Of a stretch of 64,000 bases of DNA, positions 1 to 64,000 are shown piece after piece. A program made the translations under genes and the position numbers. The DNA is from Gemmata massiliana (lineage in GTDB: Bacteria; Planctomycetota; Planctomycetia; Gemmatales; Gemmataceae). The stretch covers positions 248,001 through 312,000 of the forward strand of contig NZ_LR593886.1 of the NCBI RefSeq assembly GCF_901538265.1, in the 5' to 3' direction. How positions within the stretch are numbered: the first letter of the stretch is position 1; every line of letters begins with the position of its first letter. The notes under the pieces are model-generated. The model had not been told where the DNA came from and did no database searches. It was given only the letters and a program-made list of their open reading frames with translations.

Positions 1-645
1 CGGGCGCACGCAGTCGATCGGATGTGGGCCGTTGCCGAGGCGTTCGGTGTCGGGCACCTGCCGAAAACGTTCCGCGTTCCCCTTCAGCCGGGAGAACTCA
101 CTGCGTCGCAGAACGAACTTGCTGCTTTGCCGCGTCCGTGGATCGCGGTCGCGGTAGGGGCCAAGTGGCTCACGAAGCGCTGGCCCGTAACGCACTTCGC
201 CGAACTTCTTACCCGCGCGCAGTCGCACTCTGGTGGGTCGGCCGTGTTCATTGGTGCGAGCGACGACATTGCGCTTTCGCAAGAAGTAATCGCGAACCTA
301 CGCGGTCCGGCACTGAATCTGGCCGGGAAGACTTCGCTCCCGCGGCTCGCAGCAACACTGTCGCTCGCGGACGTGATGATCGGGAACGATACAGGGCCGC
401 TGCACCTCGGGGCCGCTCTCGGGCGGCCGTGCGTCGCGCCGTACACTTGCACGCGGGTTGCGCGCCACGGTCCGTACCAGCAAGCCGCGAACTGTGTGGA
501 AACAACCGTCGCGTGCGGCGGGAGCTATCTCAAGAAATGCAGTAACATGATCTGCATGCCGGAACTCACCGCGGACCGGCTCTGGCCCCGCCTGGCGGAG
601 ACCCTGGATACATGGCAACGAGCACACAATTCCCGTTCCGCCTGA
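1..645 (+). CDS. Glycosyltransferase family 9 (heptosyltransferase-like), 5' end outside window
   Basis: The reading frame is open from base 1, so the true start lies upstream and only the C-terminal 214 residues are visible. Two family 9 signatures are present: the nucleotide-sugar site region GAKWLTKRWP followed by FAELL, and the acceptor-domain signature IGNDTGPLHLGAALGRP. Family 9 enzymes transfer heptose or related sugars from an ADP-sugar during lipopolysaccharide core synthesis at the cytoplasmic face of the inner membrane. The 3' end overlaps the Maf gene by 34 nt in another frame, which suggests co-transcription. The exact sugar and acceptor cannot be told from sequence. Confidence 0.85.
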   Translation, partial: RAHAVDRMWAVAEAFGVGHLPKTFRVPLQPGELTASQNELAALPRPWIAVAVGAKWLTKRWPVTHFAELLTRAQSHSGGSAVFIGASDDIALSQEVIANLRGPALNLAGKTSLPRLAATLSLADVMIGNDTGPLHLGAALGRPCVAPYTCTRVARHGPYQQAANCVETTVACGGSYLKKCSNMICMPELTADRLWPRLAETLDTWQRAHNSRSA

Positions 646-1217
646 TCCTCGCGAGCGGCTCGTGGGGCCGCAAGTGGCTGATGGAGCAGGCCGGTTACCA
701 CTTTGAAGTCAAACCGTCCAATATCGACGAACCGACGGAAGCCCGGCTCGGCGACTGCCGGCACTACGTCGGCGAACTCGCGTGGCTGAAGGCCGAAGCC
801 GTTGCGCTCGGTGAGTCCGACGGGTTAATCATCGCCGCGGACACGGTGGGGTGGTTGCACGGTAAGGTGATCGGCAAGCCGGAAGACGAGGCCGACGCCC
901 GGCGCATCATCAAGGCGCTGGCCGGGACCGTTCACGAACTCTGGACGGGTGTGTGCCTCTGGCTCCGCCCCGGCGACCGACAAATTTGCTGGCAGGAGCG
1001 GAGCCTCGTGCGCATGAGCGCACTTTCTGATGCCGAGATCGATGCTTACCTGAAAACGCGAAAGTGGGAGGGGTGCAGCGGGGCGTACTCGATCGAGTTC
1101 CCGCACGACCCGTATTTGACGATCGAAGAGGGGAGCGTGAGCAACGTCGTCGGCCTGCCGATGGAATCGCTGGAACAGGCCCTGGAATGGATGCGTGTTA
1201 TTCGCGGCACGCGGTGA
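612..1217 (+). CDS. Maf-like nucleotide pyrophosphatase
   Basis: A 201-residue protein of normal Maf length. It opens with the family signature LILASGSWGRKWLME, has the acidic core AADTVGW near residue 75, then KPEDEADA, and ends with the conserved region around GLPMESLEQAL. Maf proteins hydrolyse dTTP, UTP or modified nucleotides to monophosphates as house-cleaning enzymes in the cytoplasm. The usual S-x-R-R near the N-terminus is replaced by SWGRK, so the substrate class is uncertain. The ATG lies inside the end of the upstream glycosyltransferase, a 34-nt overlap typical of translational coupling. Confidence 0.85.
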   Translation: MATSTQFPFRLILASGSWGRKWLMEQAGYHFEVKPSNIDEPTEARLGDCRHYVGELAWLKAEAVALGESDGLIIAADTVGWLHGKVIGKPEDEADARRIIKALAGTVHELWTGVCLWLRPGDRQICWQERSLVRMSALSDAEIDAYLKTRKWEGCSGAYSIEFPHDPYLTIEEGSVSNVVGLPMESLEQALEWMRVIRGTR

Positions 1218-1270
1218 GGTGAAGGCTGCACGCCGGACGAATCGTACTCGGTTATGTTGATTGGCGATTC

Positions 1271-1344
1271 TCTGTAGCCGGCCTCTGTGAGGCCGGTGAG
1301 CCACAAGCAGGGGATATCCCGGCCTCACAGAGGCCGGCTACAGA
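1271..1344. repeat. Long perfect inverted repeat between convergent genes
   Basis: Two 26-nt arms, 1271-1296 and 1319-1344, are perfect reverse complements around a 22-nt loop. Each arm is itself a small hairpin built on GGCCTC..GAGGCC. It lies between the ends of the convergent Maf and pheS genes, so it can act as a bidirectional transcription end. A diverged unit with the same start (CTGTAGCCGGCC) occurs near 60400-60430, so this is probably a dispersed repeat family. Confidence 0.8.
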
Positions 1345-1361
1345 AAACTATCAAGACAGTA

Positions 1362-2402
1362 TCAGAACTGCTTCAAGAACCGCAGGTCGTTCTGCCAGAA
1401 GAGGCGGATGTCGTCGATCGCGTGCTTGAGCATCAGCATCCGCTGCGGCCCCATCCCGAACGCGAACCCGGTCACCTTTTCCGGATCGTACCCACCGGCG
1501 CGCAGGACGTTCGGGTGAACCATCCCGGCGCCCAGGATCTCCAGCCACCCGGTGCCCTTCGTGAGCCGGTCGCGGTTCGGATCGTCCTTCGGCCAGTCGA
1601 TGTCCACCTCGATGCTCGGCTCCGTGAACGGGAAGTAGCTGGAGCGGATACGCACCTGACGCTCCGGACCGAACATCCGGCGCGCGAACGCGGTGATCGT
1701 GCCCTTCAGGTCGGCCATCGTCACGCCCTCGCCGACCACCAAGCCCTCCACCTGGTAGAACTGGATCTCGCTCCGGGTGCTGATCGCCTCGTTGCGGTAG
1801 CACATCCCGGGCAGGATCACGCGAACGGGCTTCCCCGCGGCCTCGCGCATCACGTGGATCTGCCCCGGCGACGTGTGCGTGCGGAGCACGACGCCCGGCG
1901 TGGTGGTGAAGAACGTGTCCCACATGTCGCGCGCCGGGTGGTGCGCGGGCATGTTCAGGAACTCGAAGTTCAGTTCGTCGGTTTCGACCTCACGGGTGCG
2001 GTACACCTGGAACCCGAGGTCGGCGAAGATGGAGTAAATTTGCCGGAGGATTTGGGTCGCGGGGTGCAACCGCCCCCGCGCCGGTGCCCGACCGGGGAGC
2101 GTCACGTCGAGCGGGTTCGTCGTCAGACTGACCTGAAGTGCCTTCTCCTTCGTGTCCGCGAGGGCCGCTTCATAAGCCGTGGTGATCGCGGCCTTGATCC
2201 GGTTCATTTCTGCCCCGAATGCCGGCTTCTGTTCCTTCGGGATACCGCTGAGCTTCGACATGGCGGCTTTCATCACGCCCTTGTCGCCAAAATACTGCGT
2301 GTTCCAGGCGCGGAGCGCGGTTTCGTCTGCGCATTGCTGAAGTTGAGTGAGGGCTTGCCCTTCGAGCTGCTTCAAATCGTCGAGCGGCGTCGCATCGGCC
2401 AT
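1362..2402 (-). CDS. pheS: Phenylalanine--tRNA ligase alpha subunit
   Basis: A 346-residue class II aminoacyl-tRNA synthetase alpha subunit. The N-terminal about 90 residues form the predicted coiled-coil tRNA-binding arm. The catalytic core follows, with motif 2 around FYQVEGLVVGEG and motif 3 around GFAFGMGPQRMLML. The protein ends with the family-typical DIRLFWQNDLRFLKQF. It charges tRNA-Phe as an alpha2-beta2 enzyme with PheT. In many bacteria pheT directly follows pheS, but here the convergent Maf gene follows and no pheT is in the window. Length and motifs are complete. Confidence 0.96.
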   Translation of the reverse strand: MADATPLDDLKQLEGQALTQLQQCADETALRAWNTQYFGDKGVMKAAMSKLSGIPKEQKPAFGAEMNRIKAAITTAYEAALADTKEKALQVSLTTNPLDVTLPGRAPARGRLHPATQILRQIYSIFADLGFQVYRTREVETDELNFEFLNMPAHHPARDMWDTFFTTTPGVVLRTHTSPGQIHVMREAAGKPVRVILPGMCYRNEAISTRSEIQFYQVEGLVVGEGVTMADLKGTITAFARRMFGPERQVRIRSSYFPFTEPSIEVDIDWPKDDPNRDRLTKGTGWLEILGAGMVHPNVLRAGGYDPEKVTGFAFGMGPQRMLMLKHAIDDIRLFWQNDLRFLKQF

Positions 2403-2468
2403 GTCCTGCTCCCGGCGTCACGTGTAACCGTTGAGACAGGATACGGGTGCGACGGGTTCGCGTCCGGC

Positions 2469-2945
2469 CTACGCGCGCGTGGGGACCGGTGCCGGGTTCC
2501 CGGCTACTTCGCGCATCGCGACCGGCTTGGTGGGAACGCCGGGTGTGGGCCGGTACGTCGCGAACGAGTTCTCAGTTTCCCAGAGCGTCACTTCGGTCAC
2601 GGGCAAGCCGTGCTCAACGGCGCGGTCGAAGATCAGGCGCGCGATGGTTTCCGCGGTCGGGTTCGCGTCCAACTCCACGAACGGCTCGCCCTGGCGCAGC
2701 AGTTCCGCGATGATCGGGTCGTCGCGGTGCAGGAGCATGCGGTGGTCGAGCGTGTCGTCGATCCACTTCCCGATGACGCGCTTGATCTCGGAGAAGTCCA
2801 CCACCATGCCGAGGGCGTCGAGGGTCTCGGTTTCCACCGTGACGACGGCCTTACCGTTGTGCCCGTGCAGGTTCCGGCACTTGCCGGCGTAGTTCAGCAG
2901 CCGGTGTCCGTAACAGAAGTGGATCTCTTTGGTCACCCTGAACAT
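2469..2945 (-). CDS. queD: 6-carboxy-5,6,7,8-tetrahydropterin synthase (QueD/PTPS family)
   Basis: A 158-residue PTPS-family protein. The zinc ligands are His14, His27 and His29 (in FCYGHRL and CRNLHGHN) and the catalytic Cys is Cys23. The second active-site region DHRML and the glutamate in TEVTLWET are also present. QueD converts 7,8-dihydroneopterin triphosphate to 6-carboxytetrahydropterin in queuosine precursor synthesis. I chose the ATG at 2945 because GGAGAC lies just upstream and the family N-terminus begins there; an open stretch continues upstream but looks non-coding. It follows queC by 41 nt on the same strand, which supports the QueD role over eukaryotic-type PTPS. Confidence 0.88.
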   Translation of the reverse strand: MFRVTKEIHFCYGHRLLNYAGKCRNLHGHNGKAVVTVETETLDALGMVVDFSEIKRVIGKWIDDTLDHRMLLHRDDPIIAELLRQGEPFVELDANPTAETIARLIFDRAVEHGLPVTEVTLWETENSFATYRPTPGVPTKPVAMREVAGNPAPVPTRA

Positions 2946-2986
2946 CCATTGTCTCCTGGTGCCCGATCGGGGGCGATCCCGGCACT

Positions 2987-3706
2987 TTAGCCCGCGTACC
3001 GCGTGGGGTCGGGCATCTCGGCGTCGCGGAATCCGTGCTGACGTTCCGCGCACTTATTGCACGCCCCGCAGTGCAATCCGTTGACGGGCCGGAGGCACGA
3101 GAACGTGTGTTCGAGCGGCAACCCGCGTCCGCGCCGCAGCACATCCACCTTATGGAGCGCGGCGAAGGGGCGGAGTACGCGGACGCTCCCGTTCACGGCG
3201 GAACTCACGGTCGCCGCAAAGTTATCGTAGAACTGTGGGGTCGCATCGGGAAACGGGTTCGCGCCGAGCGGCGCGGTGGCGATCTCCGGTACGCCGTTCA
3301 GGTGGCACCAGAGGAGCGGCTTGGCGAGCAGCAGTACGTTGCGCCCGGGAAGAAACACGGCTTCGTCGGGTGAATCGGCGCCGGGCGCGCCCTCGCCCGA
3401 CACACTCCAGTGGGCACCGTACACATCGCGAATCGGTTCATCCAGGACGCGGAGTGGGCGAAGTGCTGGTGCGCGAACGGCTTCCAGGAAGCGATCGAGG
3501 TGTTCTCTCTCAACTTCTTCCCAGTGTAATCCGGTGCGAACGTAGAGCGGGAACACCGCGGGATACGCGCGAACGGCTTCGGCAAGCAGGATCGCGCTAT
3601 CGGACCCGCCGCTCACAAGAACGGCGAGTGCCGCGCGCGGATTGCTCGGCGGCCACGGCACACCCGCGGAGTTTTGGTCAGACGCCACGGTCACCGGCGC
3701 GCCCAC
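2987..3706 (-). CDS. queC: 7-cyano-7-deazaguanine synthase (QueC-like)
   Basis: A 239-residue PP-loop ATPase. The ATP pyrophosphate loop is VLVSGGSDSA at residues 29-38. The zinc site near the C-terminus reads CLRPVNGLHCGACNKCAER. FLPGRNVLLL is the family-typical central helix. QueC uses ATP and ammonia to turn 7-carboxy-7-deazaguanine into the nitrile preQ0. It sits directly upstream of queD on the minus strand, and no queE is in the window. Its start overlaps the end of the upstream zinc-ribbon gene by 16 nt. The PP-loop serine reads SGGSDS where most QueC proteins have SGGLDS. Confidence 0.88.
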   Translation of the reverse strand: MGAPVTVASDQNSAGVPWPPSNPRAALAVLVSGGSDSAILLAEAVRAYPAVFPLYVRTGLHWEEVEREHLDRFLEAVRAPALRPLRVLDEPIRDVYGAHWSVSGEGAPGADSPDEAVFLPGRNVLLLAKPLLWCHLNGVPEIATAPLGANPFPDATPQFYDNFAATVSSAVNGSVRVLRPFAALHKVDVLRRGRGLPLEHTFSCLRPVNGLHCGACNKCAERQHGFRDAEMPDPTRYAG

Positions 3707-5136
3707 TTGCGCCGACCTTTGGGCGGACGCCCGGGACCACCCGGAGGGCCACCGGGACCACCTGGGGGGCCTCCCGGAGGTCCACCACCGCCCCCACCGC
3801 CCGCTCGCCCCGTGACTTTGCTCGTGAGGCTGCTGATCGCGTCTTTGAGGTCGACAGTGTCGACCGCGGATTTGGCGAAGAAGAGTTCGCCCGACGAACC
3901 GAACCCAATGTTCGCAAGCATCTGTGCCCCGATCTTCTTGCCCATGCTATCGACTTGTTCCTTCCACCATTTCGGTGGCGTCCCTTCGTCACCCTTGCCG
4001 AGGTCGCTCTCTTTCCACTTCTTGGACATGTTCGACGACTTATCACTGTCGCCGCACCAAATAACGATCTCGAACCGGATCTCGCGGCTCCCGATGCTCG
4101 CCTTCCCCCCCGCGCCTTTTGCGCCACTGAGGGCGTCGGCTTGGGTGCGCCCGAACTGAGCGTTGGCGTCGTCGTTGTTTCCGCCCTGGGCACCTGAAGC
4201 TGCGGCCGGCGGCTTGTTCTCGCCCTGGAAGAGGGTCATCCCCCAGAACGTGCCTTTTGTGAGCCGTTTACCCAGCGTGCCGGCCCGGACACCGAACGTT
4301 TTGTCCCGGCTATCGGCGTGTCCGTTGAGCATCTTCTGAAACACGCCTTCTGGCACATCCGTCGAACAGAACGCGATCAGGCGGCTGGTTGGGGAGAAGA
4401 CGCGCACCTTGGCGCCCCCTCGGAACCCGTCGACGAGATAGTAGGTACCACTGCCAAGGGTCTTCTGTTGGGCGCCGGGCAATTTCCCGAGTTGGGTACC
4501 GTCGATTTCTGTCTTGGTGCGGATAACCGTAGCACCACCGTTCCGGATGGAGGTGCCGAATACGACGTACTCCATGAGCGCGTCGCCGTCGCTCGATCCC
4601 AGAACCCGCGCGAAGGCGTCGGCCGCGGCCTTGAACTCGGTGTTCTGGAACGTCCCCGAGAGGCTCTTGTAGAGTTCCGGATACTTTTGGGCGTGCCCCA
4701 GATTCAACCCCTGTGCCGTTTCGCAGTCCTCCGGGATGTAGTACATCATCTCGACGGATTTGGGCGTGCGCCCGAGGAGCCAGTACAGCATCCCGCCCAC
4801 GACCATGAGCATCACGAGCCCGATGCCGACCACGCCGAACAGGAGCACCTTGTTCGTCTCGCGCTTCTTGGCCTTGCGCTTGCGCGGGACGCTCGGGTCG
4901 GCTTTGAGCTTCGTTTTCTTCTTTTTTTCCTTCTTTTCACTCCGATCGCCGTCGTCCTCGTCGTCCCGCGCGGGCTTCTTCTTTTTCTTTAAAACTTCTT
5001 CTTCGCCCGCGTCTTCCGGTTCCGGCGCAGCGAACACGGTGCCGCACTTCGGGCACTCGACCTCGGTTCCGGCGTCGGGCGCCTCTGGCAGACGGAGTTT
5101 CGCCCGGCAATCCGGGCAACGGAGTTCAACGGCCAT
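3691..5136 (-). CDS. Zinc-ribbon single-pass membrane protein with Gly/Pro-rich tail
   Basis: A 481-residue protein of unknown function. A four-cysteine zinc ribbon (CPDC and CPKC at residues 7-31) resembles the MJ0042-type finger common in planctomycetes. A very Lys/Glu-rich linker (about 45-95) and one hydrophobic segment (about 97-122) follow. The rest is a large predicted extracytoplasmic domain without recognised motifs. The last 35 residues are almost only Gly and Pro and end in basic residues. The open frame runs 250 codons further upstream, but the zinc ribbon marks the real N-terminus at the ATG at 5136, and a divergent HD gene occupies the upstream DNA. The 3' end overlaps queC by 16 nt. 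Confidence 0.8.
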   Translation of the reverse strand: MAVELRCPDCRAKLRLPEAPDAGTEVECPKCGTVFAAPEPEDAGEEEVLKKKKKPARDDEDDGDRSEKKEKKKKTKLKADPSVPRKRKAKKRETNKVLLFGVVGIGLVMLMVVGGMLYWLLGRTPKSVEMMYYIPEDCETAQGLNLGHAQKYPELYKSLSGTFQNTEFKAAADAFARVLGSSDGDALMEYVVFGTSIRNGGATVIRTKTEIDGTQLGKLPGAQQKTLGSGTYYLVDGFRGGAKVRVFSPTSRLIAFCSTDVPEGVFQKMLNGHADSRDKTFGVRAGTLGKRLTKGTFWGMTLFQGENKPPAAASGAQGGNNDDANAQFGRTQADALSGAKGAGGKASIGSREIRFEIVIWCGDSDKSSNMSKKWKESDLGKGDEGTPPKWWKEQVDSMGKKIGAQMLANIGFGSSGELFFAKSAVDTVDLKDAISSLTSKVTGRAGGGGGGGPPGGPPGGPGGPPGGPGRPPKGRRKWARR

Positions 5137-5286
5137 TGGGAGGCACCAGCGCGGGCGGTGATATCGGACGACAGGTTCCAACTTTCCGATACTATCGGGA
5201 ACCACCGCGCCAGAGCAAGGGTGTACGCTCCAGTTCGTAAGAAGACTCGGCGCGGACCCGATTCGTTCCCCCCACGAGGTGCTTCC

Positions 5287-5850
5287 ATGACGCCCGCGGA
5301 CGTGCTGACCCGCATCGACCGATTGTTTGCCGAGCGCGGGGACGTTGAGTATCACGGCGAGGCGGTCACGCAGCTCGAACACGCGCTGCAAGCGGCCCAC
5401 TTCGCGGAACAGGACGGGCAACCCGCGGAGTGGATCGCTGCCGCCCTCCTCCACGACATCGGGCATTTCCTGCACGGCCACGGCGAAGACTACCTCGATC
5501 AGGGCATCAACGATCGGCACGAGGATCTCGGTGCGCGGTTCCTGGCTCACGCATTCGGGCCGGCGGTAACGGAACCGATCCGCTTGCACGTCCCCGCGAA
5601 GCGCTACCTCGCGAGCGGTAAGCACCCGGGCTATCCGGGGCTCCTCTCGCCCGCGTCCGTCCGCAGTTTGGAACTTCAAGGCGGGCCGATGACTGTCGCA
5701 GAAATTGGCGCGTTCGAGGCGCACCCGTACTTCGCCGCTGCCGCGAAGGTTCGCGAATACGACGATCGTGCGAAGATCGTGGGACTGGCGACGCCCCCGT
5801 ACTCGCACTTCCGCACCTACCTGGAGGCCACGCTCCGTGCCACCAACTGA
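5287..5850 (+). CDS. Phosphonate-degradation-associated HD-domain protein (PhnZ-like)
   Basis: A 187-residue HD-domain protein. Its metal ligands are visible as His32, His56-Asp57 (LLHDIGH), His60, His78 and His101. The motif YHGEAVTQLEHALQ at residues 22-35 carries the Tyr/Glu pair that in PhnZ closes over the mixed-valent di-iron site. PhnZ oxidatively cleaves hydroxylated 2-aminoethylphosphonate. The related family found in phosphonate operons has the same layout. ATG 5287 was preferred over an upstream in-frame ATG because GAGGTG precedes it and the family begins there. It overlaps phnX by 14 nt, so both probably act on the same phosphonate route. Confidence 0.82.
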   Translation: MTPADVLTRIDRLFAERGDVEYHGEAVTQLEHALQAAHFAEQDGQPAEWIAAALLHDIGHFLHGHGEDYLDQGINDRHEDLGARFLAHAFGPAVTEPIRLHVPAKRYLASGKHPGYPGLLSPASVRSLELQGGPMTVAEIGAFEAHPYFAAAAKVREYDDRAKIVGLATPPYSHFRTYLEATLRATN

Positions 5851-6646
5851 AATCAAGCTCGTCGTGCTCGACTGGGCGGGGACCACTATCGATTACGGGT
5901 GCCTGGCGCCCACCGGCGCGTTCGTCGAAGCGTTCGCCTCGAAGGGCGTCGACGTGACGCTCGCCGAAGCACGCGGGCCGATGGGGTTGCACAAGAAGGA
6001 TCACATTCGTGCGATGCTGCGAACGGAAATCGTTGGCGGCAAGTGGCGCGCGGCGGTGGGGCGCGACTGGGCCGAATCGGACGTGGAGGAACTCTACCGC
6101 TCCGTAACGCCGCTTCAGGTGGCCGCCGCGGAGAAATACAGCGGGCTGATCGCGGGCGTACCTGCGGTGGCGGACGCGCTCCGCGCGAAGGGGCTCAAGG
6201 TCGCCGCGAGCACCGGCTACTTCCACGAAGCCGCCGCGGTGGTGCGCTCGGCCGCGAAGCGCCAGGGGTTCGAGCCGGACTTCAACATCTGCGCGGACGA
6301 CGTACTGGCCGGGCGCCCGGCCCCGTGGATGATTTTCCGCTGCATGGAAACTCTGAGCGTGTACCCACCCGCGGCCGTCGTGAAGGTCGGCGACACGGTG
6401 ATCGACATCGAAGACGGCCGGAACGCCGGGTGCTGGAGCGTCGGCGTGATCGATTCGAGCAACGAGATGGGGCTGAGCGAAGCAGAATTTCGGTCGCTGA
6501 CGGAAACCGAACGGAACGCGCGCCGAAAGGATATCACCGAGCGCTACCAAAAGGCCGGCGCGCACGCGGTGCTTCACGCCATCACTGACTTACCGGCTCT
6601 GATCGGCGATCTCAACGCTCGTTTGGCTCGCGGCGAGCGCCCGTAG
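5837..6646 (+). CDS. phnX: Phosphonoacetaldehyde hydrolase
   Basis: A 269-residue HAD-superfamily enzyme close in length to characterised PhnX. The nucleophile is Asp12 in LDWAGTT. The Schiff-base lysine is at position 53 in GPMGLHKKDHI. The later HAD motifs appear as AASTGY and VKVGDTVIDIEDGRNAG. PhnX splits phosphonoacetaldehyde into acetaldehyde and phosphate. Translation probably begins at GTG 5837, inside the end of the HD gene, giving the family-typical N-terminus; an upstream open stretch in the frame is a shadow. No PhnW transaminase is in the window, so the source of phosphonoacetaldehyde must be encoded elsewhere. Confidence 0.93.
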   Translation: MPPTEIKLVVLDWAGTTIDYGCLAPTGAFVEAFASKGVDVTLAEARGPMGLHKKDHIRAMLRTEIVGGKWRAAVGRDWAESDVEELYRSVTPLQVAAAEKYSGLIAGVPAVADALRAKGLKVAASTGYFHEAAAVVRSAAKRQGFEPDFNICADDVLAGRPAPWMIFRCMETLSVYPPAAVVKVGDTVIDIEDGRNAGCWSVGVIDSSNEMGLSEAEFRSLTETERNARRKDITERYQKAGAHAVLHAITDLPALIGDLNARLARGERP

Positions 6647-6653
6647 ATATAGA

Positions 6654-6689
6654 CGGCCCGCGCGAGCGCAACACCGACTGCGCGGGCCG
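6654..6689 (+). terminator. Hairpin after phnX
   Basis: A 10-bp perfect stem (CGGCCCGCGC and its complement) with a 16-nt loop starts 8 nt after the phnX stop, followed by GTTTCTATCATTT. The position suggests a transcription end before the TauE-like gene. Confidence 0.5.
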
Positions 6690-6706
6690 GTTTCTATCAT
6701 TTCTGC

Positions 6707-7498
6707 ATGCTAATCGACTTCTGGACGTTCGCGTTCTTGTGCGTGTCTGCGTTCTTCGCGGGGGTAATGAACTCCGTCGCGGGCGGTGGCACGCTCCTCA
6801 CGTTCCCCGCACTCACCGCGCTCCTTACGCCTGCGATGGCGAACGCCACAAGTACCGTCGCGCTGTTGCCGGGATCGTTCGCCGGGGCGCTCGGGTACCG
6901 CAAGGAACTGTGGGAGTGCCGGCGGTTCGTGGGGCGCATGATCGTGCCGAGTATCGCGGGCGGGTTCCTCGGTGCGTGGCTCGTCGGCAAGAACGAGGAC
7001 ACGTTCGCGACGTTGGTACCGTGGCTCATTCTCACGGCCGCGGTGCTGTTCGTGGTGCAGGCTCCGCTCTCGCAGTGGGTGAAACAGCGTGCAATCGCCG
7101 AAGGTGCGCACACGGATCACCACGAGCCGAACGGTGTGACGCAGGCTCTTGTAATCGGTTTCCAGTTTCTCGTCGCGGTGTACGGTGGATACTTCGGTGC
7201 GGGGATCGGCATTCTGATGCTGAGCGCGCTCGGGTTCATGGGTGTGGGCGACATCCACCGTATGAACGCGGTGAAAACGTTTCTGGCAGCCTCGATCAAC
7301 GCCGCGAGTGTGGTGGTGTTCGTCCGCGACGAGCTGGTGAACTGGGAGTGTGCGGGTGTGATGGCCGTTGCCGCAATCCTCGGCGGCTACACGGGGGCGC
7401 GAGTCGCGCGCCGGTTGCCCGCGCGCTACGTCCGCTATTCCGTCATCGTGATTGGCTTCGGGCTGTCCGCGTACTACTTCGTCAAGAAGTTCGTGTAG
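6707..7498 (+). CDS. TauE/SafE-family permease
   Basis: A 263-residue integral membrane protein with about seven to eight hydrophobic segments. The duplicated family signatures are near the start (GVMNSVAGGGTLLTFPAL) and in the second half (YFGAGIGILML, then NAVKTFLAASIN). Members export or import small anions such as sulfite, sulfoacetate and other organosulfonates. Its place just downstream of the phosphonate genes makes an organophosphonate or its product a possible substrate, but that is inference. The 3' end overlaps the convergent P-type ATPase gene by 17 nt. Confidence 0.85.
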   Translation: MLIDFWTFAFLCVSAFFAGVMNSVAGGGTLLTFPALTALLTPAMANATSTVALLPGSFAGALGYRKELWECRRFVGRMIVPSIAGGFLGAWLVGKNEDTFATLVPWLILTAAVLFVVQAPLSQWVKQRAIAEGAHTDHHEPNGVTQALVIGFQFLVAVYGGYFGAGIGILMLSALGFMGVGDIHRMNAVKTFLAASINAASVVVFVRDELVNWECAGVMAVAAILGGYTGARVARRLPARYVRYSVIVIGFGLSAYYFVKKFV

Positions 7499-10400
7499 CC
7501 TTGAGGTTCGCCCATTTGGGCCAGAACCCGACCGCACGAACTCCCACTAAAAGACTCTCCGTCACCCACGTGCCGGCGAGCATTCCGGCGAGCATCCCGA
7601 GTGTCATTCCCACGAAACTGGTTGCGACCGCGGTGACCATGTTCTCCGTCTGAAACTGCATCGCGCACCAGCCCCCTGCGACCATTCCGACCACCATGCC
7701 GACGTTCCCACCCGTGTACATTGCGATCGCGTGGTCCGCGTTCGGTACGGGTCCGCGGCCCAACCAGCGCATCGCGATGTTCGCGAATACCAGCATCCCG
7801 ACCCACATCCACGGCTTCATCACGCCCTCGCGCATCGCCTCCACGCACGCACAGCACCCGTGGTCGTGAAGGGCGCCGAAGTCGTTATCGGCCCACCAGC
7901 CGAGCAGCATGCCCAGGTTGCCGAATGTGAGCATCCCGAAGCACATATCGGCCCAGTGCGGAACATCGAATCGTCGCCACGCGATCGCGAGCCAGCCTCC
8001 AGCCAGCGCGAACGCGGTGAGCGTGAATACGGCTGCGTCGGGCTTGCGCAACGACGACAGGAGTAGCACGAAGACGCCCCCCTGTAACGCGAACGCGCCG
8101 GCGTGGGCGAACAGGAGAAAGAACCTCTCCCCCCCCCTCTCCTTGCTCTCCGGCCCTGTCAGCGAAGCTTCTCGCGGGCCGGAGCACGGAGAGGAGCTTG
8201 AGGCAGAAGGTGGTGCGGGGGCGGCTGTATTTGGTTCTGTTCCCCCTTCCTTCCTAGGGAAGAGGGTTAGGGGGTTAGGTTGTGCCGATAACTCCTCCCC
8301 AACCCCTCCCCCAAGGGGAGAGGGGCTTAAAATCACTGCTGATTCTTTCTCCCCTTTCCTTTCAGAGGGGGTAGGTCTCGCCAAGTGCCCGCACCCCACG
8401 CGCGTGGACGAGAAGATCAGCGTGAGGCTCGACACCACCATTAGCACGGCCGCGACGACGGGGTGAAGTACCCCGCACGCGGCGAGTGTCATACCGACGA
8501 GGTTGTAGACCAGCGCGCGGGTCAGGTTCAGCCGCACGGCGCGGACCGCGTCGCGGCTGAGTTCCACGGCCCACGGGAGCACGCGGAGGTCCGTGTGGTA
8601 GAGAGTGACCGGAGCGGCATTAACGGCGAGATCGGTTCCGCTCGAAAGGGCCACGCCGACGTGCGCGACCGCGAGCGCGGAGGCGTCGTTGATCCCGTCC
8701 CCGACGAACAGCGGGTTCTCGCCCCTTTGTTTCGCCGCTTCGACGGCCGCGCGCTTATCGTCCGGGAGTAATCCTCCGCGTGCAGATGGAAGCCCAAGTG
8801 CCTCCGCGCGGCCGGTTACGTCGCCCGTCAGGATTTCGACCGGCAGGCCGAGTTGTTGCAACTGTTCGAGTGCTTGAGGAGTGGAATCGCGCAACCGTTC
8901 GGCGACGACCGCGGTCGCGGCAAATTCGCCATCAACTGCGACGAAAACGGCTTTGTTACCACTCTTTTCTGAAAGGGGCGCCGCAGAGTTTAAGGAGAGA
9001 CGCGGTGTCTGATTTTTCTCCCCCTTCCCTTCAGGGAGGGGGGCTGGGGGGGTAGGTTTTGCCCACCCCCCCACCCACTCTTCTGTCCCGATCTTGATTT
9101 CGTGTCGCGCCCCGTTCGCTTCGACGAGTTCCGCGATCACCCCGCAGCCCGGAATCGCCACGAGCGACGCCACACGCGGTTCCGTACCCGGTGCAAAATT
9201 CCGCGGTAAGTCGGCGAACGGTTTCGCGATCGGGTGGTTACTCTGCGATTGAGCGAGTGACAGCCAGCCGAGGAGCTTTGTGCGCTCGGAACCGGTCGCG
9301 GTTGTTTCGATGTCGACGAGCGCGAAGCGGTCTTCTGTCAGTGTGCCGGTCTTGTCGAACATTACGCGACCCACGGTCGCGAGGCGCTCGATGGCGTCAC
9401 CCCCGCGAACGATCACCCCGCGCTCAGCGAGTCGGTTGAGCGCGGACCAAATGACCACTGGCGTCGCCAAACCGATCACGCACGGGCACGCGACCAGCAG
9501 CACGGACATCGCGTTAAATAGGCCGGCTTCCCACCCAGCCGACGCGAAAAACGTCCAATATGCGAATGTGCCGACCGCTGTGAACGCCACCAACGGCAGG
9601 AACCACTGGCCGAGCCGGTCCGCGTGCCCCTGCAACGACAGCGGTTTGTCGCGTGCAGATTCCACGGTCGCAAGCAGTCGGTCGATTTCGCGCTCGGTGC
9701 CGCTCGCGGTCGCGGTGACGCGAAAGGTCGCGTCGAAAGATGCGGACCCGGCCACCACCCGGTCCCCCGGGCGCCGAACCACTGCGAACGGCTCGCCGCT
9801 TACGACGGTTTCCGACACGAAACCCGCGCCGTCGCGAACGACCCCGTCCACCGCGAACAACTCGCCCGGGTGGACCTCCACCACGTCCCCGGGGCGCACG
9901 TCCACAACGGGCGCGGTGCGCGTGCCGCCGGTGCCGTCGACCAAGCGGCACGTCGCGAGTTGCTCGCCCCAGGCGCGCGAACTCGCGAGCGCCGCGGCCC
10001 GTGATCGCGCCCCGATCACCTTGCCGAGCGTGTATACAACGAGCAGGACCGACACGACCTCGAAATAGATCTTCCCGCGCCCGGTGATTTGTGCCTGGAG
10101 CGACGCCCCGAGCGCGCCGAACATCGTGAGTAGGAACAGTGCCTCGATCGTGAGGCGCCCGCGGCGCAATTCCCGCGCTGCTGTACTGATGAGCGGACCG
10201 CCGAGGAGGACCACAACCAACATGGTGAGCGCGAAGACGAACCACTGCGTGAATTCGCGGATCACCGGCGGAACGTCGTCGTGTACGTTCAGCGCGAGGC
10301 CGAAAATCATCGACTGCCCGACAACGAGCACCCCGATTCCGAGTCGTAACCCGTCGAATCTGCCACTCTTGCCAGGAGCCGTTGCGTAGCACCCGGCGTC

Positions 10401-10529
10401 CGTACACGCCCGTTCGCCGAGGCTCAAACAGCCGAAGCAACAGTATGCTCGCACAACGCCATCGGGTTGCGGGCGCCCCGCGTATCCACTTCCGGTGATC
10501 GGTCCGTTACAGTTCGCACAAACTGGCAT
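7482..10529 (-). CDS. Heavy-metal P1B-type ATPase with in-frame repeat insertions and membrane C-terminal extension
   Basis: A 1015-residue ion pump. The N-terminus has a Cys-rich stretch (CANC, YCCFGC) instead of a standard HMA domain. The transmembrane metal site is ACPCVIGLATP near residue 350, the phosphorylation site FDKTGTLTE near 391 and the hinge GDGIND near 610. The CPC motif indicates Cu+/Ag+ or similar cations. Two Pro/Gly/Glu-rich segments, about 489-525 and 716-801, break the nucleotide-binding region and the C-terminus; they coincide with repeat-like DNA at 8955-9062 and 8125-8390. The final about 200 residues add several extra membrane helices with Met- and His-rich loops. LarA-like is upstream, behind a terminator. 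Confidence 0.92.
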   Translation of the reverse strand: MPVCANCNGPITGSGYAGRPQPDGVVRAYCCFGCLSLGERACTDAGCYATAPGKSGRFDGLRLGIGVLVVGQSMIFGLALNVHDDVPPVIREFTQWFVFALTMLVVVLLGGPLISTAARELRRGRLTIEALFLLTMFGALGASLQAQITGRGKIYFEVVSVLLVVYTLGKVIGARSRAAALASSRAWGEQLATCRLVDGTGGTRTAPVVDVRPGDVVEVHPGELFAVDGVVRDGAGFVSETVVSGEPFAVVRRPGDRVVAGSASFDATFRVTATASGTEREIDRLLATVESARDKPLSLQGHADRLGQWFLPLVAFTAVGTFAYWTFFASAGWEAGLFNAMSVLLVACPCVIGLATPVVIWSALNRLAERGVIVRGGDAIERLATVGRVMFDKTGTLTEDRFALVDIETTATGSERTKLLGWLSLAQSQSNHPIAKPFADLPRNFAPGTEPRVASLVAIPGCGVIAELVEANGARHEIKIGTEEWVGGWAKPTPPAPLPEGKGEKNQTPRLSLNSAAPLSEKSGNKAVFVAVDGEFAATAVVAERLRDSTPQALEQLQQLGLPVEILTGDVTGRAEALGLPSARGGLLPDDKRAAVEAAKQRGENPLFVGDGINDASALAVAHVGVALSSGTDLAVNAAPVTLYHTDLRVLPWAVELSRDAVRAVRLNLTRALVYNLVGMTLAACGVLHPVVAAVLMVVSSLTLIFSSTRVGCGHLARPTPSERKGEKESAVILSPSPLGGGVGEELSAQPNPLTLFPRKEGGTEPNTAAPAPPSASSSSPCSGPREASLTGPESKERGGERFFLLFAHAGAFALQGGVFVLLLSSLRKPDAAVFTLTAFALAGGWLAIAWRRFDVPHWADMCFGMLTFGNLGMLLGWWADNDFGALHDHGCCACVEAMREGVMKPWMWVGMLVFANIAMRWLGRGPVPNADHAIAMYTGGNVGMVVGMVAGGWCAMQFQTENMVTAVATSFVGMTLGMLAGMLAGTWVTESLLVGVRAVGFWPKWANLKATRTS
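8125..8390. repeat. Compound pyrimidine/purine-rich repeat translated inside the P-type ATPase
   Basis: This stretch holds at least three short palindromic units of the type CTCCCC...GGGGAG, for example around 8296-8325 and 8348-8372. The last ends in GGGGGTAGGTCTCGCC. It is read in frame as Pro/Ser/Gly-rich residues 716-801 of the ATPase. A shorter related unit is at 8955-9062. The pattern fits a dispersed intergenic palindrome family that has entered a gene without breaking the frame. Confidence 0.65.
8955..9062. repeat. Second in-frame palindromic repeat in the P-type ATPase
   Basis: It contains TTTTTCTCCCCCTTCCCTTC followed by GGGAGGGGGGCTGGGGGGGT and AGGTTTTGCC, closely matching the end of the 8125-8390 repeat. 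It is translated as residues about 489-525 with the motif PPAPLPEGKGE, in the nucleotide-binding part of the ATPase. Confidence 0.65.
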
Positions 10530-10570
10530 GCGGCAAAATGGAGTAAGAACAGGAGGCGATCGGAATTGCC

Positions 10571-10597
10571 GCGGCCCGTATTTTTTGCACGGGCCGC
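10571..10597 (-). terminator. Hairpin with T-tract after the LarA-like gene
   Basis: A 9-bp stem GCGGCCCGT/ACGGGCCGC with an internal run of six T lies 15 nt beyond the stop of the minus-strand LarA-like gene and before the P-type ATPase start. Confidence 0.5.
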
Positions 10598-10611
10598 GCT
10601 ACGAAGTGTCG

Positions 10612-11913
10612 TTAGTGAGCGGCCCGTCGGCGCCCCCGCACGCTGTGCGGGAACATTTGTTCTTGCGCTATGTTCCCCACGGCATCAAAGGGCAGTGGAG
10701 CCGGTTCGCCGACGAACTCTAGGTGCGGGTGCCCCTTCAGGTCGGCCGCGAGCGGCGCGGACACCCACATCTCCACCACTTCGAGCGTGTTCGGGATCAC
10801 GCAGAGCTTCACCTTGTCGGCTTCGGGCTGCCAGCACGTCTCCACGCAGTTCGCGACCACCTCGCGGTCCGTCTCGAACCCGAACGGGAGCTTGCTCCGC
10901 CACAGTGACCGGGCCGTGAGGTTGTTCATGCGGAATGGCCCCTGCACGATTCCGGCTAGAGCGCGGTTCGTGGTGAGGTCCGCCAGCCCGATCCCGGTCG
11001 CGTTGCCGTGGCTCTCGGGTGACACGTCCAGTACGCCGATGCGGACGATGCGCGGGTCGTTCGTCTCGGCCTCCGGGGTCGCTTCGATCAGCATCCGGCC
11101 GATCACGTTCGGGTCCATCCCGGCGCCGGAGTAGTTCTTGCCGCACTCACCGATGATGAGCACGTCCGCCCCTTTGAACGGCAACCGGCCCATCAGTGCC
11201 CGCGCCTCTTCGAGCAGTACCGGCTCGCGGTCCCAGAGGTCGTCGCGGTCGAGCACTTCGAGTTTCGCGGTTTCTTCTTTCGCGTTCTCGAGGATCGCCA
11301 ACCCGCCGATGAACGGTGTCTTGTTCAGAATGACTTGGCCCGATTCCGGGATCATGTCGCGCAGCCCGCGCGTCCCGAAGCTGTGAACCTGATCGGCCCC
11401 GTGGCGCTTCCCCAACCCGATCACGAGCATCTTCAGAATGCCGCTCTCGAACTTCCCCCGAAAGTCCGTGTGTGGCTTTACGCGCGACACCGTTACCACG
11501 GCGTCGGCCTTGAGCGCGTTCTTGTCCCACCAAACCGGTTGGCCCCACGAGTTCGTGCCGATGTTCTCGGCGTCCATGTCCGTGACGACCGGAACGCCGA
11601 GGTGCGCTTCGTCGAGGTTGTAACTGGCGAGCAACTCGCGCTGGCCCTCGGGCGTAGCTCCACCGTGCGACCCCATCGCGGCCACCACGAACGGCTGGGC
11701 ACCCAATTCTTTGATGGCATCAACGGTGGCGCGGGCGAGCGTGAGGTAGTTGTTGATCCCGCGACTGCCGCACGCCACGGCGACCTTCATTCCGGGCTTG
11801 ATGCGCTTCGCGGTTTTGGACCCGAGCCACAGCTCGCGCACGGTAGCAGCGACGTTGGCGACGGACGGTTGCGGGGCGGTTTGGCGGACGAGCTGAACGC
11901 GGGGAATGTCCAC
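10612..11913 (-). CDS. LarA/DUF2088-like protein
   Basis: A 433-residue protein resembling the lactate racemase (LarA) N-terminal domain family. Visible family-like elements are VAVACGSRGINNY, the His motif VAAMGSHGGATPEGQ, and VSRVKPHTDFRGKFESGILKM. LarA racemises lactate with a nickel-pincer nucleotide in the cytoplasm. The canonical LarA HHH/W motif is not evident here, so this is probably a relative with another substrate. No larB, larC or larE maturation genes are nearby. It is followed by a terminator, then the P-type ATPase. Molecular function is unassigned. Confidence 0.6.
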   Translation of the reverse strand: MDIPRVQLVRQTAPQPSVANVAATVRELWLGSKTAKRIKPGMKVAVACGSRGINNYLTLARATVDAIKELGAQPFVVAAMGSHGGATPEGQRELLASYNLDEAHLGVPVVTDMDAENIGTNSWGQPVWWDKNALKADAVVTVSRVKPHTDFRGKFESGILKMLVIGLGKRHGADQVHSFGTRGLRDMIPESGQVILNKTPFIGGLAILENAKEETAKLEVLDRDDLWDREPVLLEEARALMGRLPFKGADVLIIGECGKNYSGAGMDPNVIGRMLIEATPEAETNDPRIVRIGVLDVSPESHGNATGIGLADLTTNRALAGIVQGPFRMNNLTARSLWRSKLPFGFETDREVVANCVETCWQPEADKVKLCVIPNTLEVVEMWVSAPLAADLKGHPHLEFVGEPAPLPFDAVGNIAQEQMFPHSVRGRRRAAH

Positions 11914-11926
11914 TAGTGCCTCTGCG

Positions 11927-12013
11927 AACCCCGCCCTTGTGGGTGGGGTATTTGGGGGAGGGAGTAGTTGAGGAGCTTATTGTATCCAGCACCCCCGCCC
12001 TTGCGGGCGGGGT
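11927..12013. repeat. Pair of GC-rich hairpins between LarA-like and M28 genes
   Basis: Two similar imperfect palindromes, 11927-11949 and 11991-12013, share the core CCCCGCCCTTG followed by GGG(C/T)GGGGT. They fill most of the gap between two minus-strand genes and may end transcription of the M28 peptidase gene or be dispersed repeat units. Confidence 0.6.
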
Positions 12014-12023
12014 TCACCGGACT

Positions 12024-13922
12024 CTATTCCGGTTTGGCCTTCAGGGTGAGTTTCTTGCCCTTGCGCTCGACGACGATGTCAATGGCGTTGCCGGCTTTCT
12101 GTGCGCCCATCGCGGTCATGTACGCGCCGACGTTGGGGGTCGCCTTTCCGCCGACTTCCACGATGATGTCGCCTTCTTTGAGACCGGCTTTTTCGGCCGC
12201 GCCGCCGGGCGACACGCCGTCGAGCAGAACGCCCTCGCCCTCGAAGGTGTAGCTCGGCAGGATGCCCAGGCGCGGACCCATCACGCGCGCCGGGCGCGAT
12301 TCGGTCGGGTCGACCCACGGGTCTTTCACCGCGATGTACTTCGGCGGGCTTTCGCGCGTGCTCAGGTCCGTCAGGAGGTACTCGGCGAAGTCGGTCGTCT
12401 TCTTCATGCCGGGAACGTCGATCTTCTCGGGGACGTCGGTCGGCTTGTGGTACTCGCCGTGGGTGCCGGTGTAGAGGAACAGTACCGGGATCTTCTTGCG
12501 GTAGAACGAGTCGTGGTCGCTGGGGCCGGTGCCGGCCGGGAGGACGCTGAGCTTGAAGTCGGGTTTCTTGTTGGCTTCCTGAACCAGTTCCGCGAACCCG
12601 TCGCTGGTGCCGGTACCGTACACCACGAGCCGGTCCTTCTTACCGAACAGCCCGAGCCAGTCGGTCGGTACCGGCTTCGTGCGGCCGATCATGTCCATGT
12701 TGATCATCGCGACCGTCTTGTCGAGCGGGAACAGCGGCTCCTTGCAGTAGAACTGCGACCCGACCAGCCCGATCTCTTCTGCCGAGAACGCGATGAACAC
12801 GATGCGCCGGCCCTGGCGGTTCTTGATCGCCCCGAACCGGCGGGCGAGTTCCATCAACCCCGTGGTTCCGCTCGCGTTGTCATCGGCGCCGTAGTGGATC
12901 TTGCCCTTGGCCGTCGGGCCACCAGCGCTCCCGAAGCCGCCATAGCCGACGTGGTCGTAGTGCGCGCCGATGACGACCGTTTCGTCCTTCAGTGGCCCCG
13001 CGCCTTCCAGCACGCCGACCACGTTCTTCACCTTCACCTCTTTGCGGTCCACAGTCACTTCCGCGTCTGCCTTCCAGCCCTTAATTGCGAACGATTGCGG
13101 CTTCAGGTTCTCGTTGATCGCGGTTTCGATCTCGGTCAGTGACTTTTCCTTTACGGCGGTCAGGATCTCGTCGAGAACGGCCCGCTTGAGGAATAGTACT
13201 GGGAACTTGGCCGGCGCCGTGCCGCTCGCGTGCTGCCCGTACTGGGCGATCGGGTCGTTCTTCCCCGCGGCGCTCGTGTCGTTCACGATGACGAGGCCGG
13301 CCGCCTTGTGCTTCTGGGCCACTTCGATCTTGGTGGCGAACGCCGCGTGGGTGCTGTCGTCGCTCGCGTTCACGGTGGTGTCGAACCGCTTGTCGCCCTT
13401 CTCGTTGTAGCGCGGCGTGCGGCGCAAGATCACGACGATCTTGCCCTCCACGTCGAGTCCCGCGTAGTCGTCGTACTTCAGGCCCGGGGCCGTGATCCCG
13501 TACCCGGCGAACACGAGATCGCCCGACACCTTGCTCGTGGGGCTGAACCCCATCGGGCTGTAATCGGTGTTGAGCTTCGGTTCCTTTTTCGCACCGTCGG
13601 GACCGGCGAGCGCGAGCTCGGTCGGTGCCCCGAGCTTCGACGACATCGTGACGCTGAACGGCTGGAAGTACGAACCGTCCTTCATTGCGGGCTTCAGTCC
13701 GGATTCCCGGAACACGTCCGCGACGCGGTCGGCGGCCTTCTCGATGCCCTTCGTGTCGATCCCGCGGCCCTCGCACTCCTGGCTGGCGAGGAAGAAAATG
13801 TCCTTTCGCATCCGTTCGAGCACCGGGTCGTCGAACGGCTTCTGGGCCGGCGCGGGGGCGGTGATCGCGAGCAACGCGACGACCGCGAGTGTGCCCACGA
13901 GTGGGCGGAACGGGGCTGGCAT
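12024..13922 (-). CDS. Exported M28-family zinc peptidase with PA and PDZ domains
   Basis: A 632-residue secreted or periplasmic aminopeptidase-like protein. A signal peptide with hydrophobic core LAVVALLAITAPAPA is at residues 10-24. A PA-type insert (about 135-270) and the M28 catalytic domain (about 300-530) follow. Zinc-ligand motifs are AHYDHVGYGG, DDNASGTTG, FSAEEIGLVG and INMDMIGR, with DHDSFYRKK near the end of the domain. The C-terminal 85 residues form a PDZ-like module (GGAAEKAGLKEGDIIVEVGG) that probably binds protein termini. Its neighbour at 14080 is another exported peptidase on the same strand, suggesting a shared role in extracellular protein breakdown. Confidence 0.93.
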   Translation of the reverse strand: MPAPFRPLVGTLAVVALLAITAPAPAQKPFDDPVLERMRKDIFFLASQECEGRGIDTKGIEKAADRVADVFRESGLKPAMKDGSYFQPFSVTMSSKLGAPTELALAGPDGAKKEPKLNTDYSPMGFSPTSKVSGDLVFAGYGITAPGLKYDDYAGLDVEGKIVVILRRTPRYNEKGDKRFDTTVNASDDSTHAAFATKIEVAQKHKAAGLVIVNDTSAAGKNDPIAQYGQHASGTAPAKFPVLFLKRAVLDEILTAVKEKSLTEIETAINENLKPQSFAIKGWKADAEVTVDRKEVKVKNVVGVLEGAGPLKDETVVIGAHYDHVGYGGFGSAGGPTAKGKIHYGADDNASGTTGLMELARRFGAIKNRQGRRIVFIAFSAEEIGLVGSQFYCKEPLFPLDKTVAMINMDMIGRTKPVPTDWLGLFGKKDRLVVYGTGTSDGFAELVQEANKKPDFKLSVLPAGTGPSDHDSFYRKKIPVLFLYTGTHGEYHKPTDVPEKIDVPGMKKTTDFAEYLLTDLSTRESPPKYIAVKDPWVDPTESRPARVMGPRLGILPSYTFEGEGVLLDGVSPGGAAEKAGLKEGDIIVEVGGKATPNVGAYMTAMGAQKAGNAIDIVVERKGKKLTLKAKPE

Positions 13923-14026
13923 GCGCGTGTCCTTAAAGGAGCGAAGAGAGACGCGAGAGGATTGTCGCTATTATGCGGTGCCGGCGCAACTTCGGGCAAG
14001 TGGTTGCTTCGGCATGTTGGTGTGGA

Positions 14027-14053
14027 GAGCGGGGCGCTACGAGAGCCCCGCTC
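14027..14053 (-). terminator. Hairpin downstream of the S9 peptidase gene
   Basis: A 9-bp stem GAGCGGGGC/GCCCCGCTC with a 9-nt loop lies 27 nt past the stop of the minus-strand S9 gene. There is no clear T-tract, so termination is tentative. Confidence 0.35.
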
Positions 14054-14079
14054 GCGAACGGTAAGAAAAGTACGTTACC

Positions 14080-16200
14080 CTACTTCGGTCCGGGCGGCGC
14101 GTACTTCTTGAGCCACGCGAAGACTTCCTTGTGCCAGTACGCGCTGTTCTGGGGTTTGAGCACCCAGTGCCCTTCATCGGGGAAGTTCACGAACCGACTT
14201 GGAACTCCCTGGCGCTGGAGTGCGGTAAACAGCTCGTGCCCCTGACCGATCGGGCACCGGAAGTCCAAATCGTTGTGGACCACGAGCATCGGGGTCTTGT
14301 ACTTGCCCAGGTTCCCGGCCTTCTTGTGCGGTGAGAACTCGGCGTACTTCTGAGGCTTCTCCCACGGCAGCCCGCCGTGTTCCCACTCGTCGAACCACAA
14401 CTCGTCGGTCGTGCCCCACATGCTCTCGAAGTTCCACACTGAGCAGTGCGTGATGAGGCACTTGAACCGTTTCGCGATGTCATTCACCGCGAACCAGTCC
14501 ATCATGTACCCACCGAAACTGGCCCCGGCCGATCCGATCCGGTCCTTATCCACGTAAGGCAGCTTCTCAACGAAATCGAGGCCCGCGATGAGGTCGCGAT
14601 AACACTTCCCGCCCCAATCTCCGGTGATCTCGTCTACGAATTTCTGGCCGAATCCGGTACTTCCGCGCGGGTTCGGAAGCACCACCACGTAGCCCTGTGC
14701 GGCCCAGGCTTGCGGGTTCCAGCGGAAACTCCAACTGTTCTCCCACGCCCCCTGCGGGCCGCCGTGAACGAGAAACGCGACCGGCCATTTCTTCTTCGCA
14801 TCGAACCCCGGCGGCTTCAGAATCCACATCTGCATGTTCACGTTGCCCTCGACGGGCACTTCCACCGATTCCGGCTTGGGTAGATCGAGTTCGGCGAGTA
14901 ACTTCTCGTTCACCTTGCTCACTTCCACCGGCTTCGCCTGGTCTCCGGGCCACCAGTACGTTTTCACCTCGGCCGGGTGGTACATGGTGGTTTCGGTGAA
15001 CGCGAGCATGTTCCGCTGGCGCGAGGTCGAGAGCGATCCGCACGCGCCGGCCGCGTACTCGGTTTTGAAACCCGCGCCGTCCGCTTGAATCATGAAGATC
15101 GGCGCCAGCCCCTCCGCATCCGCGGTGAAGAGGAACGCGCGATCGTACTCGCCGGTCCAGACGAACTCGCCCACCGACACGTCGTATTTCGTGGTCACGC
15201 TGAACGGCTTGCTTGTCAGTGTTCCGTCCGACTTGCAGTCCGCGACGAGGATATCCCACTTGTCCGCTTCATAGCCGGCCTTCTTCTGCGCGCGCCACGC
15301 GAGCTTCTTCCCGCTGGCAGAGAACTTCGGCCCGCTGTCCGCGGCCTTGTTGTCGGTGGTCAGCGTTTCCCACTTGGTCGACGTGTTCGTAACGCTCACG
15401 CGGCACAGGTCGTAGTTTGTGCTCCACGACTCCTCCTTTTCCGGCACCGCGGAGAACACGAGGTACCTGCCGTCCGGCGAGAAGGTGAAGTCATCCCCGC
15501 TGCTGAACGTGGTGCTCGTGGGGTTGGCGTCGCGGTCGCCGGGGGTGACGTCGCGGCACCCCGTGCCGTCGACCTTGCACACGAACAGGTGCTGGCGCTT
15601 GTCGCCGACGTACTCGTCCCAGTGCCGGTAGAACAGCCGCGAGAACGTTTTCGCCTTCACGGGGCTTTTCTCGATCTCGTCGTCTTTCTCTTTGTTGAGC
15701 TTGTTGCTTTCGGCGAACGGTTTCTCGCTGAACTCTGGGTACACGCTCGACACGAACGCGACAGATTTGCCGTCCGGCGCCCAGATACCGCTTCCGGCGC
15801 CGGTGCTGATGTCGGTGATCTGCTTCACCGCGCCGTCGGCCGTCAGCACCCACAGTTGGGCCGAACCCGATCGCGTGGACTCGAACAGGACGCGCTCGCC
15901 GTCGGGCGACCAGCGCGGGTTCATGTCCTTCTTGCCCTTCGGGTCGGTGAGTTGCTTCGGCTCCCCCTTACCGTCGGCCGGGGCGAGCCACAACGCCGTG
16001 CTACTCTTGTTTGCGGCGAGATCGACCGTCGTGACCTGGTAGACGACGGTTTTCCCGTCCGGACTGATTTGCGGCGCCGCGGCGCGCTTGAACGCGAACA
16101 GGTCTTCCACCTGCATCGGCCGCTTGTCCGCGGCGCCCGCTGACAGAACCAATACGAGGAGCGCCGCGGACGCGACCGCGGCGCGCGTGAGTGCGATCAT
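14080..16200 (-). CDS. Exported S9-family prolyl oligopeptidase / acylaminoacyl peptidase
   Basis: A 706-residue alpha/beta-hydrolase peptidase. A signal peptide (ALTRAAVASAALLVLVLSAG) is followed by a beta-propeller region with WD40-like TolB motifs such as PQISPDGKTVVYQ and NPRWSPDG. The C-terminal catalytic domain has Ser in GSAGASFGGYMMDW, Asp in VVHNDLDFRCP and His in PDEGHWVLK, the expected S9 order. The ATG at 16200 gives a clean signal peptide with GGAGAGAGGG upstream; the open frame before it looks non-coding. It faces the ABC permease gene divergently across about 190 nt. It probably cleaves short peptides in the periplasm. Confidence 0.93.
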   Translation of the reverse strand: MIALTRAAVASAALLVLVLSAGAADKRPMQVEDLFAFKRAAAPQISPDGKTVVYQVTTVDLAANKSSTALWLAPADGKGEPKQLTDPKGKKDMNPRWSPDGERVLFESTRSGSAQLWVLTADGAVKQITDISTGAGSGIWAPDGKSVAFVSSVYPEFSEKPFAESNKLNKEKDDEIEKSPVKAKTFSRLFYRHWDEYVGDKRQHLFVCKVDGTGCRDVTPGDRDANPTSTTFSSGDDFTFSPDGRYLVFSAVPEKEESWSTNYDLCRVSVTNTSTKWETLTTDNKAADSGPKFSASGKKLAWRAQKKAGYEADKWDILVADCKSDGTLTSKPFSVTTKYDVSVGEFVWTGEYDRAFLFTADAEGLAPIFMIQADGAGFKTEYAAGACGSLSTSRQRNMLAFTETTMYHPAEVKTYWWPGDQAKPVEVSKVNEKLLAELDLPKPESVEVPVEGNVNMQMWILKPPGFDAKKKWPVAFLVHGGPQGAWENSWSFRWNPQAWAAQGYVVVLPNPRGSTGFGQKFVDEITGDWGGKCYRDLIAGLDFVEKLPYVDKDRIGSAGASFGGYMMDWFAVNDIAKRFKCLITHCSVWNFESMWGTTDELWFDEWEHGGLPWEKPQKYAEFSPHKKAGNLGKYKTPMLVVHNDLDFRCPIGQGHELFTALQRQGVPSRFVNFPDEGHWVLKPQNSAYWHKEVFAWLKKYAPPGPK

Positions 16201-16390
16201 TCGGAACCCTCTCTCCGGATGCGGGGGCGTCGGCCCCGGCGCAATGGACACGTTGTACCCGAATTGCAAGGTGCGAAACAGCACCCGAACCAAATGACGA
16301 GTTCGCGGTGATACTTTGACCGGTTCCCCTTGGCGCACCGGATTTCACCCTATAACACCCCGAGCACCGTTCCCCGCACCGGGTCGATTC

Positions 16391-17755
16391 ATGCGCTGGT
16401 CCGTTGTCCGTTTGATCGCCGCCCGCGAGGTCCGCGACCAGTTGCGCGACCGCCGCACGCTGTTCCTCATCCTCGGGCTGCCTGTCCTCATGTACCCGCT
16501 GTTCGTGGGCGTGGGGATTCTGTTCGTCACCGCGCTGAAAGAGAAGAAACTCGTGGTGGGGCTGGTCGGAGTCGAGCACCTCCCGCGCGCGGAAGCGGAC
16601 CTGGCGCCGGTCCTCGGCGGTCCGGGCGGCGCCGCGCAGCGATTGCGGGCGTACCCGTCGCTCCTCGGACCCGACGGGCAGTTCGCACCCGCGTATGCGA
16701 CGACCGCACTCGATTCGGCCCCGCTGAGAGCCCAACCGCTCGACGCCGCGACCGACGAGGAACTCACGGCCCACCTCGCCTCGCGCCGGGTGGACGCGAT
16801 CGTCGTCATCGACCCCGGCACCGCGACGAAACTGGACCGCGACGAGCGCCCCACGGTGCGCGTGCTCGGGCGCGACGGCGAGGAGAACTCGAAGCTCGCC
16901 GTGCAGCGCATCACGTCGGTACTCCAGAAGTGGGCGGACGACGTGAAGGGAGCCCGGTTCGCGCGCCGCGGATTGCCCCCGAACTTCGACAAGCCGATCG
17001 AGATTCGCGACCCGCAATCGGAGAAGACGAGCGAGAAGAAGATCGCCGACGACCTGCGCGACATGCTGGTGAAGGTGATCCCGTTCCTGCTGGTGATGTG
17101 GATGCTTACCGGGGCCATTTACCCGGCCATCGACATGACTGCGGGTGAAAAAGAGCGCGGGACGATGGAGACGCTGCTCATCAGCCCGGCGGAGCGCACC
17201 GAGATCGTGGCCGGGAAGTTCCTCGCGACAACCTGCTTCTCGTTCGGCACCGCGATGTGGAACGTGACGCTCATGCTCGTCGCGGTGGCGGTCGCGCCGC
17301 TGCTAGCTCCGGGGCTGTTCGGGCACGGGTTGATCTCGATCGCGGGGTTGGCCGCGTGCATCCTGGCGGCGGTCCCGCTGGCAATGTTATTTGCGGCCCT
17401 GGCGCTCTCATTGGGCATCTTCGCCCGCAGTACGAAGGAGGGGAACTACTACATGGTTCCGTTGTTCTTCGTGGTGCTCCCGTTGGCGTACTGGAGCATG
17501 ACTCCGGGCATTGAGCTGGACGGGTTCACGCGCTGGGTGCCGATGGCGAACGCGCTACTGTTCCAGCAGCGACTGATGTCGGTGCGACCGGACGCCTTCC
17601 CGTGGCAGCACGCCCCGGCGGTGTTCGGCTCACTGAGCCTGTGCGTCGCGCTGGCGCTGTTCGCCGCGGTGCGGCAGTTCCACCGCGAGGGCGTGCTGTT
17701 CCGTGAGAGCGAAGCCGGCGGCAAGGGCGGCTGGTCGCTCTTCGGGAAGAAGTGA
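16391..17755 (+). CDS. ABC-2 type transporter permease (NatB-like)
   Basis: A 454-residue membrane protein. One N-terminal helix (LFLILGLPVLMYPLFVGVGI) is followed by a large extracytoplasmic domain (about 45-235). Five to six C-terminal helices follow, including the region around MTAGEKERGTMETLLISP, the typical amphipathic element of ABC-2/NatB permeases. It should form the membrane channel with a separate ATPase, but no ATPase gene adjoins it in this window. I chose ATG 16391 because upstream in-frame codons lack a membrane-protein start. Substrate is unknown; sodium or drug export is known for NatAB. Confidence 0.82.
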   Translation: MRWSVVRLIAAREVRDQLRDRRTLFLILGLPVLMYPLFVGVGILFVTALKEKKLVVGLVGVEHLPRAEADLAPVLGGPGGAAQRLRAYPSLLGPDGQFAPAYATTALDSAPLRAQPLDAATDEELTAHLASRRVDAIVVIDPGTATKLDRDERPTVRVLGRDGEENSKLAVQRITSVLQKWADDVKGARFARRGLPPNFDKPIEIRDPQSEKTSEKKIADDLRDMLVKVIPFLLVMWMLTGAIYPAIDMTAGEKERGTMETLLISPAERTEIVAGKFLATTCFSFGTAMWNVTLMLVAVAVAPLLAPGLFGHGLISIAGLAACILAAVPLAMLFAALALSLGIFARSTKEGNYYMVPLFFVVLPLAYWSMTPGIELDGFTRWVPMANALLFQQRLMSVRPDAFPWQHAPAVFGSLSLCVALALFAAVRQFHREGVLFRESEAGGKGGWSLFGKK

Positions 17756-17852
17756 GGACGTCGGGCTCGTGTTGAATTGTTGTGGCTGTGCTACGAGCCG
17801 CGACCGCGAGGGAGCGGGTGTAGTGACACGCTTTATGTGAGAAGAGGGAAGA

Positions 17853-17884
17853 GCCGCGGATAACGCCGATAACGCGGATCAGAC
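17853..17884. repeat. Dispersed GATAACGC-type repeat, copy 1
   Basis: A 32-nt unit built on CGGATAACGCCGATAACGCG and ending GGATCAGAC. The reverse complement of 53049-53081 matches it at most positions, so both are copies of one repeat family. Confidence 0.6.
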
Positions 17885-17938
17885 AAAGAAATGTCTTGCA
17901 GTCCCGTAGGGCTGCTGGTGGTGTAGATGGAAATACGA

Positions 17939-17988
17939 CACAAGCCGTGGGGCCGGAACTTTTGTGAGTTCTGGCCCCACGGCTTGTG
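17939..17988. terminator. Bidirectional hairpin between convergent genes
   Basis: A 22-bp stem (17939-17960 and 17967-17988, one G-T pair) with a 6-nt loop lies between the ABC permease gene and the convergent 1668-residue gene. The position and strength fit a shared terminator for both strands. Confidence 0.7.
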
Positions 17989-18005
17989 CGTTACTACTAC
18001 TTGGC

Positions 18006-21000
18006 TTACGGTCGAGCGCGATCGAGGGCGTTGCGGCCCGGCCCCTGGATCGGTGCGAGTGCCGCACTTAGCGTGCGGTTCGGGAGCAACGACGCCCGCT
18101 CGCGTTCCGCGCCTTGGGCGAAGTCCTTCTTCGCTTGCTCGTCCTCACCCAGCGCCCAGCGGGTTGCACCCAGGAAGTACCACGTGACCGGGTCGGTCGG
18201 GTCGTTCTTCGTGGCGTCGAGCAGCGACTTTACCGCGGCATCGTAGCGCCCCGATTTGTACGCCGCGATGCCAGCGTCCAGTGCCACCGCAGCCGCTCTC
18301 GGATCAGTGGTGCGGTCCGCGACCGGCTGGCGGTAAAGCGCGACCGGGTCGGCCACCGCTGCCAGTCCCTGATCCGCAGCGCGCGTCCAGGGTTTGCCTG
18401 CCGCGATCTTGTAGGCCGGGCTGCGCCGGGCGGCCTCGAACATCGCCTTCGCGTTCGCCAGATCGCCCTTAATCAAGTACGCCATCCCCGCCACGGTGCG
18501 GGCCTTCGCCGCGTCCTCGGATTCGGGAACCGACCCCGTAATCGCTTTTTCGGCCGCGGACAGCGCCGGCTCGCTGTCGGCCGGGCGCCGGAGTTCGGTC
18601 AACACGGGCAGCCAGATGTCCATCACCTGACCCGGCGTAATCGAGTTAACCAATTGCTTCTGGAACTCGACCTCGCGCTGCACGAATTTCTTCTTCTCGG
18701 CTTCGGTCCGGGCCTGTTCTTCCTTCAGCGCGAGCGCGTGAGCCTCGTTCAACTTGGTGACCGCTGCGGCGTGCTCGTCGGTCAGCTTCTTCGCGTCGGC
18801 CGCGAACTTGTCAGTGAGCTTCTTGAGTTCCTCCGCGCTGCCGTCCTTCAGCTTCTTCGTTTCGGCCGTGTAGTCGTCGGCCAGCTTCTTGAGCGCTGCC
18901 GAGTGGTCGTCCTTGAGCTTCTTGGTATCGGTGTCGTACTTGTCGGTGAGTCGCTTCGTTTCCGCTTCGAGTTTGGCAGTCACGCCTTTCGTCGCGGCTT
19001 CGGCCTTGCCGAGCCGTTCGGCGATGTCGAGCAACTGACCGGTAGACAACCCGCCTCCGCCGATGGCGACCATCGAATTGGGAACGAGTGCCTTCAGGTC
19101 CGGCCCGGTCACACGCGACGCGACGGACTTCGTCGCCGCGAGCACGTCCGCCGGTCCCCACTTGTCCGGGATCGGCGCCACCGGCTTCAGCGCCTCCACC
19201 AGCGAGGCGAGCACGTCTTTCTGGTCCTTGACGTCTTTCTCCGCCGTTTTCAGGTCCGCCATCGCCGTTTCGAGCTTCTTCTCGGCGGCCTTCAGATCGG
19301 TGGCGGCCGTTTTCAGTTTCTCTTCCGCCTCGGTCTTACCCTTCTCGGCGGTCTTCGCTTCCTTGTCGAGCTTCGCGACTTCGGCCGTGAGCGCCGTCAC
19401 CATATCGCGCGCCGCGGTCACGTCCTTCTCGGCGCCTAGGAGCTTCTCGATCGCCTTCGCGAGTCCGTCCTTCTTGATGGTCGCGGCCAGCGCGGGGGTC
19501 CCGTAAATGGACCCGCGCAGCTCCCAGTACGCTTTCAGTTCGTCGCAGGAGCGGGTGAAGATCTGTTCGAGCGGGTCGGAGAGCGGGTTCAGCCCGCGCC
19601 CGGCGCTCGCCTTCGCCCGCGCCGCGTGTGCGACCTTCGCCTTCGTGATCTGGTCGACGGCTTCCGTGTACTTACCACCGGCCGCGAGGTTCACGGCCTT
19701 CCAGTAGAACACGCCCGGCTCGGGGGCTTCGCTCTGCGGGGCGTCCTGGAGCAGCAGTGTGGACGCGAACAGGATGCGCTCCGCGTCGGCCGGATCGAGC
19801 CGCCAAGACGTGCCTGCGGGACTCGGGGCTTCGAGCGCGTTGAGCTTATCGAGGAGCGCCTCGAAAGTGGCCTTGTACGCGGGGTACTTGGCCATCGCGT
19901 CGGTGTACACTTTGCGCGCGGTCTTGGTGTCCCCCACGACCTCGTGCGAAACCCCGAGCGCGACGGCAGCCTTCACCGCGCGCTTCACGCCGCCCGGCTC
20001 CGTGAGTGCCGGCACGTCGGCAAGCACAGCTTCGAGTTCGTCGCGTGCGACCTTCAGGTCCGCGTCGTTGGCCGGAACGGTTGTCCCGTCCTTGAGAGCC
20101 TGTACCCGCGCGAAGACCCGAATAGGGCCGGAATTGGCCTTATCGACCGTGCTGGTCGGCGGGCTGTTTTTAAAGTGCTCGAGCGCCGTCGCGGTGTCCC
20201 CGGCCGCGAACGCGGCTTGCGGGTCCACGGGCGCCGCGGCGGGCGGGAACCCGGCGGGCGGTCCACCAGGGCCACCGGGACCGAACGGCCCACTAGGTCC
20301 GCCCGGCCCACCGGGCGGTCCCGGTAGCGGCCCACCGGGAGGCCCGCTGGGGATGAACTGTGCTTTCTTCTCGTTCGGGATCACGCCGCCGAAGTAGACC
20401 CCGGCCCACGCGCCACCGGCCGCCAGCGCGCCGATGAGCAGTCCCGCGGCCATACCGCTTCCGCCCTTTTTCGCGGGTTTGGCCTTCTTTTCGGGCGCCA
20501 CGGGGCTGATTCCCGAACCCGTACCCGCGTCGCTATCCTTGTTGGGTTTGGTCTTGCTCGCCGGTGGAGCGACCGCGGCCTTTCGGTCCTTGTCTTTCCC
20601 TTTTTCCTTCGTTCCGGGCTTGGCTTTCACCGGTTCCGAAACGGCGGAGCCTTCAGCGGACCCGGAGAGCCAGTCCACGCTGACGACCGGTTCGCGGGTC
20701 GGGGCGGTTTGGGACGGGTCGATTGCTCCGGTGTTCCGCGTTGGCATCTCGGCTGAATCGTCCGGCAACTCGCCGCGCAGAATCGAGGACAGCGAGACCC
20801 CGTCACGCGCGGCGCGTGTCGCGTCTTCGCCCCCAGCGAGGGCCGCGTCGCCCCAATCGACGGAGCCGTCCGACGATTCCGTGTCCGGCAACTGGAAGTT
20901 CGCGGAACTCCGTTTCGCGTCCGGTTCGGTCGCTTTGGGGCGCACGACCGTCGCGTCCAGCTCGGGTTCGTCCGTGAATTCTGCTACGTCGTCGTACTCG

Positions 21001-23012
21001 TTCGCGGGGGCCGGAGTGGGCTTCGCGCCCGCGGAATCGTGTACGTTACCCGAATCAGCGAACGGAGACTTCAACCCGGAGAAGATGCTCGACGGGGCCG
21101 ACGAGAGCGACGGCGGGCCGTCGTCGTCTGCCTGACTCGACGCGACCAGATCTTCCAGGTCGAATTCCGGCGCGGTGTGGTCCTGGTCGAGCAGGTTCGA
21201 TCCGCTCTGGTCGCGCCAATCTTCGGCACCCTCCGCGTCATCGAACAACCCGGCGGGGACCGGTTCGTCCGAGACCGTCAGATCGAAGCCGTCGGCTGGC
21301 CCGCCGCGGAGGGTTCGGTCCATACCGGGCGCTTCCACGCGCACCGACGACTCGTCCTGCGGCCCGGGCGGGACTTCGGCGTGGTCAGCGAGAATACTGG
21401 ACGCATCAGCGTCGTGGGCCAGGTTCGCGCCGTAGTCGGTGGCGTCCGCGTGCGGGTCGCCGGGCAGGTCGGGCGTGTGCGCGAGCGTCGCGGAATCGAA
21501 AAACGGGTTATCCAGTGCTGGCGCGGGCATGTCGTGAATGGATTCGGCGTCCACCCGTTCCGAATTCAGAACCTCGGTTCCGCCGTCCTCCAGTTCCGCG
21601 GCCACCAGCAAATCACCCGCATCACCGTCCTGCATGGTGCTGTCGTCTGCCGGCGGATCGAATGTGAGCGCGATGTCGGAGGGCTGTCCGGCCCCGGCTG
21701 TCGGCTCGGGGTCGAGTTCGATTTCCGCGTCTGCTGCCTCGGCCGTGGGTACGGGCGCGCCTGCGAAAATATTCGAGCCTTCGACCGCATCGGCGCTTGG
21801 GACGTCTTCGTTCACACCCGAGTCGAGCCACCCGGACGCGGGCTTGACCGGCTGAACCGGTTCCGCGTCTCCCAGTGCCACCTTCGAGTCGGCCGCGGGG
21901 GACGGCACGTCCGGTTCCGCGGGCACGATGACCTTTCCATCGGGGCCGATGTCGACGAACGACCGGGAACCGGAAACGTTGATGAAGTCGAAGGACGCAT
22001 CAATGGGGCGCGCGATCGGCTTCGGCGGCAGTGCGGAGTGCGTGTTGGAGTCGTTGGCGTCCGGCCCCGGGATCGGCGGCAAATCGCTGACCGATTCCAC
22101 CCCTTCTGGGAGCTGGAACTCGAACGACGAGCCGCCGCGCTGGTGCGCGGGGGGCACGATCGATGGGAGCGACGGAGTCGAACCCGACGACCCGTGGCCG
22201 GTCGGGAACAGGTTCTTTACGTCCGGTACGCTGCCCGACGAGCCACTCGGTTCCGCATCGGGGGCCGCGACCGGCAGCTGGACCGAACCGAGGGAGAACG
22301 ACGACGGATCTTTGGTCGGGGCGAGGTCGCCGAGCGCGACGACCGAATCCTCGCTCTTTCCGCCGTGCGCTGGGGGCACGCGATCCAACCCAGAGATGTC
22401 GGCCGGGTCCGCACCGGCCAGCGGTAATTCGTCCAGTCCGAAGATGTCCGGGTCCGAGCCAAGTGGCACGTACCCGCCGCCACCGAGCGCGGCCGACGAA
22501 TCCAGGTCCGCGATCGGGATCTCCATCGAATCGCTGCCCGGGGGAACCGGGAGCGGTCCACCGCTCGCACCTTTGAAATCAACTCCGGCTTCCTCGAGAT
22601 CGATTTCGACGCTGCTCGGCGGGTGAACCGAAATATTGGGGATCGCGCCGGGCGCGAGATCTGTCGCCTGGCTCGGGAGCAGGAACGTGCCGTCGGCCGA
22701 ATCCGATTTGGGTGCGTTGGCCGCCGGCGGTTCTAGACCGAAATCACCGAACGACCCGCGGCTACCGAACGGGCTTTTGGCGCCCGGTACGCCTTCTGGT
22801 ATCGGCGGCAGTGCGAAGTCCGTTCCGCTGGCGTTGGCGTCCGGTTCCGGGATCGGCAGCAGTTCACTGCCCTCGTCTGGTAACTGGAACTCGAACGATG
22901 ACCCACCGCTCCGGTACCCGCCCTCCGTGGGCGCATCGGACTGAGGATTTTTCGCGTTCGGGTCGGATTGATCGGGGGGCAATGGTTGGTTCGGATCGTT
23001 GGGGTTCGACAT
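18006..23012 (-). CDS. Giant membrane protein: acidic disordered N-part, TM helix, coiled coil, TPR
   Basis: A 1668-residue protein of unknown function. Residues 1 to about 800 are acidic and Ser/Pro/Asp-rich low complexity with recurring short blocks (GGSSFEFQLPDEG near 37 and GGSSFEFQLPEGV near 292, also LPPIP). A Lys/Ala/Pro-rich stretch leads to one membrane helix (about 853-876, MAAGLLIGALAAGGAWAG). A Gly/Pro-rich linker (about 883-925) follows. The distal half has TPR-like helices, a long Lys/Ala/Glu/Asp coiled coil (about 1190-1460, with repeated KKLKDDH/KKLTDEH blocks) and C-terminal TPR-like repeats. No catalytic motif is seen. It could be an envelope scaffold; that is inference. Confidence 0.8.
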   Translation of the reverse strand: MSNPNDPNQPLPPDQSDPNAKNPQSDAPTEGGYRSGGSSFEFQLPDEGSELLPIPEPDANASGTDFALPPIPEGVPGAKSPFGSRGSFGDFGLEPPAANAPKSDSADGTFLLPSQATDLAPGAIPNISVHPPSSVEIDLEEAGVDFKGASGGPLPVPPGSDSMEIPIADLDSSAALGGGGYVPLGSDPDIFGLDELPLAGADPADISGLDRVPPAHGGKSEDSVVALGDLAPTKDPSSFSLGSVQLPVAAPDAEPSGSSGSVPDVKNLFPTGHGSSGSTPSLPSIVPPAHQRGGSSFEFQLPEGVESVSDLPPIPGPDANDSNTHSALPPKPIARPIDASFDFINVSGSRSFVDIGPDGKVIVPAEPDVPSPAADSKVALGDAEPVQPVKPASGWLDSGVNEDVPSADAVEGSNIFAGAPVPTAEAADAEIELDPEPTAGAGQPSDIALTFDPPADDSTMQDGDAGDLLVAAELEDGGTEVLNSERVDAESIHDMPAPALDNPFFDSATLAHTPDLPGDPHADATDYGANLAHDADASSILADHAEVPPGPQDESSVRVEAPGMDRTLRGGPADGFDLTVSDEPVPAGLFDDAEGAEDWRDQSGSNLLDQDHTAPEFDLEDLVASSQADDDGPPSLSSAPSSIFSGLKSPFADSGNVHDSAGAKPTPAPANEYDDVAEFTDEPELDATVVRPKATEPDAKRSSANFQLPDTESSDGSVDWGDAALAGGEDATRAARDGVSLSSILRGELPDDSAEMPTRNTGAIDPSQTAPTREPVVSVDWLSGSAEGSAVSEPVKAKPGTKEKGKDKDRKAAVAPPASKTKPNKDSDAGTGSGISPVAPEKKAKPAKKGGSGMAAGLLIGALAAGGAWAGVYFGGVIPNEKKAQFIPSGPPGGPLPGPPGGPGGPSGPFGPGGPGGPPAGFPPAAAPVDPQAAFAAGDTATALEHFKNSPPTSTVDKANSGPIRVFARVQALKDGTTVPANDADLKVARDELEAVLADVPALTEPGGVKRAVKAAVALGVSHEVVGDTKTARKVYTDAMAKYPAYKATFEALLDKLNALEAPSPAGTSWRLDPADAERILFASTLLLQDAPQSEAPEPGVFYWKAVNLAAGGKYTEAVDQITKAKVAHAARAKASAGRGLNPLSDPLEQIFTRSCDELKAYWELRGSIYGTPALAATIKKDGLAKAIEKLLGAEKDVTAARDMVTALTAEVAKLDKEAKTAEKGKTEAEEKLKTAATDLKAAEKKLETAMADLKTAEKDVKDQKDVLASLVEALKPVAPIPDKWGPADVLAATKSVASRVTGPDLKALVPNSMVAIGGGGLSTGQLLDIAERLGKAEAATKGVTAKLEAETKRLTDKYDTDTKKLKDDHSAALKKLADDYTAETKKLKDGSAEELKKLTDKFAADAKKLTDEHAAAVTKLNEAHALALKEEQARTEAEKKKFVQREVEFQKQLVNSITPGQVMDIWLPVLTELRRPADSEPALSAAEKAITGSVPESEDAAKARTVAGMAYLIKGDLANAKAMFEAARRSPAYKIAAGKPWTRAADQGLAAVADPVALYRQPVADRTTDPRAAAVALDAGIAAYKSGRYDAAVKSLLDATKNDPTDPVTWYFLGATRWALGEDEQAKKDFAQGAERERASLLPNRTLSAALAPIQGPGRNALDRARP

Positions 23013-23342
23013 GGAGCTGCTCCGTGCGTGCAGAGTCCGCGGGCCGCGAGCGCGTATCGTGAGATGTTAACTCTTGACGGGGCGAACCGCTCCGGGACGG
23101 GCAGATTTTTCGTCGCTTTTCCGGCGCAGACGGCCGAATCGTCGGAACCCGTGACACTTGCCCGCGTACCCGGCCCTGCCATCGTACCCGATATTTGCCC
23201 AATCCGGTAATTCGATCCGTTCGGCAAAATCGGCTCAACGGTCAAAAGTCGCGCGGTCGAAAGTCGTAAAGTCGGAACCCTGGTTGGGTCTTCGACTTTA
23301 CGACTTTCGACCGCGCGACTTTTGACCGTATCGCGAAGCGAA
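23013..23342. other. Intergenic region with long hairpin
   Basis: This 330-nt gap between two minus-strand genes should carry the promoter of the 1668-residue protein gene near its high-coordinate side. The low-coordinate side begins after that gene start. The one clear structure is the 37-bp perfect hairpin at 23238-23329. No further gene is supported. Confidence 0.6.
23238..23329. repeat. Perfect 37-bp inverted repeat with internal AAGTCG units
   Basis: Arms 23238-23274 and 23293-23329 are exact reverse complements around an 18-nt loop. Each arm is built from variants of the unit (G)TCGAAAGTCG / AAAAGTCGCG / TAAAGTCG. It lies 13 nt after the stop of the HEAT-repeat lipoprotein gene on the minus strand and could end that transcript. 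Confidence 0.85.
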
Positions 23343-24302
23343 TTACTTCTTCCAGAAGACCGCGTTCTGAATGGCGCTTTCGAGCTTGGTCGGTTCGGGC
23401 GCGATGACGACACCGGCCTGTACGACCTCGTCCCACTTTGTGGGATCGGGCGGGAGTTGCTTACCGGTCAGTTTCATCAGGCCTGCGTGCGACTGCCGGG
23501 CCAGAATCACGTCTTTTCCGGATTCCTGCTTGAGTACCTGTGCGAGCGCCACGACCGAGTCCGGTTGGCGACAGTTGCTCAGCCCGCGCACCGCGGCCTG
23601 GCGCACCTCCGGGTCGTCGCTGCCGGGCGCAGCGGTGTCCGCACCGGCCGTACCCGCAACAGTCGCAAGGAACCGCGCTGCTTCGGGTTTGTGTGTGCGG
23701 CCGACCGACTCCAGGCACCGGCACCGCAGCGCCGACACCGTGTCCGGGGCGTACCCCGCCGGCCCCTTGAGCGGCATGCCCGGGTCGATTCCCGTGCGCG
23801 TCGGGGCGCGACTTGCGCTTGTGCCTCCAACGGGAATGACGGCCGACGGGTCCGGCCCCTTCGGCGCTGCGCGTTCCGCTTCCGTTAGTCCGTCGGCGGT
23901 TTGGTACGCCGTCATCAGGATCGCGGCAACGCGGTCGTCCTCGAACCGGCCGAGTGCTTCAATGGCTGCGAACCGGAGCACCGGGCTGGAATCGGCCGTG
24001 GCCGCTTGTTTGAGGGTGTCGAGGATCTGGTCCTGGTCTTCTTGCGTGCCGTTATTGCGGGCCGGCTCTTTGAGGCGGTGCATGGCCTTGGCCCGCTCGT
24101 CGCCGGAGCGCGGCGGGTCGGCCCGGAGTACCACCAGTGGGTCTTCCGGCGAAATCACCTTGCCAACGGTCTTGAATGGCGCGTCGCGGAACTTTCGACT
24201 GGTGATTGCGTCCCACATATTGGCGCACCCGGTCGGCAGTAGGGCTGCGGAGGCCGCGACGGCGATCGTCAGTGCCCGGTACACGTTTCCCCCGGCCCGC
24301 AA
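23343..24302 (-). CDS. HEAT-repeat lipoprotein
   Basis: A 319-residue predicted lipoprotein. The signal sequence ends in the lipobox LLPTGC at residues 21-26. Two groups of HEAT-like helical repeats follow, recognisable by SSPVLRFAAIEALGRFEDDRV (residues split by gaps) and by DPEVRQAAVRGLSNCRQPD. Between them lies a Pro/Gly/Ser-rich linker. HEAT arrays bind other proteins; no enzyme motif is seen. It probably sits at the outer or cytoplasmic membrane. It is divergent from the kinase gene at 24630 and behind the 1668-residue gene on the same strand; a functional link is not shown. Confidence 0.82.
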   Translation of the reverse strand: MRAGGNVYRALTIAVAASAALLPTGCANMWDAITSRKFRDAPFKTVGKVISPEDPLVVLRADPPRSGDERAKAMHRLKEPARNNGTQEDQDQILDTLKQAATADSSPVLRFAAIEALGRFEDDRVAAILMTAYQTADGLTEAERAAPKGPDPSAVIPVGGTSASRAPTRTGIDPGMPLKGPAGYAPDTVSALRCRCLESVGRTHKPEAARFLATVAGTAGADTAAPGSDDPEVRQAAVRGLSNCRQPDSVVALAQVLKQESGKDVILARQSHAGLMKLTGKQLPPDPTKWDEVVQAGVVIAPEPTKLESAIQNAVFWKK

Positions 24303-24629
24303 CGGGCGGCTCTTTAGTCACGAATGAGTCGCGGGGAATATCGACGATCCGGGAGCTGGTCAACTGCAAGCCGCAACGCGGAATTCACGATCCGGATCGG
24401 AGCGGGATGGCAACAGTAGAAATGCGAAGCCGAAGACCAGAATGAGACCGCCCGACGGGGGCCAGCAGCGACCCGCGTCGTTTGATTCTCGGTCGGTTTG
24501 TACGCTGTTTGGCCCGCTCTTTGCTCTCAACGTAGTTTTCTCATGGTTGCGTGGTCGGTGAGCGAGTGGTAAGGTATTCACATTCGGTGATCGCCTTCGA
24601 TCCCTTCATCTAAATTGTCGCTGGCGGGT
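24303..24629. other. Divergent intergenic region
   Basis: The 327-nt spacer between the divergent HEAT-lipoprotein and kinase genes must hold promoters for both. I see no clear consensus boxes or palindromes. A GTG-initiated minus-strand frame with a short hydrophobic stretch exists here, but I could not support it as a gene. Confidence 0.5.
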
Positions 24630-26117
24630 ATGGCTGTTAACCTCGATGCCTCTGGAATCGGCCAACTGGCCCTCCGTCTCGGCCTGGTTGGTCCCGATCA
24701 CGTGCGAGACGGGCTCGACGAACTGGGCGACAAAAAGGCTCCGGCCACCGACATGGTGCGGTTGCTGGAGCGCAAGCGCCACCTCACGCCCTGGCAGGGC
24801 AACAAGCTGCTCAAGGGCGACCTCGACGGCTACTTCCTCGGCGGGTACCGGCTCCTGTACAAGATCGCGTCTGGGAGCTTCGGGCGCGTCTACCGTGGGG
24901 ACGACCAGCGCAGCGGGCAGGTCGTCGCGGTGAAGGTGCTGCGCAACAAGTGGACGATCGACAAACAAAAGGTCGAACTGTTCCAGCGGGAAGGGAAGCT
25001 GGGGCTGACCATTCGGCACCCGAACATCGTGTCCGTCCTCGCGGTGAACCAGGACTCGAAGACCGGCCAGCACTTCATCGTGATGGAGTTCGTCGAGGGT
25101 GGGAACCTGCGCGACCTGCTCCAGGCGCGGAAGAAGCTCACCCCGGACGAAGCGCTCCGCATCATGGACGAGTGCGCGCAGGGGTTGGCCTACTCCCACG
25201 CACGCGGTCTTACCCACCGCGACATCAAGCCGACGAACATCCTGATCGCGGTCTCCACCGGGCAGGCGAAGCTCGTAGACTTCGGGCTGGCCGAGATCAG
25301 CCAGGGCTCGTCCGTCCACCTCCAGCGCCAGGACGACCGCGACGACGACGTGGCCGTGGACCGCACGGTTGATTACGCCGGTCTCGAAAAGGCAACCAAC
25401 CAGAAACCCGGCGACGTGCGGAGCGATATTTACTTTCTCGGGTCGGTCCTCTACGAGTGCCTTACCGGGCACCCGATCATGCCGGTCACGAAGGACCGAC
25501 AGGCGCGGATGCAGGCGCGACGCTACATGGACGTGGAGGACACGTTGCGCCAGCACGGTCCCGGATTGGGCATCACGCCGCCGCTCATGCGCTTGCTCGG
25601 CAAGATGGTGGCGTTCGAGCCGGCCCAGCGATTTCAGACCCCGACCCAACTGGTCGAAGCGCTTCAGGCGTGCCGCGCGGAACTGGCGACCGGAGCTGCA
25701 CAGCCCCGGGGACCGGTCGGGCCGAAGACGCTGTTCGTGGTCGAGCAGAACCAGAAGCTCCAGGACACGTTCCGCGACCGGTTCAAGGCCGAGGGGTACC
25801 GGGTCGTGCTCACGATCGACCCCGGGCAGGCCGTGCGCCGGTACCGCCAGCAGGCGTACCACGGGGTCATCATCGACGCGCGCACGGTGGGCCACGACGG
25901 GGTGACCGCGTTCAACGACGTGCTCCGGGCCGCCGACAGCGCGGGTATGGAGGTCGGCGCGATCTTGATCCTCGGGCAGGACCAGGCGAATTGGAAAGCT
26001 CAGGCCAGCACGAACGCGCACGGGGCGGTCCTGATCGACCCCGGGGTGTCCATGAAACAGTTGCTACGCACCCTGAACGAACTGACCGGGGGCGAGCAAT
26101 CGCCGGGCGAGGATTGA
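24630..26117 (+). CDS. PknB-type Ser/Thr protein kinase with C-terminal receiver-like domain
   Basis: A 495-residue soluble kinase. A short N-terminal helical region (1-70) precedes the kinase domain (about 75-350). The glycine loop is IASGSFGRVYRG, the ATP lysine is in VVAVKVL, the catalytic loop is THRDIKPTN and the metal site is LVDFGLAE. Residues about 370-485 look like a response-regulator receiver fold: beta-1 KTLFVVEQ, a possible acceptor Asp in GVIIDART and later ILILGQD. The acidic pair and conserved lysine of true receivers are missing, so it is probably a pseudo-receiver. No membrane segment is present. ATG 24630 was preferred to a TTG five codons upstream. Confidence 0.88.
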   Translation: MAVNLDASGIGQLALRLGLVGPDHVRDGLDELGDKKAPATDMVRLLERKRHLTPWQGNKLLKGDLDGYFLGGYRLLYKIASGSFGRVYRGDDQRSGQVVAVKVLRNKWTIDKQKVELFQREGKLGLTIRHPNIVSVLAVNQDSKTGQHFIVMEFVEGGNLRDLLQARKKLTPDEALRIMDECAQGLAYSHARGLTHRDIKPTNILIAVSTGQAKLVDFGLAEISQGSSVHLQRQDDRDDDVAVDRTVDYAGLEKATNQKPGDVRSDIYFLGSVLYECLTGHPIMPVTKDRQARMQARRYMDVEDTLRQHGPGLGITPPLMRLLGKMVAFEPAQRFQTPTQLVEALQACRAELATGAAQPRGPVGPKTLFVVEQNQKLQDTFRDRFKAEGYRVVLTIDPGQAVRRYRQQAYHGVIIDARTVGHDGVTAFNDVLRAADSAGMEVGAILILGQDQANWKAQASTNAHGAVLIDPGVSMKQLLRTLNELTGGEQSPGED

Positions 26118-26203
26118 TCTCCCCCTTTCCCCCGATACGCACGTTCGTACACTGACGGGGCGAAGGAATCCCCTCTTTTCCACGACGGAGCGGGTCTGCC
26201 CGC

Positions 26204-27502
26204 ATGTCGATCGTTCTGTCTCTTACCGGCCAACTCGAACTTGCGGAGCGCTTATCGCGCACCGAAGCCCGCGACTGGTTGGCGCGCGCCGCCGTCTGGT
26301 TCGAGGGGATCGGCGACGCGGTACTGGACGCGCGCGTCGTGCGCGACGGCGAGGAGCGCCCGGTGCTGCTGCTCGTGCTGCACCCGGCCGCGCCCGCGGC
26401 GGAGGTCCGGCTCGGGGCGAGCGGGCGGCTCCGCGTCAGCGCCGTCACCGAAGCGGCCGGCCCCGGTTACCACGTCTACCTGTGCGATCTGTTCCGCCAG
26501 ATGGCCGCCGAGTTCGAGTTCGCGTGGATCGCGGACGACTGCGCCGACCCCACGAGATATTTCCACTCGCGGGACCGGAGCGCGTGCGAGCGGGCCTTCC
26601 TCCACTGGCTCGCCGAACGGTGCGCTGACAACCCCGGAAGCATCGGCCTTCCCGCCGCGCACGGATTCACGTATCCCGCTGACGTACTCACACCGCTCGG
26701 TCCACGAACGCGCGCCTGGGCAGCCGAGGTCGCCGTACATCCCGAAAAGGGGCGCGACTTTTTCGCGTGGTGGAACCCGGCACTGGACTCAATCTTTTAT
26801 CGCGGGCGCGCCTTGGTCCGGATGTGGCTGGACTTCTTTTGGCGCCCGCCGCTCTCAGAAGCCGACGGCGAACTCGCCGACCAGATCGCCAACGACCTCG
26901 CCAGCGCGTTCAAACTGGACCCGGCCGCGGAACTCCCCTGGGCCGAGTGGCTCGAACTCCTCACCGCCATCGCCGGTGACGAAGACGGCTACTGCGTGAC
27001 GCCGAACGACGACGGGTTGAGTATCGAGTTGTGGAAGCACATGGGGCCGCTCCCCGCGCCCGCGGCGAAGGACCGGATCGGGTACCGGCGGTACCCGGTG
27101 CGCGTGTCGCTCGATGGGAGTTGGTCCGTGGAAATCCCCGGCGAACTGGCACGTGAGCGCAACGACGATCGCACGTGGACCGCGTGGGACCGGACGCGCA
27201 CCGTCTGGTTTCACCCTCTCCAGTTCACTAAACCCGGGGGCGAACCGCCCACCGCGGCAGAAACGGCCGAAGTGGGGCGCAAGAGCTTACCCGAGGGTGA
27301 GGCGCTTCCGGGATTCGATCGCGACGGGCTGCGCGGGGAGGCTGTGTTCGGCCCGGTCGAAGAGGATGGCCGCACGCTCTGGCGACTCAGCGGTGTCATC
27401 GGCGCGCCGGGCCAACTGGCCGTGTGCAACGTGTACATCGAGAACGAGTCCGACCGCGATTGGGCCGTGCGCACGTGGCGCTCGCTCCGCCCCGGTGGGT
27501 AG
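26204..27502 (+). CDS. Hypothetical protein, 432 residues
   Basis: I do not recognise a family. The protein is soluble, Trp-rich and acidic, with no signal peptide or membrane helix. Notable stretches are FFAWWNPALDSIFYRGRAL, LPWAEWLELLTAIAGDEDGY and a C-terminal beta-rich part. Codon use and GC content match the surrounding chromosome. It starts 86 nt after the kinase gene on the same strand and might share its transcript, so a role in the same signalling unit is possible but unsupported. It is the last typical gene before the insertion sequence and AT-rich island. Confidence 0.75.
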   Translation: MSIVLSLTGQLELAERLSRTEARDWLARAAVWFEGIGDAVLDARVVRDGEERPVLLLVLHPAAPAAEVRLGASGRLRVSAVTEAAGPGYHVYLCDLFRQMAAEFEFAWIADDCADPTRYFHSRDRSACERAFLHWLAERCADNPGSIGLPAAHGFTYPADVLTPLGPRTRAWAAEVAVHPEKGRDFFAWWNPALDSIFYRGRALVRMWLDFFWRPPLSEADGELADQIANDLASAFKLDPAAELPWAEWLELLTAIAGDEDGYCVTPNDDGLSIELWKHMGPLPAPAAKDRIGYRRYPVRVSLDGSWSVEIPGELARERNDDRTWTAWDRTRTVWFHPLQFTKPGGEPPTAAETAEVGRKSLPEGEALPGFDRDGLRGEAVFGPVEEDGRTLWRLSGVIGAPGQLAVCNVYIENESDRDWAVRTWRSLRPGG

Positions 27503-27749
27503 AGGCGTGTGTTTCGCAGCGCCCCAAGCTTCGACACGCAGCCCTCTTCCTTCGTGGTGCCGAACTAGCTGGGTAAAAAACGTTTTTATCTGGAAGTGGA
27601 ACCGATTCTCGCCGAAAATTCCTGACGCGCAGTAACCAATCTGAGAATAATCTTGCGTTGAACGCGCCTGAATCTATCAGAGGTATGCGTATCAGGAACC
27701 ACGATGACAAATGACCTCGCCACTGAAACCGCCTCTCTTACCGCCTCTC

Positions 27750-27755
27750 TTATGG
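27750..27755. repeat. Target-site duplication, left copy
   Basis: TTATGG directly precedes the left inverted repeat and is repeated at 29204-29209 directly after the right one. Confidence 0.75.
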
Positions 27756-29203
27756 CTGTTCTTTCCGCAACATTCTGTATCTGAGGGGTTGACCGGCGAG
27801 GTGTAGACGGGTGCCGGCCCGTCCGGGACGATGGCGTTACCACACGTCCACCGACCCCGGACGGACTCGGCCACGCCATCATCGCATCCGCTTCCGACCT
27901 CGTGCCACTGGTTTTCCAGACGGGCCTCCGCCCTCGACCCGCGGTCGGCCCCGCGCCTGGCCGGGCTGCTCGTCGGGGCGATCCTGGCCCGCGGGCGGCG
28001 GACCGTCACCAGTTGGATCCGGGCGGGCGGGCTGTCGGACGCGTTCCGGCCGTGCGACACCACGGTCTCGGGCGCCGGGAAGCGGACGGACCTCATCGCC
28101 GCCCACCGGGCCCACGGCGTCGTCAAGCCGCTCGTGACCGGCGCCACCCGGCTCGTGTTCGCCCTGGATGACGCGCCGACCGAGCGGTACGGGCCGCACG
28201 TCCAGGGGCCGGGGCCCACCACAACCCGTGCCCCGGGCCGGCCAACGGCCCGTTCGTGTACGGGCACGTGTGGGTCGTCCTCGGCCTTCTCGCCGCCCAC
28301 CCGACGTGGGGCGCGATCGCCCTCCCGCTGCTGGCCCGGCTGTACGTCCGACAGAAGAACCTCGCGAGCATCGCCCCGAAGCACCGGCCGGCGTTCCGGA
28401 CCAAACTGGAGTTGGCCGTCGAGTTGGTGCGGTGGGCGAAGGTGTGGCTGGGCTTCCTGGGAAAGCCGGTGTGGGTGGTGGCCGACGGGGCCTACGCCAG
28501 GGCCGCGCTCCTGAAGCCTCTGATCGGGCTGGGGGTCGTGGTGGTCAGCCGGTTGCGGAAGGACGCGGCGTTGTGGGCGGTGCCCGTCGCGAGGACCGGC
28601 CGGCGGGCGCCCGCGGAAGTACGGGGAGAACCGGGTGTCGCTGGCGAAGCGGGCGGGACAGACGCGCGGGTGGACGACCGGGACGTTCGAGTTGTACGGC
28701 AAGCCGACCGAGAAGAGGTACAAGACGTTCGCGGCGCGATCCGTGTGGTCCTGGTGGACGAGCCGCGGGGGTGGGTGGCGTTCTTCTGCACCGACCCGAC
28801 CGCCACCGTAGCCGACATCCTCGGATGCGTGTCCGCCCGCTTCTCACGGGAGACCGCATTCCGGGCCTGCAAGAGCGTCGTCGGGGCGGGTCAGCAACAG
28901 GTCCGGTTCGTGTGGGCCAACGTCGGGTCGTTCCACCTGTGCCTGTGGGCGTTCACGATGACCGAGGCGTGGGCGTGGTGTCGGGGTGAGAAGGCGTTGG
29001 TGGGCCACCGGTTGGCCTCCCCGTGGGACGACGAGCCGCGGCGACCGAGCCACGCGGACAAGCGGCGGGCGTGGCGACGAGAGTTGCCGGGGGATGAAAT
29101 CCGGGCGGCTCTACACCCCGGGGCGAGCGAGCGGGAAATCCGGGCGGCCGCCGAACGCCTGCTCAACTTGGCCGCCTGACACAGAATGTCACGGAAAGAA
29201 CAG
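27756..29203 (+). mobile_element. Insertion sequence, IS4/IS701-like DDE element (1448 bp)
   Basis: The ends are 26-nt imperfect inverted repeats, 27756-27781 and 29178-29203, sharing CTGTTCTTTCCG and ACATTCTGT with about three mismatches. The identical hexamer TTATGG flanks both ends. The interior encodes one plus-strand DDE transposase whose frame is broken. The element lies at the left edge of an AT-rich accessory segment and splits a small ORF. Confidence 0.85.
27831..29179 (+). pseudogene. Decayed DDE transposase of the IS4/IS701 type
   Basis: Transposase homology runs through the whole region but changes frame three times. The N-terminal part with the first catalytic aspartates (LVFALDDAPTERYGPHV) is in frame 3 up to about 28205. 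It moves to frame 2 (HHNPCPGPANGPFVYGHVW, then VVADGAYAR). Around 28605-28745 the family-like text (PRKYGENRVSLAKRAG) is in frame 3. It then returns to frame 2 for FCTDP and the catalytic Glu motif FSRETAFRACKSVVG followed by QQQVR. Three shifts in about 550 nt mean the enzyme is probably inactive unless these are assembly errors. Confidence 0.8.
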
Positions 29204-29209
29204 TTATGG
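29204..29209. repeat. Target-site duplication, right copy
   Basis: TTATGG directly follows the right inverted repeat and is identical to 27750-27755. Confidence 0.75.
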
Positions 29210-29723
29210 GGAAGGCAGTTGTTGTAGATCACAAGAGGCTAAATGACGCCGATGAGTCTAAATTGTTATTTTATATATATAATATACGTTGATAGCTCAT
29301 TAAAAATTAGCGAATGGTGCGGAAACGAAAATAAATACTATCTTGCTGTTTGCACTTTGCTTGTATCGGCGCACAGTCTTTCATTTCCAGTGGTATCGCA
29401 AAGCGCAATAAAAAGATTGTTCGCGATAATTTGATTGATAATATGCATATTCTATCGCATAACAATAGTTAATTATAAATTATTGAACTCAGATAATATT
29501 AAATTTATACATGATATATAATAGTATTTTCCAGCATCACCATTCACACTTGAATGGGAAGTGATAAAACTGAATTCAAAATTCAAATGCCTATCACGCG
29601 TGGAGACAATGGTTCCGCTCGCGTTCCTACTTTTCTTCCTATTTCTCATGGTACTACCGTTTACGCTTCCCGCTGTATCTCAGAAACAATGATCACCCAT
29701 GAGAACCGCACGAAGGCAGCGTT
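29210..29723. other. Very AT-rich stretch without a convincing gene
   Basis: Apart from the end of the split ORF (to 29292), this region has many TATA/ATAT runs and by eye only about a third GC, against well over 60 % in the flanking chromosome. Two short frames (from 29243 and 29554) lack ribosome sites and family features. It may contain promoters for the three downstream genes. Confidence 0.55.
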
Positions 29724-30077
29724 ATGCTATGGGACGAATGGCGCCCTGGAAAAATTCAAAATAAGATTGAAGAGGCACTGTCTGTCGAGGAAAAGGCCCT
29801 TGACGCATATAGAGTTGAAAATGCGACCGACCAGCGGGTGAAAGTAATTGTTGACGACGAAAAGGAACGGATCGAATTCGTTCGCTCGGTTATCCAAAAA
29901 CCTTTCGCATCTGGTCCAATTGGCTGCCTTGCCGTTCTTTTTGTCGCAACAATCATCTTTGTCAGCATGACAACAGTACAGATTCTCGCGAACCAATATT
30001 TGTCGCGAATATCTATATCATATTATCTGTCATCATGCATAGCGTTTCCTATACTTGTGTGGCGGAGCATTTTTTAG
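29724..30077 (+). CDS. Small two-helix membrane protein of the AT-rich island
   Basis: A 117-residue protein of unknown family. Residues 1-55 are charged and predicted helical or coiled coil (IQNKIEEALSVEEKALDAYR, DDEKERIEFVRSVI). Two membrane segments follow (about 64-87, GPIGCLAVLFVATIIFVSMT, and about 97-113). The ATG is the first start after an in-frame stop at 29700-29702, with GAAGG upstream. Codon use is much more AT-rich than in the chromosome on both sides. It is the first of three same-strand membrane-protein genes with short spacers, so it may be part of one operon. Confidence 0.6.
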   Translation: MLWDEWRPGKIQNKIEEALSVEEKALDAYRVENATDQRVKVIVDDEKERIEFVRSVIQKPFASGPIGCLAVLFVATIIFVSMTTVQILANQYLSRISISYYLSSCIAFPILVWRSIF

Positions 30078-30127
30078 CACCCGCCACGCATTTGATGTGA
30101 AGGTGTATTTTTCCCGGCAATACGGCT

Positions 30128-30556
30128 ATGCCCTCCCAATACATAACAGACCTTCACGGGCCACTTTTCGCAGCCGCGCCATGCTTAGTGGAGCCGCCGT
30201 ATCGTGGGGCGGTCCCTTTTCTAGTAGCTTGGTTTATTACAAAATTCAATTTGTCACTCGCAACCTTACCGTATTGGGGTCTAATTCTCGGGAAAACAAC
30301 GGCAAGCATTGGATATCTGCTCGCAGGATATGTTGCTTGCCGAATGGCGAGAAAGAATCCCTGGAAGCATGTAATGATTCTTGTTGCTTTATTAATTGCC
30401 ACCTCGATATCTCAGTTCATATGTATCGCATTGATTTCAGATTTTCCTCCTTTAGATCGCGTAGAATTCACTAGTAGCCTCCTAGCCGAGATCGCGATGA
30501 AGTTTGTGGATACGACCGTGTTCGTGGCTCTCGGGGCGTATCTCTCTCTCAAGTAG
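30128..30556 (+). CDS. Polytopic membrane protein of the AT-rich island
   Basis: A 142-residue protein with about four hydrophobic segments: GAVPFLVAWFIT, YWGLILGKTTASIGYLLAGY, HVMILVALLIATSISQFICI and VDTTVFVALGAYLSL. No family is recognised; the spacing resembles small ECF-type or bacterial four-helix membrane subunits, which is only a resemblance. It lies 50 nt after the two-helix protein gene and 14 nt before the third gene, all on the plus strand. Composition is unlike the surrounding high-GC genes, which suggests horizontal acquisition. Confidence 0.6.
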   Translation: MPSQYITDLHGPLFAAAPCLVEPPYRGAVPFLVAWFITKFNLSLATLPYWGLILGKTTASIGYLLAGYVACRMARKNPWKHVMILVALLIATSISQFICIALISDFPPLDRVEFTSSLLAEIAMKFVDTTVFVALGAYLSLK

Positions 30557-30570
30557 CAGCTAACGCAGTA

Positions 30571-31494
30571 ATGCAGGGGCAACGTGCGCAGGCTCTGGTC
30601 CATGCGTGCATATTGTTCGCGCTCGGCAGTAGGATCTCAGGCGCCGCTTTAATCCCTCTTGAGGTGCTGCCAAGAGCGCACATTGAAGTCTTTCCCTATG
30701 TCATCCTGCTGTGCCTAGGAGGGAGGTGCGTGATCACGGCTCGGCGCACCTTTCATTCCATTCCTGCTGCCACTAACGACAATAGACAATTCGTTCTGCT
30801 TCTCCGCTCTTTCACTGATGATATGATGGCCATTCCGCACTCGTTTCTAGAGAAATTGAACACCGTCAGATTTACCTTGTCAATATGCAAAATTTACCGT
30901 CGTTTGTTTGAGGAGACTTTGGCTATCTACTGCAAACAATACGGTCCTATTATGGCTGCTGCCGATCCGCATGATGATCTTCCGACTCTCGGGTCGATCA
31001 AGTTTCGCATGAGTGAAAACTGGAGAGACTTGATTCTTGAGCGTTTCCGTGAGTCGCAGAGAATCATATTAATTGTGAACGATTCGCCGAGCACAGCGTA
31101 TGAAATTCAAAAAGTATTCGAGCTTGGCATGTTGGCGAAGGTGATATTTGTATTCCCTCCGACCGGCCCTTTTGATTCTCGCCTTCGCTGGCTATTCTTC
31201 CGAGAATTGGTTCGCACTACCACCCAATGCATGCTGCCTGAAAATATTCCCGAGAAATCACTTTGCTTCACGGCTACTGCTCAAGATTATCAAGTTCGCT
31301 TTTTTGGCTCACGCGGTTACAATAAATCCGCCTATGCATCAGCGTTATCGGAGGCATGGAAGAATCATGTACAATATATTAATAGCATTCGCGCATTTCG
31401 ATCATATCTGTCTGCAACAGTCGCATTTGTTGGTTATCACATTTATAGCCACATTTTTATGTCTGAATATTATTGCTTCAATATTATCTATTAA
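30571..31494 (+). CDS. Membrane-anchored protein with soluble alpha/beta domain, AT-rich island
   Basis: A 307-residue protein. Two or more hydrophobic segments lie in the first 55 residues. A soluble domain follows: FVLLLRSFTDD at about 73, FEETLA, GPIMAAADPHDDLPTLGSI, an ENWRDLILERFRESQRII helix-strand unit, then IVNDSPSTAYEIQKVFELGM and VIFVFPP. The alternation of hydrophobic strands and helices, with an S/T-rich loop followed by a conserved Glu, resembles a Rossmann-like TIR/SLOG-type ligand-sensing or NAD-acting fold. That is inference from pattern only. The C-terminus is again hydrophobic. It is the last gene of the three-gene island and converges on the TPR gene at 31541. Confidence 0.6.
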   Translation: MQGQRAQALVHACILFALGSRISGAALIPLEVLPRAHIEVFPYVILLCLGGRCVITARRTFHSIPAATNDNRQFVLLLRSFTDDMMAIPHSFLEKLNTVRFTLSICKIYRRLFEETLAIYCKQYGPIMAAADPHDDLPTLGSIKFRMSENWRDLILERFRESQRIILIVNDSPSTAYEIQKVFELGMLAKVIFVFPPTGPFDSRLRWLFFRELVRTTTQCMLPENIPEKSLCFTATAQDYQVRFFGSRGYNKSAYASALSEAWKNHVQYINSIRAFRSYLSATVAFVGYHIYSHIFMSEYYCFNIIY

Positions 31495-31540
31495 AATTGA
31501 AAATATTGCGATTGAATAAGCGATGCGGCGTTTCTGCGGC

Positions 31541-32614
31541 CTATTTTTGCTCGCTGCGCGGTTTGGCCGTCGGAGCATTCGGATCTACTACGACGGCCTT
31601 GGGCGAAACCGTTCGGAACGCCTTCTCGCTCTCGTACAGCTTGAGTTTCTCGCGGGCGCCGGCCCCGAACTTCTTCTCGTACTCCCGGTCCCCGAGCACT
31701 TTCCTCTGGTACTCGGTCGCCTTCGCGAAGTCGCCGGTTTCGGCGTAAGCGGCGGCGAGCGTTTCCAGCATCAGCGTTTCTCGGAACCCGGTCAGATCGC
31801 ACGCCTTCTTCGCGAGTTCGAGTGCGCGCTTGCCGTCCCGCACGATTGTGTCCGGGCACGTTGCCAGGAGCCACGCGAGGTCGTCCATCAGGAGCGGACT
31901 CGTGGGGTCGAGTCGGCCGGCTTCGGTGAAGTCCTGCGCGGCCAGATCGTAATCGCCTTTGCGCTGGTGGACGAGCGCGCGATTGCGCCACGGGGTGGAA
32001 TACTTCGGGTCCGACTTGATCGCCGCCGTGTAGTCCTCAAGGGCCGCGTCGAACTTGCCCTGGGACTCCAGCGCCACGCCACGGTTGTTGAGCGCGACCG
32101 AGTACCCGGGTTCCAGACGCAGTGCCTCTTCGTAATCCTTGATCGCGCCGTCCACGTCGCCCTTCGCCCGCCGCGCGCGCCCGCGTTCGACGTAGAGCGC
32201 GGAATGCGGATCGAGACCGATCGCGGCCGTCAGGTCTTCGATCGCGCCGTCGTTGTCCTTGTGGAAGACGCGCGCGACCGCGCGGTTGCGGTACGCCCAC
32301 GTGTCCTTGCCGTCGGCCTTGATCTTCTCGCTGAAGAATTTTTCGGCGTCGGCCACCCGCACCACTTCGGACTTCTTCACCTGACCGATGTACGGCCCGG
32401 GGTGGATGACGTGCCGGATTTCGAGCCACTCGCCCAAGTCGCGAACGACGGTGCCGGAGTAGGAGAACTCGCCGATGTTCTTACCCACCGCGTCGCGCAG
32501 CGGGAGCCGGTCTTTCACCGGGAAGACCATCTGACCGGCCCACTCACCGGGGCCGGTCGCGCAAGCAAAAGAGGGGGTTAAGCCAACCAGTACGAAAACC
32601 AAGAGTCGTCGCAT
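31541..32614 (-). CDS. Exported TPR-repeat protein
   Basis: A 357-residue protein with a signal peptide (RRLLVFVLVGLTPSFACA) and a beta-rich N-terminal module of about 70 residues (VVRDLGEWLEIRH, GQVKKSEVVRV). At least four tetratricopeptide repeats follow, for example GAIKDYEEALRLEPGYSVAL and DAALEDYTAAIKSDPKY. TPR arrays mediate protein contacts in the periplasm or envelope. ATG 32614 is chosen because it starts the signal peptide; the open frame extends 25 codons further without one. It marks the return to normal high-GC DNA after the island. Confidence 0.85.
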   Translation of the reverse strand: MRRLLVFVLVGLTPSFACATGPGEWAGQMVFPVKDRLPLRDAVGKNIGEFSYSGTVVRDLGEWLEIRHVIHPGPYIGQVKKSEVVRVADAEKFFSEKIKADGKDTWAYRNRAVARVFHKDNDGAIEDLTAAIGLDPHSALYVERGRARRAKGDVDGAIKDYEEALRLEPGYSVALNNRGVALESQGKFDAALEDYTAAIKSDPKYSTPWRNRALVHQRKGDYDLAAQDFTEAGRLDPTSPLLMDDLAWLLATCPDTIVRDGKRALELAKKACDLTGFRETLMLETLAAAYAETGDFAKATEYQRKVLGDREYEKKFGAGAREKLKLYESEKAFRTVSPKAVVVDPNAPTAKPRSEQK

Positions 32615-32693
32615 GGTGCATCTCCACAGTGGCGATACACAAGATTGTCGAGCGGTAGGCCAAAGAACGCAAGTGGCCCACAGTGCCAAAACG

Positions 32694-32726
32694 CTTCAAC
32701 CCGTACTAATTGGGTACGGGTTGAAG
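32694..32726 (-). terminator. Hairpin at the end of the nitrate cluster
   Basis: A 13-bp perfect stem CTTCAACCCGTAC/GTACGGGTTGAAG with a 7-nt loop lies about 85 nt after the NarK stop on the minus strand and before the TPR gene start. Confidence 0.65.
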
Positions 32727-32811
32727 GAGTGATATTTACAACGCGGCCGGGCGCCGGTGAGTTTGAGGTGAACGGCCGGTGTGGGTCGGCCGGTTGCTAG
32801 CTGCTTGCGTA

Positions 32812-34203
32812 TCAGCGCGCAGAGACGGCCTCGGAGACTGGTTCGGGCTTCGGTGCGAGTTTCCGCATGCTGACTGAGCCGGCCGCGAACCAGGCCGCAC
32901 TCACAACGGTGAGAGCCAGGAGCGCGCCGAACGTGCTGCCAGGCACCGCGGCCCAAGCCAGCGGAAGCAGTACCCCACCCAGCGCGCCCAACAGACCGAC
33001 CAATCCGCCGACCGCACCGACCTCGCGCGGGAAGTGCTCCGGGATCAGCTTGTACACGCTCGCCTTGCCGACGCCCATGCCCACGCCGAGCACAAACAGT
33101 ACCCCGGTGAACGCCCACACGCCCAACCCGAGCGGCAGCGACAGCGCGGCCCCCGAGATCAGCATCGCCCAGAACACCGCAACCACGACCCCGCGCGCCC
33201 CGAACCGGTCTGAGAGCCACCCGCCGAGCGGTCGGAGCAGGCTCGCGGGGAACACGAAACAGATCGCGGCGAGGAACCCGATCCACTTCGAGAGGTAGTC
33301 GAGGTCGGCCTTCACCGCCGGGTTCGCGGTCATGTACGCGGTGTACGCTTCGCCCTTCAGTCCCTTGATGGTGTCGAAATCCGAAACGAGTTGGGTGTTC
33401 AAACTCAAACTCGACGCGAGTTCCTTCCCGTAATTCGCGAAGTAGAATTGCGGCAACACGCCGGAGAGCGCGACGTACGCGCCGAACACGACGGTGTACT
33501 GAAGCCCGTACTCCCACACCCGCGCGTGTTTCATCGGGGCGACGAGTTCCGACAGCGCCCGGCCGCGTGCCGGGGTACGGTCCTCGCGCGGCGACAGGAA
33601 CCAGACGGCCGCGGCCATGAGTACGAGCAGCCCCGCGTACACGACGGGAATGAACCGCCACCCGCCGGGAACCACGCCATCCAGGAAGCCCGTGGCCGGC
33701 ACGAGCGCGATCAACACCGGGCCGAACAGTTTCGTGACCGAGGCGCCGACGTTACCCGCACCAAAGATGCCGAGTGCGGTGCCCTGCCGATCCTTGGGGA
33801 ACCACGCCGCGTTCCACGCGATGCCTACTGAGAATGCGTTTCCCGCGACGCCGTACAGAACCGCACAGATCAGCAGCTCGTAATAGCTCGTCACGCGACT
33901 CACGAAGAACGTCGGCAGAACGGTGAGCAGAATGAGTGCGGTCAGCACCCGGCGCCCGCCGTAGCGGTCGGTCCAGATGCCGAAGTGGAACCGACCGAGC
34001 GAGCCGGACAGGATCGCGGCGATCGTCAGGTTGTAGAGTTGACCGTCGGTGAGTCCGAGTTCGGGCTTGATCTTGATGCTCAGCATCCCGAGCATCAGCC
34101 AGACGGCGAACAGCAGCGTGAACGCGACGGTGGACAGCACGAGCACGCGCGCGCTCTGCCCGGCCGCGGAGGGAACCGCGGCGGACCGGGAGTCGGGGTT
34201 CAT
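32812..34203 (-). CDS. Nitrate/nitrite transporter (NarK/NasA-type MFS)
   Basis: A 463-residue major facilitator protein with about twelve membrane segments. Family features are the GR..FGIWTDRYGGRRV loop after helix 2 and the Gly-rich nitrate signatures GIFGAGNVGASVTKLFGP in helix 5 and GVGKASVYKLIPEHFP with GAVGGLVGLLGALGG in the second half. It imports nitrate, or exchanges it for nitrite, across the inner membrane. It is the last gene of the minus-strand nitrate-assimilation cluster, 82 nt after the FAD/BFD electron-transfer gene, and is followed by a hairpin terminator. No symbol is given because NarK and NasA orthology cannot be separated here. Confidence 0.92.
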   Translation of the reverse strand: MNPDSRSAAVPSAAGQSARVLVLSTVAFTLLFAVWLMLGMLSIKIKPELGLTDGQLYNLTIAAILSGSLGRFHFGIWTDRYGGRRVLTALILLTVLPTFFVSRVTSYYELLICAVLYGVAGNAFSVGIAWNAAWFPKDRQGTALGIFGAGNVGASVTKLFGPVLIALVPATGFLDGVVPGGWRFIPVVYAGLLVLMAAAVWFLSPREDRTPARGRALSELVAPMKHARVWEYGLQYTVVFGAYVALSGVLPQFYFANYGKELASSLSLNTQLVSDFDTIKGLKGEAYTAYMTANPAVKADLDYLSKWIGFLAAICFVFPASLLRPLGGWLSDRFGARGVVVAVFWAMLISGAALSLPLGLGVWAFTGVLFVLGVGMGVGKASVYKLIPEHFPREVGAVGGLVGLLGALGGVLLPLAWAAVPGSTFGALLALTVVSAAWFAAGSVSMRKLAPKPEPVSEAVSAR

Positions 34204-34285
34204 GGAGCGAATGCCTCTCGGGTCTATAAGGGACGGAATAACCGGGAGAGATTGGTTCGGGTGTTCCTGTTCGGGGGGGATTTCG

Positions 34286-35704
34286 CTAGCCGGCCTGCGC
34301 GACCGCGTGGGTCGTGAGCAGGGTGGTCAGTTGCCCGCGGCACGAGCCGCACCCGGTTCCGGCCCGGGTCGCGCTACAGAGCGCGGGGAGCGTGTCGCAG
34401 CCGTCCCGGATCGCTTCGATGACGGCCGATTCGGTCACGTGGTTGCAGTTGCACACTTCGCGCTCGGCGGGTGTTGACACCGCGTTGCCGGTCGCGAGCA
34501 CGTCGAGGCGGTTGGGCGGGAGCGGTTCGTCGCGGTCGAACATCTGCACCAACGCGGGCGCGGCCTCGGTGCAGCCGACGAGCATCGCGCCCGCGAGCTT
34601 CCCGTCGCGCACCACGAGCTTGCGGTACACGCCGCGCCGCTCCTCGAACACTTGCACCACTTCGTCCGTCGGGAACTGGGCGTCCGGCATGCCGAAACTG
34701 GCCACTTCGACGCCCGCGACCTTCAGCCGCGTGTAAACTTTCGACCCGAGGTACCGGGCGCGCGGATTCGCGCCGGTGAGCACGTCGGCCAGCACCGCGC
34801 ACTGCTCCCAGATCGGCTGCACGAGGCCGTACACTTGGCCGTCGTGTTCCGCGCACTCGCCGACCGCGTAGATGCCGGGAACCTGTGTCGCGAGCAGGTC
34901 GTTCACGAGGATCGCGCGGTTCACCGGGACGCCGGACGCTTTCGCGACCTCGGTGCGCGGAACGATTCCGCACGCGAACACGACGAGGTCGGCTGGAACC
35001 ACGTCGCCGGCCCGCATCTTCACGGCCTCTACGTGCCCGTTCCCGATGATCTCGTCCGCGGTCGTGCCGGTGCGAACGAAGATGCCCATTTTCTCGATCG
35101 CGCGCCGGAGCAGGTCGCCGCCGAACTTGTCGAGCTGTGCGTTCATCAGCACCGGGTTGAGGTGCAGAACGGTGACGTGTAGCCCGAGGTCGCACAGCGA
35201 CTTGGCCGCTTCAAGGCCGAGTAACCCGCCACCCACGACGACCGCACTGCTCCCGGGCCGCGCACGGTCGCGGATCGCCACGCAGTCCTCGATCGTGCGG
35301 AACACGTGAACGCCGGCCCGCGGCCCTCCGTCGTCGCTTTTCAGCCCTTCGATTTGGGGGATCAGTGGCGAACTACCGGTTGCGAACACGCACACGTCGT
35401 AGGGGTGCGTGTCGCCCGCGCTCGTGGTGAGCCGCCGGGCCACGGGATCGACCTTCGTAACCCGCACGCCGGACTGGAACGCCACCCCGCGGGCGGCGAA
35501 CCAGTCGTTGGATTTCAGTTCGATCTCGTTCGGAGAGCCGCCGGTGAGCACGCGCCCGAGCAGGATGCGGTTGTACGGCCCCCGCGCTTCTTCGCCGTAC
35601 ACCGTGATCTCGAAGACCCCGGTGGCGTTCCGGCGCACGAGTTCGTCGAGCAACCGGCTGGCCGCCATGCCGTTGCCGATGATCGCGAGGCGCTTCTGCG
35701 TCAT
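34286..35704 (-). CDS. NirB-like FAD/NAD(P)H oxidoreductase with BFD [2Fe-2S] domain, electron donor to nitrate reductase
   Basis: A 472-residue flavoprotein resembling NasC/NasB small subunits and the N-terminal half of NirB. An FAD Rossmann motif IIGNGMAASRLLDEL is at residues 7-21. The NAD site is VVVGGGLLGLEAAKSL near 145 and the second FAD motif GIYAVGECAEHDG. The C-terminal BFD-like domain carries CNCN and GTGCGSC cysteine pairs for a [2Fe-2S] cluster. It probably passes electrons from NAD(P)H to the adjacent nitrate reductase. Its ATG overlaps the nitrate reductase stop (ATGA), indicating coupled translation. The longer upstream open frame is a shadow of that gene. Confidence 0.88.
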   Translation of the reverse strand: MTQKRLAIIGNGMAASRLLDELVRRNATGVFEITVYGEEARGPYNRILLGRVLTGGSPNEIELKSNDWFAARGVAFQSGVRVTKVDPVARRLTTSAGDTHPYDVCVFATGSSPLIPQIEGLKSDDGGPRAGVHVFRTIEDCVAIRDRARPGSSAVVVGGGLLGLEAAKSLCDLGLHVTVLHLNPVLMNAQLDKFGGDLLRRAIEKMGIFVRTGTTADEIIGNGHVEAVKMRAGDVVPADLVVFACGIVPRTEVAKASGVPVNRAILVNDLLATQVPGIYAVGECAEHDGQVYGLVQPIWEQCAVLADVLTGANPRARYLGSKVYTRLKVAGVEVASFGMPDAQFPTDEVVQVFEERRGVYRKLVVRDGKLAGAMLVGCTEAAPALVQMFDRDEPLPPNRLDVLATGNAVSTPAEREVCNCNHVTESAVIEAIRDGCDTLPALCSATRAGTGCGSCRGQLTTLLTTHAVAQAG

Positions 35705-37824
35705 GTCTTCACCTTCGCGATACGAACCGCCGCGAGCTTGAATTCGGGCATCCTGCTGACCGGATCGAGGGCCGCGCTCGTGAGCAAGTTCGCCGCGGAC
35801 CGCCCGCCCCAGTGGAACGGCGCGAACAGCGTGTCCGGGCGGATGTCCGGGGTCACCTCGGCCACGAACTCCACCTTCGCGCGCCGGCTCTCGATCGTGA
35901 CGCGGCTCCCGGTGACCACGCGGTGGCGCCGGGCGAGGCGCGGGTGTATCTCCAGGCGCGGAACCGGTTGCGCGTTCACGAGTCGGCCCACGGTGCGGGT
36001 TTGGGCGCCGGAGTTGTAGTGCTCCTTGTAGCGCCCCGTGGTGAAGAGCAGCGGGAACTCCGCGTCCGGTTCTTCGCCCGCGGCACGGTGCTCGACGGCG
36101 AAGAACTTCGCGCGCCCGTCCGCGTGGGCGAATCGTTCTGTGAACATGCGCGGCGACCCGGTGTGCTCCTCCGACGGGCACGGCCAGAACACGCCGTCCT
36201 GGTGTTCGATTTTCGCGTAAGTGATGCCCGAGTAATCGGCCGGCGCGCCGGCGGTGGCGCGCCGCAATTCGTTGAAGGCGCTCTCCGCGGTGCGGAACGC
36301 GAACTTCTCGCCGCAGCCGAGGCGCGTGGCGAGTTCGTGGAACACTTCGAGGTCGCTGCGCGGACCGGTCGGCGGGCGCGCCACGATGCGCCTGCGGATC
36401 ACGCGCCCCTCCAGGTTGGTCATCGTGCCGTCTTCTTCCGCCCACTGGAACACGGGAAGGAAGACGTGTGCGTGTGCGGAGGTCTCGTTGTGGAACGCAT
36501 CACACACGACGAGCAGGTCGAGCGCCTTCAGCTTCGGTTCGAGTCGCGACAGGTGCGGCGCGGCGACCGCGACGTTCGACCCCATGACGAACAAGCTGCG
36601 AATGCCCCCCGGCCCGAGTGAATCGAGCAACTCGCATGCACTTTTCCCTTTGCGCGGAAGGGCGGAAGGATCGACGCCCCACACTTGAGCGACGGCTGCG
36701 CGGTGCGCGTCCACTTCGATGAGGCGATAACCGGGGAGCTGGTCCGCCTTCTGACCGTGCTCGCGCCCGCCCTGTCCGTTGCCCTGGCCGGTCAGTGTGC
36801 CGTAGCCGCTGTTCGGTTTGCCCACTTTGCCCAGCGCGAGCATCAGGTTGATCCAGGCGTGAACGCTGTCCACGCCCTTGCTGTGCTGTTCCGTTCCGCG
36901 CCCGGTGAGCACCATCGAACTGTGAGCGGTCGCCAGCCAGCGTACCGCTTGCCTCAATTGCGCTTCCGGGATTCCCGTGAGGCGCTCGACGCGCGCTGGG
37001 TGGTACTGCAACGCGATCGCTCGGACTGCGTCGAAGCCGGTTGTGCGGCCCGTGATATATTGCTCGTCGGTCAGGCGCTCTTCGATGGCGACGTAGAGGA
37101 GGCCGTTCGCCAGTGCGAGGTCGGTTCCCGGTGTCACCTGAAGAAACAGGTTCGCGACGCGGGCGGTCGAGGACCGGCGCGGGTCCGCCACAATGAGGCG
37201 CCCGCCCGCGGCCTTCTGGCGGTCGAACCACTGCATCATCGGCGGGAGCGTGTCGGCCGTGTTCGCGCCGACGAGCATCACCCCCTCCGCGTGCTCCCCG
37301 TCCGCGGCCGGGGACGGCAGCCCCCGGTCGAGCCCGAACGCGCGGGTCTGGGCCGCCCCCGCGCTCGACATGCAGAACCGGCCGTTGTAATCGATGTTCG
37401 CCGTGCTCAGCGCGACGCGGGCGAACTTCCCTAACAGGTACGCTTTCTCGTTCGTCAGTGCGCCGGACCCGAACACGCCGTTGACATCGGCTCCGTATTG
37501 GTCGCGGAGCGCGATCATCTTCGAGGCGACGAAATCGAGTGCCTCGCCCCACGTCGCGTCGCGCCACGAACCCTGCTCGTCGCGGAGCTGCGGGGTCGTA
37601 ACTCGCTGCGGGTGCTGGAGGAGCGCCGCCGAACTCCAGCCCTTGATGCAGAGCTGTCCGTTGTTCACGGGGAAGTGCGGATCGCCGCTCACCCGCGGCA
37701 TGTCGCCGCCGAGGTCTTCGCCCATCAGGATGCCGCACTGGAACGCGCAATACGGGCAGTGCGTGCGCACCCCGAGGGCTTGTTCCGGGAGCGTGCTCAG
37801 GGGAATCGGCGGGATCGCACTCAC
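35701..37824 (-). CDS. Assimilatory nitrate reductase catalytic subunit (molybdopterin, [4Fe-4S])
   Basis: A 707-residue molybdopterin oxidoreductase. The N-terminal cluster motif is THCPYCAFQCGILM at residues 21-34, completed by LCIKGWSS about 25 residues later. The bis-MGD core has GSGALTNEKAYLLGKFAR, then NSGYGTLTGQGNGQGGREHG, and the C-terminal cofactor domain ends RRHRVVTGSRVTIESR. It reduces nitrate to nitrite in the cytoplasm. It begins with GTG overlapping the nirD stop (GTGA) and its stop overlaps the following flavoprotein start (ATGA). This length fits NasA/NarB-type enzymes without an extra C-terminal BFD domain, here supplied by the next gene. Confidence 0.95.
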   Translation of the reverse strand: MSAIPPIPLSTLPEQALGVRTHCPYCAFQCGILMGEDLGGDMPRVSGDPHFPVNNGQLCIKGWSSAALLQHPQRVTTPQLRDEQGSWRDATWGEALDFVASKMIALRDQYGADVNGVFGSGALTNEKAYLLGKFARVALSTANIDYNGRFCMSSAGAAQTRAFGLDRGLPSPAADGEHAEGVMLVGANTADTLPPMMQWFDRQKAAGGRLIVADPRRSSTARVANLFLQVTPGTDLALANGLLYVAIEERLTDEQYITGRTTGFDAVRAIALQYHPARVERLTGIPEAQLRQAVRWLATAHSSMVLTGRGTEQHSKGVDSVHAWINLMLALGKVGKPNSGYGTLTGQGNGQGGREHGQKADQLPGYRLIEVDAHRAAVAQVWGVDPSALPRKGKSACELLDSLGPGGIRSLFVMGSNVAVAAPHLSRLEPKLKALDLLVVCDAFHNETSAHAHVFLPVFQWAEEDGTMTNLEGRVIRRRIVARPPTGPRSDLEVFHELATRLGCGEKFAFRTAESAFNELRRATAGAPADYSGITYAKIEHQDGVFWPCPSEEHTGSPRMFTERFAHADGRAKFFAVEHRAAGEEPDAEFPLLFTTGRYKEHYNSGAQTRTVGRLVNAQPVPRLEIHPRLARRHRVVTGSRVTIESRRAKVEFVAEVTPDIRPDTLFAPFHWGGRSAANLLTSAALDPVSRMPEFKLAAVRIAKVKT

Positions 37825-38147
37825 GACAGCGGCACCGTTACGAACACCGTGCCGTCACGCACTTCGGTCGCATAAGCCTGAATCCCACACACGTTCTCCT
37901 GGTCGCACGCGCCCGAGGTGCCGTCGAAGCGGAAGGCGTGCAGCGGACACACGACTTGCTCGCCGATCAGCATCCCGTCCGCGAGCGGGCCGTTCTTGTG
38001 CGGGCACTTGCCGTCCACCGCGAACACCTGGCCCTCGCGCCCGCGGAACACCGCGATCGGGCGCCCGCCGACCTCGAACGCGCGCCCGAGTCCGGTCGGG
38101 AGGTCGTTGAGCGTGCAGAGCTGGACTCGCGTAACTGTGGCTGTCAT
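37821..38147 (-). CDS. nirD: Nitrite reductase small subunit (NirD-type Rieske protein)
   Basis: A 108-residue Rieske-fold protein. Unlike many NirD proteins it keeps a complete [2Fe-2S] ligand set: CPHKNGPL and CPLHAFRF give Cys-x-His and Cys-x2-His. It is the small partner of NirB in NADH-dependent nitrite reduction to ammonia. ATG 38147 starts the typical strand TRVQLCTLNDL; upstream in-frame codons are intergenic. It lies between nirB and the nitrate reductase gene and overlaps the latter by 4 nt, which supports the NirD role over a general Rieske ferredoxin. Confidence 0.88.
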   Translation of the reverse strand: MTATVTRVQLCTLNDLPTGLGRAFEVGGRPIAVFRGREGQVFAVDGKCPHKNGPLADGMLIGEQVVCPLHAFRFDGTSGACDQENVCGIQAYATEVRDGTVFVTVPLS

Positions 38148-38297
38148 GAAACGGCTCTCCGCGTCGGTGTGGTTCACTCGCTCCGCGAGCGGGTTTCGGG
38201 GCGTTCTTGGTGGGTCGCGTGACCCTCGGGCCGTACCGGGTCCGGGCACCGCTCGACGTGCGAGCGGGCCACACTACAGGCGAGATCAATCAGAGAG

Positions 38298-40733
38298 TTA
38301 CAGCACCGGGAGCGGTACCCGCTTCGTGTCCTCGAACTGGCCGGCGTACACGGGCTTGTCCCGCTCCAGCCACGGATCGACGTAGGCGGCGATGGTCTTC
38401 TCCACTTCCACGTCGAGTTGGGCGCAGATCCCGAGCGAGTCGTTCACGATGATTTCGCGCACCTTCTCGATGCCGAGCCGCGGAACGAAGTCGTATGTGC
38501 GTTCGAGCCACTTCGCGTTGTCGCGGTAGTAGATGAGGAACCGACCGATCACGCGGAGCGCGTCTTCCTTAGTGGTCACGCGGCACAGCACTTCGGTCTT
38601 GCGGACGTGGGCACCGGCCGCGCCGCCGACGCTCACTTCCCACTCGCCGCCCTCGGTGGCGATCACGCCGACGTCCTTGACGGTCGATTCGGCACAGTTC
38701 CGCGGGCACCCGCTCACCGCGAGCTTCACCTTCGCCGGGAACTCGAACCCCTGGAACCGCTTCTCCAGATCGATCCCGAGGCCGGTGCTGTCGTTCGTCC
38801 CGTACCGGCAGAACTCGCTGCCGACACAGGTCTTCACAGTGCGGAGCGCCTTCGTGTAGGCGTGACCGCTGGGCATCCCGAGGTCGGCCCACATACCGGG
38901 CAGGTCTTCTTTCTTGACGCCGAGCAGGTCGATGCGCTGACCGCCCGTGAACTTCACCATCGGTACCGCGTACTTCTTCGCGACGTGCCCGATCTTGATG
39001 AGGTCTTCGGCCGTCGTGATGCCGCCGTAGATGCGCGGGATCACCGAGAATGTGCCGTCCTTCTGGATGTTCGCGTGAACGCGGTCGTTGATGAACCGGC
39101 TGTCGCGCTCGTCGATGTACTCCGTCCCCCAAATGCCCTTGAGCATCGACGCCAGCCCGTTGCGGCTCTTTTCGTCGTCGCCGGTGCCGAGTTCGCGGAG
39201 CACCGCGGACACGCTCTTCAGCCCGCGCGCCTTCACTTCCGCGACGAGCGACGGCTTGTCGAGCGGAACGGCCGCGACGAACCACGACTCGCTCGGGTCG
39301 GCCTTCACGCCGCCCGCGACCGCTTCGATCAGCCCCTTCACGAGCGTCTTGCACGAGCCGCACCCGGTCCCGGCTCGCGTCGCTTTGCCGACCGCGGGCA
39401 CGGTACACTTGCCCGCTTTGATCGCCGAGACGATGGTGCCCTTGCACACGCCGTTGCAATCGCAGATCTGGTGGGAATCGGGCAGATCCGCGAGCGAAAC
39501 TTCTTTCTTTGCCGAACCCGCGGTGAAGAAGAGCTCGAGCCGGCGGTCGGGCACCGGGCCGGCCGCGTGGAACAGGCGCATCAGGTCGTCGGCGGGCGCC
39601 AGATCCCCTAGAAGGCACGCGGCACTCACCTTCCCATCGCGGACGATGGCCTTCCAGTACACTTGCCGTGCCGGTTCACTGAACTGCACCACTTCGTCGG
39701 TCGGCTGGAGGTCGTTGATGCGCCCCATGCTCGCGAGTTCGACGCCCATCACCTTGAGCTTGGTCGCGATCTTCGAGCCGGTGTAGGTAGCGGCCGGATC
39801 GGTGCCGGTGAGCACCTTCGCGAGCACCTTCGTCTGTTCCCATAGCGGGGCGACGAGGCCGTAGATCATCCCGTTGTGCTGAACGCACTCGCCCACACCG
39901 AACACCGCCGGGTCGTTCGTGCGGAGTTGGTCGTCGACGACGATCGCTTTGTCGCAGGTGACGCCGCATTCGCGTGCGAGTTCCGAGTTCGGCCGGATAC
40001 CGGCGGAGATCACCACCATGTCGGCCGGGATCTCGCTCCCGTCCGCGAACTTCACGCCGGTCACGTTCATGTGGCCGAGCAGTTCTTTCGTGACCGTTCC
40101 GGTACGCGACTTGATCCCGAGGTTCGCGATGGTCTGGCCGAGCACTTTCCCGCCGGCTTCGTCGAGCTGCACGCTCATCAGCCACGGGCTCATTTCGACG
40201 ACCGTGACCTCGACGTTGTGGGTCATCAGCCCCTTGGCGGCTTCTAGCCCGAGCAACCCACCGCCAATCACGACCGCGGTCTTGCGCCCCTTCGCGTACT
40301 CGGCGATGTTGCGGCAATCGTCGAGGGTGCGGAACGCGAACACCCCGTGGAGCGGCGTGCCCGGGATCGGCGGGATGAACGGCTTGCTGCCCGTCGCGAA
40401 CACGAGGTAGTCGTACTCGACCGAGAAGTCGTCCGCGAAGACTTGTTTCGCCTCGCGATCGATCTTCGTCACGCGCTTCCCGGCGTGCAGGGTGATACCG
40501 TTCTCCTCGTACCACGCGAGCGGGTTGAGGAAGATCTCCTTCGCGTCTTGCGTGCCGTTGAGCACGTTCGACAGGAGGATGCGGTTGTAGTTGCCGTATG
40601 GCTCGTCGCCGAACACGGTGATGTCGAAGCGCGTCGGGTCGCACGCGAGCACGTCTTCGAGGAGCCGTGCCCCGGCCATCCCGTTCCCGATCACGACTAG
40701 CTTCGGTTTTTGCGGGTGGAGTGCGCGAATCAT
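38298..40733 (-). CDS. nirB: Nitrite reductase [NAD(P)H] large subunit
   Basis: An 811-residue assimilatory nitrite reductase. FAD/NAD domains open with LVVIGNGMAGARLLEDVL and contain VVIGGGLLGLEAAKGLM. A BFD [2Fe-2S] domain (CDCNGVCKG, then RAGTGCGSCK) lies at about 415-470. The C-terminal sulfite/nitrite reductase half has the siroheme-[4Fe-4S] cysteines in TCVGSEFCRYG and VSGCPRNCAES. It reduces nitrite to ammonium in the cytoplasm with six electrons from NAD(P)H. Siroheme comes from the SUMT encoded just upstream on the same strand. Length and motifs are complete. Confidence 0.96.
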   Translation of the reverse strand: MIRALHPQKPKLVVIGNGMAGARLLEDVLACDPTRFDITVFGDEPYGNYNRILLSNVLNGTQDAKEIFLNPLAWYEENGITLHAGKRVTKIDREAKQVFADDFSVEYDYLVFATGSKPFIPPIPGTPLHGVFAFRTLDDCRNIAEYAKGRKTAVVIGGGLLGLEAAKGLMTHNVEVTVVEMSPWLMSVQLDEAGGKVLGQTIANLGIKSRTGTVTKELLGHMNVTGVKFADGSEIPADMVVISAGIRPNSELARECGVTCDKAIVVDDQLRTNDPAVFGVGECVQHNGMIYGLVAPLWEQTKVLAKVLTGTDPAATYTGSKIATKLKVMGVELASMGRINDLQPTDEVVQFSEPARQVYWKAIVRDGKVSAACLLGDLAPADDLMRLFHAAGPVPDRRLELFFTAGSAKKEVSLADLPDSHQICDCNGVCKGTIVSAIKAGKCTVPAVGKATRAGTGCGSCKTLVKGLIEAVAGGVKADPSESWFVAAVPLDKPSLVAEVKARGLKSVSAVLRELGTGDDEKSRNGLASMLKGIWGTEYIDERDSRFINDRVHANIQKDGTFSVIPRIYGGITTAEDLIKIGHVAKKYAVPMVKFTGGQRIDLLGVKKEDLPGMWADLGMPSGHAYTKALRTVKTCVGSEFCRYGTNDSTGLGIDLEKRFQGFEFPAKVKLAVSGCPRNCAESTVKDVGVIATEGGEWEVSVGGAAGAHVRKTEVLCRVTTKEDALRVIGRFLIYYRDNAKWLERTYDFVPRLGIEKVREIIVNDSLGICAQLDVEVEKTIAAYVDPWLERDKPVYAGQFEDTKRVPLPVL

Positions 40734-40805
40734 CGGAGCTCCTTCTTGGCGAGCGGCCGGTGCGAGCCAGCCGGTGAGCGATCGGTTCCTGGTGAGGGCC
40801 AGTAA

Positions 40806-41714
40806 TCAGTTGGTCGGTCGGGTTAGTTCTGTGGCGCTCGCGTTCGTCGATACGAGGCCGAGCAGCTTCTCGCGGAACCGGACGACTTCACCGACGACGA
40901 AGATCGCCGGCCCGCGAATCGTCGCGGATTCGGCCAACCCGCCGATGTCGCTCAGGTCGCCCACGAGCACGCGCTGTGCAGGGAGCGTGCCGGACTCGAT
41001 CACCGCCGCCGGCGTGCTTGATGCCAATCCGCTGTCACTCAGCTTTGCGGCGATCTTCGCAACGTGGCGGACGCCCATGTAGAACGCCACACCTGGCATT
41101 CGAGCGAGGGCGTCCCAATCGAGGGTGCATTCGGGCGAGTCGGGGTCGTGGTGCCCAGTAACGAGAGCAACAGCTTGGCCGGCGGCGCGGTGCGTGATCG
41201 GGATGCCCGCCGCGGCACACGCGCCCGCGGCCGAAGTCACGCCTGGCACGATCTCGAACGGGATACCGGCTTCCGCGAGCACTTCGGCTTCTTCGCCGCC
41301 GCGCCCGAACACACACGGGTCGCCGCACTTCAACCGGCACACCGATTTGCCCTCACGGGCGAGTCGCACGAGTGCGTCGTTGATCGTTTCTTGTTTGGTG
41401 GAGCCGGTGCAGTACCCGCGCTTCCCGACGGAAACGAGTTCCGCGTTCGGCCCAACTTCTGCGAGCAGCTCGGGGGAGACGAGCGCATCGTGAAGCACGA
41501 CATCGGCTGACTGCAGGACGCGCAGCCCGCGAACGGTGATGAGGTCTGGGGCGCCGGGACCGGCCCCGACCAAGTACACCACTCCTGCTGACGCGAACCG
41601 GCCCACGGCGTCCTCCGGGCAATACGCTCCCCGGCGCGGGCCGGGAAGAGACGGCCCACGCGCGGGGGTAGTTTTGAGTGATCCATTCGTAGCTGTGTCA
41701 TTCGGAGATTGCAT
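40806..41714 (-). CDS. cobA: Uroporphyrinogen-III C-methyltransferase (SUMT)
   Basis: A 302-residue tetrapyrrole methylase. Motifs are VYLVGAGPGAPDLITVRG, then CRLKCGDPCVFGRGGEEAEV, VPGVTSAAGACAAAGIPITHR and the C-terminal AIFVVGEVV. It adds two methyl groups from S-adenosylmethionine to uroporphyrinogen III, giving precorrin-2, the branch point to siroheme. It lacks the CysG dehydrogenase/ferrochelatase part, which must be encoded elsewhere. Placement at the head of the nitrate cluster fits supply of siroheme for NirB. I chose ATG 41714; a TTG ten codons upstream is the alternative. Residues 1-45 precede the conserved domain and are poorly conserved, so a later start is also possible. Confidence 0.9.
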   Translation of the reverse strand: MQSPNDTATNGSLKTTPARGPSLPGPRRGAYCPEDAVGRFASAGVVYLVGAGPGAPDLITVRGLRVLQSADVVLHDALVSPELLAEVGPNAELVSVGKRGYCTGSTKQETINDALVRLAREGKSVCRLKCGDPCVFGRGGEEAEVLAEAGIPFEIVPGVTSAAGACAAAGIPITHRAAGQAVALVTGHHDPDSPECTLDWDALARMPGVAFYMGVRHVAKIAAKLSDSGLASSTPAAVIESGTLPAQRVLVGDLSDIGGLAESATIRGPAIFVVGEVVRFREKLLGLVSTNASATELTRPTN

Positions 41715-41744
41715 TTGGTGTGCCAGAGTGGTGGAGTGCCACAA

Positions 41745-41918
41745 ACATGTGGGTTAAATACGTGGTAAACCACGCCGATTTCTCGTGTAAAATTCAGTGG
41801 ATTTACCGTTAAAGCGCTATTCTCCCCACGCGCATGTGACGCCCGCAGTTCGTGCAACTCTGGTGCAGCAGTGCCTCTCCCGAGCGCACGATGTGGGCAG
41901 TAAGGATATGGGGATCGC
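41745..41918. promoter_or_regulatory. Divergent control region between nitrate cluster and two-component genes
   Basis: This AT-richer spacer separates the minus-strand nitrate cluster from the plus-strand sensor kinase gene. It contains the inverted repeat CGTGGT-AA-ACCACG at 41761-41774 and nearby half-sites (GTGGATTTAC at about 41802, and GTGGTGGAGTGCCAC within the upstream end of the SUMT transcript). These could bind the FixJ-like regulator encoded next door. No experimental site is known, and no clear -35/-10 pair is assigned. Confidence 0.45.
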
Positions 41919-41921
41919 GTG

Positions 41922-42965
41922 ATGGGTCGGGCATTCAGAATGCAACCGGTAACTCTCGCTGTCGTGCTGGTCGCGACCGTGTTCGTAATTGATTTGTGCC
42001 TCCCGCTCGGTGTGGCGAGTGCGGTGCCGTACACGTTCGCGGTACTTCTCGCGCTCCGCGCGAAATCCGGTTGGGTCGGGCCGACCGTGGCTGTACTGTG
42101 TGGCGTGCTGACGTTCGTGAAAATGGGGATCGTGCCCGAACGCGGGAACACCGAGATGTGGAAGGTGATCGCGAACCGGTGCCTCGCACTGTTCGCGATC
42201 GGCATGACCACACTGCTCGGGTTGCTCCGGCGCCGGGCCGAGGCCCAAGTTCGGCAGCACGAATCAGACCTCGCCCGGATGAGCCGACTGGCCGTCGCGG
42301 GTGAACTCGCCACGGTTCTCGCGCACGAACTGAATCAGCCGCTCGCCGCAGTGTGCCTCCAGGCGGACATGGCCGCGCTCCTGGCGACCGAATCGACTTC
42401 TGCCGGATTGAGGGCCGCACTGGGCGAGGTCGCGGAGCAGTCGCACCGGGCCGCCGAGATCGTGCGATCGATCCGCCGAACTGTTCGGCGGACAGATACT
42501 GAGCGCGGGCCGGTAGACTTAAATGAGGCCGTTCGCGTTGTGGCCCGGCTCCTCGAATGGCGGGCGCGGCGAACCGGGGTGAGCGTGGAGCTGAATTTGG
42601 CGCCCGAGCCGCTCCCTCCGACGTATGGCGACCGCGTACAACTCGAACAGGTGCTTTTTAACCTGCTCCAGAACGCGATCGAAGCGGTGGAAACTGTTCA
42701 CGGACCGCGAGTTATTGTCATGGAGACGGCACCGGTTGGCGTCTGGCTCACCGCACACGTGCGCGATTCGGGGCCGGGATTGGCCGACCCCGAGCGCGTG
42801 TTCGAGCAGTTCTACACCACCAAGCCCGAGGGCATGGGGCTCGGGTTGGCGATCAGCCGGTCGATTGTGACCGCCCACGGCGGGGTGCTCACGGCCGTCG
42901 CGCGGCCCGAGGGCGGAGCGGAGTTCACCTGCATACTACCGATCTACCGGGAGGAAAAGGGGTGA
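41922..42965 (+). CDS. FixL-like sensor histidine kinase
   Basis: A 347-residue membrane histidine kinase. Three to four hydrophobic segments span residues 10-100 with a short loop and no PAS domain. The phospho-accepting histidine is His135 in ATVLAHELNQPLAAV, the FixL/ThcS-type H-box. The ATPase domain has NLLQNAIEAVE, DSGPGLAD and FYTTKPEGMGLGLAISRS. It should phosphorylate the FixJ-like regulator whose GTG start overlaps its stop by 4 nt. A GTG one codon upstream is a possible alternative start. The divergent position beside the nitrate cluster suggests it senses a nitrogen or redox signal; that is inference. Confidence 0.9.
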   Translation: MGRAFRMQPVTLAVVLVATVFVIDLCLPLGVASAVPYTFAVLLALRAKSGWVGPTVAVLCGVLTFVKMGIVPERGNTEMWKVIANRCLALFAIGMTTLLGLLRRRAEAQVRQHESDLARMSRLAVAGELATVLAHELNQPLAAVCLQADMAALLATESTSAGLRAALGEVAEQSHRAAEIVRSIRRTVRRTDTERGPVDLNEAVRVVARLLEWRARRTGVSVELNLAPEPLPPTYGDRVQLEQVLFNLLQNAIEAVETVHGPRVIVMETAPVGVWLTAHVRDSGPGLADPERVFEQFYTTKPEGMGLGLAISRSIVTAHGGVLTAVARPEGGAEFTCILPIYREEKG

Positions 42966-43570
42966 GCACGGAACCAACGATTTTCGTGGTCGACGACGAT
43001 GAGGCGGTCGGGCGCGCACTGGCGAGCGCCGGGATGTTGCTAGGCCACCCCGTGCGGGCGTTCACATCGGCTGCCGCGTTCCTCGCGGAATACGACCGCG
43101 ATCAGCCCGGGTGCCTGGTGCTCGATATCCGGATGCCGGGGATGACGGGACTGGAGCTCCAGCGCGTGCTCGCCGATTCGGGCGCAACGATTCCCGTGGT
43201 CATGATTAGCGGGCACGCGGACGTGCGGATCGCGGTCGAGGCGATGACGCTCGGTGCGGTCACACTATTGGAGAAACCGTTCCGGTTGGACGAACTGCTC
43301 ACCCACGTTCGGCGCGCGCTGGAGAAGGACCGCACCGATCGTGCTGCACGCCAACAATCGGCGGACGTGGACGCTCGGCTCGCGGTGCTGACCGCCAAGG
43401 AGCGCGAGGTGCTGGAGATGATCGCGGCCGGGAAATCGAACCGAGAAATGGCCGACACGCTCGGTCTCAGCGTCCGGGCCGTGGAGGACCGGCGGTCGCG
43501 CCTCATGAAGAAGGTGAACGCGAGCTCCGTCGCGGAACTGGTGAAGTTGCTCGCCGGGCGGAGTTCGTAG
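42962..43570 (+). CDS. FixJ-family response regulator
   Basis: A 202-residue regulator. The receiver domain (about 5-120) has the acidic pair DDD at 11-13, phospho-acceptor Asp55 in LVLDIRMPGMTG, the Ser/Thr site VMISGHADV and Lys in LEKPFR. The C-terminal LuxR-type helix-turn-helix reads LTAKEREVLEMIAAGKSNREMA followed by SVRAVEDRRSRLMKK (shown as parts of one motif). It starts at GTG 42962 within the kinase stop (GTGA). It probably activates or represses the divergent nitrate genes when phosphorylated by the adjacent kinase. The recognition helix VRAVEDRRSRL is typical for FixJ-like proteins. Confidence 0.93.
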   Translation: MSTEPTIFVVDDDEAVGRALASAGMLLGHPVRAFTSAAAFLAEYDRDQPGCLVLDIRMPGMTGLELQRVLADSGATIPVVMISGHADVRIAVEAMTLGAVTLLEKPFRLDELLTHVRRALEKDRTDRAARQQSADVDARLAVLTAKEREVLEMIAAGKSNREMADTLGLSVRAVEDRRSRLMKKVNASSVAELVKLLAGRSS

Positions 43571-43641
43571 GGGCCGCGAGCCTTTTCGCTGGTCGCGTGT
43601 CCGTGCTTGTATGTTCGGCACCGACAACGCGGAGGTGGCCC

Positions 43642-44247
43642 GTGGGCGAGATGCGCAAAGAGTTCCTATCCGAACGCGACGACCTGTTCGTCGTTCACGA
43701 GTTCCTCTTGCCGGACGAGTGCGATTACTACATCGCGATGACCGAGTCCGCCGGGTACGGCGACGCGCCGATCACGACGATGAGTGGCCCCGTTATGCGG
43801 AAGGACATCCGCAACAACGACCGCGTGATGATCGACGACCCGCGGATCGCCGAAACGATCTGGGGCCGGCTGAAGGCGTTCGTACCGGAGCGCGTGCAGT
43901 TCTGGTTCCCGGTCGGGCTGAACGAGCGGTTCCGGTTCTACCGGTACGATCCGGGCCAGCAGTTCGACTGGCACTTCGACGGGGCCTACGAGCGCTCCCC
44001 GTTGGAGCGGAGCGCGTTCACGTTCATGATCTACCTGAACGGCGGGGTCGCGGGCGGCGCGACCGAGTTCAATCTGCGCTCCCACGGCGGAACGCGGAGC
44101 GACGATCCGATCGTGCGCGTGCAACCAGAAGCGGGCAAGGCGCTGGTGTTCCCGCACCGCATTTACCACCGCGGTGCTCCGGTCGCCGATGGGCGCAAGT
44201 ACGTGATGCGCACCGACATCATGTGCCGCTGGGCCGGTGGTGAGTGA
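43642..44247 (+). CDS. 2OG-Fe(II) dioxygenase, prolyl 4-hydroxylase-like
   Basis: A 201-residue double-stranded beta-helix oxygenase. Iron ligands appear as His-x-Asp in FDWHFDGAYER and the distal His in VFPHRIYHRGAPV, followed by the 2-oxoglutarate-binding basic residue in DGRKYVMRTDIM. Such enzymes hydroxylate protein side chains or small molecules using oxygen and 2-oxoglutarate. The GTG at 43642 is preferred because GGAGGT ends 5 nt upstream, giving ideal spacing; ATG 43651 is the alternative. Only 7 nt separate its stop from the convergent TOPRIM-like gene. The substrate is not evident. Confidence 0.87.
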   Translation: MGEMRKEFLSERDDLFVVHEFLLPDECDYYIAMTESAGYGDAPITTMSGPVMRKDIRNNDRVMIDDPRIAETIWGRLKAFVPERVQFWFPVGLNERFRFYRYDPGQQFDWHFDGAYERSPLERSAFTFMIYLNGGVAGGATEFNLRSHGGTRSDDPIVRVQPEAGKALVFPHRIYHRGAPVADGRKYVMRTDIMCRWAGGE

Positions 44248-44254
44248 TCCACTG

Positions 44255-44971
44255 TCAGCGGGTGAAGATGGGGACGAGAACTGTTTCGATCTCTTGGAGG
44301 AACTCTCGAAGTCCATTCTCCTCACCACGTTCGTGGAGCACCGCGAGAGCGGTGAGGCATTCGGCCTCTCGCTCCAAGTCGCCAACGACCAGCATACGCA
44401 GCACCCGCTTCGCGCTGCGCTTGTCGTTGTTCTCGTCGTGTTTGGCGGTCAATTCGTGCGAGCGCGTCCGTGGGTCGAATCCGAGAAACAACCTTTCTTT
44501 CTCAAACCGCTCGCGCTCGTCTTCGTCCTTTGGCTCGAAACCCGCGATGTGCCAGCACTCGCGCTTGGTGTGGGCCAACCCGATGATGACGGGGAACGGC
44601 CACGGCTCCGCGGCGCGGGCTTGGTGAAGTCCGTCGCGCCGGTCGAGGTCGTTATCCGAATCGCGAATGAGCAACACCGCGTCTGGCTTGGGATCGAGAC
44701 GATTAAATAGGATGAGCGCTCGCATCGCACTGTGTGCGTCGGGCGATGCCGGAAGGCCGTTGATAAAGCCGACGATCGATACGTTATTCGTGATCGCCAT
44801 TGTCTTTACGTCGCGCCAAAGTAATTGCGGGTCGTCGGGCTTGTACCCGCGGAACTGGAGGTACTCCGGTTCCAGCCAATCCACAGCGTCGCACGCGACA
44901 CGGGTCGTGAGCGCGATTGCGGTTCGTCGATCGGCCGGTGCTTCGCAGACAAGGGCGATGGACCAACTCAT
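44255..44971 (-). CDS. TOPRIM-like (DUF4276/DUF4435-class) protein, partner of OLD-like ATPase
   Basis: A 238-residue protein. The N-terminus IALVCEAPADRRTAI places a Glu where TOPRIM proteins have their catalytic glutamate. AVLLIRDSDNDLDRR near residue 120 supplies a D-x-D motif, and ECWHIAGF recalls the conserved Glu-Trp region of DUF4276 proteins. TOPRIM domains in such partners cleave nucleic acid. The ATG overlaps the stop of the ATPase gene (ATGA), so the two are translationally coupled. This pairing is the layout of OLD/PARIS-like defence systems. The family assignment is by motif only and no full similarity was computed. Confidence 0.6.
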   Translation of the reverse strand: MSWSIALVCEAPADRRTAIALTTRVACDAVDWLEPEYLQFRGYKPDDPQLLWRDVKTMAITNNVSIVGFINGLPASPDAHSAMRALILFNRLDPKPDAVLLIRDSDNDLDRRDGLHQARAAEPWPFPVIIGLAHTKRECWHIAGFEPKDEDERERFEKERLFLGFDPRTRSHELTAKHDENNDKRSAKRVLRMLVVGDLEREAECLTALAVLHERGEENGLREFLQEIETVLVPIFTR

Positions 44972-46077
44972 AGCGCGACCGGCGTAGGTTGGGGTTGTTC
45001 GGTTTGTGGCTTGTCGAGTTTCTTCACCCAATCATCGCCGATGTGACTCCAAAATTCCCCGGGCGTCATCGCCTCCCGCCAGCGCTCGACTTCGGGGTGG
45101 TCTTCGAGCCGCGCACAAATAGCTGAGCCGTCATCGCTCAATCCTGTCACCCGCACTTCATTCCACGCAAGTTGGTTCAAAATGTACGGTGAGTGCGACG
45201 TTGCGATGATCTGGAGATCGGGGAATTGAGTCAGCAGTTTACGGAGCACGCCGACCAATTCCATCTGCGCCTTCGGATGTAAGCCGTGGTCGAGATCGTC
45301 GAACAAAATCACACGGGGGCGGCGAGGACCGAGGATTACTGTTAAGAGACCGAGTAAGTAGAGTGTTCCGTTACTTGCAAAGTTCGAGCGAATGCCTCGG
45401 CCGCCACTAAAATCAAATAACAACACCTTATTTGTCCCTGTACCACTCTTTACCTCGTCAAACCGAATGTGCTCAACGTTCGGAATCAGACTGCGGAAAT
45501 TTGAAACTATTTGTGCAAATTGCTCCGGCTGGTTGAGAGCGAGGTAACCTAACGTGGCGGCGAGTCCCGATCCATTCGGTTGTACGTTTGGTGGCATTAA
45601 TTCAGGCTGTACGCTGTCTGCTAACGCGATTGCATCGAGTCGCAGAAACACCGTTTCTCCAAAAGCGTCTTTGAAAAGTTCCAGTTGGGGTTGATTGATT
45701 GGGAGTGGTTGATTTTGTCCTGCACGGATGATCTGGAATGCTAATTGACGTTTGGTGCGTGGTTGTCTCGCTCCGGCTCCAGCCGCGTCAGACGGCAGAA
45801 TCTCAAATCGAATTTCTTCGCCATCTTTTCTTAATGCAGCCACAACTATCTGGAATTCCGATGAATTTGTACCACTTGAGATAAGATGGCGAATCTCTTG
45901 CAAAACATGGTTTACGGCGCCCGGGTTACGATTCGCTTGGGCGAGGAGTCCAATCCCCTGAAGCACGCTCGTCTTCCCGCTCCCGTTCGGGCCGACCAGC
46001 ACCGTGAGCCGCGAGTCGAACGTGATTTCCACGTCACGCAGCGCCTTGAAGTTCTGAAACTTCGCCCGGTGAATCAT
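44968..46077 (-). CDS. OLD/RecF-like AAA ATPase (AAA_21 type)
   Basis: A 369-residue ABC-class ATPase. Walker A is [15 protein letters not shown] at residues 27-41, after the typical lead [15 protein letters not shown] degenerate signature is [13 protein letters not shown]. Walker B is [15 protein letters not shown] and the switch histidine is in [14 protein letters not shown]. These ATPases sense or act on DNA ends in defence and repair, usually with a TOPRIM nuclease, here the coupled downstream gene. The middle of the gene (about 45350-45900) is visibly more AT-rich than its neighbours, consistent with recent transfer. It is divergent from uvrB across about 95 nt. Confidence 0.87.
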
Positions 46078-46171
46078 CGCAAGCCCCCAAACCCCTACTG
46101 ACCTTCCGTTCCCCGGTCCAATAGCGTTACGCTACCAATTCTTTCTCGCGCGATCCACCGGAGACGAGACG

Positions 46172-48262
46172 ATGGCCGCCAAGTTCCAGCTCACCAGCCA
46201 GTACGCCCCCGCGGGCGACCAGCCCAAGGCCATCGAGCAACTCACGCAGGGCTTCGCTAACGGCAAGAAGGTGCAGGTACTCCTCGGCGCCACCGGGACC
46301 GGGAAGACGTTCACCGCGAGCTGCATGATCGAGAAGCTCCAAAAACCCACACTCGTCCTCGCGCACAACAAGACGCTTGCGGCGCAGCTCTACAAGGAGT
46401 TCAAGGGGTTCTTCAAGAACAACGCGGTCCACTACTTCGTCAGCTACTACGACTACTACCAGCCCGAAGCGTACATCCCGCAGCGCGACATCTACATCGA
46501 AAAAGACTCCTCGATTAACGAGAACATCGACCGACTCCGGCTCGCCGCGACGTCCGCGCTCGTGAGCCGCGAAGACGTCATCATTGTGGCGAGCGTCTCG
46601 TGCATTTACGGTCTCGGTAGCCCGTCCGATTACAAGCGAATGATGGTCTACATCCAGAAGGGCGAGACGCTCGATCGCGACAACACGCTCCTGCGGCTCA
46701 TCGACGTCCAGTACAAGCGCAACGACATCGCGTTCGAGCGCGGGACGGTCCGGGTGCGCGGCGACACCATCGACGTGTGGCCCGCGTCCGAAGAGTTCGC
46801 GTACCGCATCGAGCTGTTCGGCGACGAGGTCGAAACGCTCTCGGTCATTCACCCGCTCACGGGCGAGACAATTAAACCGCTCGACGAACTGTACATCTAC
46901 CCGGCCAAACACTTCGTCACGCCCGAAGAGCGCGTGCAGGCGGCCGTGAAGGGCATCGAAGACGAACTGAACGCCCGACTCGAACAGTTCAAGAACGAGG
47001 GCAAGATTCTCGAAATGGAGCGCCTTAAAGCGCGCTGCCGGTACGACCTCGACATGCTCCGCGAGGTCGGCTACTGCTCGGGTATCGAGAACTACGCCCG
47101 GTGGTTCAGCGGGCGCGCGCCGGGCGAGCCCCCGTACACGCTCATCGACTTCTTCCCCGAAGATTTCCTGCTCGTCGTGGACGAATCGCACGTCACACTG
47201 CCCCAAGTGCGCGGGATGTACTTCGGCGACCGCAGCCGCAAAGAAACGCTCGTCGAGCACGGGTTCCGGCTCCCCAGCGCGCTCGACAACCGGCCGCTCA
47301 AGTTCGACGAGTTCGAGGGCCGGATGAAGCAGTGCCTCTGCCTCTCCGCCACCCCAGGCCCCTACGAACTGGAGAAAGTCGGCGGTGAGGTCGTCGAACA
47401 GGTCATTCGCCCGACGGGGTTGGTCGATCCGGTCATTCACGTCAAACCCGCACGCGGACAAGTGAAAGACCTGGAAGCGGAAGTGCGCGCCCGCGCCGCG
47501 AAGGGCGAACGGGCGCTCGTTACGGTGTTGACGAAGCGCATGGCCGAAGACCTCACGACGTATTTCCGCGACGCCGGGATGCGGTGCAAGTGGTTGCACT
47601 CGGAACTCGACGCCATCGAGCGCATCACGGTGCTGCGCGAGCTGCGCGAGGGACAATTTGATGTACTCGTCGGCGTGAACCTGTTGCGCGAGGGTTTGGA
47701 CCTCCCCGAAGTGTCGCTGGTCGCGATCCTCGACGCGGACAAGGAGGGGTTCCTCCGGTCCGACAAGTCGCTGATCCAGACGATGGGCCGCGCCGCCCGG
47801 AACGTGAACGCGGAGGTTGTGTTGTACGCGGACGTCGTGACCGACTCGATGAGCCGCGCGATGAACGAGACGAACCGCCGGCGCGTGATTCAGCTCGCGT
47901 ACAACGTGGAGCACAATATCACGCCGACAACGGTGAAAACGGCGATCAAGAACGAGATCGAGGACGAGATCGAAGCACACCAAATGGCGCAGGCCGCCGC
48001 GACCGGCAGCACTGCCGCGGCGGAAGACTACGTGACAGTCGAGTACGTGCAGAGCCTCTACGAAGAGATGCTCGAAGCTGCGAAGACATTGGATTTCGAG
48101 CGCGCTCAGGCGCTGCGCGACCAGATCGTGAAGCTCGAAGGCGAACTCAAGAAGAAGCACGGCACCGCGGCACCGCCGAGCGTCCTAGGCAACAAGAGCG
48201 TTCCCGTGAGCCAGCCGGCGGGCGCCAAGCGCAAGTCGAAATGGAAGAAGGGCGGAGCGTGA
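46172..48262 (+). CDS. uvrB: UvrABC system protein B
   Basis: A 696-residue excision-repair helicase. Walker A is [15 protein letters not shown] near residue 37. The damage-probing beta-hairpin is [20 protein letters not shown]. Walker B is [11 protein letters not shown], and helicase motif VI is [19 protein letters not shown]. The C-terminal UVR motif ([17 protein letters not shown]) contacts UvrC. It verifies lesions handed over by UvrA and loads UvrC in nucleotide excision repair. The tail of about 40 residues after the UVR motif is Lys/Ala/Ser-rich. It is complete and shares no operon with the neighbouring minus-strand ATPase gene. Confidence 0.97.
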
Positions 48263-48278
48263 GGCGCCTCCACGCCGA

Positions 48279-48300
48279 GAATTGCGATCCCACGCAATTC
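48279..48300 (+). terminator. Short hairpin after uvrB
   Basis: An 8-bp perfect stem GAATTGCG/CGCAATTC with a 6-nt loop lies 17 nt past the uvrB stop. There is no T-tract, so the role is tentative. Confidence 0.35.
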
Positions 48301-48386
48301 GCGAAGAAATGAGAAGGGGGAAGTTGGGTGTAACCGGTCTCCGGGAAGGAAGATAAGATCAATCTGACCCTCCCCGGAGATTTGTC

Positions 48387-51329
48387 GTGCCAAACGATCC
48401 GGACGTTACGCGCGTACCCGCCACGGACCGCCTGCCCGTCGACGAACCGTCCCCGACCGTCGTTCGCCCCGCCGATTTGCCCGCCACCGACGCGCTCCTC
48501 GGCAATTCAACGCTCCGCTCAGGGCGCTCCACAGCATCAAGCCTCCCGACGGTTCCCGGTTACGAGGTGCTGCGGGAAATCGCTCGGGGGGGGATGGGCC
48601 GCGTGCTGGCTGCGCGCGACCTCGCACTCGGGCGCGAGGTCGCCATCAAGGTGCTGCTCCCGGGTACCGCAATACACGACACCGTGTCGCGGTTCGTGAC
48701 CGAGTCCAAAATCACCGCGCGACTCCCACACCCGAACGTCCCGCCCGTTTACGCCCTGGGCACCCTCACCGACGACTCGCCCTTTCTGGCGATGAAGCTG
48801 ATCGCGGGCACCACGTTCACGAACGCACTCAAAAGCCGAACGGCACCGACCGACGATCTCCCACGGTTCGTGCGGACGTTCGAGCAGGTGTGCTTGGCCG
48901 TCGGGTTTGCACACTCTCAAGGCGTGATCCACCGCGACCTGAAGCCGTCGAACATCATGGTTGGGGCGTTCGGCGAAGTCCAGGTCATGGACTGGGGATT
49001 GGCCAAGTCGGTGGCCGCAACCGACGAGCGCGAGACGGACGCGCCCGCGACCGAAAGCGGTGACGAAACGCAGGCCGGCCAGGTAATGGGTACGCCCGCG
49101 TACATGGCCCCGGAGCAGGCACGCGGTGAGTCGGTCGATTGCCGCGCTGACGTGTTCGCCCTCGGAGCGATCCTGTCCGAGATCCTCACCGGCGCGCGCC
49201 TGTTCGTCGGGAAGACCTCGGCCGAAGTCGTCGCGTGTACTGCGGCCAACGATATCGGCGACGTACTCGATCGGTTGAATGCGTGCGGCGCGGATGCCGA
49301 ACTGGTCACGCTGGCGAAACACTGTTTGGCGCTGAACGCGGCCGATCGCCCCACCGACGGTAAGGCCGTGGCCGACGCGGTCGCGGCGTACCGTGCGGGT
49401 GTGGAGGAGCGACTGCGCACGTCCGAGCGCCAGCGCGCCGCGGATACAGCCAAGGCGATCGAGCTACGCAAACGGCGCCGCGTGCAGGTTGCGCTGGCGG
49501 GCGCGCTCGTGCTGCTCCTGTTCAGCGCCGCGGCGTTCACGGTGTGGGAGATGCAGCAAGCGGCCGAGCGCCGGCTCGAAGCGAGCCGACAGGCCGCCGA
49601 GCACAAAGCCGATATCGAACGGGCAGAACGAGAAAAACAGGAAGCCGCGCTCCGTCAGCAGGCGAAGGACAACGAGGCCGCGGCCGAGAACCGGCAAGCG
49701 CTTACCGAACTCGTGAAGCGGTGCGAAGAAGCACTTGCTGCGAGTGACGAACTCGCTGCGGGCGCGGCCCTGGCGGAGATCGACCGGCGGGCGAACGCAC
49801 CCGGCGCGGAAGATTTTCGCCCTCGCATCGAGCGCTGTCGTAAAGATCGCGCGATGCTGGTGACCCTCAACCGGATCGACGACCAGCGCTGGACCCCGAC
49901 ACGCGGATCGTTACCACCGCCCTCCGCCGCCGTTCCGCATTGGGGGCGAGCGTTTAACGATTACGGCATCGTTCCCGGGACTACGGCACCGACGGACGTC
50001 GTTCGGCTCTTGGATGGCTCACCCATTCGGGAGCGCGTGCTCGCGTCCCTGGAGTTGTGGCACTTGTTCGGTGCCCCGCCGGGATTGGCAGAAACCCTTC
50101 ACGCGGTCGATCCAGATCCGACCCGGGACGCGATTCGGAATGAAGCGCGCCAAAAAGCTTGGGCGCGAGTGAGCCAGAAGATCAAGGAACTCGTCGGAGG
50201 AGCCGGGACACCCGAACAACCGACCCGCTTCGTCGCGGCTGTGGGCATCGTTCCCGAAATCTCCTGGGACCAGCGCCGAACACTTCTGGAACAAGCCGCG
50301 GCCCGAACTCCTAATGACTTCGCGGTACTCATGGGGCTTGGTGGAACGCGCGCGAATCCCTCGCCTGCTGCGATCAGCGAGCGGGTGCGGTGGTGCCAGG
50401 CGGCCGTTTCGGTTCGCTCGCAGTCGTTCATTCCGCGGATGAGCTTGGGTATTGCTCTCTGGGAGCAGGGGAAACAAAGTGATTCGATCCGGTGCTTCCG
50501 CGACGCGGCCCGGCTCGGTCCCGAGAACGCCTGGTGCCATTACAACTTGGCGAAGGCGCTGAGGGACAGTGGTGATGTGCGTGGCGCGATCGTGGAACTC
50601 CGCGAGGCCGTTCGACTCGCCCCGCGCGAAGCGCTGATCCGCGAATTGCTCGGCACCTCGCTCGGCGCGGACCGCGACTTGCCGGGCGCAATTACGGAAC
50701 TCCGTGAAGCGGTCCGGCTCGCCCCGGATTACGCCGGCGCTCACCACAATCTGGGAATGGCGTTGCTGCTATCGAAGGATCTGGACGGGGCCATCACCGA
50801 GTTCCGCGAGGCCGTTCGCTTTCAACCGGACGAACCCAATTTCCTTTACACGTTAGCCAATGCTCTATGGGACAAGCGCGACCTGGACGGCGCGGAGGAG
50901 TATCTCCGCAAGGCCATTGCTAGCGACAAGGATTTCACCAGCGCGCACTACTCTCTGGGCCTTCTTCTCAAAGAAAGGGGCGATGCGCCCGGTGCGATCG
51001 CCGAATACCGCGAAGCCATCCGCCTCGACCCGAAACACGCACGCGCCTACTACGGTTTGGGAATTGTGTTGCGTGCAAGTGGCGACGTGCCCGGCGCGAT
51101 TGCCGCGTACCGGAAGCTTCTTGAACTCAACCCCAATCACTCGGCCGGGCACAACGGATTGGGTAACGCTCTGGCGGATACGGGTGATCTGGATGGCGCC
51201 ATTGCCGAGTTCCGCGAAGCCCTCCGGCTCAATCCCAATAATGGGCCAGCGAAGGCCAACCTCGCCGATAGACTCAAAGAAAAGGCCGAGCACGTTGCCC
51301 CGCCGCCGCGTGAAGCCAAGAAACAGTAA
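48387..51329 (+). CDS. Ser/Thr protein kinase with TM helix and TPR repeats
   Basis: A 980-residue PknB-type kinase. The kinase domain (about 50-340) has GGMGRVLAARD, the ATP lysine in EVAIKVLL, the catalytic loop VIHRDLKPSNIM, DWG in place of DFG (VMDWGLAKS) and the activation segment GTPAYMAPEQARG. A membrane helix (about 368-388, VALAGALVLLLFSAAAFTV) and a charged coiled coil follow. The extracytoplasmic part carries at least seven TPRs from about 690 to 960, such as GAIVELREAVRLAPREALIREL (shortened here to its repeat core). It probably relays an envelope signal to cytoplasmic phosphorylation targets. Translation starts at GTG 48387, with CCGGAGA upstream. Confidence 0.93.
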   Translation: MPNDPDVTRVPATDRLPVDEPSPTVVRPADLPATDALLGNSTLRSGRSTASSLPTVPGYEVLREIARGGMGRVLAARDLALGREVAIKVLLPGTAIHDTVSRFVTESKITARLPHPNVPPVYALGTLTDDSPFLAMKLIAGTTFTNALKSRTAPTDDLPRFVRTFEQVCLAVGFAHSQGVIHRDLKPSNIMVGAFGEVQVMDWGLAKSVAATDERETDAPATESGDETQAGQVMGTPAYMAPEQARGESVDCRADVFALGAILSEILTGARLFVGKTSAEVVACTAANDIGDVLDRLNACGADAELVTLAKHCLALNAADRPTDGKAVADAVAAYRAGVEERLRTSERQRAADTAKAIELRKRRRVQVALAGALVLLLFSAAAFTVWEMQQAAERRLEASRQAAEHKADIERAEREKQEAALRQQAKDNEAAAENRQALTELVKRCEEALAASDELAAGAALAEIDRRANAPGAEDFRPRIERCRKDRAMLVTLNRIDDQRWTPTRGSLPPPSAAVPHWGRAFNDYGIVPGTTAPTDVVRLLDGSPIRERVLASLELWHLFGAPPGLAETLHAVDPDPTRDAIRNEARQKAWARVSQKIKELVGGAGTPEQPTRFVAAVGIVPEISWDQRRTLLEQAAARTPNDFAVLMGLGGTRANPSPAAISERVRWCQAAVSVRSQSFIPRMSLGIALWEQGKQSDSIRCFRDAARLGPENAWCHYNLAKALRDSGDVRGAIVELREAVRLAPREALIRELLGTSLGADRDLPGAITELREAVRLAPDYAGAHHNLGMALLLSKDLDGAITEFREAVRFQPDEPNFLYTLANALWDKRDLDGAEEYLRKAIASDKDFTSAHYSLGLLLKERGDAPGAIAEYREAIRLDPKHARAYYGLGIVLRASGDVPGAIAAYRKLLELNPNHSAGHNGLGNALADTGDLDGAIAEFREALRLNPNNGPAKANLADRLKEKAEHVAPPPREAKKQ

Positions 51330-51364
51330 TTAAGGCTGTGGCATTCGTACTGATCCACAGAGAG

Positions 51365-51422
51365 TGAACGCGAGCGGGGCGGGGTAGGAAGACAAGTTCC
51401 CACTCCGCCCCGCTCGCGTTCA
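51365..51422. terminator. Strong bidirectional hairpin
   Basis: An 18-bp perfect stem (TGAACGCGAGCGGGGCGG and its complement) with a loop of about 22 nt lies between the kinase-TPR gene and the convergent 41-residue gene. Confidence 0.75.
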
Positions 51423-51433
51423 TTGTGCTTGCG

Positions 51434-51559
51434 TTACCGACCACAGCCCGGAGCCAGGAACGCGATGATGACTACTGGAAGCGGCAAGCCGAGTAGTAGC
51501 GCAGCTAAACCCCAGCGGATCTTCCCCCAGCGCGTCGTGGGTTCTTCTTGCGGCATCAT
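51434..51559 (-). CDS. 41-residue membrane mini-protein
   Basis: A short frame on the minus strand encodes a 41-residue product. Residues 1-16 are charged (MMPQEEPTTRWGKIRW). Residues 17-36 form one membrane helix rich in Leu, Pro and Ile (GLAALLLGLPLPVVIIAFLA), and the end is APGCGR. GGAGA precedes the ATG by about 7 nt, and a strong hairpin lies 12 nt past the stop. Ribosome site, helix and terminator together support a real gene. Function is unknown; a lipid-modified Cys is not supported by a lipobox. Confidence 0.55.
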   Translation of the reverse strand: MMPQEEPTTRWGKIRWGLAALLLGLPLPVVIIAFLAPGCGR

Positions 51560-51688
51560 ATCGGTATCTCCATCAGCGGAGTGAAATGGGACGATGATTC
51601 CTTGTTCGGCTGTCCGTGACTGGCCGATACGGAGTAATGCAAGCGCTGTGCCGAATCGAATGGCTCGGCCGAGCAGAACGCGAGTTGG

Positions 51689-52864
51689 TTACTTCTTGTC
51701 CGGTTTCGGAACGTCGCCTTTGGCCGGTCCCCACTCGGTCGGCTTGTACGCGATCTCCAGGTGTGGCGTCTCGATCCGCTTCCCCTTTTCGTGCTTACTC
51801 GTCATCGCCGCGTCGAGGGCGCCCGTTGTGAGCAGCGTGCGCTCCACGGGGTAAGGCGCGTGCCCGGTGATGACGAGCGACTCGATCGCCCGCGTGAGTT
51901 CCGCGAAGTGCGCGAACGGGTCAGGCTGCTGTAAGTAGAACTGGCACACATCGGGCTTGTCCTGCCCCTTGCGCTGGCCGGCGAAGATGAACGGCGAACC
52001 ATCGTTCTCGTGGACCCAGCCGTTGGGAATCACGACGAACGCCCGGAACCCGTCGCGGTACTCGACCTCGAATGTGCCCGCGTCGGCGGTTTTCGACGTG
52101 ATCGCGCGCAAGTCGCCGTTCGCGTGGGCGGTGGCGAGTTTCAACGCCTCTTCGAGTAACGGCTTGGTCCACTCGTGTTTGTCGATAGCGTCCCACATGG
52201 CCTTCCCGGTGTGACACGTAACGGCTTTAACGCCGGTCTCGCCGCACTTGCGCCGCTCGACCATGCACTGCAATCCTTCGAGCGCGTGGAACCCGTAAGC
52301 CTCGAACGGCCCGTACCCGATCTGAACCGCGCCGGTGATCTCGCACCCCTTCGGCAGCACGACGTTCGGTTTCCGCCACGTCACCGGGATCGACGAACCC
52401 GCGAGCACCGGCACGAACAGCTTTCGCGCGCGGTCGTACATCGCCTTTGCGTCGTCCCAGGTGGCCGCGAGGTGCTTGTCGTTGAACACCGGGACGGACT
52501 TCTTCGTGTCCTCAAACACCTGGCAGATCGCGTCGAAGAATCGGCGTCGCGGATAGAGGAGCTGCCCCTTCTCGTTGGTCGGGTACTGCCCGTGCTCGCC
52601 GATGGAGAGCACGCCGTCCACTGCGAGCGCCTTTCCACCCAGCGTGAGCGCTTCGGCCACGGTGTCGCAAATCTTGAAGCCGTGCTTCTTGGCGAGATCG
52701 CGACTCATGTCGTTCTTCGGCACCTGATCGGTGACGAGCGACACGAGTTCGAGATCGGGCTTGGTACCACCAGGGTACCCGTCGAGGAGGTTCCGCAGGA
52801 TCACGTCCGCGTGCGACCACTTACGGTACTCGGTGACAACGGCAGCGATCTTTTTCTTGGGCAT
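51689..52864 (-). CDS. Planctomycete conserved protein with Rossmann-like N-terminus, unknown function
   Basis: A 391-residue soluble protein. The start KKKIAAVVTEYRKWSHADVI suggests a Rossmann-type strand-helix unit. The motifs SIGEHGQYPTNEKGQ and YPRRRFFDAICQVFE and the later GYGPFEAYGFHALEGLQCM are striking and probably conserved. The overall layout resembles Gfo/Idh/MocA-like oxidoreductases, but the classical glycine motif and catalytic EKP are absent. ATG 52864 was preferred over a start 16 codons upstream that falls in low-quality sequence beside a repeat. It follows the isomerase gene at 53107 on the same strand, so sugar metabolism is a loose guess. Confidence 0.7.
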   Translation of the reverse strand: MPKKKIAAVVTEYRKWSHADVILRNLLDGYPGGTKPDLELVSLVTDQVPKNDMSRDLAKKHGFKICDTVAEALTLGGKALAVDGVLSIGEHGQYPTNEKGQLLYPRRRFFDAICQVFEDTKKSVPVFNDKHLAATWDDAKAMYDRARKLFVPVLAGSSIPVTWRKPNVVLPKGCEITGAVQIGYGPFEAYGFHALEGLQCMVERRKCGETGVKAVTCHTGKAMWDAIDKHEWTKPLLEEALKLATAHANGDLRAITSKTADAGTFEVEYRDGFRAFVVIPNGWVHENDGSPFIFAGQRKGQDKPDVCQFYLQQPDPFAHFAELTRAIESLVITGHAPYPVERTLLTTGALDAAMTSKHEKGKRIETPHLEIAYKPTEWGPAKGDVPKPDKK

Positions 52865-52916
52865 GGGGACGTGCTCGAAGGCGGGAGGGAAAGAGCGGCA
52901 GATCAAAACCAAATCA

Positions 52917-53033
52917 GGTTAGCCACAAAAAGGCACAAAGGGCACAAAAGAAGACGGAAGAGAAAGAACGAATTTGGAACAGTTCTGCTCTGGGTTTTCT
53001 TTTTGTGCCCTTTGTGCCTTTTTGTGGCTAACC
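52917..53033. repeat. Perfect 33-bp inverted repeat (CACAAAAAGGCACAAA type)
   Basis: Arms 52917-52949 and 53001-53033 are exact reverse complements around a 51-nt loop. The arm starts GGTTAGCCACAAAAAGGCAC. It lies between two minus-strand genes next to another repeat at 53049. The arm is reminiscent of dispersed repeats in environmental bacterial genomes. It may terminate the isomerase transcript. Confidence 0.85.
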
Positions 53034-53048
53034 TAATTTCTTCTTCGT

Positions 53049-53081
53049 GCCTGATCCGCGCTATCTGCGTTCATCTGTGGC
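53049..53081. repeat. Dispersed ATCTGCGTTCATCTG-type repeat, copy 2
   Basis: A 33-nt unit containing GATCCGCGCTATCTGCGTTC followed by ATCTGTGGC. Its reverse complement matches the repeat at 17853-17884 at most positions. Confidence 0.65.
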
Positions 53082-53106
53082 GTCTTATTTTGCTGTCTTT
53101 CACCGT

Positions 53107-53994
53107 TTACCAGTTGTCGGCGGCGTAAACGGCTTGTGCGGCAGCTTCTTCCGTGCCCAGCGGGGTGCATTCGAGGCCGACGTACCCGGTGTATTTGAGG
53201 GCTTTCAGTTCCTTCAGCACGCGCGGGTAGTGGATCTCGCCCGTACCCGGTTCGTTGCGCCCGGGGTGGTCGGCGAGTTGGATGTAGCCGACCATGTCCG
53301 CCGCGAACCCCTCCCGCAGGTGACCGCAGAGGTCGCCCTCGGTGATGTGCATGTGGTACAAGTCCCACAGAATCTTGACGTACTTCGAGTTAACTTCCTT
53401 GACGATCTTCAAAGTCGGTGCGGACCCGTACAGGCAGTGGCCCTTGTGATCGACGCGGATGTTCATCGGCTCCAGGATGAGCGTGATGCCGTGCTTTTGT
53501 GCGATCGGCGCGCCCTTCTTCAAACCCTCAATGACGTTCTCGTGCATCTTCTCTTGCGGCACGTCCTTGATGTCGTCGCCGGCCACCACGCACATCATCG
53601 AGCACTTCCACTTTTTCGCGACCTCGCACCCCTTCTCGATCTTCTCCACGAACTGGTTGTGGTTCTTGGGGTCGTTGAGACCGGGTTTGAAGCCCCACGC
53701 GGTGAACTGCACGATCTTGATCCCGAGCCGCTCGCACGTCTCGGCGACCGCGTTCTGATCCTTGTTCTCCCACGGCCACAGTTCGACCGCGTTGAAGCCC
53801 AGCGCGGCCGCGGCTTCGAGCCGCTTGAGGTAGTCTCGCTCCTTGCGCCACCACATCTCAATGTTGACGGCGAACTTCGTGTTCTTGGTCTGCCCCGGTT
53901 TGGCGACCTTCGGCTCGGGTTCGGCCCGGCCGGTTGACGGAACCAGCGCGGCCACCGCGCCGGCGGACAGGAACGTGCGGCGATCGGGTGTCAT
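53107..53994 (-). CDS. Hydroxypyruvate-isomerase-like TIM-barrel protein with Tat signal
   Basis: A 295-residue xylose-isomerase-like TIM barrel. The N-terminus DRRTFLSAGAVAALVPSTG has a twin-arginine signal. The barrel motifs are FNAVELWPWENKD, then ITLILEPMN, VKILWDLYHMHITEGDL and YTGYVGLECTPLG, with metal-site candidates Glu, Asp, His and Glu in the usual order. Family members isomerise hydroxypyruvate or epimerise sugars; the exact substrate is unknown. A Tat signal suggests folding in the cytoplasm before export, common for this family in planctomycetes. It is followed on the same strand by repeats and the 391-residue protein. Confidence 0.85.
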   Translation of the reverse strand: MTPDRRTFLSAGAVAALVPSTGRAEPEPKVAKPGQTKNTKFAVNIEMWWRKERDYLKRLEAAAALGFNAVELWPWENKDQNAVAETCERLGIKIVQFTAWGFKPGLNDPKNHNQFVEKIEKGCEVAKKWKCSMMCVVAGDDIKDVPQEKMHENVIEGLKKGAPIAQKHGITLILEPMNIRVDHKGHCLYGSAPTLKIVKEVNSKYVKILWDLYHMHITEGDLCGHLREGFAADMVGYIQLADHPGRNEPGTGEIHYPRVLKELKALKYTGYVGLECTPLGTEEAAAQAVYAADNW

Positions 53995-54028
53995 TTGGGA
54001 GAGGCTCCAAAGGGATAGTGCAGCGAGA

Positions 54029-54625
54029 TTAATTGCCCGGTTTGAACGCTGTCAGAACGCGCGAGGCGGTTCCGTCCGACCACTTGATACACCCGAGTCC
54101 GGGCGCGTACCAGTAGGACGTCTTCGCGGTCCCGTTGGGGTTATCGTTTCGATCGACGCGGATCGCTTTGAACTTGCCGGCCGGGACCTCGATCTCTTCC
54201 CAGCCGAGCGTTCGGGTCTCTTGCCCGTGTAAGTTGTCGGTCCAGGTGTTGTTGTCGACGTGGGGGAGTTTCAACCACCACACCGATTTGTCGAGGTCGC
54301 GGTCGGAGTACCGCACGACTTTCAGCCCCACGGCCGACGCGACCACGGTTTGGTCGTGCGTCCGCACCCCGCGTTCGTCCTCGTACTCCTGCGTCACGCT
54401 GATCCCGTCGTTCGTCTTCTCGACCTTCGTGACGACGCAGATGAGTTCCTTTCCCTGCCACAGGGACACCATGCGGTCCCCGACCCGCGTCGGGAAGCAC
54501 ACCGGCTCGTCCTTTGGCATCAGGTGTTTGGGGACCGGCGCGGGTAGCGCGGTGGGTGCAGTGAGTACGAACGCACACGTGAGCGCCGCGCACGGGACGA
54601 GGCGCGCGAGCCGTGGGTGAAACAC
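54029..54625 (-). CDS. Secreted protein of unknown function
   Basis: A 198-residue exported protein with signal peptide core CAALTCAFVLTAPTALPA and a mature start APVPKHLMP, a pattern I associate with planctomycete secreted proteins. The mature part is beta-rich: KELICVVTKVEK, GLKVVRYSDRDLDKSVW, GWEEIEVPAGKFKAIRV and SYWYAPGLGCIKW. The strand pattern VPAGKFKAIRV...YWYAPGLG resembles DUF3108-like beta barrels, so it may be an envelope protein. It lies between the SDR and isomerase genes on the minus strand. No catalytic motif is seen. Confidence 0.72.
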   Translation of the reverse strand: MFHPRLARLVPCAALTCAFVLTAPTALPAPVPKHLMPKDEPVCFPTRVGDRMVSLWQGKELICVVTKVEKTNDGISVTQEYEDERGVRTHDQTVVASAVGLKVVRYSDRDLDKSVWWLKLPHVDNNTWTDNLHGQETRTLGWEEIEVPAGKFKAIRVDRNDNPNGTAKTSYWYAPGLGCIKWSDGTASRVLTAFKPGN

Positions 54626-54655
54626 GGTAGCCTCCTTACTCGGGAGTACGAACCG

Positions 54656-55336
54656 TTACGAAACCGTCATCGGTCGGCCGTTGTCCTTGGCGCTCAAGTT
54701 CAGCAGGAACGGCGCAGCGCGCTTCGCCCACGCATCGGGTTTGGGGTAGCTGCTCGCGCCGCCCGCGAACGCCAGTCGGAGCATGTCCGTGTCGATGATC
54801 CCCGGGTTCAGTGGCACCGCGGCCATCCCGTTCGGGAGTTCCTGAGCGAGCGCGAGGGTTAATCCCTCCACCGCGTACTTCGTGGCACAGTACGGGGCCA
54901 CGTCCGGTGCGGTGCTGCGGCCCCACCCGCTCGAAAGGTTCACGATCACCCCGGCCTTCCGCGCCACCATTGCAGGGACGAACGCGCGGATCACGTGGAA
55001 AATGCCCTTCACGTTCACGTCAACGAGCGAATGAAACTCGTCCGCGGGCACTTTCCACAACGGGGCCGGGGTGTTCATGAGCGCCGCGTTGTTGATGAGA
55101 AGGTCCGGCGGGCTGAACTGCGAAAGTACCTCGTGAGCCCACGAACTTACCGCGTTCGCGTCGGTTACGTCCACTTGCTTGAAAGCGTGCGGCGTGGGGA
55201 ACTCGGTGCGCAGGGCGCGCACGTGCCCGTCACTGCGCCCGCACCCGATGACCGTGTGCCCGGCCGCTGCGAACGCCGAAACGAGCGCCCGGCCCAATCC
55301 CCGCGTCGCGCCTGTAATAACGATCGTTTTACTCAT
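54656..55336 (-). CDS. Short-chain dehydrogenase/reductase
   Basis: A 226-residue classical SDR. The NAD(P) motif is VITGATRGLGRALVSAF at residues 6-22. NNAAL is near 85, the catalytic Ser in VNLSSGWGRS and the Tyr-x3-Lys in YCATKYAVEGL. The substrate-binding loop contains PGIIDTDMLR. An Arg at ATRGLG suggests preference for NADP(H). These enzymes oxidise or reduce alcohols and carbonyls in the cytoplasm. It is in a minus-strand row with the secreted protein and isomerase genes; substrate is unknown. Confidence 0.9.
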   Translation of the reverse strand: MSKTIVITGATRGLGRALVSAFAAAGHTVIGCGRSDGHVRALRTEFPTPHAFKQVDVTDANAVSSWAHEVLSQFSPPDLLINNAALMNTPAPLWKVPADEFHSLVDVNVKGIFHVIRAFVPAMVARKAGVIVNLSSGWGRSTAPDVAPYCATKYAVEGLTLALAQELPNGMAAVPLNPGIIDTDMLRLAFAGGASSYPKPDAWAKRAAPFLLNLSAKDNGRPMTVS

Positions 55337-55405
55337 GAGATCCTCGCCCCGTCCTTCGCGAGAAGGGAAATACAGAGTGAAATGAACCGCGGGCGCTGGT
55401 GCGGG

Positions 55406-55897
55406 TTACGTTCTTACGGCTTCCCGAACACCTGCACCCAGTACGGTTCCCCCTTCTCGTTCTTCGCTACAGCAACTCCGATCTCGGTGTAGTCCTTCCT
55501 CAAAATGTTGTCGCGGTGCATTTCCGAGTCCATCCACCCTGCGACGACGTCCTTCGCGCTTTTTTTGGTTCCACGCGATGTTCTCGCCGATGGTGCCGGA
55601 CTTGTAGCCCGCGGCCTTGGTCCGGTCGGCGGGCGTTTTGTCGTCCAATACGTGTTCGAGTTTGTCCTGTTTGGCCATGTTTTGCGCGTGACCGCGGGCC
55701 GCTTCCATCAGTTGCGGGTTCGGTTTCAGCGGTTGCAGGTCGGCTTTTTTCCGCTCCGCGTTGGTCAGATCGACGACGGCTTGTTCGTCCGCGGTGAGTT
55801 TCAAATCTTCACGCGGGGCGTCATTCTTGTTGCAGGCGCGAGCGCCGGAAAAGAAACTCAGTGCGATCGCGAACAGTAAACAAGCGAGCCGGTTCAT
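55406..55897 (-). CDS. CAP/SCP-domain secreted protein, frameshifted in a poly-A run
   Basis: The N-terminus has a signal peptide (LLFAIALSFFSGARAC, possibly a lipoprotein) and a normal CAP-domain start: VVDLTNAERKKADLQPL, then AARGHAQNMAK and GENIAWNQK. Right after this, at the seven-A run on the minus strand (55560-55566 as T), the frame leaves the family. If one A is skipped, the family text resumes as SAKDVVAGWMDSEMHRDNIL, then EIGVAVAKNEKGEPYWVQVF, and ends at a TAA at 55414-55416. So this is either a pseudogene, a sequencing error or expression by slippage. As read, the product is 163 residues with an abnormal tail. CAP proteins bind or cleave envelope components. Confidence 0.75.
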   Translation of the reverse strand: MNRLACLLFAIALSFFSGARACNKNDAPREDLKLTADEQAVVDLTNAERKKADLQPLKPNPQLMEAARGHAQNMAKQDKLEHVLDDKTPADRTKAAGYKSGTIGENIAWNQKKREGRRRRVDGLGNAPRQHFEEGLHRDRSCCSEEREGGTVLGAGVREAVRT

Positions 55898-56212
55898 TTG
55901 GCTTGCTCCGCGCGATAGAATTCTGGAGGCCCATTGTGTCCGGTCGCCGCGTGCGACACAATGGGCTGGCTACGCGCTTCGCCCGGTCGCCACAATTTGT
56001 GCGAATTGACACCCGGGCGCGCAATAAGCTATAGTTGAGTCGTTCAATTCGTGATCGCGTCTTTGCGTGCGGGCCGGATGTCCGCTCTCGTGCGAGCAAG
56101 ATGCTGGTTTCCCGTCTGTGGGGAGCCGTTCAAATGAGCCGCCAATCCCTTCTGTCGGGGCGGCCGATAGGAATTCTTGCGGGCCGCGCCCGCGACCGTG
56201 GTACGAAACGAA
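55898..56212. other. Divergent intergenic region with a hairpin
   Basis: The 315-nt spacer lies between the CAP-domain gene and the divergent kinase gene. It holds a 12-bp inverted repeat (GCCCATTGTGTC/GACACAATGGGC, arms 55929-55940 and 55955-55966). No gene is supported, and promoters for both flanking genes must lie here. Confidence 0.55.
55929..55966. repeat. 12-bp inverted repeat upstream of the CAP gene
   Basis: Arms 55929-55940 and 55955-55966 are exact complements with a 14-nt loop, placed just upstream of the CAP start on the minus strand. It may be an operator or a dispersed palindrome. Confidence 0.5.
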
Positions 56213-59200
56213 ATGGGAACGCCGACCGATCCGACCGGCCGTCCGTCCTCGGCGAAAATCGCTGGGTCGGTACCGTCGTCGGGTGAGCCGGCACCGCCTC
56301 CTAAAAAAGAGGGGTCCACGGATTCGCACCGCCCGACCAGTTCCCTGTCCGAACTGATTCAGAGCAACGGATCGTCGCGGACCCGCACGAACGAGTCCGA
56401 TATCGCACAATTCCTTGCTCACCCGCAGGGCGGCGCGGCGAATTCCGATGACGCGCCCACGGTCATCACTCACAACGCGAAACAACCTCAACCCGTCCCC
56501 ACGGTTCCACTCACAGTCACGGGGGAACCGCCCTCGATCGCGGGCCGGCGCCTGGGGCACTTTGAACTCATTGAGGCCATCGGTTCCGGCGGTATGGCGG
56601 CCGTTTTGAAGGCCCGCGACCTCGAACTCGGGCGCATTGTCGCACTCAAAATTCTGCCGCCCGAGGCCGCACGCGACCCGGAAAGCGTCACGCGGTTCAA
56701 ACAAGAGGCCCGGTCTGCTGCGAAACTCGACCACGAGAACGTCGCTCGGGTCTACTTCTGCGGGGAAGACCAGGGGCTGAACTTCATCGCGTTCGAGTTC
56801 GTCGAGGGGGACAACCTGCGGGTCATCATCGACCGGCGCGGGCAACTGCCGCCCGGCGAGTGCGTGCGCTACATGATGCAGGTGGCCGCGGGACTGAACC
56901 ACGCGGGCGAGCGCGGCGTCGTTCACCGCGACATCAAACCGTCGAACATCCTCATCACCCCGGACGGGCGCGCGAAGATCGTCGATATGGGGCTCGCGCG
57001 GTACCTCGGCTCGGAACTGGTGAACGGCACCGTCACGCAGTCTGGGGTGACGCTCGGCACGTTCGACTACATTTCGCCGGAACAGGCCCTCGACCCGCGC
57101 CGCGCGGACGTGCGGAGCGACATCTACTCGCTCGGCTGCACCTTCTACCACGCGCTCACCGGGCGGCCGCCCGTTCCCGAAGGGACCGCGGCCCGGAAGC
57201 TCCGCGCGCACCAAGAGGACGACTTCCTCGACCCGCGCGAATTGAACCCGGCCATTTCCGACGAGCTGGCCGCGGTCCTCGCTCGGATGATGATGAAAAG
57301 CCCGGGCGCCCGCTACCAAACGCCGAACGAACTGATCTCGCACCTGAAGGGACTGGCAGAGCGCCTCCACGTTGCGGACCCACTCGCACACGATAGCGCG
57401 ACGAAAGCCGTTCCCGCCGAACTCCGGCTCCTGCCCCAAACCCCTCGCATTCGCCCGTGGTGGGTGCTGGCGGTTGTCGCGGTAGCCCTGGCGGTGGTCG
57501 CGTTCCTGGTCTCCACCGGCGACCCCGGTCCCGCACCCGGTATTCCCGGCCTCGCTAGCACCCAACCCAAAGACAAGGACCACAAAGATAAGAAGGGCGG
57601 CGATTCGGGTACGCAACCGACCCCGCCCGTGCCACTGCCGGCCGCGACCGGCCCGGTGCAAACGATCGAAGAGTTAGCGAAGCGACTCGAGGACCCGAAC
57701 ACGACAGAAGTAGAACTCGCGCCCCGTTCCTTTGATTTAAGCGCTTTGCCCCAGGGCATTTCGTTCCAAGGTTCTTCTCTGAAACTCGTGGGGGCGAGGA
57801 ACGGCACGACCCGGATTATCGTGACCCCTGGCTCGGCGTCCGCGCGGATCGCGGGTGCGGGAGCCGTTGCAATCAGCGACGTGTGGTTCGAGTTCCGCCA
57901 CGACGAGCACCTTTCCCTTGTTGCGTCTGGTGCTCCGACGGGACTGCAGGTCGACGATGTAACCAAGATCGAATTTACCGACTGTGCGTTTGTTCCGGAT
58001 AGTTCACAGGTGAGTCAGAACCACGAGACCCGGGCGGTGGTCGTTACACGGGCCACCACCACCACCGCCGTAACACGCTGCCTGTTTGCACCGGGTGTAG
58101 TCGGGTTGGAACTCCCCGCGGGCTCGCAGGCAACAATCACTGACAGCGGGTTCGCCCCGCACGCGACTGCGGCCGTACAGGTCACCAAAGCCGGTGGGAG
58201 CGAACCCGCGGTCCGGTCCGTAATTTCGATCAAGCGATCGTCGTTCATGCTCAATCCCGGCGGGACCGCTATTGAAGTAGAAGCGGCGACGGTCGTGCCG
58301 GCCGATGCGCCGGGCGTGTCGGTCGCGGCCTCGGACAGCCTGTTCGCGCTGGTCGGTGGGAAGGAGCTCCGCCCCCCGTTCGGGACACTGGACCTCGTCA
58401 AATACGGAACCGTGACCCGCGTTCGCGGCGAGAGACTGGGCTTGGAGAAACTCAAAGATGTGCGGTTCTCGGTTGAGCCCGGCCGCGCGAACGCCTTCTA
58501 CCGTGTGCATCCGATCGGGACACTGAAAAGCTCGTTCTCTTTCGAGGAGTGCAAGGGGCTACCCGATTTCTCTACCGCGGAGAAGAGCCGCAGCGAATTG
58601 GCGCAGTCGCCCTGGTCGGACCAGAGCCCGATTACAACGGTCGTCTCGAACACTCCGCACAAAGCGTTTCGGCTCCACGTAGAGACTGATCGCGCGCTGT
58701 TCATGGAAAACAAGGGGGAGACGACGGAACCGTTCGGCGCCGTGTTCCACGTCAAAGACGGCAAGAACGGGCCGCTGGCGGGCGCGCGCCGGCTGGCGTA
58801 CTCCGACATCACCTTCTGGCCGCCGCCCCGACCGATCGCACCTTCCAAGTTGGCGGAAAAGATCTGGTACCCCTCCGCGGAAGCGGGCACGAAACTCGCG
58901 CCGGGCGAGTTCACCAGTCTCCGAACGCTCCTCCGGGAAGTGCGCCCGGGGGACACGATCCTGATCCGACACAACGGTGTACTACAGGTCGACGGCGAGG
59001 AACTGAAGGCCGCGACCAAGCCGAGCGAAGGCGAGCTCCGCGTCACGTTCAAGCCGTATCCGGGGTGCGAGTTCTTCCTGCGGAGCCAGGGGGACGAGGA
59101 AGTCGATCAGAGCCTGTTCAAATTGAAGTCCGGTGAGGTGACGTTCGACGGGATTCATTTCGCCCTGAAACCGAGCCGTCTGAAAAACGAGGTGACGGCC

Positions 59201-60073
59201 GCGGTCGCGGTGTTCGGGGGGCGCAGTTGCACGTTCAAGAACTGCACGTTCACGCTCTCCGAAAAGGACGACGCACAGGTCGCGGCCGTGTACCTGCCGA
59301 ACCTCAAGCCGGTGATGGAAATGGACCCGGGCGCCCGTCCGGTGCCCCGAGTGGTGTTCGATCACTGCGTGATCCGCGGGCGCGGGCGCGGGGTGTGGGT
59401 CGAAGTGACCCGCCCGCTGAACCTGGAAATGACCGACACGCTCACCGCGCTCGACGGCCCGGTGCTGTTGTCCGAAGCGGGCGGCAAACCGGTCGCGACC
59501 AGCGCGAGCGCGGCGCGGTTCGTTCGCGTCACGGCTCTGGTGGCCGGGCCGATCGTGGAGATGCGCGGCGCAAAGGCCGCTGACACGATGCGCACCGCGG
59601 GCCTCACGAGACTGGACGTGGAAGCCGACGAGTGCCTGTTCGTCGCGGTGCCGCTCGCCGGGCGCGCGCTCGTGGAACTCGACGGGGTCGAGCCGATCGA
59701 TTGGAACTCTGTTCTGCGCTGGCAGGTGAAGAAGCCCAACCTCTATGCGAACTTCGAGGCGACGGCCGCGGTCGCGCAGATCCGCCCGCCCCACGGCGAG
59801 GGCACCGCGAAGGAATGGAGCTGGGACGACTGGATCGGCAACGTGGGCGAGCCGACTTCCGTGGCCGGTAAGCGCCTCGGGAAAGTGACGTTCGCGGCCC
59901 CCCCGACCGTAAAGGAACTCGCGGCCGTCAAACCGGCGGACGTCGCAGTGAAGGACGCCGACTTCCCCGCTACGCTCGACTCGAAACTGATCGGCTCGAA
60001 GCTGGTCGAGGCGGGCGCCGACCCGAAAGAACTGCCGACCGCGCCCGACGAAATGAAGCCGGACCTCGAGTGA
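56213..60073 (+). CDS. Ser/Thr protein kinase with TM helix and large beta-helix-like extracytoplasmic region
   Basis: A 1286-residue PknB-type kinase. Residues 1-110 are disordered. The kinase domain (about 112-370) has IGSGGMAAVLKARDLELG, the lysine in IVALKIL, VVHRDIKPSNILI, VDMGLARY (DMG in place of DFG) and GTFDYISPEQALDPR. A membrane helix lies at about 413-432 (WWVLAVVAVALAVVAFLVST). The following about 800 residues are rich in beta strands with recurrent units such as VKFTDCAFVPDSS and CTFKNCTFTLSEKDDAQV, resembling right-handed parallel beta-helix sheets used for polysaccharide binding. A surface-carbohydrate sensor is plausible but inferred. ATG 56213 was chosen; a TTG 12 codons upstream is less likely. 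Confidence 0.88.
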   Translation: MGTPTDPTGRPSSAKIAGSVPSSGEPAPPPKKEGSTDSHRPTSSLSELIQSNGSSRTRTNESDIAQFLAHPQGGAANSDDAPTVITHNAKQPQPVPTVPLTVTGEPPSIAGRRLGHFELIEAIGSGGMAAVLKARDLELGRIVALKILPPEAARDPESVTRFKQEARSAAKLDHENVARVYFCGEDQGLNFIAFEFVEGDNLRVIIDRRGQLPPGECVRYMMQVAAGLNHAGERGVVHRDIKPSNILITPDGRAKIVDMGLARYLGSELVNGTVTQSGVTLGTFDYISPEQALDPRRADVRSDIYSLGCTFYHALTGRPPVPEGTAARKLRAHQEDDFLDPRELNPAISDELAAVLARMMMKSPGARYQTPNELISHLKGLAERLHVADPLAHDSATKAVPAELRLLPQTPRIRPWWVLAVVAVALAVVAFLVSTGDPGPAPGIPGLASTQPKDKDHKDKKGGDSGTQPTPPVPLPAATGPVQTIEELAKRLEDPNTTEVELAPRSFDLSALPQGISFQGSSLKLVGARNGTTRIIVTPGSASARIAGAGAVAISDVWFEFRHDEHLSLVASGAPTGLQVDDVTKIEFTDCAFVPDSSQVSQNHETRAVVVTRATTTTAVTRCLFAPGVVGLELPAGSQATITDSGFAPHATAAVQVTKAGGSEPAVRSVISIKRSSFMLNPGGTAIEVEAATVVPADAPGVSVAASDSLFALVGGKELRPPFGTLDLVKYGTVTRVRGERLGLEKLKDVRFSVEPGRANAFYRVHPIGTLKSSFSFEECKGLPDFSTAEKSRSELAQSPWSDQSPITTVVSNTPHKAFRLHVETDRALFMENKGETTEPFGAVFHVKDGKNGPLAGARRLAYSDITFWPPPRPIAPSKLAEKIWYPSAEAGTKLAPGEFTSLRTLLREVRPGDTILIRHNGVLQVDGEELKAATKPSEGELRVTFKPYPGCEFFLRSQGDEEVDQSLFKLKSGEVTFDGIHFALKPSRLKNEVTAAVAVFGGRSCTFKNCTFTLSEKDDAQVAAVYLPNLKPVMEMDPGARPVPRVVFDHCVIRGRGRGVWVEVTRPLNLEMTDTLTALDGPVLLSEAGGKPVATSASAARFVRVTALVAGPIVEMRGAKAADTMRTAGLTRLDVEADECLFVAVPLAGRALVELDGVEPIDWNSVLRWQVKKPNLYANFEATAAVAQIRPPHGEGTAKEWSWDDWIGNVGEPTSVAGKRLGKVTFAAPPTVKELAAVKPADVAVKDADFPATLDSKLIGSKLVEAGADPKELPTAPDEMKPDLE

Positions 60074-60081
60074 CGGTGAGT

Positions 60082-60148
60082 ACGGAAGTGCGTGCGGCCC
60101 GGGACCGGTGGGTTCAACCCACCGGTCCCGGGCCGCACGCACTTCCGT
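60082..60148. terminator. Very strong 33-bp hairpin
   Basis: Arms of 33 nt are perfect complements around a single-base centre (left arm starts ACGGAAGTGCGTGCGGCCCG). It lies between the stops of the convergent kinase and Lys-rich mini-protein genes and should stop transcription from both sides. Confidence 0.85.
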
Positions 60149-60155
60149 TTGGGGA

Positions 60156-60329
60156 CTACTTCTTCTTGGCGGCCGGCTTCTTGGCGGGCGCGGCTTTGGC
60201 GCCCGGCTTCTTGGCGGGCGCGGCTTTGGCGCCCGGCTTCTTGGTGCTCGACTTCTTCGTACCGAAAATCGCGTCGTACCCTTCACCGAACTTGCTGTCT
60301 TCCGACATACCCATCCGAACGATGCTCAT
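60156..60329 (-). CDS. Lys/Ala/Pro-rich histone-tail-like mini-protein
   Basis: A 57-residue basic protein. The N-terminal part MSIVRMGMSEDSKFGEGYDA is followed by a tail of repeated GAKAAPAKKP units ending AKKK. The tail is encoded by two exact 30-bp tandem repeats (60181-60210 and 60211-60240) and a partial third. The tail resembles histone H1-like C-termini and may bind nucleic acid; that is inference. The ATG at 60329 fits the composition, while an open frame upstream is not typical. It lies between a strong hairpin and the DinB remnant. Confidence 0.65.
   Translation of the reverse strand: MSIVRMGMSEDSKFGEGYDAIFGTKKSSTKKPGAKAAPAKKPGAKAAPAKKPAAKKK
60181..60240. repeat. Two exact 30-bp tandem repeats in the mini-protein gene
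   Basis: The unit TTGGCGGGCGCGGCTTTGGC followed by GCCCGGCTTC occurs twice in direct succession and encodes GAKAAPAKKP on the minus strand. Copy number may vary between strains. Confidence 0.9.
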
Positions 60330-60399
60330 GGCAGCCCCTGGTGTGTACCGGTCGGGGTGATGTCTGTCGCGGGCCTCCGGGGGCGGGCACCTTTGCCAG

Positions 60400-60430
60400 G
60401 CGCCTCGGCCCCACAAAGGGCCGGCTACAG
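60400..60430. repeat. Diverged unit of the CTGTAGCCGGCC repeat family
   Basis: On the minus strand this reads CTGTAGCCGGCCCTTTGTGG then GGCCGAGGCG, related to the arms at 1271-1344 (CTGTAGCCGGCCTCTGTGAG). It directly follows the DinB remnant on the minus strand and supplies its stop codon. Confidence 0.5.
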
Positions 60431-60492
60431 GAGGTCACGAATCAGCCCGACGTGGTACGAGTAATGGTGGTCGTTGTGAACTAGTGTAAGTC
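60427..60492 (-). pseudogene. DinB-family gene remnant (C-terminal fragment)
   Basis: The minus strand encodes LVHNDHHYSYHVGLIRDLL, which resembles the C-terminal helix of DinB-like four-helix metalloproteins with their conserved histidines. An in-frame stop lies directly upstream (60493-60495), and nothing in the surrounding DNA continues the family. It ends at a TAG inside a dispersed repeat unit. It is probably a relic left by deletion. Confidence 0.4.
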
Positions 60493-60542
60493 ACACTCGG
60501 CGCGTTGTCACGGGTGCCTATACCTTTGAGCGTGGTTCGCGC

Positions 60543-61694
60543 TCATTTTCCGCAGGCGAATCGGAACAGGATCTCGGCCGCGGGCTCCAACTGCGCGAGG
60601 TCGATCCACTCGTCCTTGGTGTGTGCCTGCGCGATGTCGCCCGGGCCGAACACGATCACCGGCACGCCTGCGGCGGCAACGGTCGCGGCGTCTGTGCCGA
60701 ACGGAACCGGGTGAACCGTGTGGCTCCCGGTCACGGAATCGATGGTTGCACCGAAGCGCTTCACGAGGTCTACCGAGAGTGCCGGGCTGAGCGGAAGGCA
60801 CCCGGCCGAACTGCGTGTGAGTGTGAACGGGAAGTCCACTCCGGGTAGCGCCTTCAAGACGGCTTCGAGTTCCGCGGTCGCGCTCTCGTAGGTCTCGCCG
60901 GGCAGCAAGCGCCGGTCCAGGTCCGCGCGACAGAAGTCCGGCACGGTGTTTGGCGACACGCCACCGGTCACGCGGCCCACGGATATTGTGCGCGGCCCCA
61001 GGATCGGGTCCGGGGGCGCGCTTTGTAACGTGCGCGCGTATTCTTCAATGCCCTGTAGGAGCCGGGCCATGCGGTACACCGCGTTGATGCCCTGCTCGGG
61101 CCGCGACGAGTGGCACGCGCGCCCGGTCGTTTCGAGTATCCACCGCGCGACGCCCTTGTGGGCGTTCACGATGTTCAGCAGCGTCGGTTCGGCAACGATG
61201 GCACAATCCGCGCGGAATCCGGACGCCATCAACTCCTGAATCCCCGCGCCCCCGTGCTCTTCGTCCACGGTGAACGCGAGCGTCACTTTCGCGGAGTTGG
61301 CCGGCTTTTCCCGGATGAGCCGCGCGAACGCGGCGAGCATGACCGCCCCGCCGCCCTTCACGTCACACGACCCGCGCCCGTACAGCTTCCCGCCCTCCAC
61401 CTTCGCACCGAACGGTTCGACGATCATCCCATCGACGGGCACCGTATCCTGGTGCGCTTCAAACAGGACGTGGCCCGGCGCCGGTCCGGGCGGCATGTAC
61501 GTGGCGACGAGGTTCTCGCGCCCGTCGGCGACGCGCTGGCGGTAGAATTCGCACCCAAGTTCGCGGATCTGCGATTCCAGGAAATCGGTCACGCGCGACT
61601 CGTGCACGAGTGCCGGATCGAGGTCCGTGCGCCCCATCGGGTTGATGGACGGGAGCCGCACGAGTTCGGCAAGCAGTTGTGGCAGTGGGAGCAT
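60543..61694 (-). CDS. M20-family deacylase (acetylornithine deacetylase/succinyl-diaminopimelate desuccinylase type)
   Basis: A 383-residue zinc amidohydrolase. Metal ligands are in FEAHQDTVPVD, GRGSCDVKGGGAVML, the Glu pair of DEEHGGAG and AEPT, and the C-terminal His in GPGDIAQAHTKDEWI. The dimerisation domain sits around ARWILETTGRACHSSRPEQG. ArgE- and DapE-type enzymes hydrolyse N-acyl amino acids in the cytoplasm; no arg or dap genes are nearby, so the substrate is open. The ATG at 61694 gives the family-typical start; the frame upstream is AT- and Arg-biased shadow. It is divergent from sucC across about 200 nt. Confidence 0.9.
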   Translation of the reverse strand: MLPLPQLLAELVRLPSINPMGRTDLDPALVHESRVTDFLESQIRELGCEFYRQRVADGRENLVATYMPPGPAPGHVLFEAHQDTVPVDGMIVEPFGAKVEGGKLYGRGSCDVKGGGAVMLAAFARLIREKPANSAKVTLAFTVDEEHGGAGIQELMASGFRADCAIVAEPTLLNIVNAHKGVARWILETTGRACHSSRPEQGINAVYRMARLLQGIEEYARTLQSAPPDPILGPRTISVGRVTGGVSPNTVPDFCRADLDRRLLPGETYESATAELEAVLKALPGVDFPFTLTRSSAGCLPLSPALSVDLVKRFGATIDSVTGSHTVHPVPFGTDAATVAAAGVPVIVFGPGDIAQAHTKDEWIDLAQLEPAAEILFRFACGK

Positions 61695-61898
61695 GAGGTC
61701 TGGTGTACCTTGGGGCCGGCTTTCGCAAAGGGCGACCACGTGGGAGAAGCGGAGCAGCCCGGCGCGCTGTACGAGAAAACGACCCGCGGGCGCCCGTGCG
61801 CCAACGCGGGTTGGTAGCATTATCCTCGTCCCTCTTTCAGCGATCAACAACTACCGCTATAACGGCACAACTCCCTCGTTCACAGCCGGAGCCGCACG

Positions 61899-63110
61899 AT
61901 GAAGGTTCACGAGTACCAGGCCAAAGAACTGCTCGCCGCCGCGGGCGCGAACGTGCCCAAGCACGTCGTCTGCAAGACGCCCGACGAGGCCGCCGCCGCG
62001 TTCGACCAGCTCAGTAACGGCGGCGGGGTCATGGTGAAGGCCCAGATCCACGCCGGCGGGCGCGGGGCCGGGCAGCTCGTCGGGTTCGCGGACAAGCTCG
62101 GCGGGGTCAAGTTCTGTAGCAGCAAAGAAAAGGCGCGGGCGATCGCCGAGACGATGCTGAAGCACCCGCTGAAGACGCTCCAGACCAGCCCGCAGGGGCA
62201 ACCGATCCGCACGCTCATCGTTCAGGCCGACGCGGAGCCGGACAAGGAGTTCTACGTCGCCGTCGTGTTCGACCGCGGGGTCGGGCTGCCGGTGCTCATG
62301 GCGTCCGCGGCCGGCGGCATGGACATCGAGAAGGTCGCGCACGACACGCCCGAGAAGATCATCAAGGTGCCGTTCAGCCCGGAAACCGGGCTGCTCCCGT
62401 TCCAGGCCCGGCGCCTCGCCTACGAACTCGGCTTCACCGGCGACCAGGTCGCGAAGGCCGAGAAGATCATGCTCGCGCTCTCGAAGGTCTACCTGGAGAA
62501 GGACGCGACCCTCGCCGAAGTGAACCCGCTCGCGGTCACGAAGTCCGGCGACGTGGTGGTGCTCGACGCGAAGTTCGATTTCGACGACAACGCGCTGTTC
62601 CGCCACAAGGACGTCGCGGCCCTGCGCGACGAGAGCGAGGAGAACCCGGCCGAGCTGCGGGCGGGCAAGGCGAACCTGAACTTCATTCAGTTGGACGGGA
62701 CCATCGCGTGCCTGGTGAACGGCGCGGGCCTGGCGATGGCCACGATGGACATCATCAACTACCACGGGAAGGCCCACGGCGTCGGCCCGGCGAACTTCCT
62801 GGACGTGGGCGGGAGCGTGACCGCGGCCGGGGCGGTCGAGGCGTTCCGCATCATCCTCTCCGATCCGAAGGTGAAGGGCATTCTGGTGAACGTGTTCGGC
62901 GGGATCGCGAGCTGCGCGACCATCGCCGACGCGCTCGTGAAGGCCGGCAAGGAGGTCGGGTTCAAGGTGCCGGTCGTCGTGCGGCTCGAGGGCAACGAGG
63001 TCGAAAAGGCGCGGGCCATTCTCGCGGCCGCGGCCGCCGACCTCCCCACCCTGAAGACCGCCGCCGACCTGACGGGCGCCGCGAAGCTGATCGTCGAGCT
63101 GAGCAAGTGA
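61899..63110 (+). CDS. sucC: Succinate--CoA ligase [ADP-forming] subunit beta
   Basis: A 403-residue ATP-grasp protein. It starts MKVHEYQAKELLAAAGA, the family N-terminus, and has the nucleotide site VKAQIHAGGRGAGQLV, the central EVNPLAVTKSGDVVVLDAKF and the CoA-ligase domain GAGLAMATMDIINYHG, then FLDVGGS and NVFGGIASC. It joins succinyl-CoA hydrolysis to ATP or GTP formation in the citric acid cycle. In most bacteria sucD follows directly; here a lipoprotein gene follows instead and no sucD is in view. Confidence 0.97.
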   Translation: MKVHEYQAKELLAAAGANVPKHVVCKTPDEAAAAFDQLSNGGGVMVKAQIHAGGRGAGQLVGFADKLGGVKFCSSKEKARAIAETMLKHPLKTLQTSPQGQPIRTLIVQADAEPDKEFYVAVVFDRGVGLPVLMASAAGGMDIEKVAHDTPEKIIKVPFSPETGLLPFQARRLAYELGFTGDQVAKAEKIMLALSKVYLEKDATLAEVNPLAVTKSGDVVVLDAKFDFDDNALFRHKDVAALRDESEENPAELRAGKANLNFIQLDGTIACLVNGAGLAMATMDIINYHGKAHGVGPANFLDVGGSVTAAGAVEAFRIILSDPKVKGILVNVFGGIASCATIADALVKAGKEVGFKVPVVVRLEGNEVEKARAILAAAAADLPTLKTAADLTGAAKLIVELSK

Positions 63111-63142
63111 CTTACCCGCTTCTTCCGGAGAGGAACCCGAAG

Positions 63143-64000
63143 ATGATTGTCCCCCTGACGTCGCGTCGCGCGGCCGCCATGCTCCTCGCGGTGCTGCTGG
63201 GGCTGACCGCGCTGCCCGGGTGCGGCGGGTCCACGCCCCAAGCTGAGAAGAAGGACGACAAGAAAGAAGACCCCAAGAAGGGGCCGGACGCGGACCCGAA
63301 AAAGGGCGACGCGGACCCGAAGAAGGGCCCGTCGACGATCATCGAACCGAAGAGCGTGCTCGGCCCGGTCGAACCCGACGCCGACAAGATGGCGATGACG
63401 TTTCTGAAGGACTTGGGCCAGGGAATCGCGAAGGCGGACGCGCTCTCGTCGGCGTTCCTCAAGGACGTGGGCAAGCCGCTCGAACTGCCGGACGACATCA
63501 AGAACGGCGTCAGCACCGACGCTGCGACCCGGTGGCTCAAGTACATCGGCGAGGGGTACGCCTTCTCGCTGGCCCTGGACCGGCAGCAGGCCGGGGACGT
63601 GGTGATCTTGCTCGGACAGGTCAACGGGCGCCAACTGCCGCCGGCCGGTGGCGGGTACTCGCTGCGGTTGATTAAGGACGCGGGTGCGTGGAAAGTGGAC
63701 GCGCTCGCCATCACATCGGCGGAGTTCAAGGGGCGCATCGCGACCGGCGCCGCGGACGCCGCGCTGCAGGAATTCGCCGCGACGTTGTTTGTCGAGCTCC
63801 TGGCCGACTCGAACGGAATGGAGCCGAAGAACCGCGCCCCGGCTCTCGCGCACGCGATGGTCCCCGCGCTCCGGGTTTCGTGGGCTCCCCCGTTCGAGGG
63901 GGATACCAAGCAGGGGTACGACTACAGTACCGGCAAACTGACGGTCAAAGCCACCGAGTACGGCGGCGGAACCAAGGAGTTCAGCGTCTCGAAAATCGCC
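63143..64000 (+). CDS. Lipoprotein of unknown function, 3' end outside window
   Basis: The frame is open from ATG 63143 to the last base (286 codons visible). A lipoprotein signal ends in LTALPGC near residue 27. A Lys/Asp/Pro-rich linker with repeats of ADPKKG follows. Then comes a mixed domain with FLKDLGQGIAKADALSSAFL and YIGEGYAFSLALDRQQAGD, with no recognised family. GGAGAGG lies about 10 nt upstream of the ATG. It is 32 nt downstream of sucC on the same strand and may share its transcript, but no link to the citric acid cycle is evident. Confidence 0.78.
   Translation, partial: MIVPLTSRRAAAMLLAVLLGLTALPGCGGSTPQAEKKDDKKEDPKKGPDADPKKGDADPKKGPSTIIEPKSVLGPVEPDADKMAMTFLKDLGQGIAKADALSSAFLKDVGKPLELPDDIKNGVSTDAATRWLKYIGEGYAFSLALDRQQAGDVVILLGQVNGRQLPPAGGGYSLRLIKDAGAWKVDALAITSAEFKGRIATGAADAALQEFAATLFVELLADSNGMEPKNRAPALAHAMVPALRVSWAPPFEGDTKQGYDYSTGKLTVKATEYGGGTKEFSVSKIA

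Follow-up and report, generated by a model that had tools for sequence, protein, structure and literature searches.

In the PARIS system, the ATPase AriA keeps AriB sequestered as long as no phage trigger has bound (PMC11455837 and the accessible part of PMC12409363). According to the accessible sections of PMC11341690, the PARIS genes ariAB lie inside the BREX operon of Salmonella D23580, and the phage protein Ocr binds and inhibits the BREX methyltransferase PglX. Neither Ocr nor its homologue Gp5 activated this embedded PARIS, which was also inactive against the phages tested (same source); even in Salmonella, a guard role is thus not established. OLD-ABC ATPases with TOPRIM or other nucleases adjoin or sit inside BREX as backup effectors, as far as the available text of PMC12839542 describes them, and diversification of sensors by diversity-generating retroelements in multicellular bacteria is the subject of PMC10907252. 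How OLD-type defence ATPases recognize infection, and how this recognition diversifies, is largely open.

Here, we analyze an ATPase gene and its partner gene from Gemmata massiliana, located in a stretch of 64,000 nucleotides that we refer to as the window. A defence role is the best reading of the pair. Judging from its sequence, we consider it probable that the pair is a split-OLD anti-phage system in which the ATPase holds the partner, a trigger binds the ATPase middle, and this middle is exchanged by recombination.

A gene pair beside uvrB

The pair is encoded on the minus strand and flanked by uvrB and a 2OG-Fe(II) oxygenase gene, in a genome consisting of a single contig of 10.1 Mb (Table 1). 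A sequence-only reading of this DNA had reported both open reading frames, their ATGA overlap and the slot between the two flanking genes, and all of these were confirmed. No promoter was found in a scan, and terminators are near chance level. The AT-richness of the ATPase gene, also pointed out in that reading, is real, yet localized to part of the gene: the GC content is 0.603 for residues 1–42, 0.488 for residues 43–230 and 0.554 for residues 231–369, with 0.603 in the partner gene and 0.64 in the whole window. A second low-GC island (0.46–0.52 vs 0.64) is present at window positions 29001–32000; two plus-strand ORFs in or near it, 30571–31494 and 31523–32581, have no Pfam match.

Table 1. 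Features of the ATPase/partner locus in window coordinates; the last row refers to another genome.
Feature	Position	Strand	Remarks
ATPase gene, 369 aa, OLD/ABC type	44968..46077	-	AAA_21/AAA_15; top PADLOC model HEC-01A; model pLDDT 91.7
Partner gene, 238 aa, TOPRIM-like/HEC-01B-like	44255..44971	-	invariant E10, D14, D104, D106, R137, E138, W140
ATGA, ATPase stop/partner start overlap	44968..44971	-	
ATPase N-terminal end, constant, residues 1-42	45952..46077	-	93-98% aa identity, four same-site alleles
Walker A GPNGSGKT, ATPase residues 29-36	45970-45993	-	inside constant N-terminal end
ATPase middle module, exchanged, AT-rich, presumed sensor, residues 43-230	45388..45951	-	
Signature-like motif ASNGTL, ATPase residues 234-239	45361..45378	-	
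Walker B VILFDD, ATPase residues 256-261	45295..45312	-	second acidic residue Asp, 43/43 members
ATPase C-terminal part, constant, residues 291-350	45028..45207	-	switch His and invariant H327, G340, W343, W350
uvrB	46172..48262	+	flank common to congeners
2OG-Fe(II) oxygenase gene, other flank	43597..44247	+	directly adjoins uvrB in the empty site of G015
Partner remnant in L025 (G012:C1:6628000-6642000)	about 6965-7264		

The ATPase adjoins uvrB in four congeners, one of them cut by the contig end. In genomes G012 and G016 the pair lies beside uvrB genes that are 97% and 93% identical to that of the window, and in G003 the start of the ATPase is beside uvrB, with the rest beyond the contig. 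A presence/absence comparison in related genomes, proposed in the sequence-only reading, revealed a patchy pair and an empty site: in G015, 135 bp separate the stop and start of the neighbouring oxygenase and uvrB genes. uvrB is present in 17 of the 19 genomes of the genus; a tblastn search upstream of it (0.75 to ~8.5 kb) in 12 of the 14 remaining uvrB-bearing genomes detected no pair except for G003. The uvrB of G009 is 99% identical, and similarity to the window ends near 46089, just outside the ATPase start. In G012, the oxygenase gene is located away from uvrB; 66 aligned residues from the C-terminal part of the partner remain next to it, which points to rearrangement at the site.

Pairing and distribution

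An ATPase ORF is found directly upstream of the partner in 43 of 50 non-redundant partner-like loci, 40 of them assigned by domain distance (including two distant DUF4276-like loci) and three, L033, L043, and L049, by ORF coordinates. This disposes of the objection that ATPase homologues might never pair with such a partner. A four-base overlap, measured to the start of the partner domain, occurs in 21 of the 50 loci, so that the ORFs are not paired by chance. Three loci carry broken pairs (L062, L065, and L067, where the partner contains a stop). In L065, the N-terminal part of the ATPase runs in frame into the partner (9053–10384) and the C-terminal part is gone, probably through a deletion in this broken copy. 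No ATPase is seen in the other four loci: L024 ends at a contig edge, L025 is a remnant, L071 is a short weak match, and the partner of L069/L190 has no ATPase in the 2.3 kb upstream.

The partner is present in 40 loci of the genome collection, mainly from Planctomycetota and Myxococcota, and its distribution in these phyla is patchy. It was detected in 10 of 59 relatives, a count that missed G003 with only the ATPase start on its contig, and in 8 of 392 genomes of the phylum; the window genome is counted in both. No homologues were found in viral contigs, and tblastn searches of 72,556 plasmid and 50,697 phage records gave no match to the pair.

The ATPase

The ATPase scores 109.1 bits for AAA_21 and 79.2 bits for AAA_15. 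Its top PADLOC model is HEC-01A (PDLC04182, E 2.1e-32, a model given no curated cut-off), and AriA is the third-best (E 1.9e-29). PtuA structures are nearest by both sequence and fold, with PtuA-type defence ATPases heading the Foldseek list; weak RecF/RecN matches cover the P-loop region. The sequence-only reading had described Walker A, Walker B, and the switch histidine as intact. This holds for Walker A and for the histidine, H295, and has to be qualified for Walker B, which is there with Asp following the Walker B Asp in every family member. Glu occupies this position in 22 rows (21 genes, since L089 and L105 are one gene) of other OLD-type ATPases from control loci, collected with a pattern that accepted either acid. 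In ABC ATPases, this position usually holds the catalytic base, Glu, so that slow ATP hydrolysis is a plausible property of the window ATPase.

The partner protein

The window partner, P0001, has no family match in Pfam (E ≤ 1), PADLOC (E ≤ 10) or NCBIfam. Seven residues are invariant in an alignment of 37 rows, which comprises P0001 plus 36 of the 40 loci and omits four that are truncated or broken. Among them are the N-terminal glutamate and the DxD motif already singled out in the sequence-only reading. In TOPRIM domains, a conserved Glu follows strand 1 and a DxD motif follows a later strand. In our model of the partner (pLDDT 97.1), strands are formed by residues 3–9 and 98–104, with E10 after the first and the DxD motif after the second, placing E10 and D104/D106 at the TOPRIM motif positions. 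A Foldseek search of the PDB with this model returned no match at E ≤ 0.001. Structure comparison gave 6nk8_A, the OLD C-terminal region, at Z 7.2 over 173 residues and 5.2 Å, tied with unrelated folds; the OLD TOPRIM domain appears only among these tied Rossmann-like folds, and Argonaute MID and lumazine synthase folds score higher. The predicted structure fits a TOPRIM fold at its motif positions, short of proving it. A PDB sequence search with the partner profile gave a single hit, at chance level.

HEC-01B is weakly matched by 20 of the 37 family members (best E 4.1e-5), P0001 itself not being among them. In profile comparisons, the partner family and a HEC-01B-matching set are related with a probability of 91–94, a score of 50–57 and P of 1e-6 to 1e-7, over an alignment spanning only about partner residues 1–148; 20 column shuffles scored at most 16.5 and a reversed profile 18.9. 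The HEC-01B set, some of whose members match HEC-01B only weakly, comprised 17 rows chosen by motif at first and then 20 of 23 loci chosen by strand. Against a DUF4276 core of 11 rows the probability is 2.2, and against 27 mixed rows 79; the link to the DUF4276 core is thus weak, and it is the HEC-01B-like link that counts. A first DUF4276 set of 13 rows (probability 36.5) was dropped as poorly chosen. The first profile also retrieved two distant relatives that match DUF4276, L070 above the cut-off and L072 below it. The partner profile does not match an alignment of five AriAB TOPRIM tails, obtained from five of six loci (L128 gave none).

Relation to known systems

We provisionally assign the pair to HEC-01, a PADLOC candidate system composed of HEC-01A and HEC-01B, on the grounds that the ATPase matches HEC-01A best and the partner family is profile-related to HEC-01B. 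It differs from HEC-01 in that its Walker B ends in DD instead of DE or EE and in that P0001 itself has no HEC-01B match. Elsewhere in the window's genome, a separate OLD-type ATPase gene immediately precedes that of a canonical DUF4276/HEC-01B protein (G000:C1:2324615-2325238; L089, L105).

The pair resembles PARIS, which is OLD class 4, in being split into two genes, an ATPase and an E...DxD partner. Some of its relatives are located inside BREX, as ariAB is in Salmonella D23580 (PMC11341690, accessible sections). The AAA_21 and AAA_15 scores of the ATPase exceed the PARIS thresholds of 27 and 32 for AAA_15/AAA_21; the partner, unlike a PARIS effector, has no DUF4435 match (threshold 27; thresholds from the available part of PMC9122126), and its family has no AriAB-tail match. 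The missing DUF4435 match carries limited weight, since the DUF4435 score is just 20.9 bits even for L126, which matches AriAB strongly (E 2.4e-111). The PADLOC AriAB search, positive in 142 of 149 genomes and in 14 of 14 controls, mostly through short P-loop stretches, served only to find L126. PARIS is further characterized by a phage anti-restriction protein as trigger and by tRNA cleavage. The pair is not classed as PARIS.

PtuA of Septu and retron I-A provides the closest solved sequences and folds for the ATPase, and its partner is the HNH protein PtuB, in contrast to the TOPRIM-like partner here. In Gabija, GajA joins ATPase and TOPRIM and is accompanied by the helicase GajB, whereas the window has separate genes with uvrB and the oxygenase gene as neighbours; the pair falls outside the Gabija definition. 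The proposal that the partner is neither a standard AriB nor a standard GajA and represents a distinct subtype is therefore borne out, with HEC-01 as the nearest system. The broader proposal of an OLD/PARIS-like anti-phage architecture is favoured by the regular pairing with an E...DxD protein and by the BREX context of some loci, with the TOPRIM fold as its unproven element. Among the family and classifier checks that had been suggested with it, DUF4435 gave no match, HEC-01A came out best for the ATPase, and the link to the DUF4276 core is weak. The BREX backup effectors that combine OLD-ABC and TOPRIM belong to the same general class; the available text of PMC12839542 contains no description of the present partner family, of DUF4276 (0 occurrences) or of an exchange of the ATPase middle. 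The general class is already known, and this partner family was not found named.

BREX context

The pair is located within a BREX operon, with a gene order like that of type I, in 6 of 47 loci, two of which (L016 and L023) share one genome. PglX is upstream and PglZ downstream of the pair in L016, L021, L023, L038, and L047, presumably the slot that ariAB occupies in Salmonella D23580. In L056, whose contig starts within the ATPase, PglZ is downstream; fragments of PglX are all that L043 and L046 show upstream of the pair. PADLOC names BrxB, BrxC, PglZ, and BrxL in L038, and PglX and PglZ in L016. In L021, PglX and the ATPase form one ORF of 1470 aa, positioned at 3575–7987 of this locus (L021/L048) on a MAG contig of 127 kb. 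Judging by the fusion and the position between pglX and pglZ, the BREX methyltransferase may be what the sensor monitors in some relatives. The window copy lies by itself, outside BREX: it occupies the uvrB site rather than a place between pglX and pglZ, and one PglZ query, run without a positive control in that genome, had no match in the window genome.

Exchange of the ATPase middle

The same-site alleles share 93–98% of ATPase residues 1–42 and about 25–27% of residues 43–230. Between the window and G012, the amino acid identity is 0.95 at the N-terminal end, 0.25 in the middle, 0.87 in the C-terminal part, and 0.89 in the partner. By residues, 40 of 42 are identical in 1–42, 10 of 77 in 43–136, 36 of 92 in 137–230, 46 of 60 in 231–290, and 59 of 60 in 291–350, against 212 of 238 in the partner. 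The 3' limit of the exchanged part is not sharp, because similarity returns slowly, until about residue 290 (45208).

Codon usage at the identical residues points in the same direction. The same codon is used at 35/39 positions in residues 1–42, 3/10 in 43–136 (1/7 under another alignment, on which these counts depend), 12/36 in 137–230 (15/46 for 43–230), 20/45 in 231–290, and 39/54 in 291–350; the partner retains 142/205 and uvrB 534/658. Vertical descent under selection on the amino acids would keep the codons, so that identical middle residues with different codons argue for replacement by a distant homologue. The contrast between middle and partner has a Fisher p of 7e-6 for window–G012 and 4e-5 for G012–G016. 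It is weaker in more distant pairs, being weak for window–G016 (p 0.025), where the middle shares 17/51, residues 291–350 22/48, and the partner 89/172. Diversification of the middle by point mutation was also considered, and the codon test argues against it.

Phylogenies of the two parts disagree. In the partner tree of 17 rows, the window, G012, and G016 cluster together (95/87), and a grouping of G016 with L027 is rejected (AU p 8e-6). In the middle tree of 18 rows, which has long branches, G016 groups with L027 (98/97) and the clade of window, G012, and G016 is rejected (p 1.2e-5), while window with G012 alone is not (p 0.34); the clades put to the AU test were picked after the identities were known.

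In every one of the 903 pairs among the 43 family members, the middle is more divergent than either end. Middle identity tracks that of the partner loosely (Spearman 0.34, compared with 0.38 for the N-terminal end and 0.52 for the C-terminal part), with medians of 0.21, 0.42, and 0.39 at partner identities of 0.3–0.4, 0.6–0.7, and 0.7–0.8. The three complete same-site alleles have middle identities of 0.25–0.27, and fairly conserved middles exist in some pairs (L016–L023 0.78, L028–L033 0.52). In a small control of 11 DUF4276-paired ATPases, the two pairs with partner identity above 0.6 have middles at 0.56 and 0.61. Within this control, L074 has middles (0.62–0.63 with L083 and L080) more alike than the C-terminal parts (0.47–0.50) and partners (0.37–0.41), a hint of module shuffling among these ATPases too.

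A second site is provided by seven myxococcal loci in which the pair is beside an ABC-F gene, the ABC-F proteins of the other six being 90.3–99.6% identical to that of L032. Between L032 and L051, this protein is 99.6% identical with the same codon at 503/538 positions, and the ATPase identities (same codon) are 0.95 (35/39) for residues 1–42, 0.18 (5/14) for 43–136, and 0.54 (13/56) for 137–230. The partner identity is 0.71; the partner being far more diverged than ABC-F, more than the middle recombines at this site.

Taken together, the sequence comparisons indicate that the ATPase middle, the presumed sensor, has been replaced by recombinational exchange between related bacteria at the same chromosomal site. 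This modifies the earlier view of horizontal transfer of an AT-rich ATPase into the slot: the ATPase is AT-rich, but it occupies the same site in four congeners and its AT-rich part is the exchanged middle. Carriers of the window middle number 5 of 294 genomes, its own included, the best with 40% over 75 residues, and the donor was not found among them. In type I restriction, the target-recognition domains of HsdS are exchanged. The ATPase resembles HsdS in having a putative specificity part swapped between conserved ends at a fixed locus, and differs in that the protein concerned is an ATPase, whose exchanged part is bounded by Walker A on one side and the signature motif on the other. In the titles and abstract openings of the literature that we searched, an exchange of the ATPase middle was not found for PARIS, HEC-01 or OLD systems.

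Discussion

On this reading, the two genes would form a split-OLD anti-phage system whose closest match is HEC-01 and whose layout is that of PARIS. In uninfected cells, the ATPase may form a multimeric scaffold that keeps the partner inactive. The variable middle (residues 43–230) would be the binding site of a phage product, plausibly a blocker of restriction or BREX, and this binding would alter the ATPase so that the partner is released. As a metal-dependent nuclease, the partner would then cut tRNA or another nucleic acid and stop the infected cell. The pairing, the invariant acidic residues, the BREX embedding of some relatives and the replacement of the middle are read directly from the sequences; from these we infer complex formation, the trigger, nuclease activity, the abortive outcome and trigger binding by the middle. 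For this last role, analogy with PARIS makes the middle the best candidate. Homologous recombination through the conserved ends would swap the middle, allowing one locus to gain new trigger specificities while keeping its effector.

The pair could alternatively be an ordinary divergent HEC-01 pair of the DUF4276 type, with a middle that evolves fast under relaxed or diversifying selection and is not exchanged. The HEC-01A match of the ATPase and the relation of the partner profile to HEC-01B would fit such a pair, a middle less conserved than the ends in all pairs may be normal for a segment lying between ATPase motifs, and the conserved middles of L016–L023 and L028–L033 agree with it. We nevertheless regard this as unlikely, given same-site alleles with 97% identical uvrB and a middle at 25% with mostly different codons, the grouping of the G016 middle with L027 against the partner tree, and control middles well above both the family medians at comparable partner identity and the same-site values.

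The type IV (AbiEii) label of AAA_21 in Pfam and the two overlapping genes might also point to a toxin–antitoxin module kept by addiction. This is very improbable in view of the plasmid and phage records without a match, the relatives embedded in BREX, and the finding that in PARIS either gene can be deleted without toxicity (PMC9122126, accessible part). Even less credence is due to a housekeeping or DNA-repair accessory of uvrB, a RecF/SMC-like ATPase with a nuclease, to which the adjacency in four congeners and the weak RecF/RecN matches could be ascribed: the pair was not found in most congeners, the site is empty in G015, other loci are in BREX or beside ABC-F, and the pair is on the strand opposite uvrB.

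The split-OLD anti-phage system remains our preferred reading. A more tentative extension, which we find possible yet somewhat doubtful, is a modular innate immune receptor, in which a fixed locus retains its effector and the ends of the ATPase and swaps a sensor cartridge (residues 43–230) by homologous recombination to respond to strain-specific triggers and the BREX-embedded or PglX-fused forms guard PglX. Same-site alleles that differ mainly in the ATPase middle are in effect natural domain-swap experiments, which highlight a candidate recognition region in an OLD-type defence ATPase and predict that swapping the middle would change the phages that are sensed.
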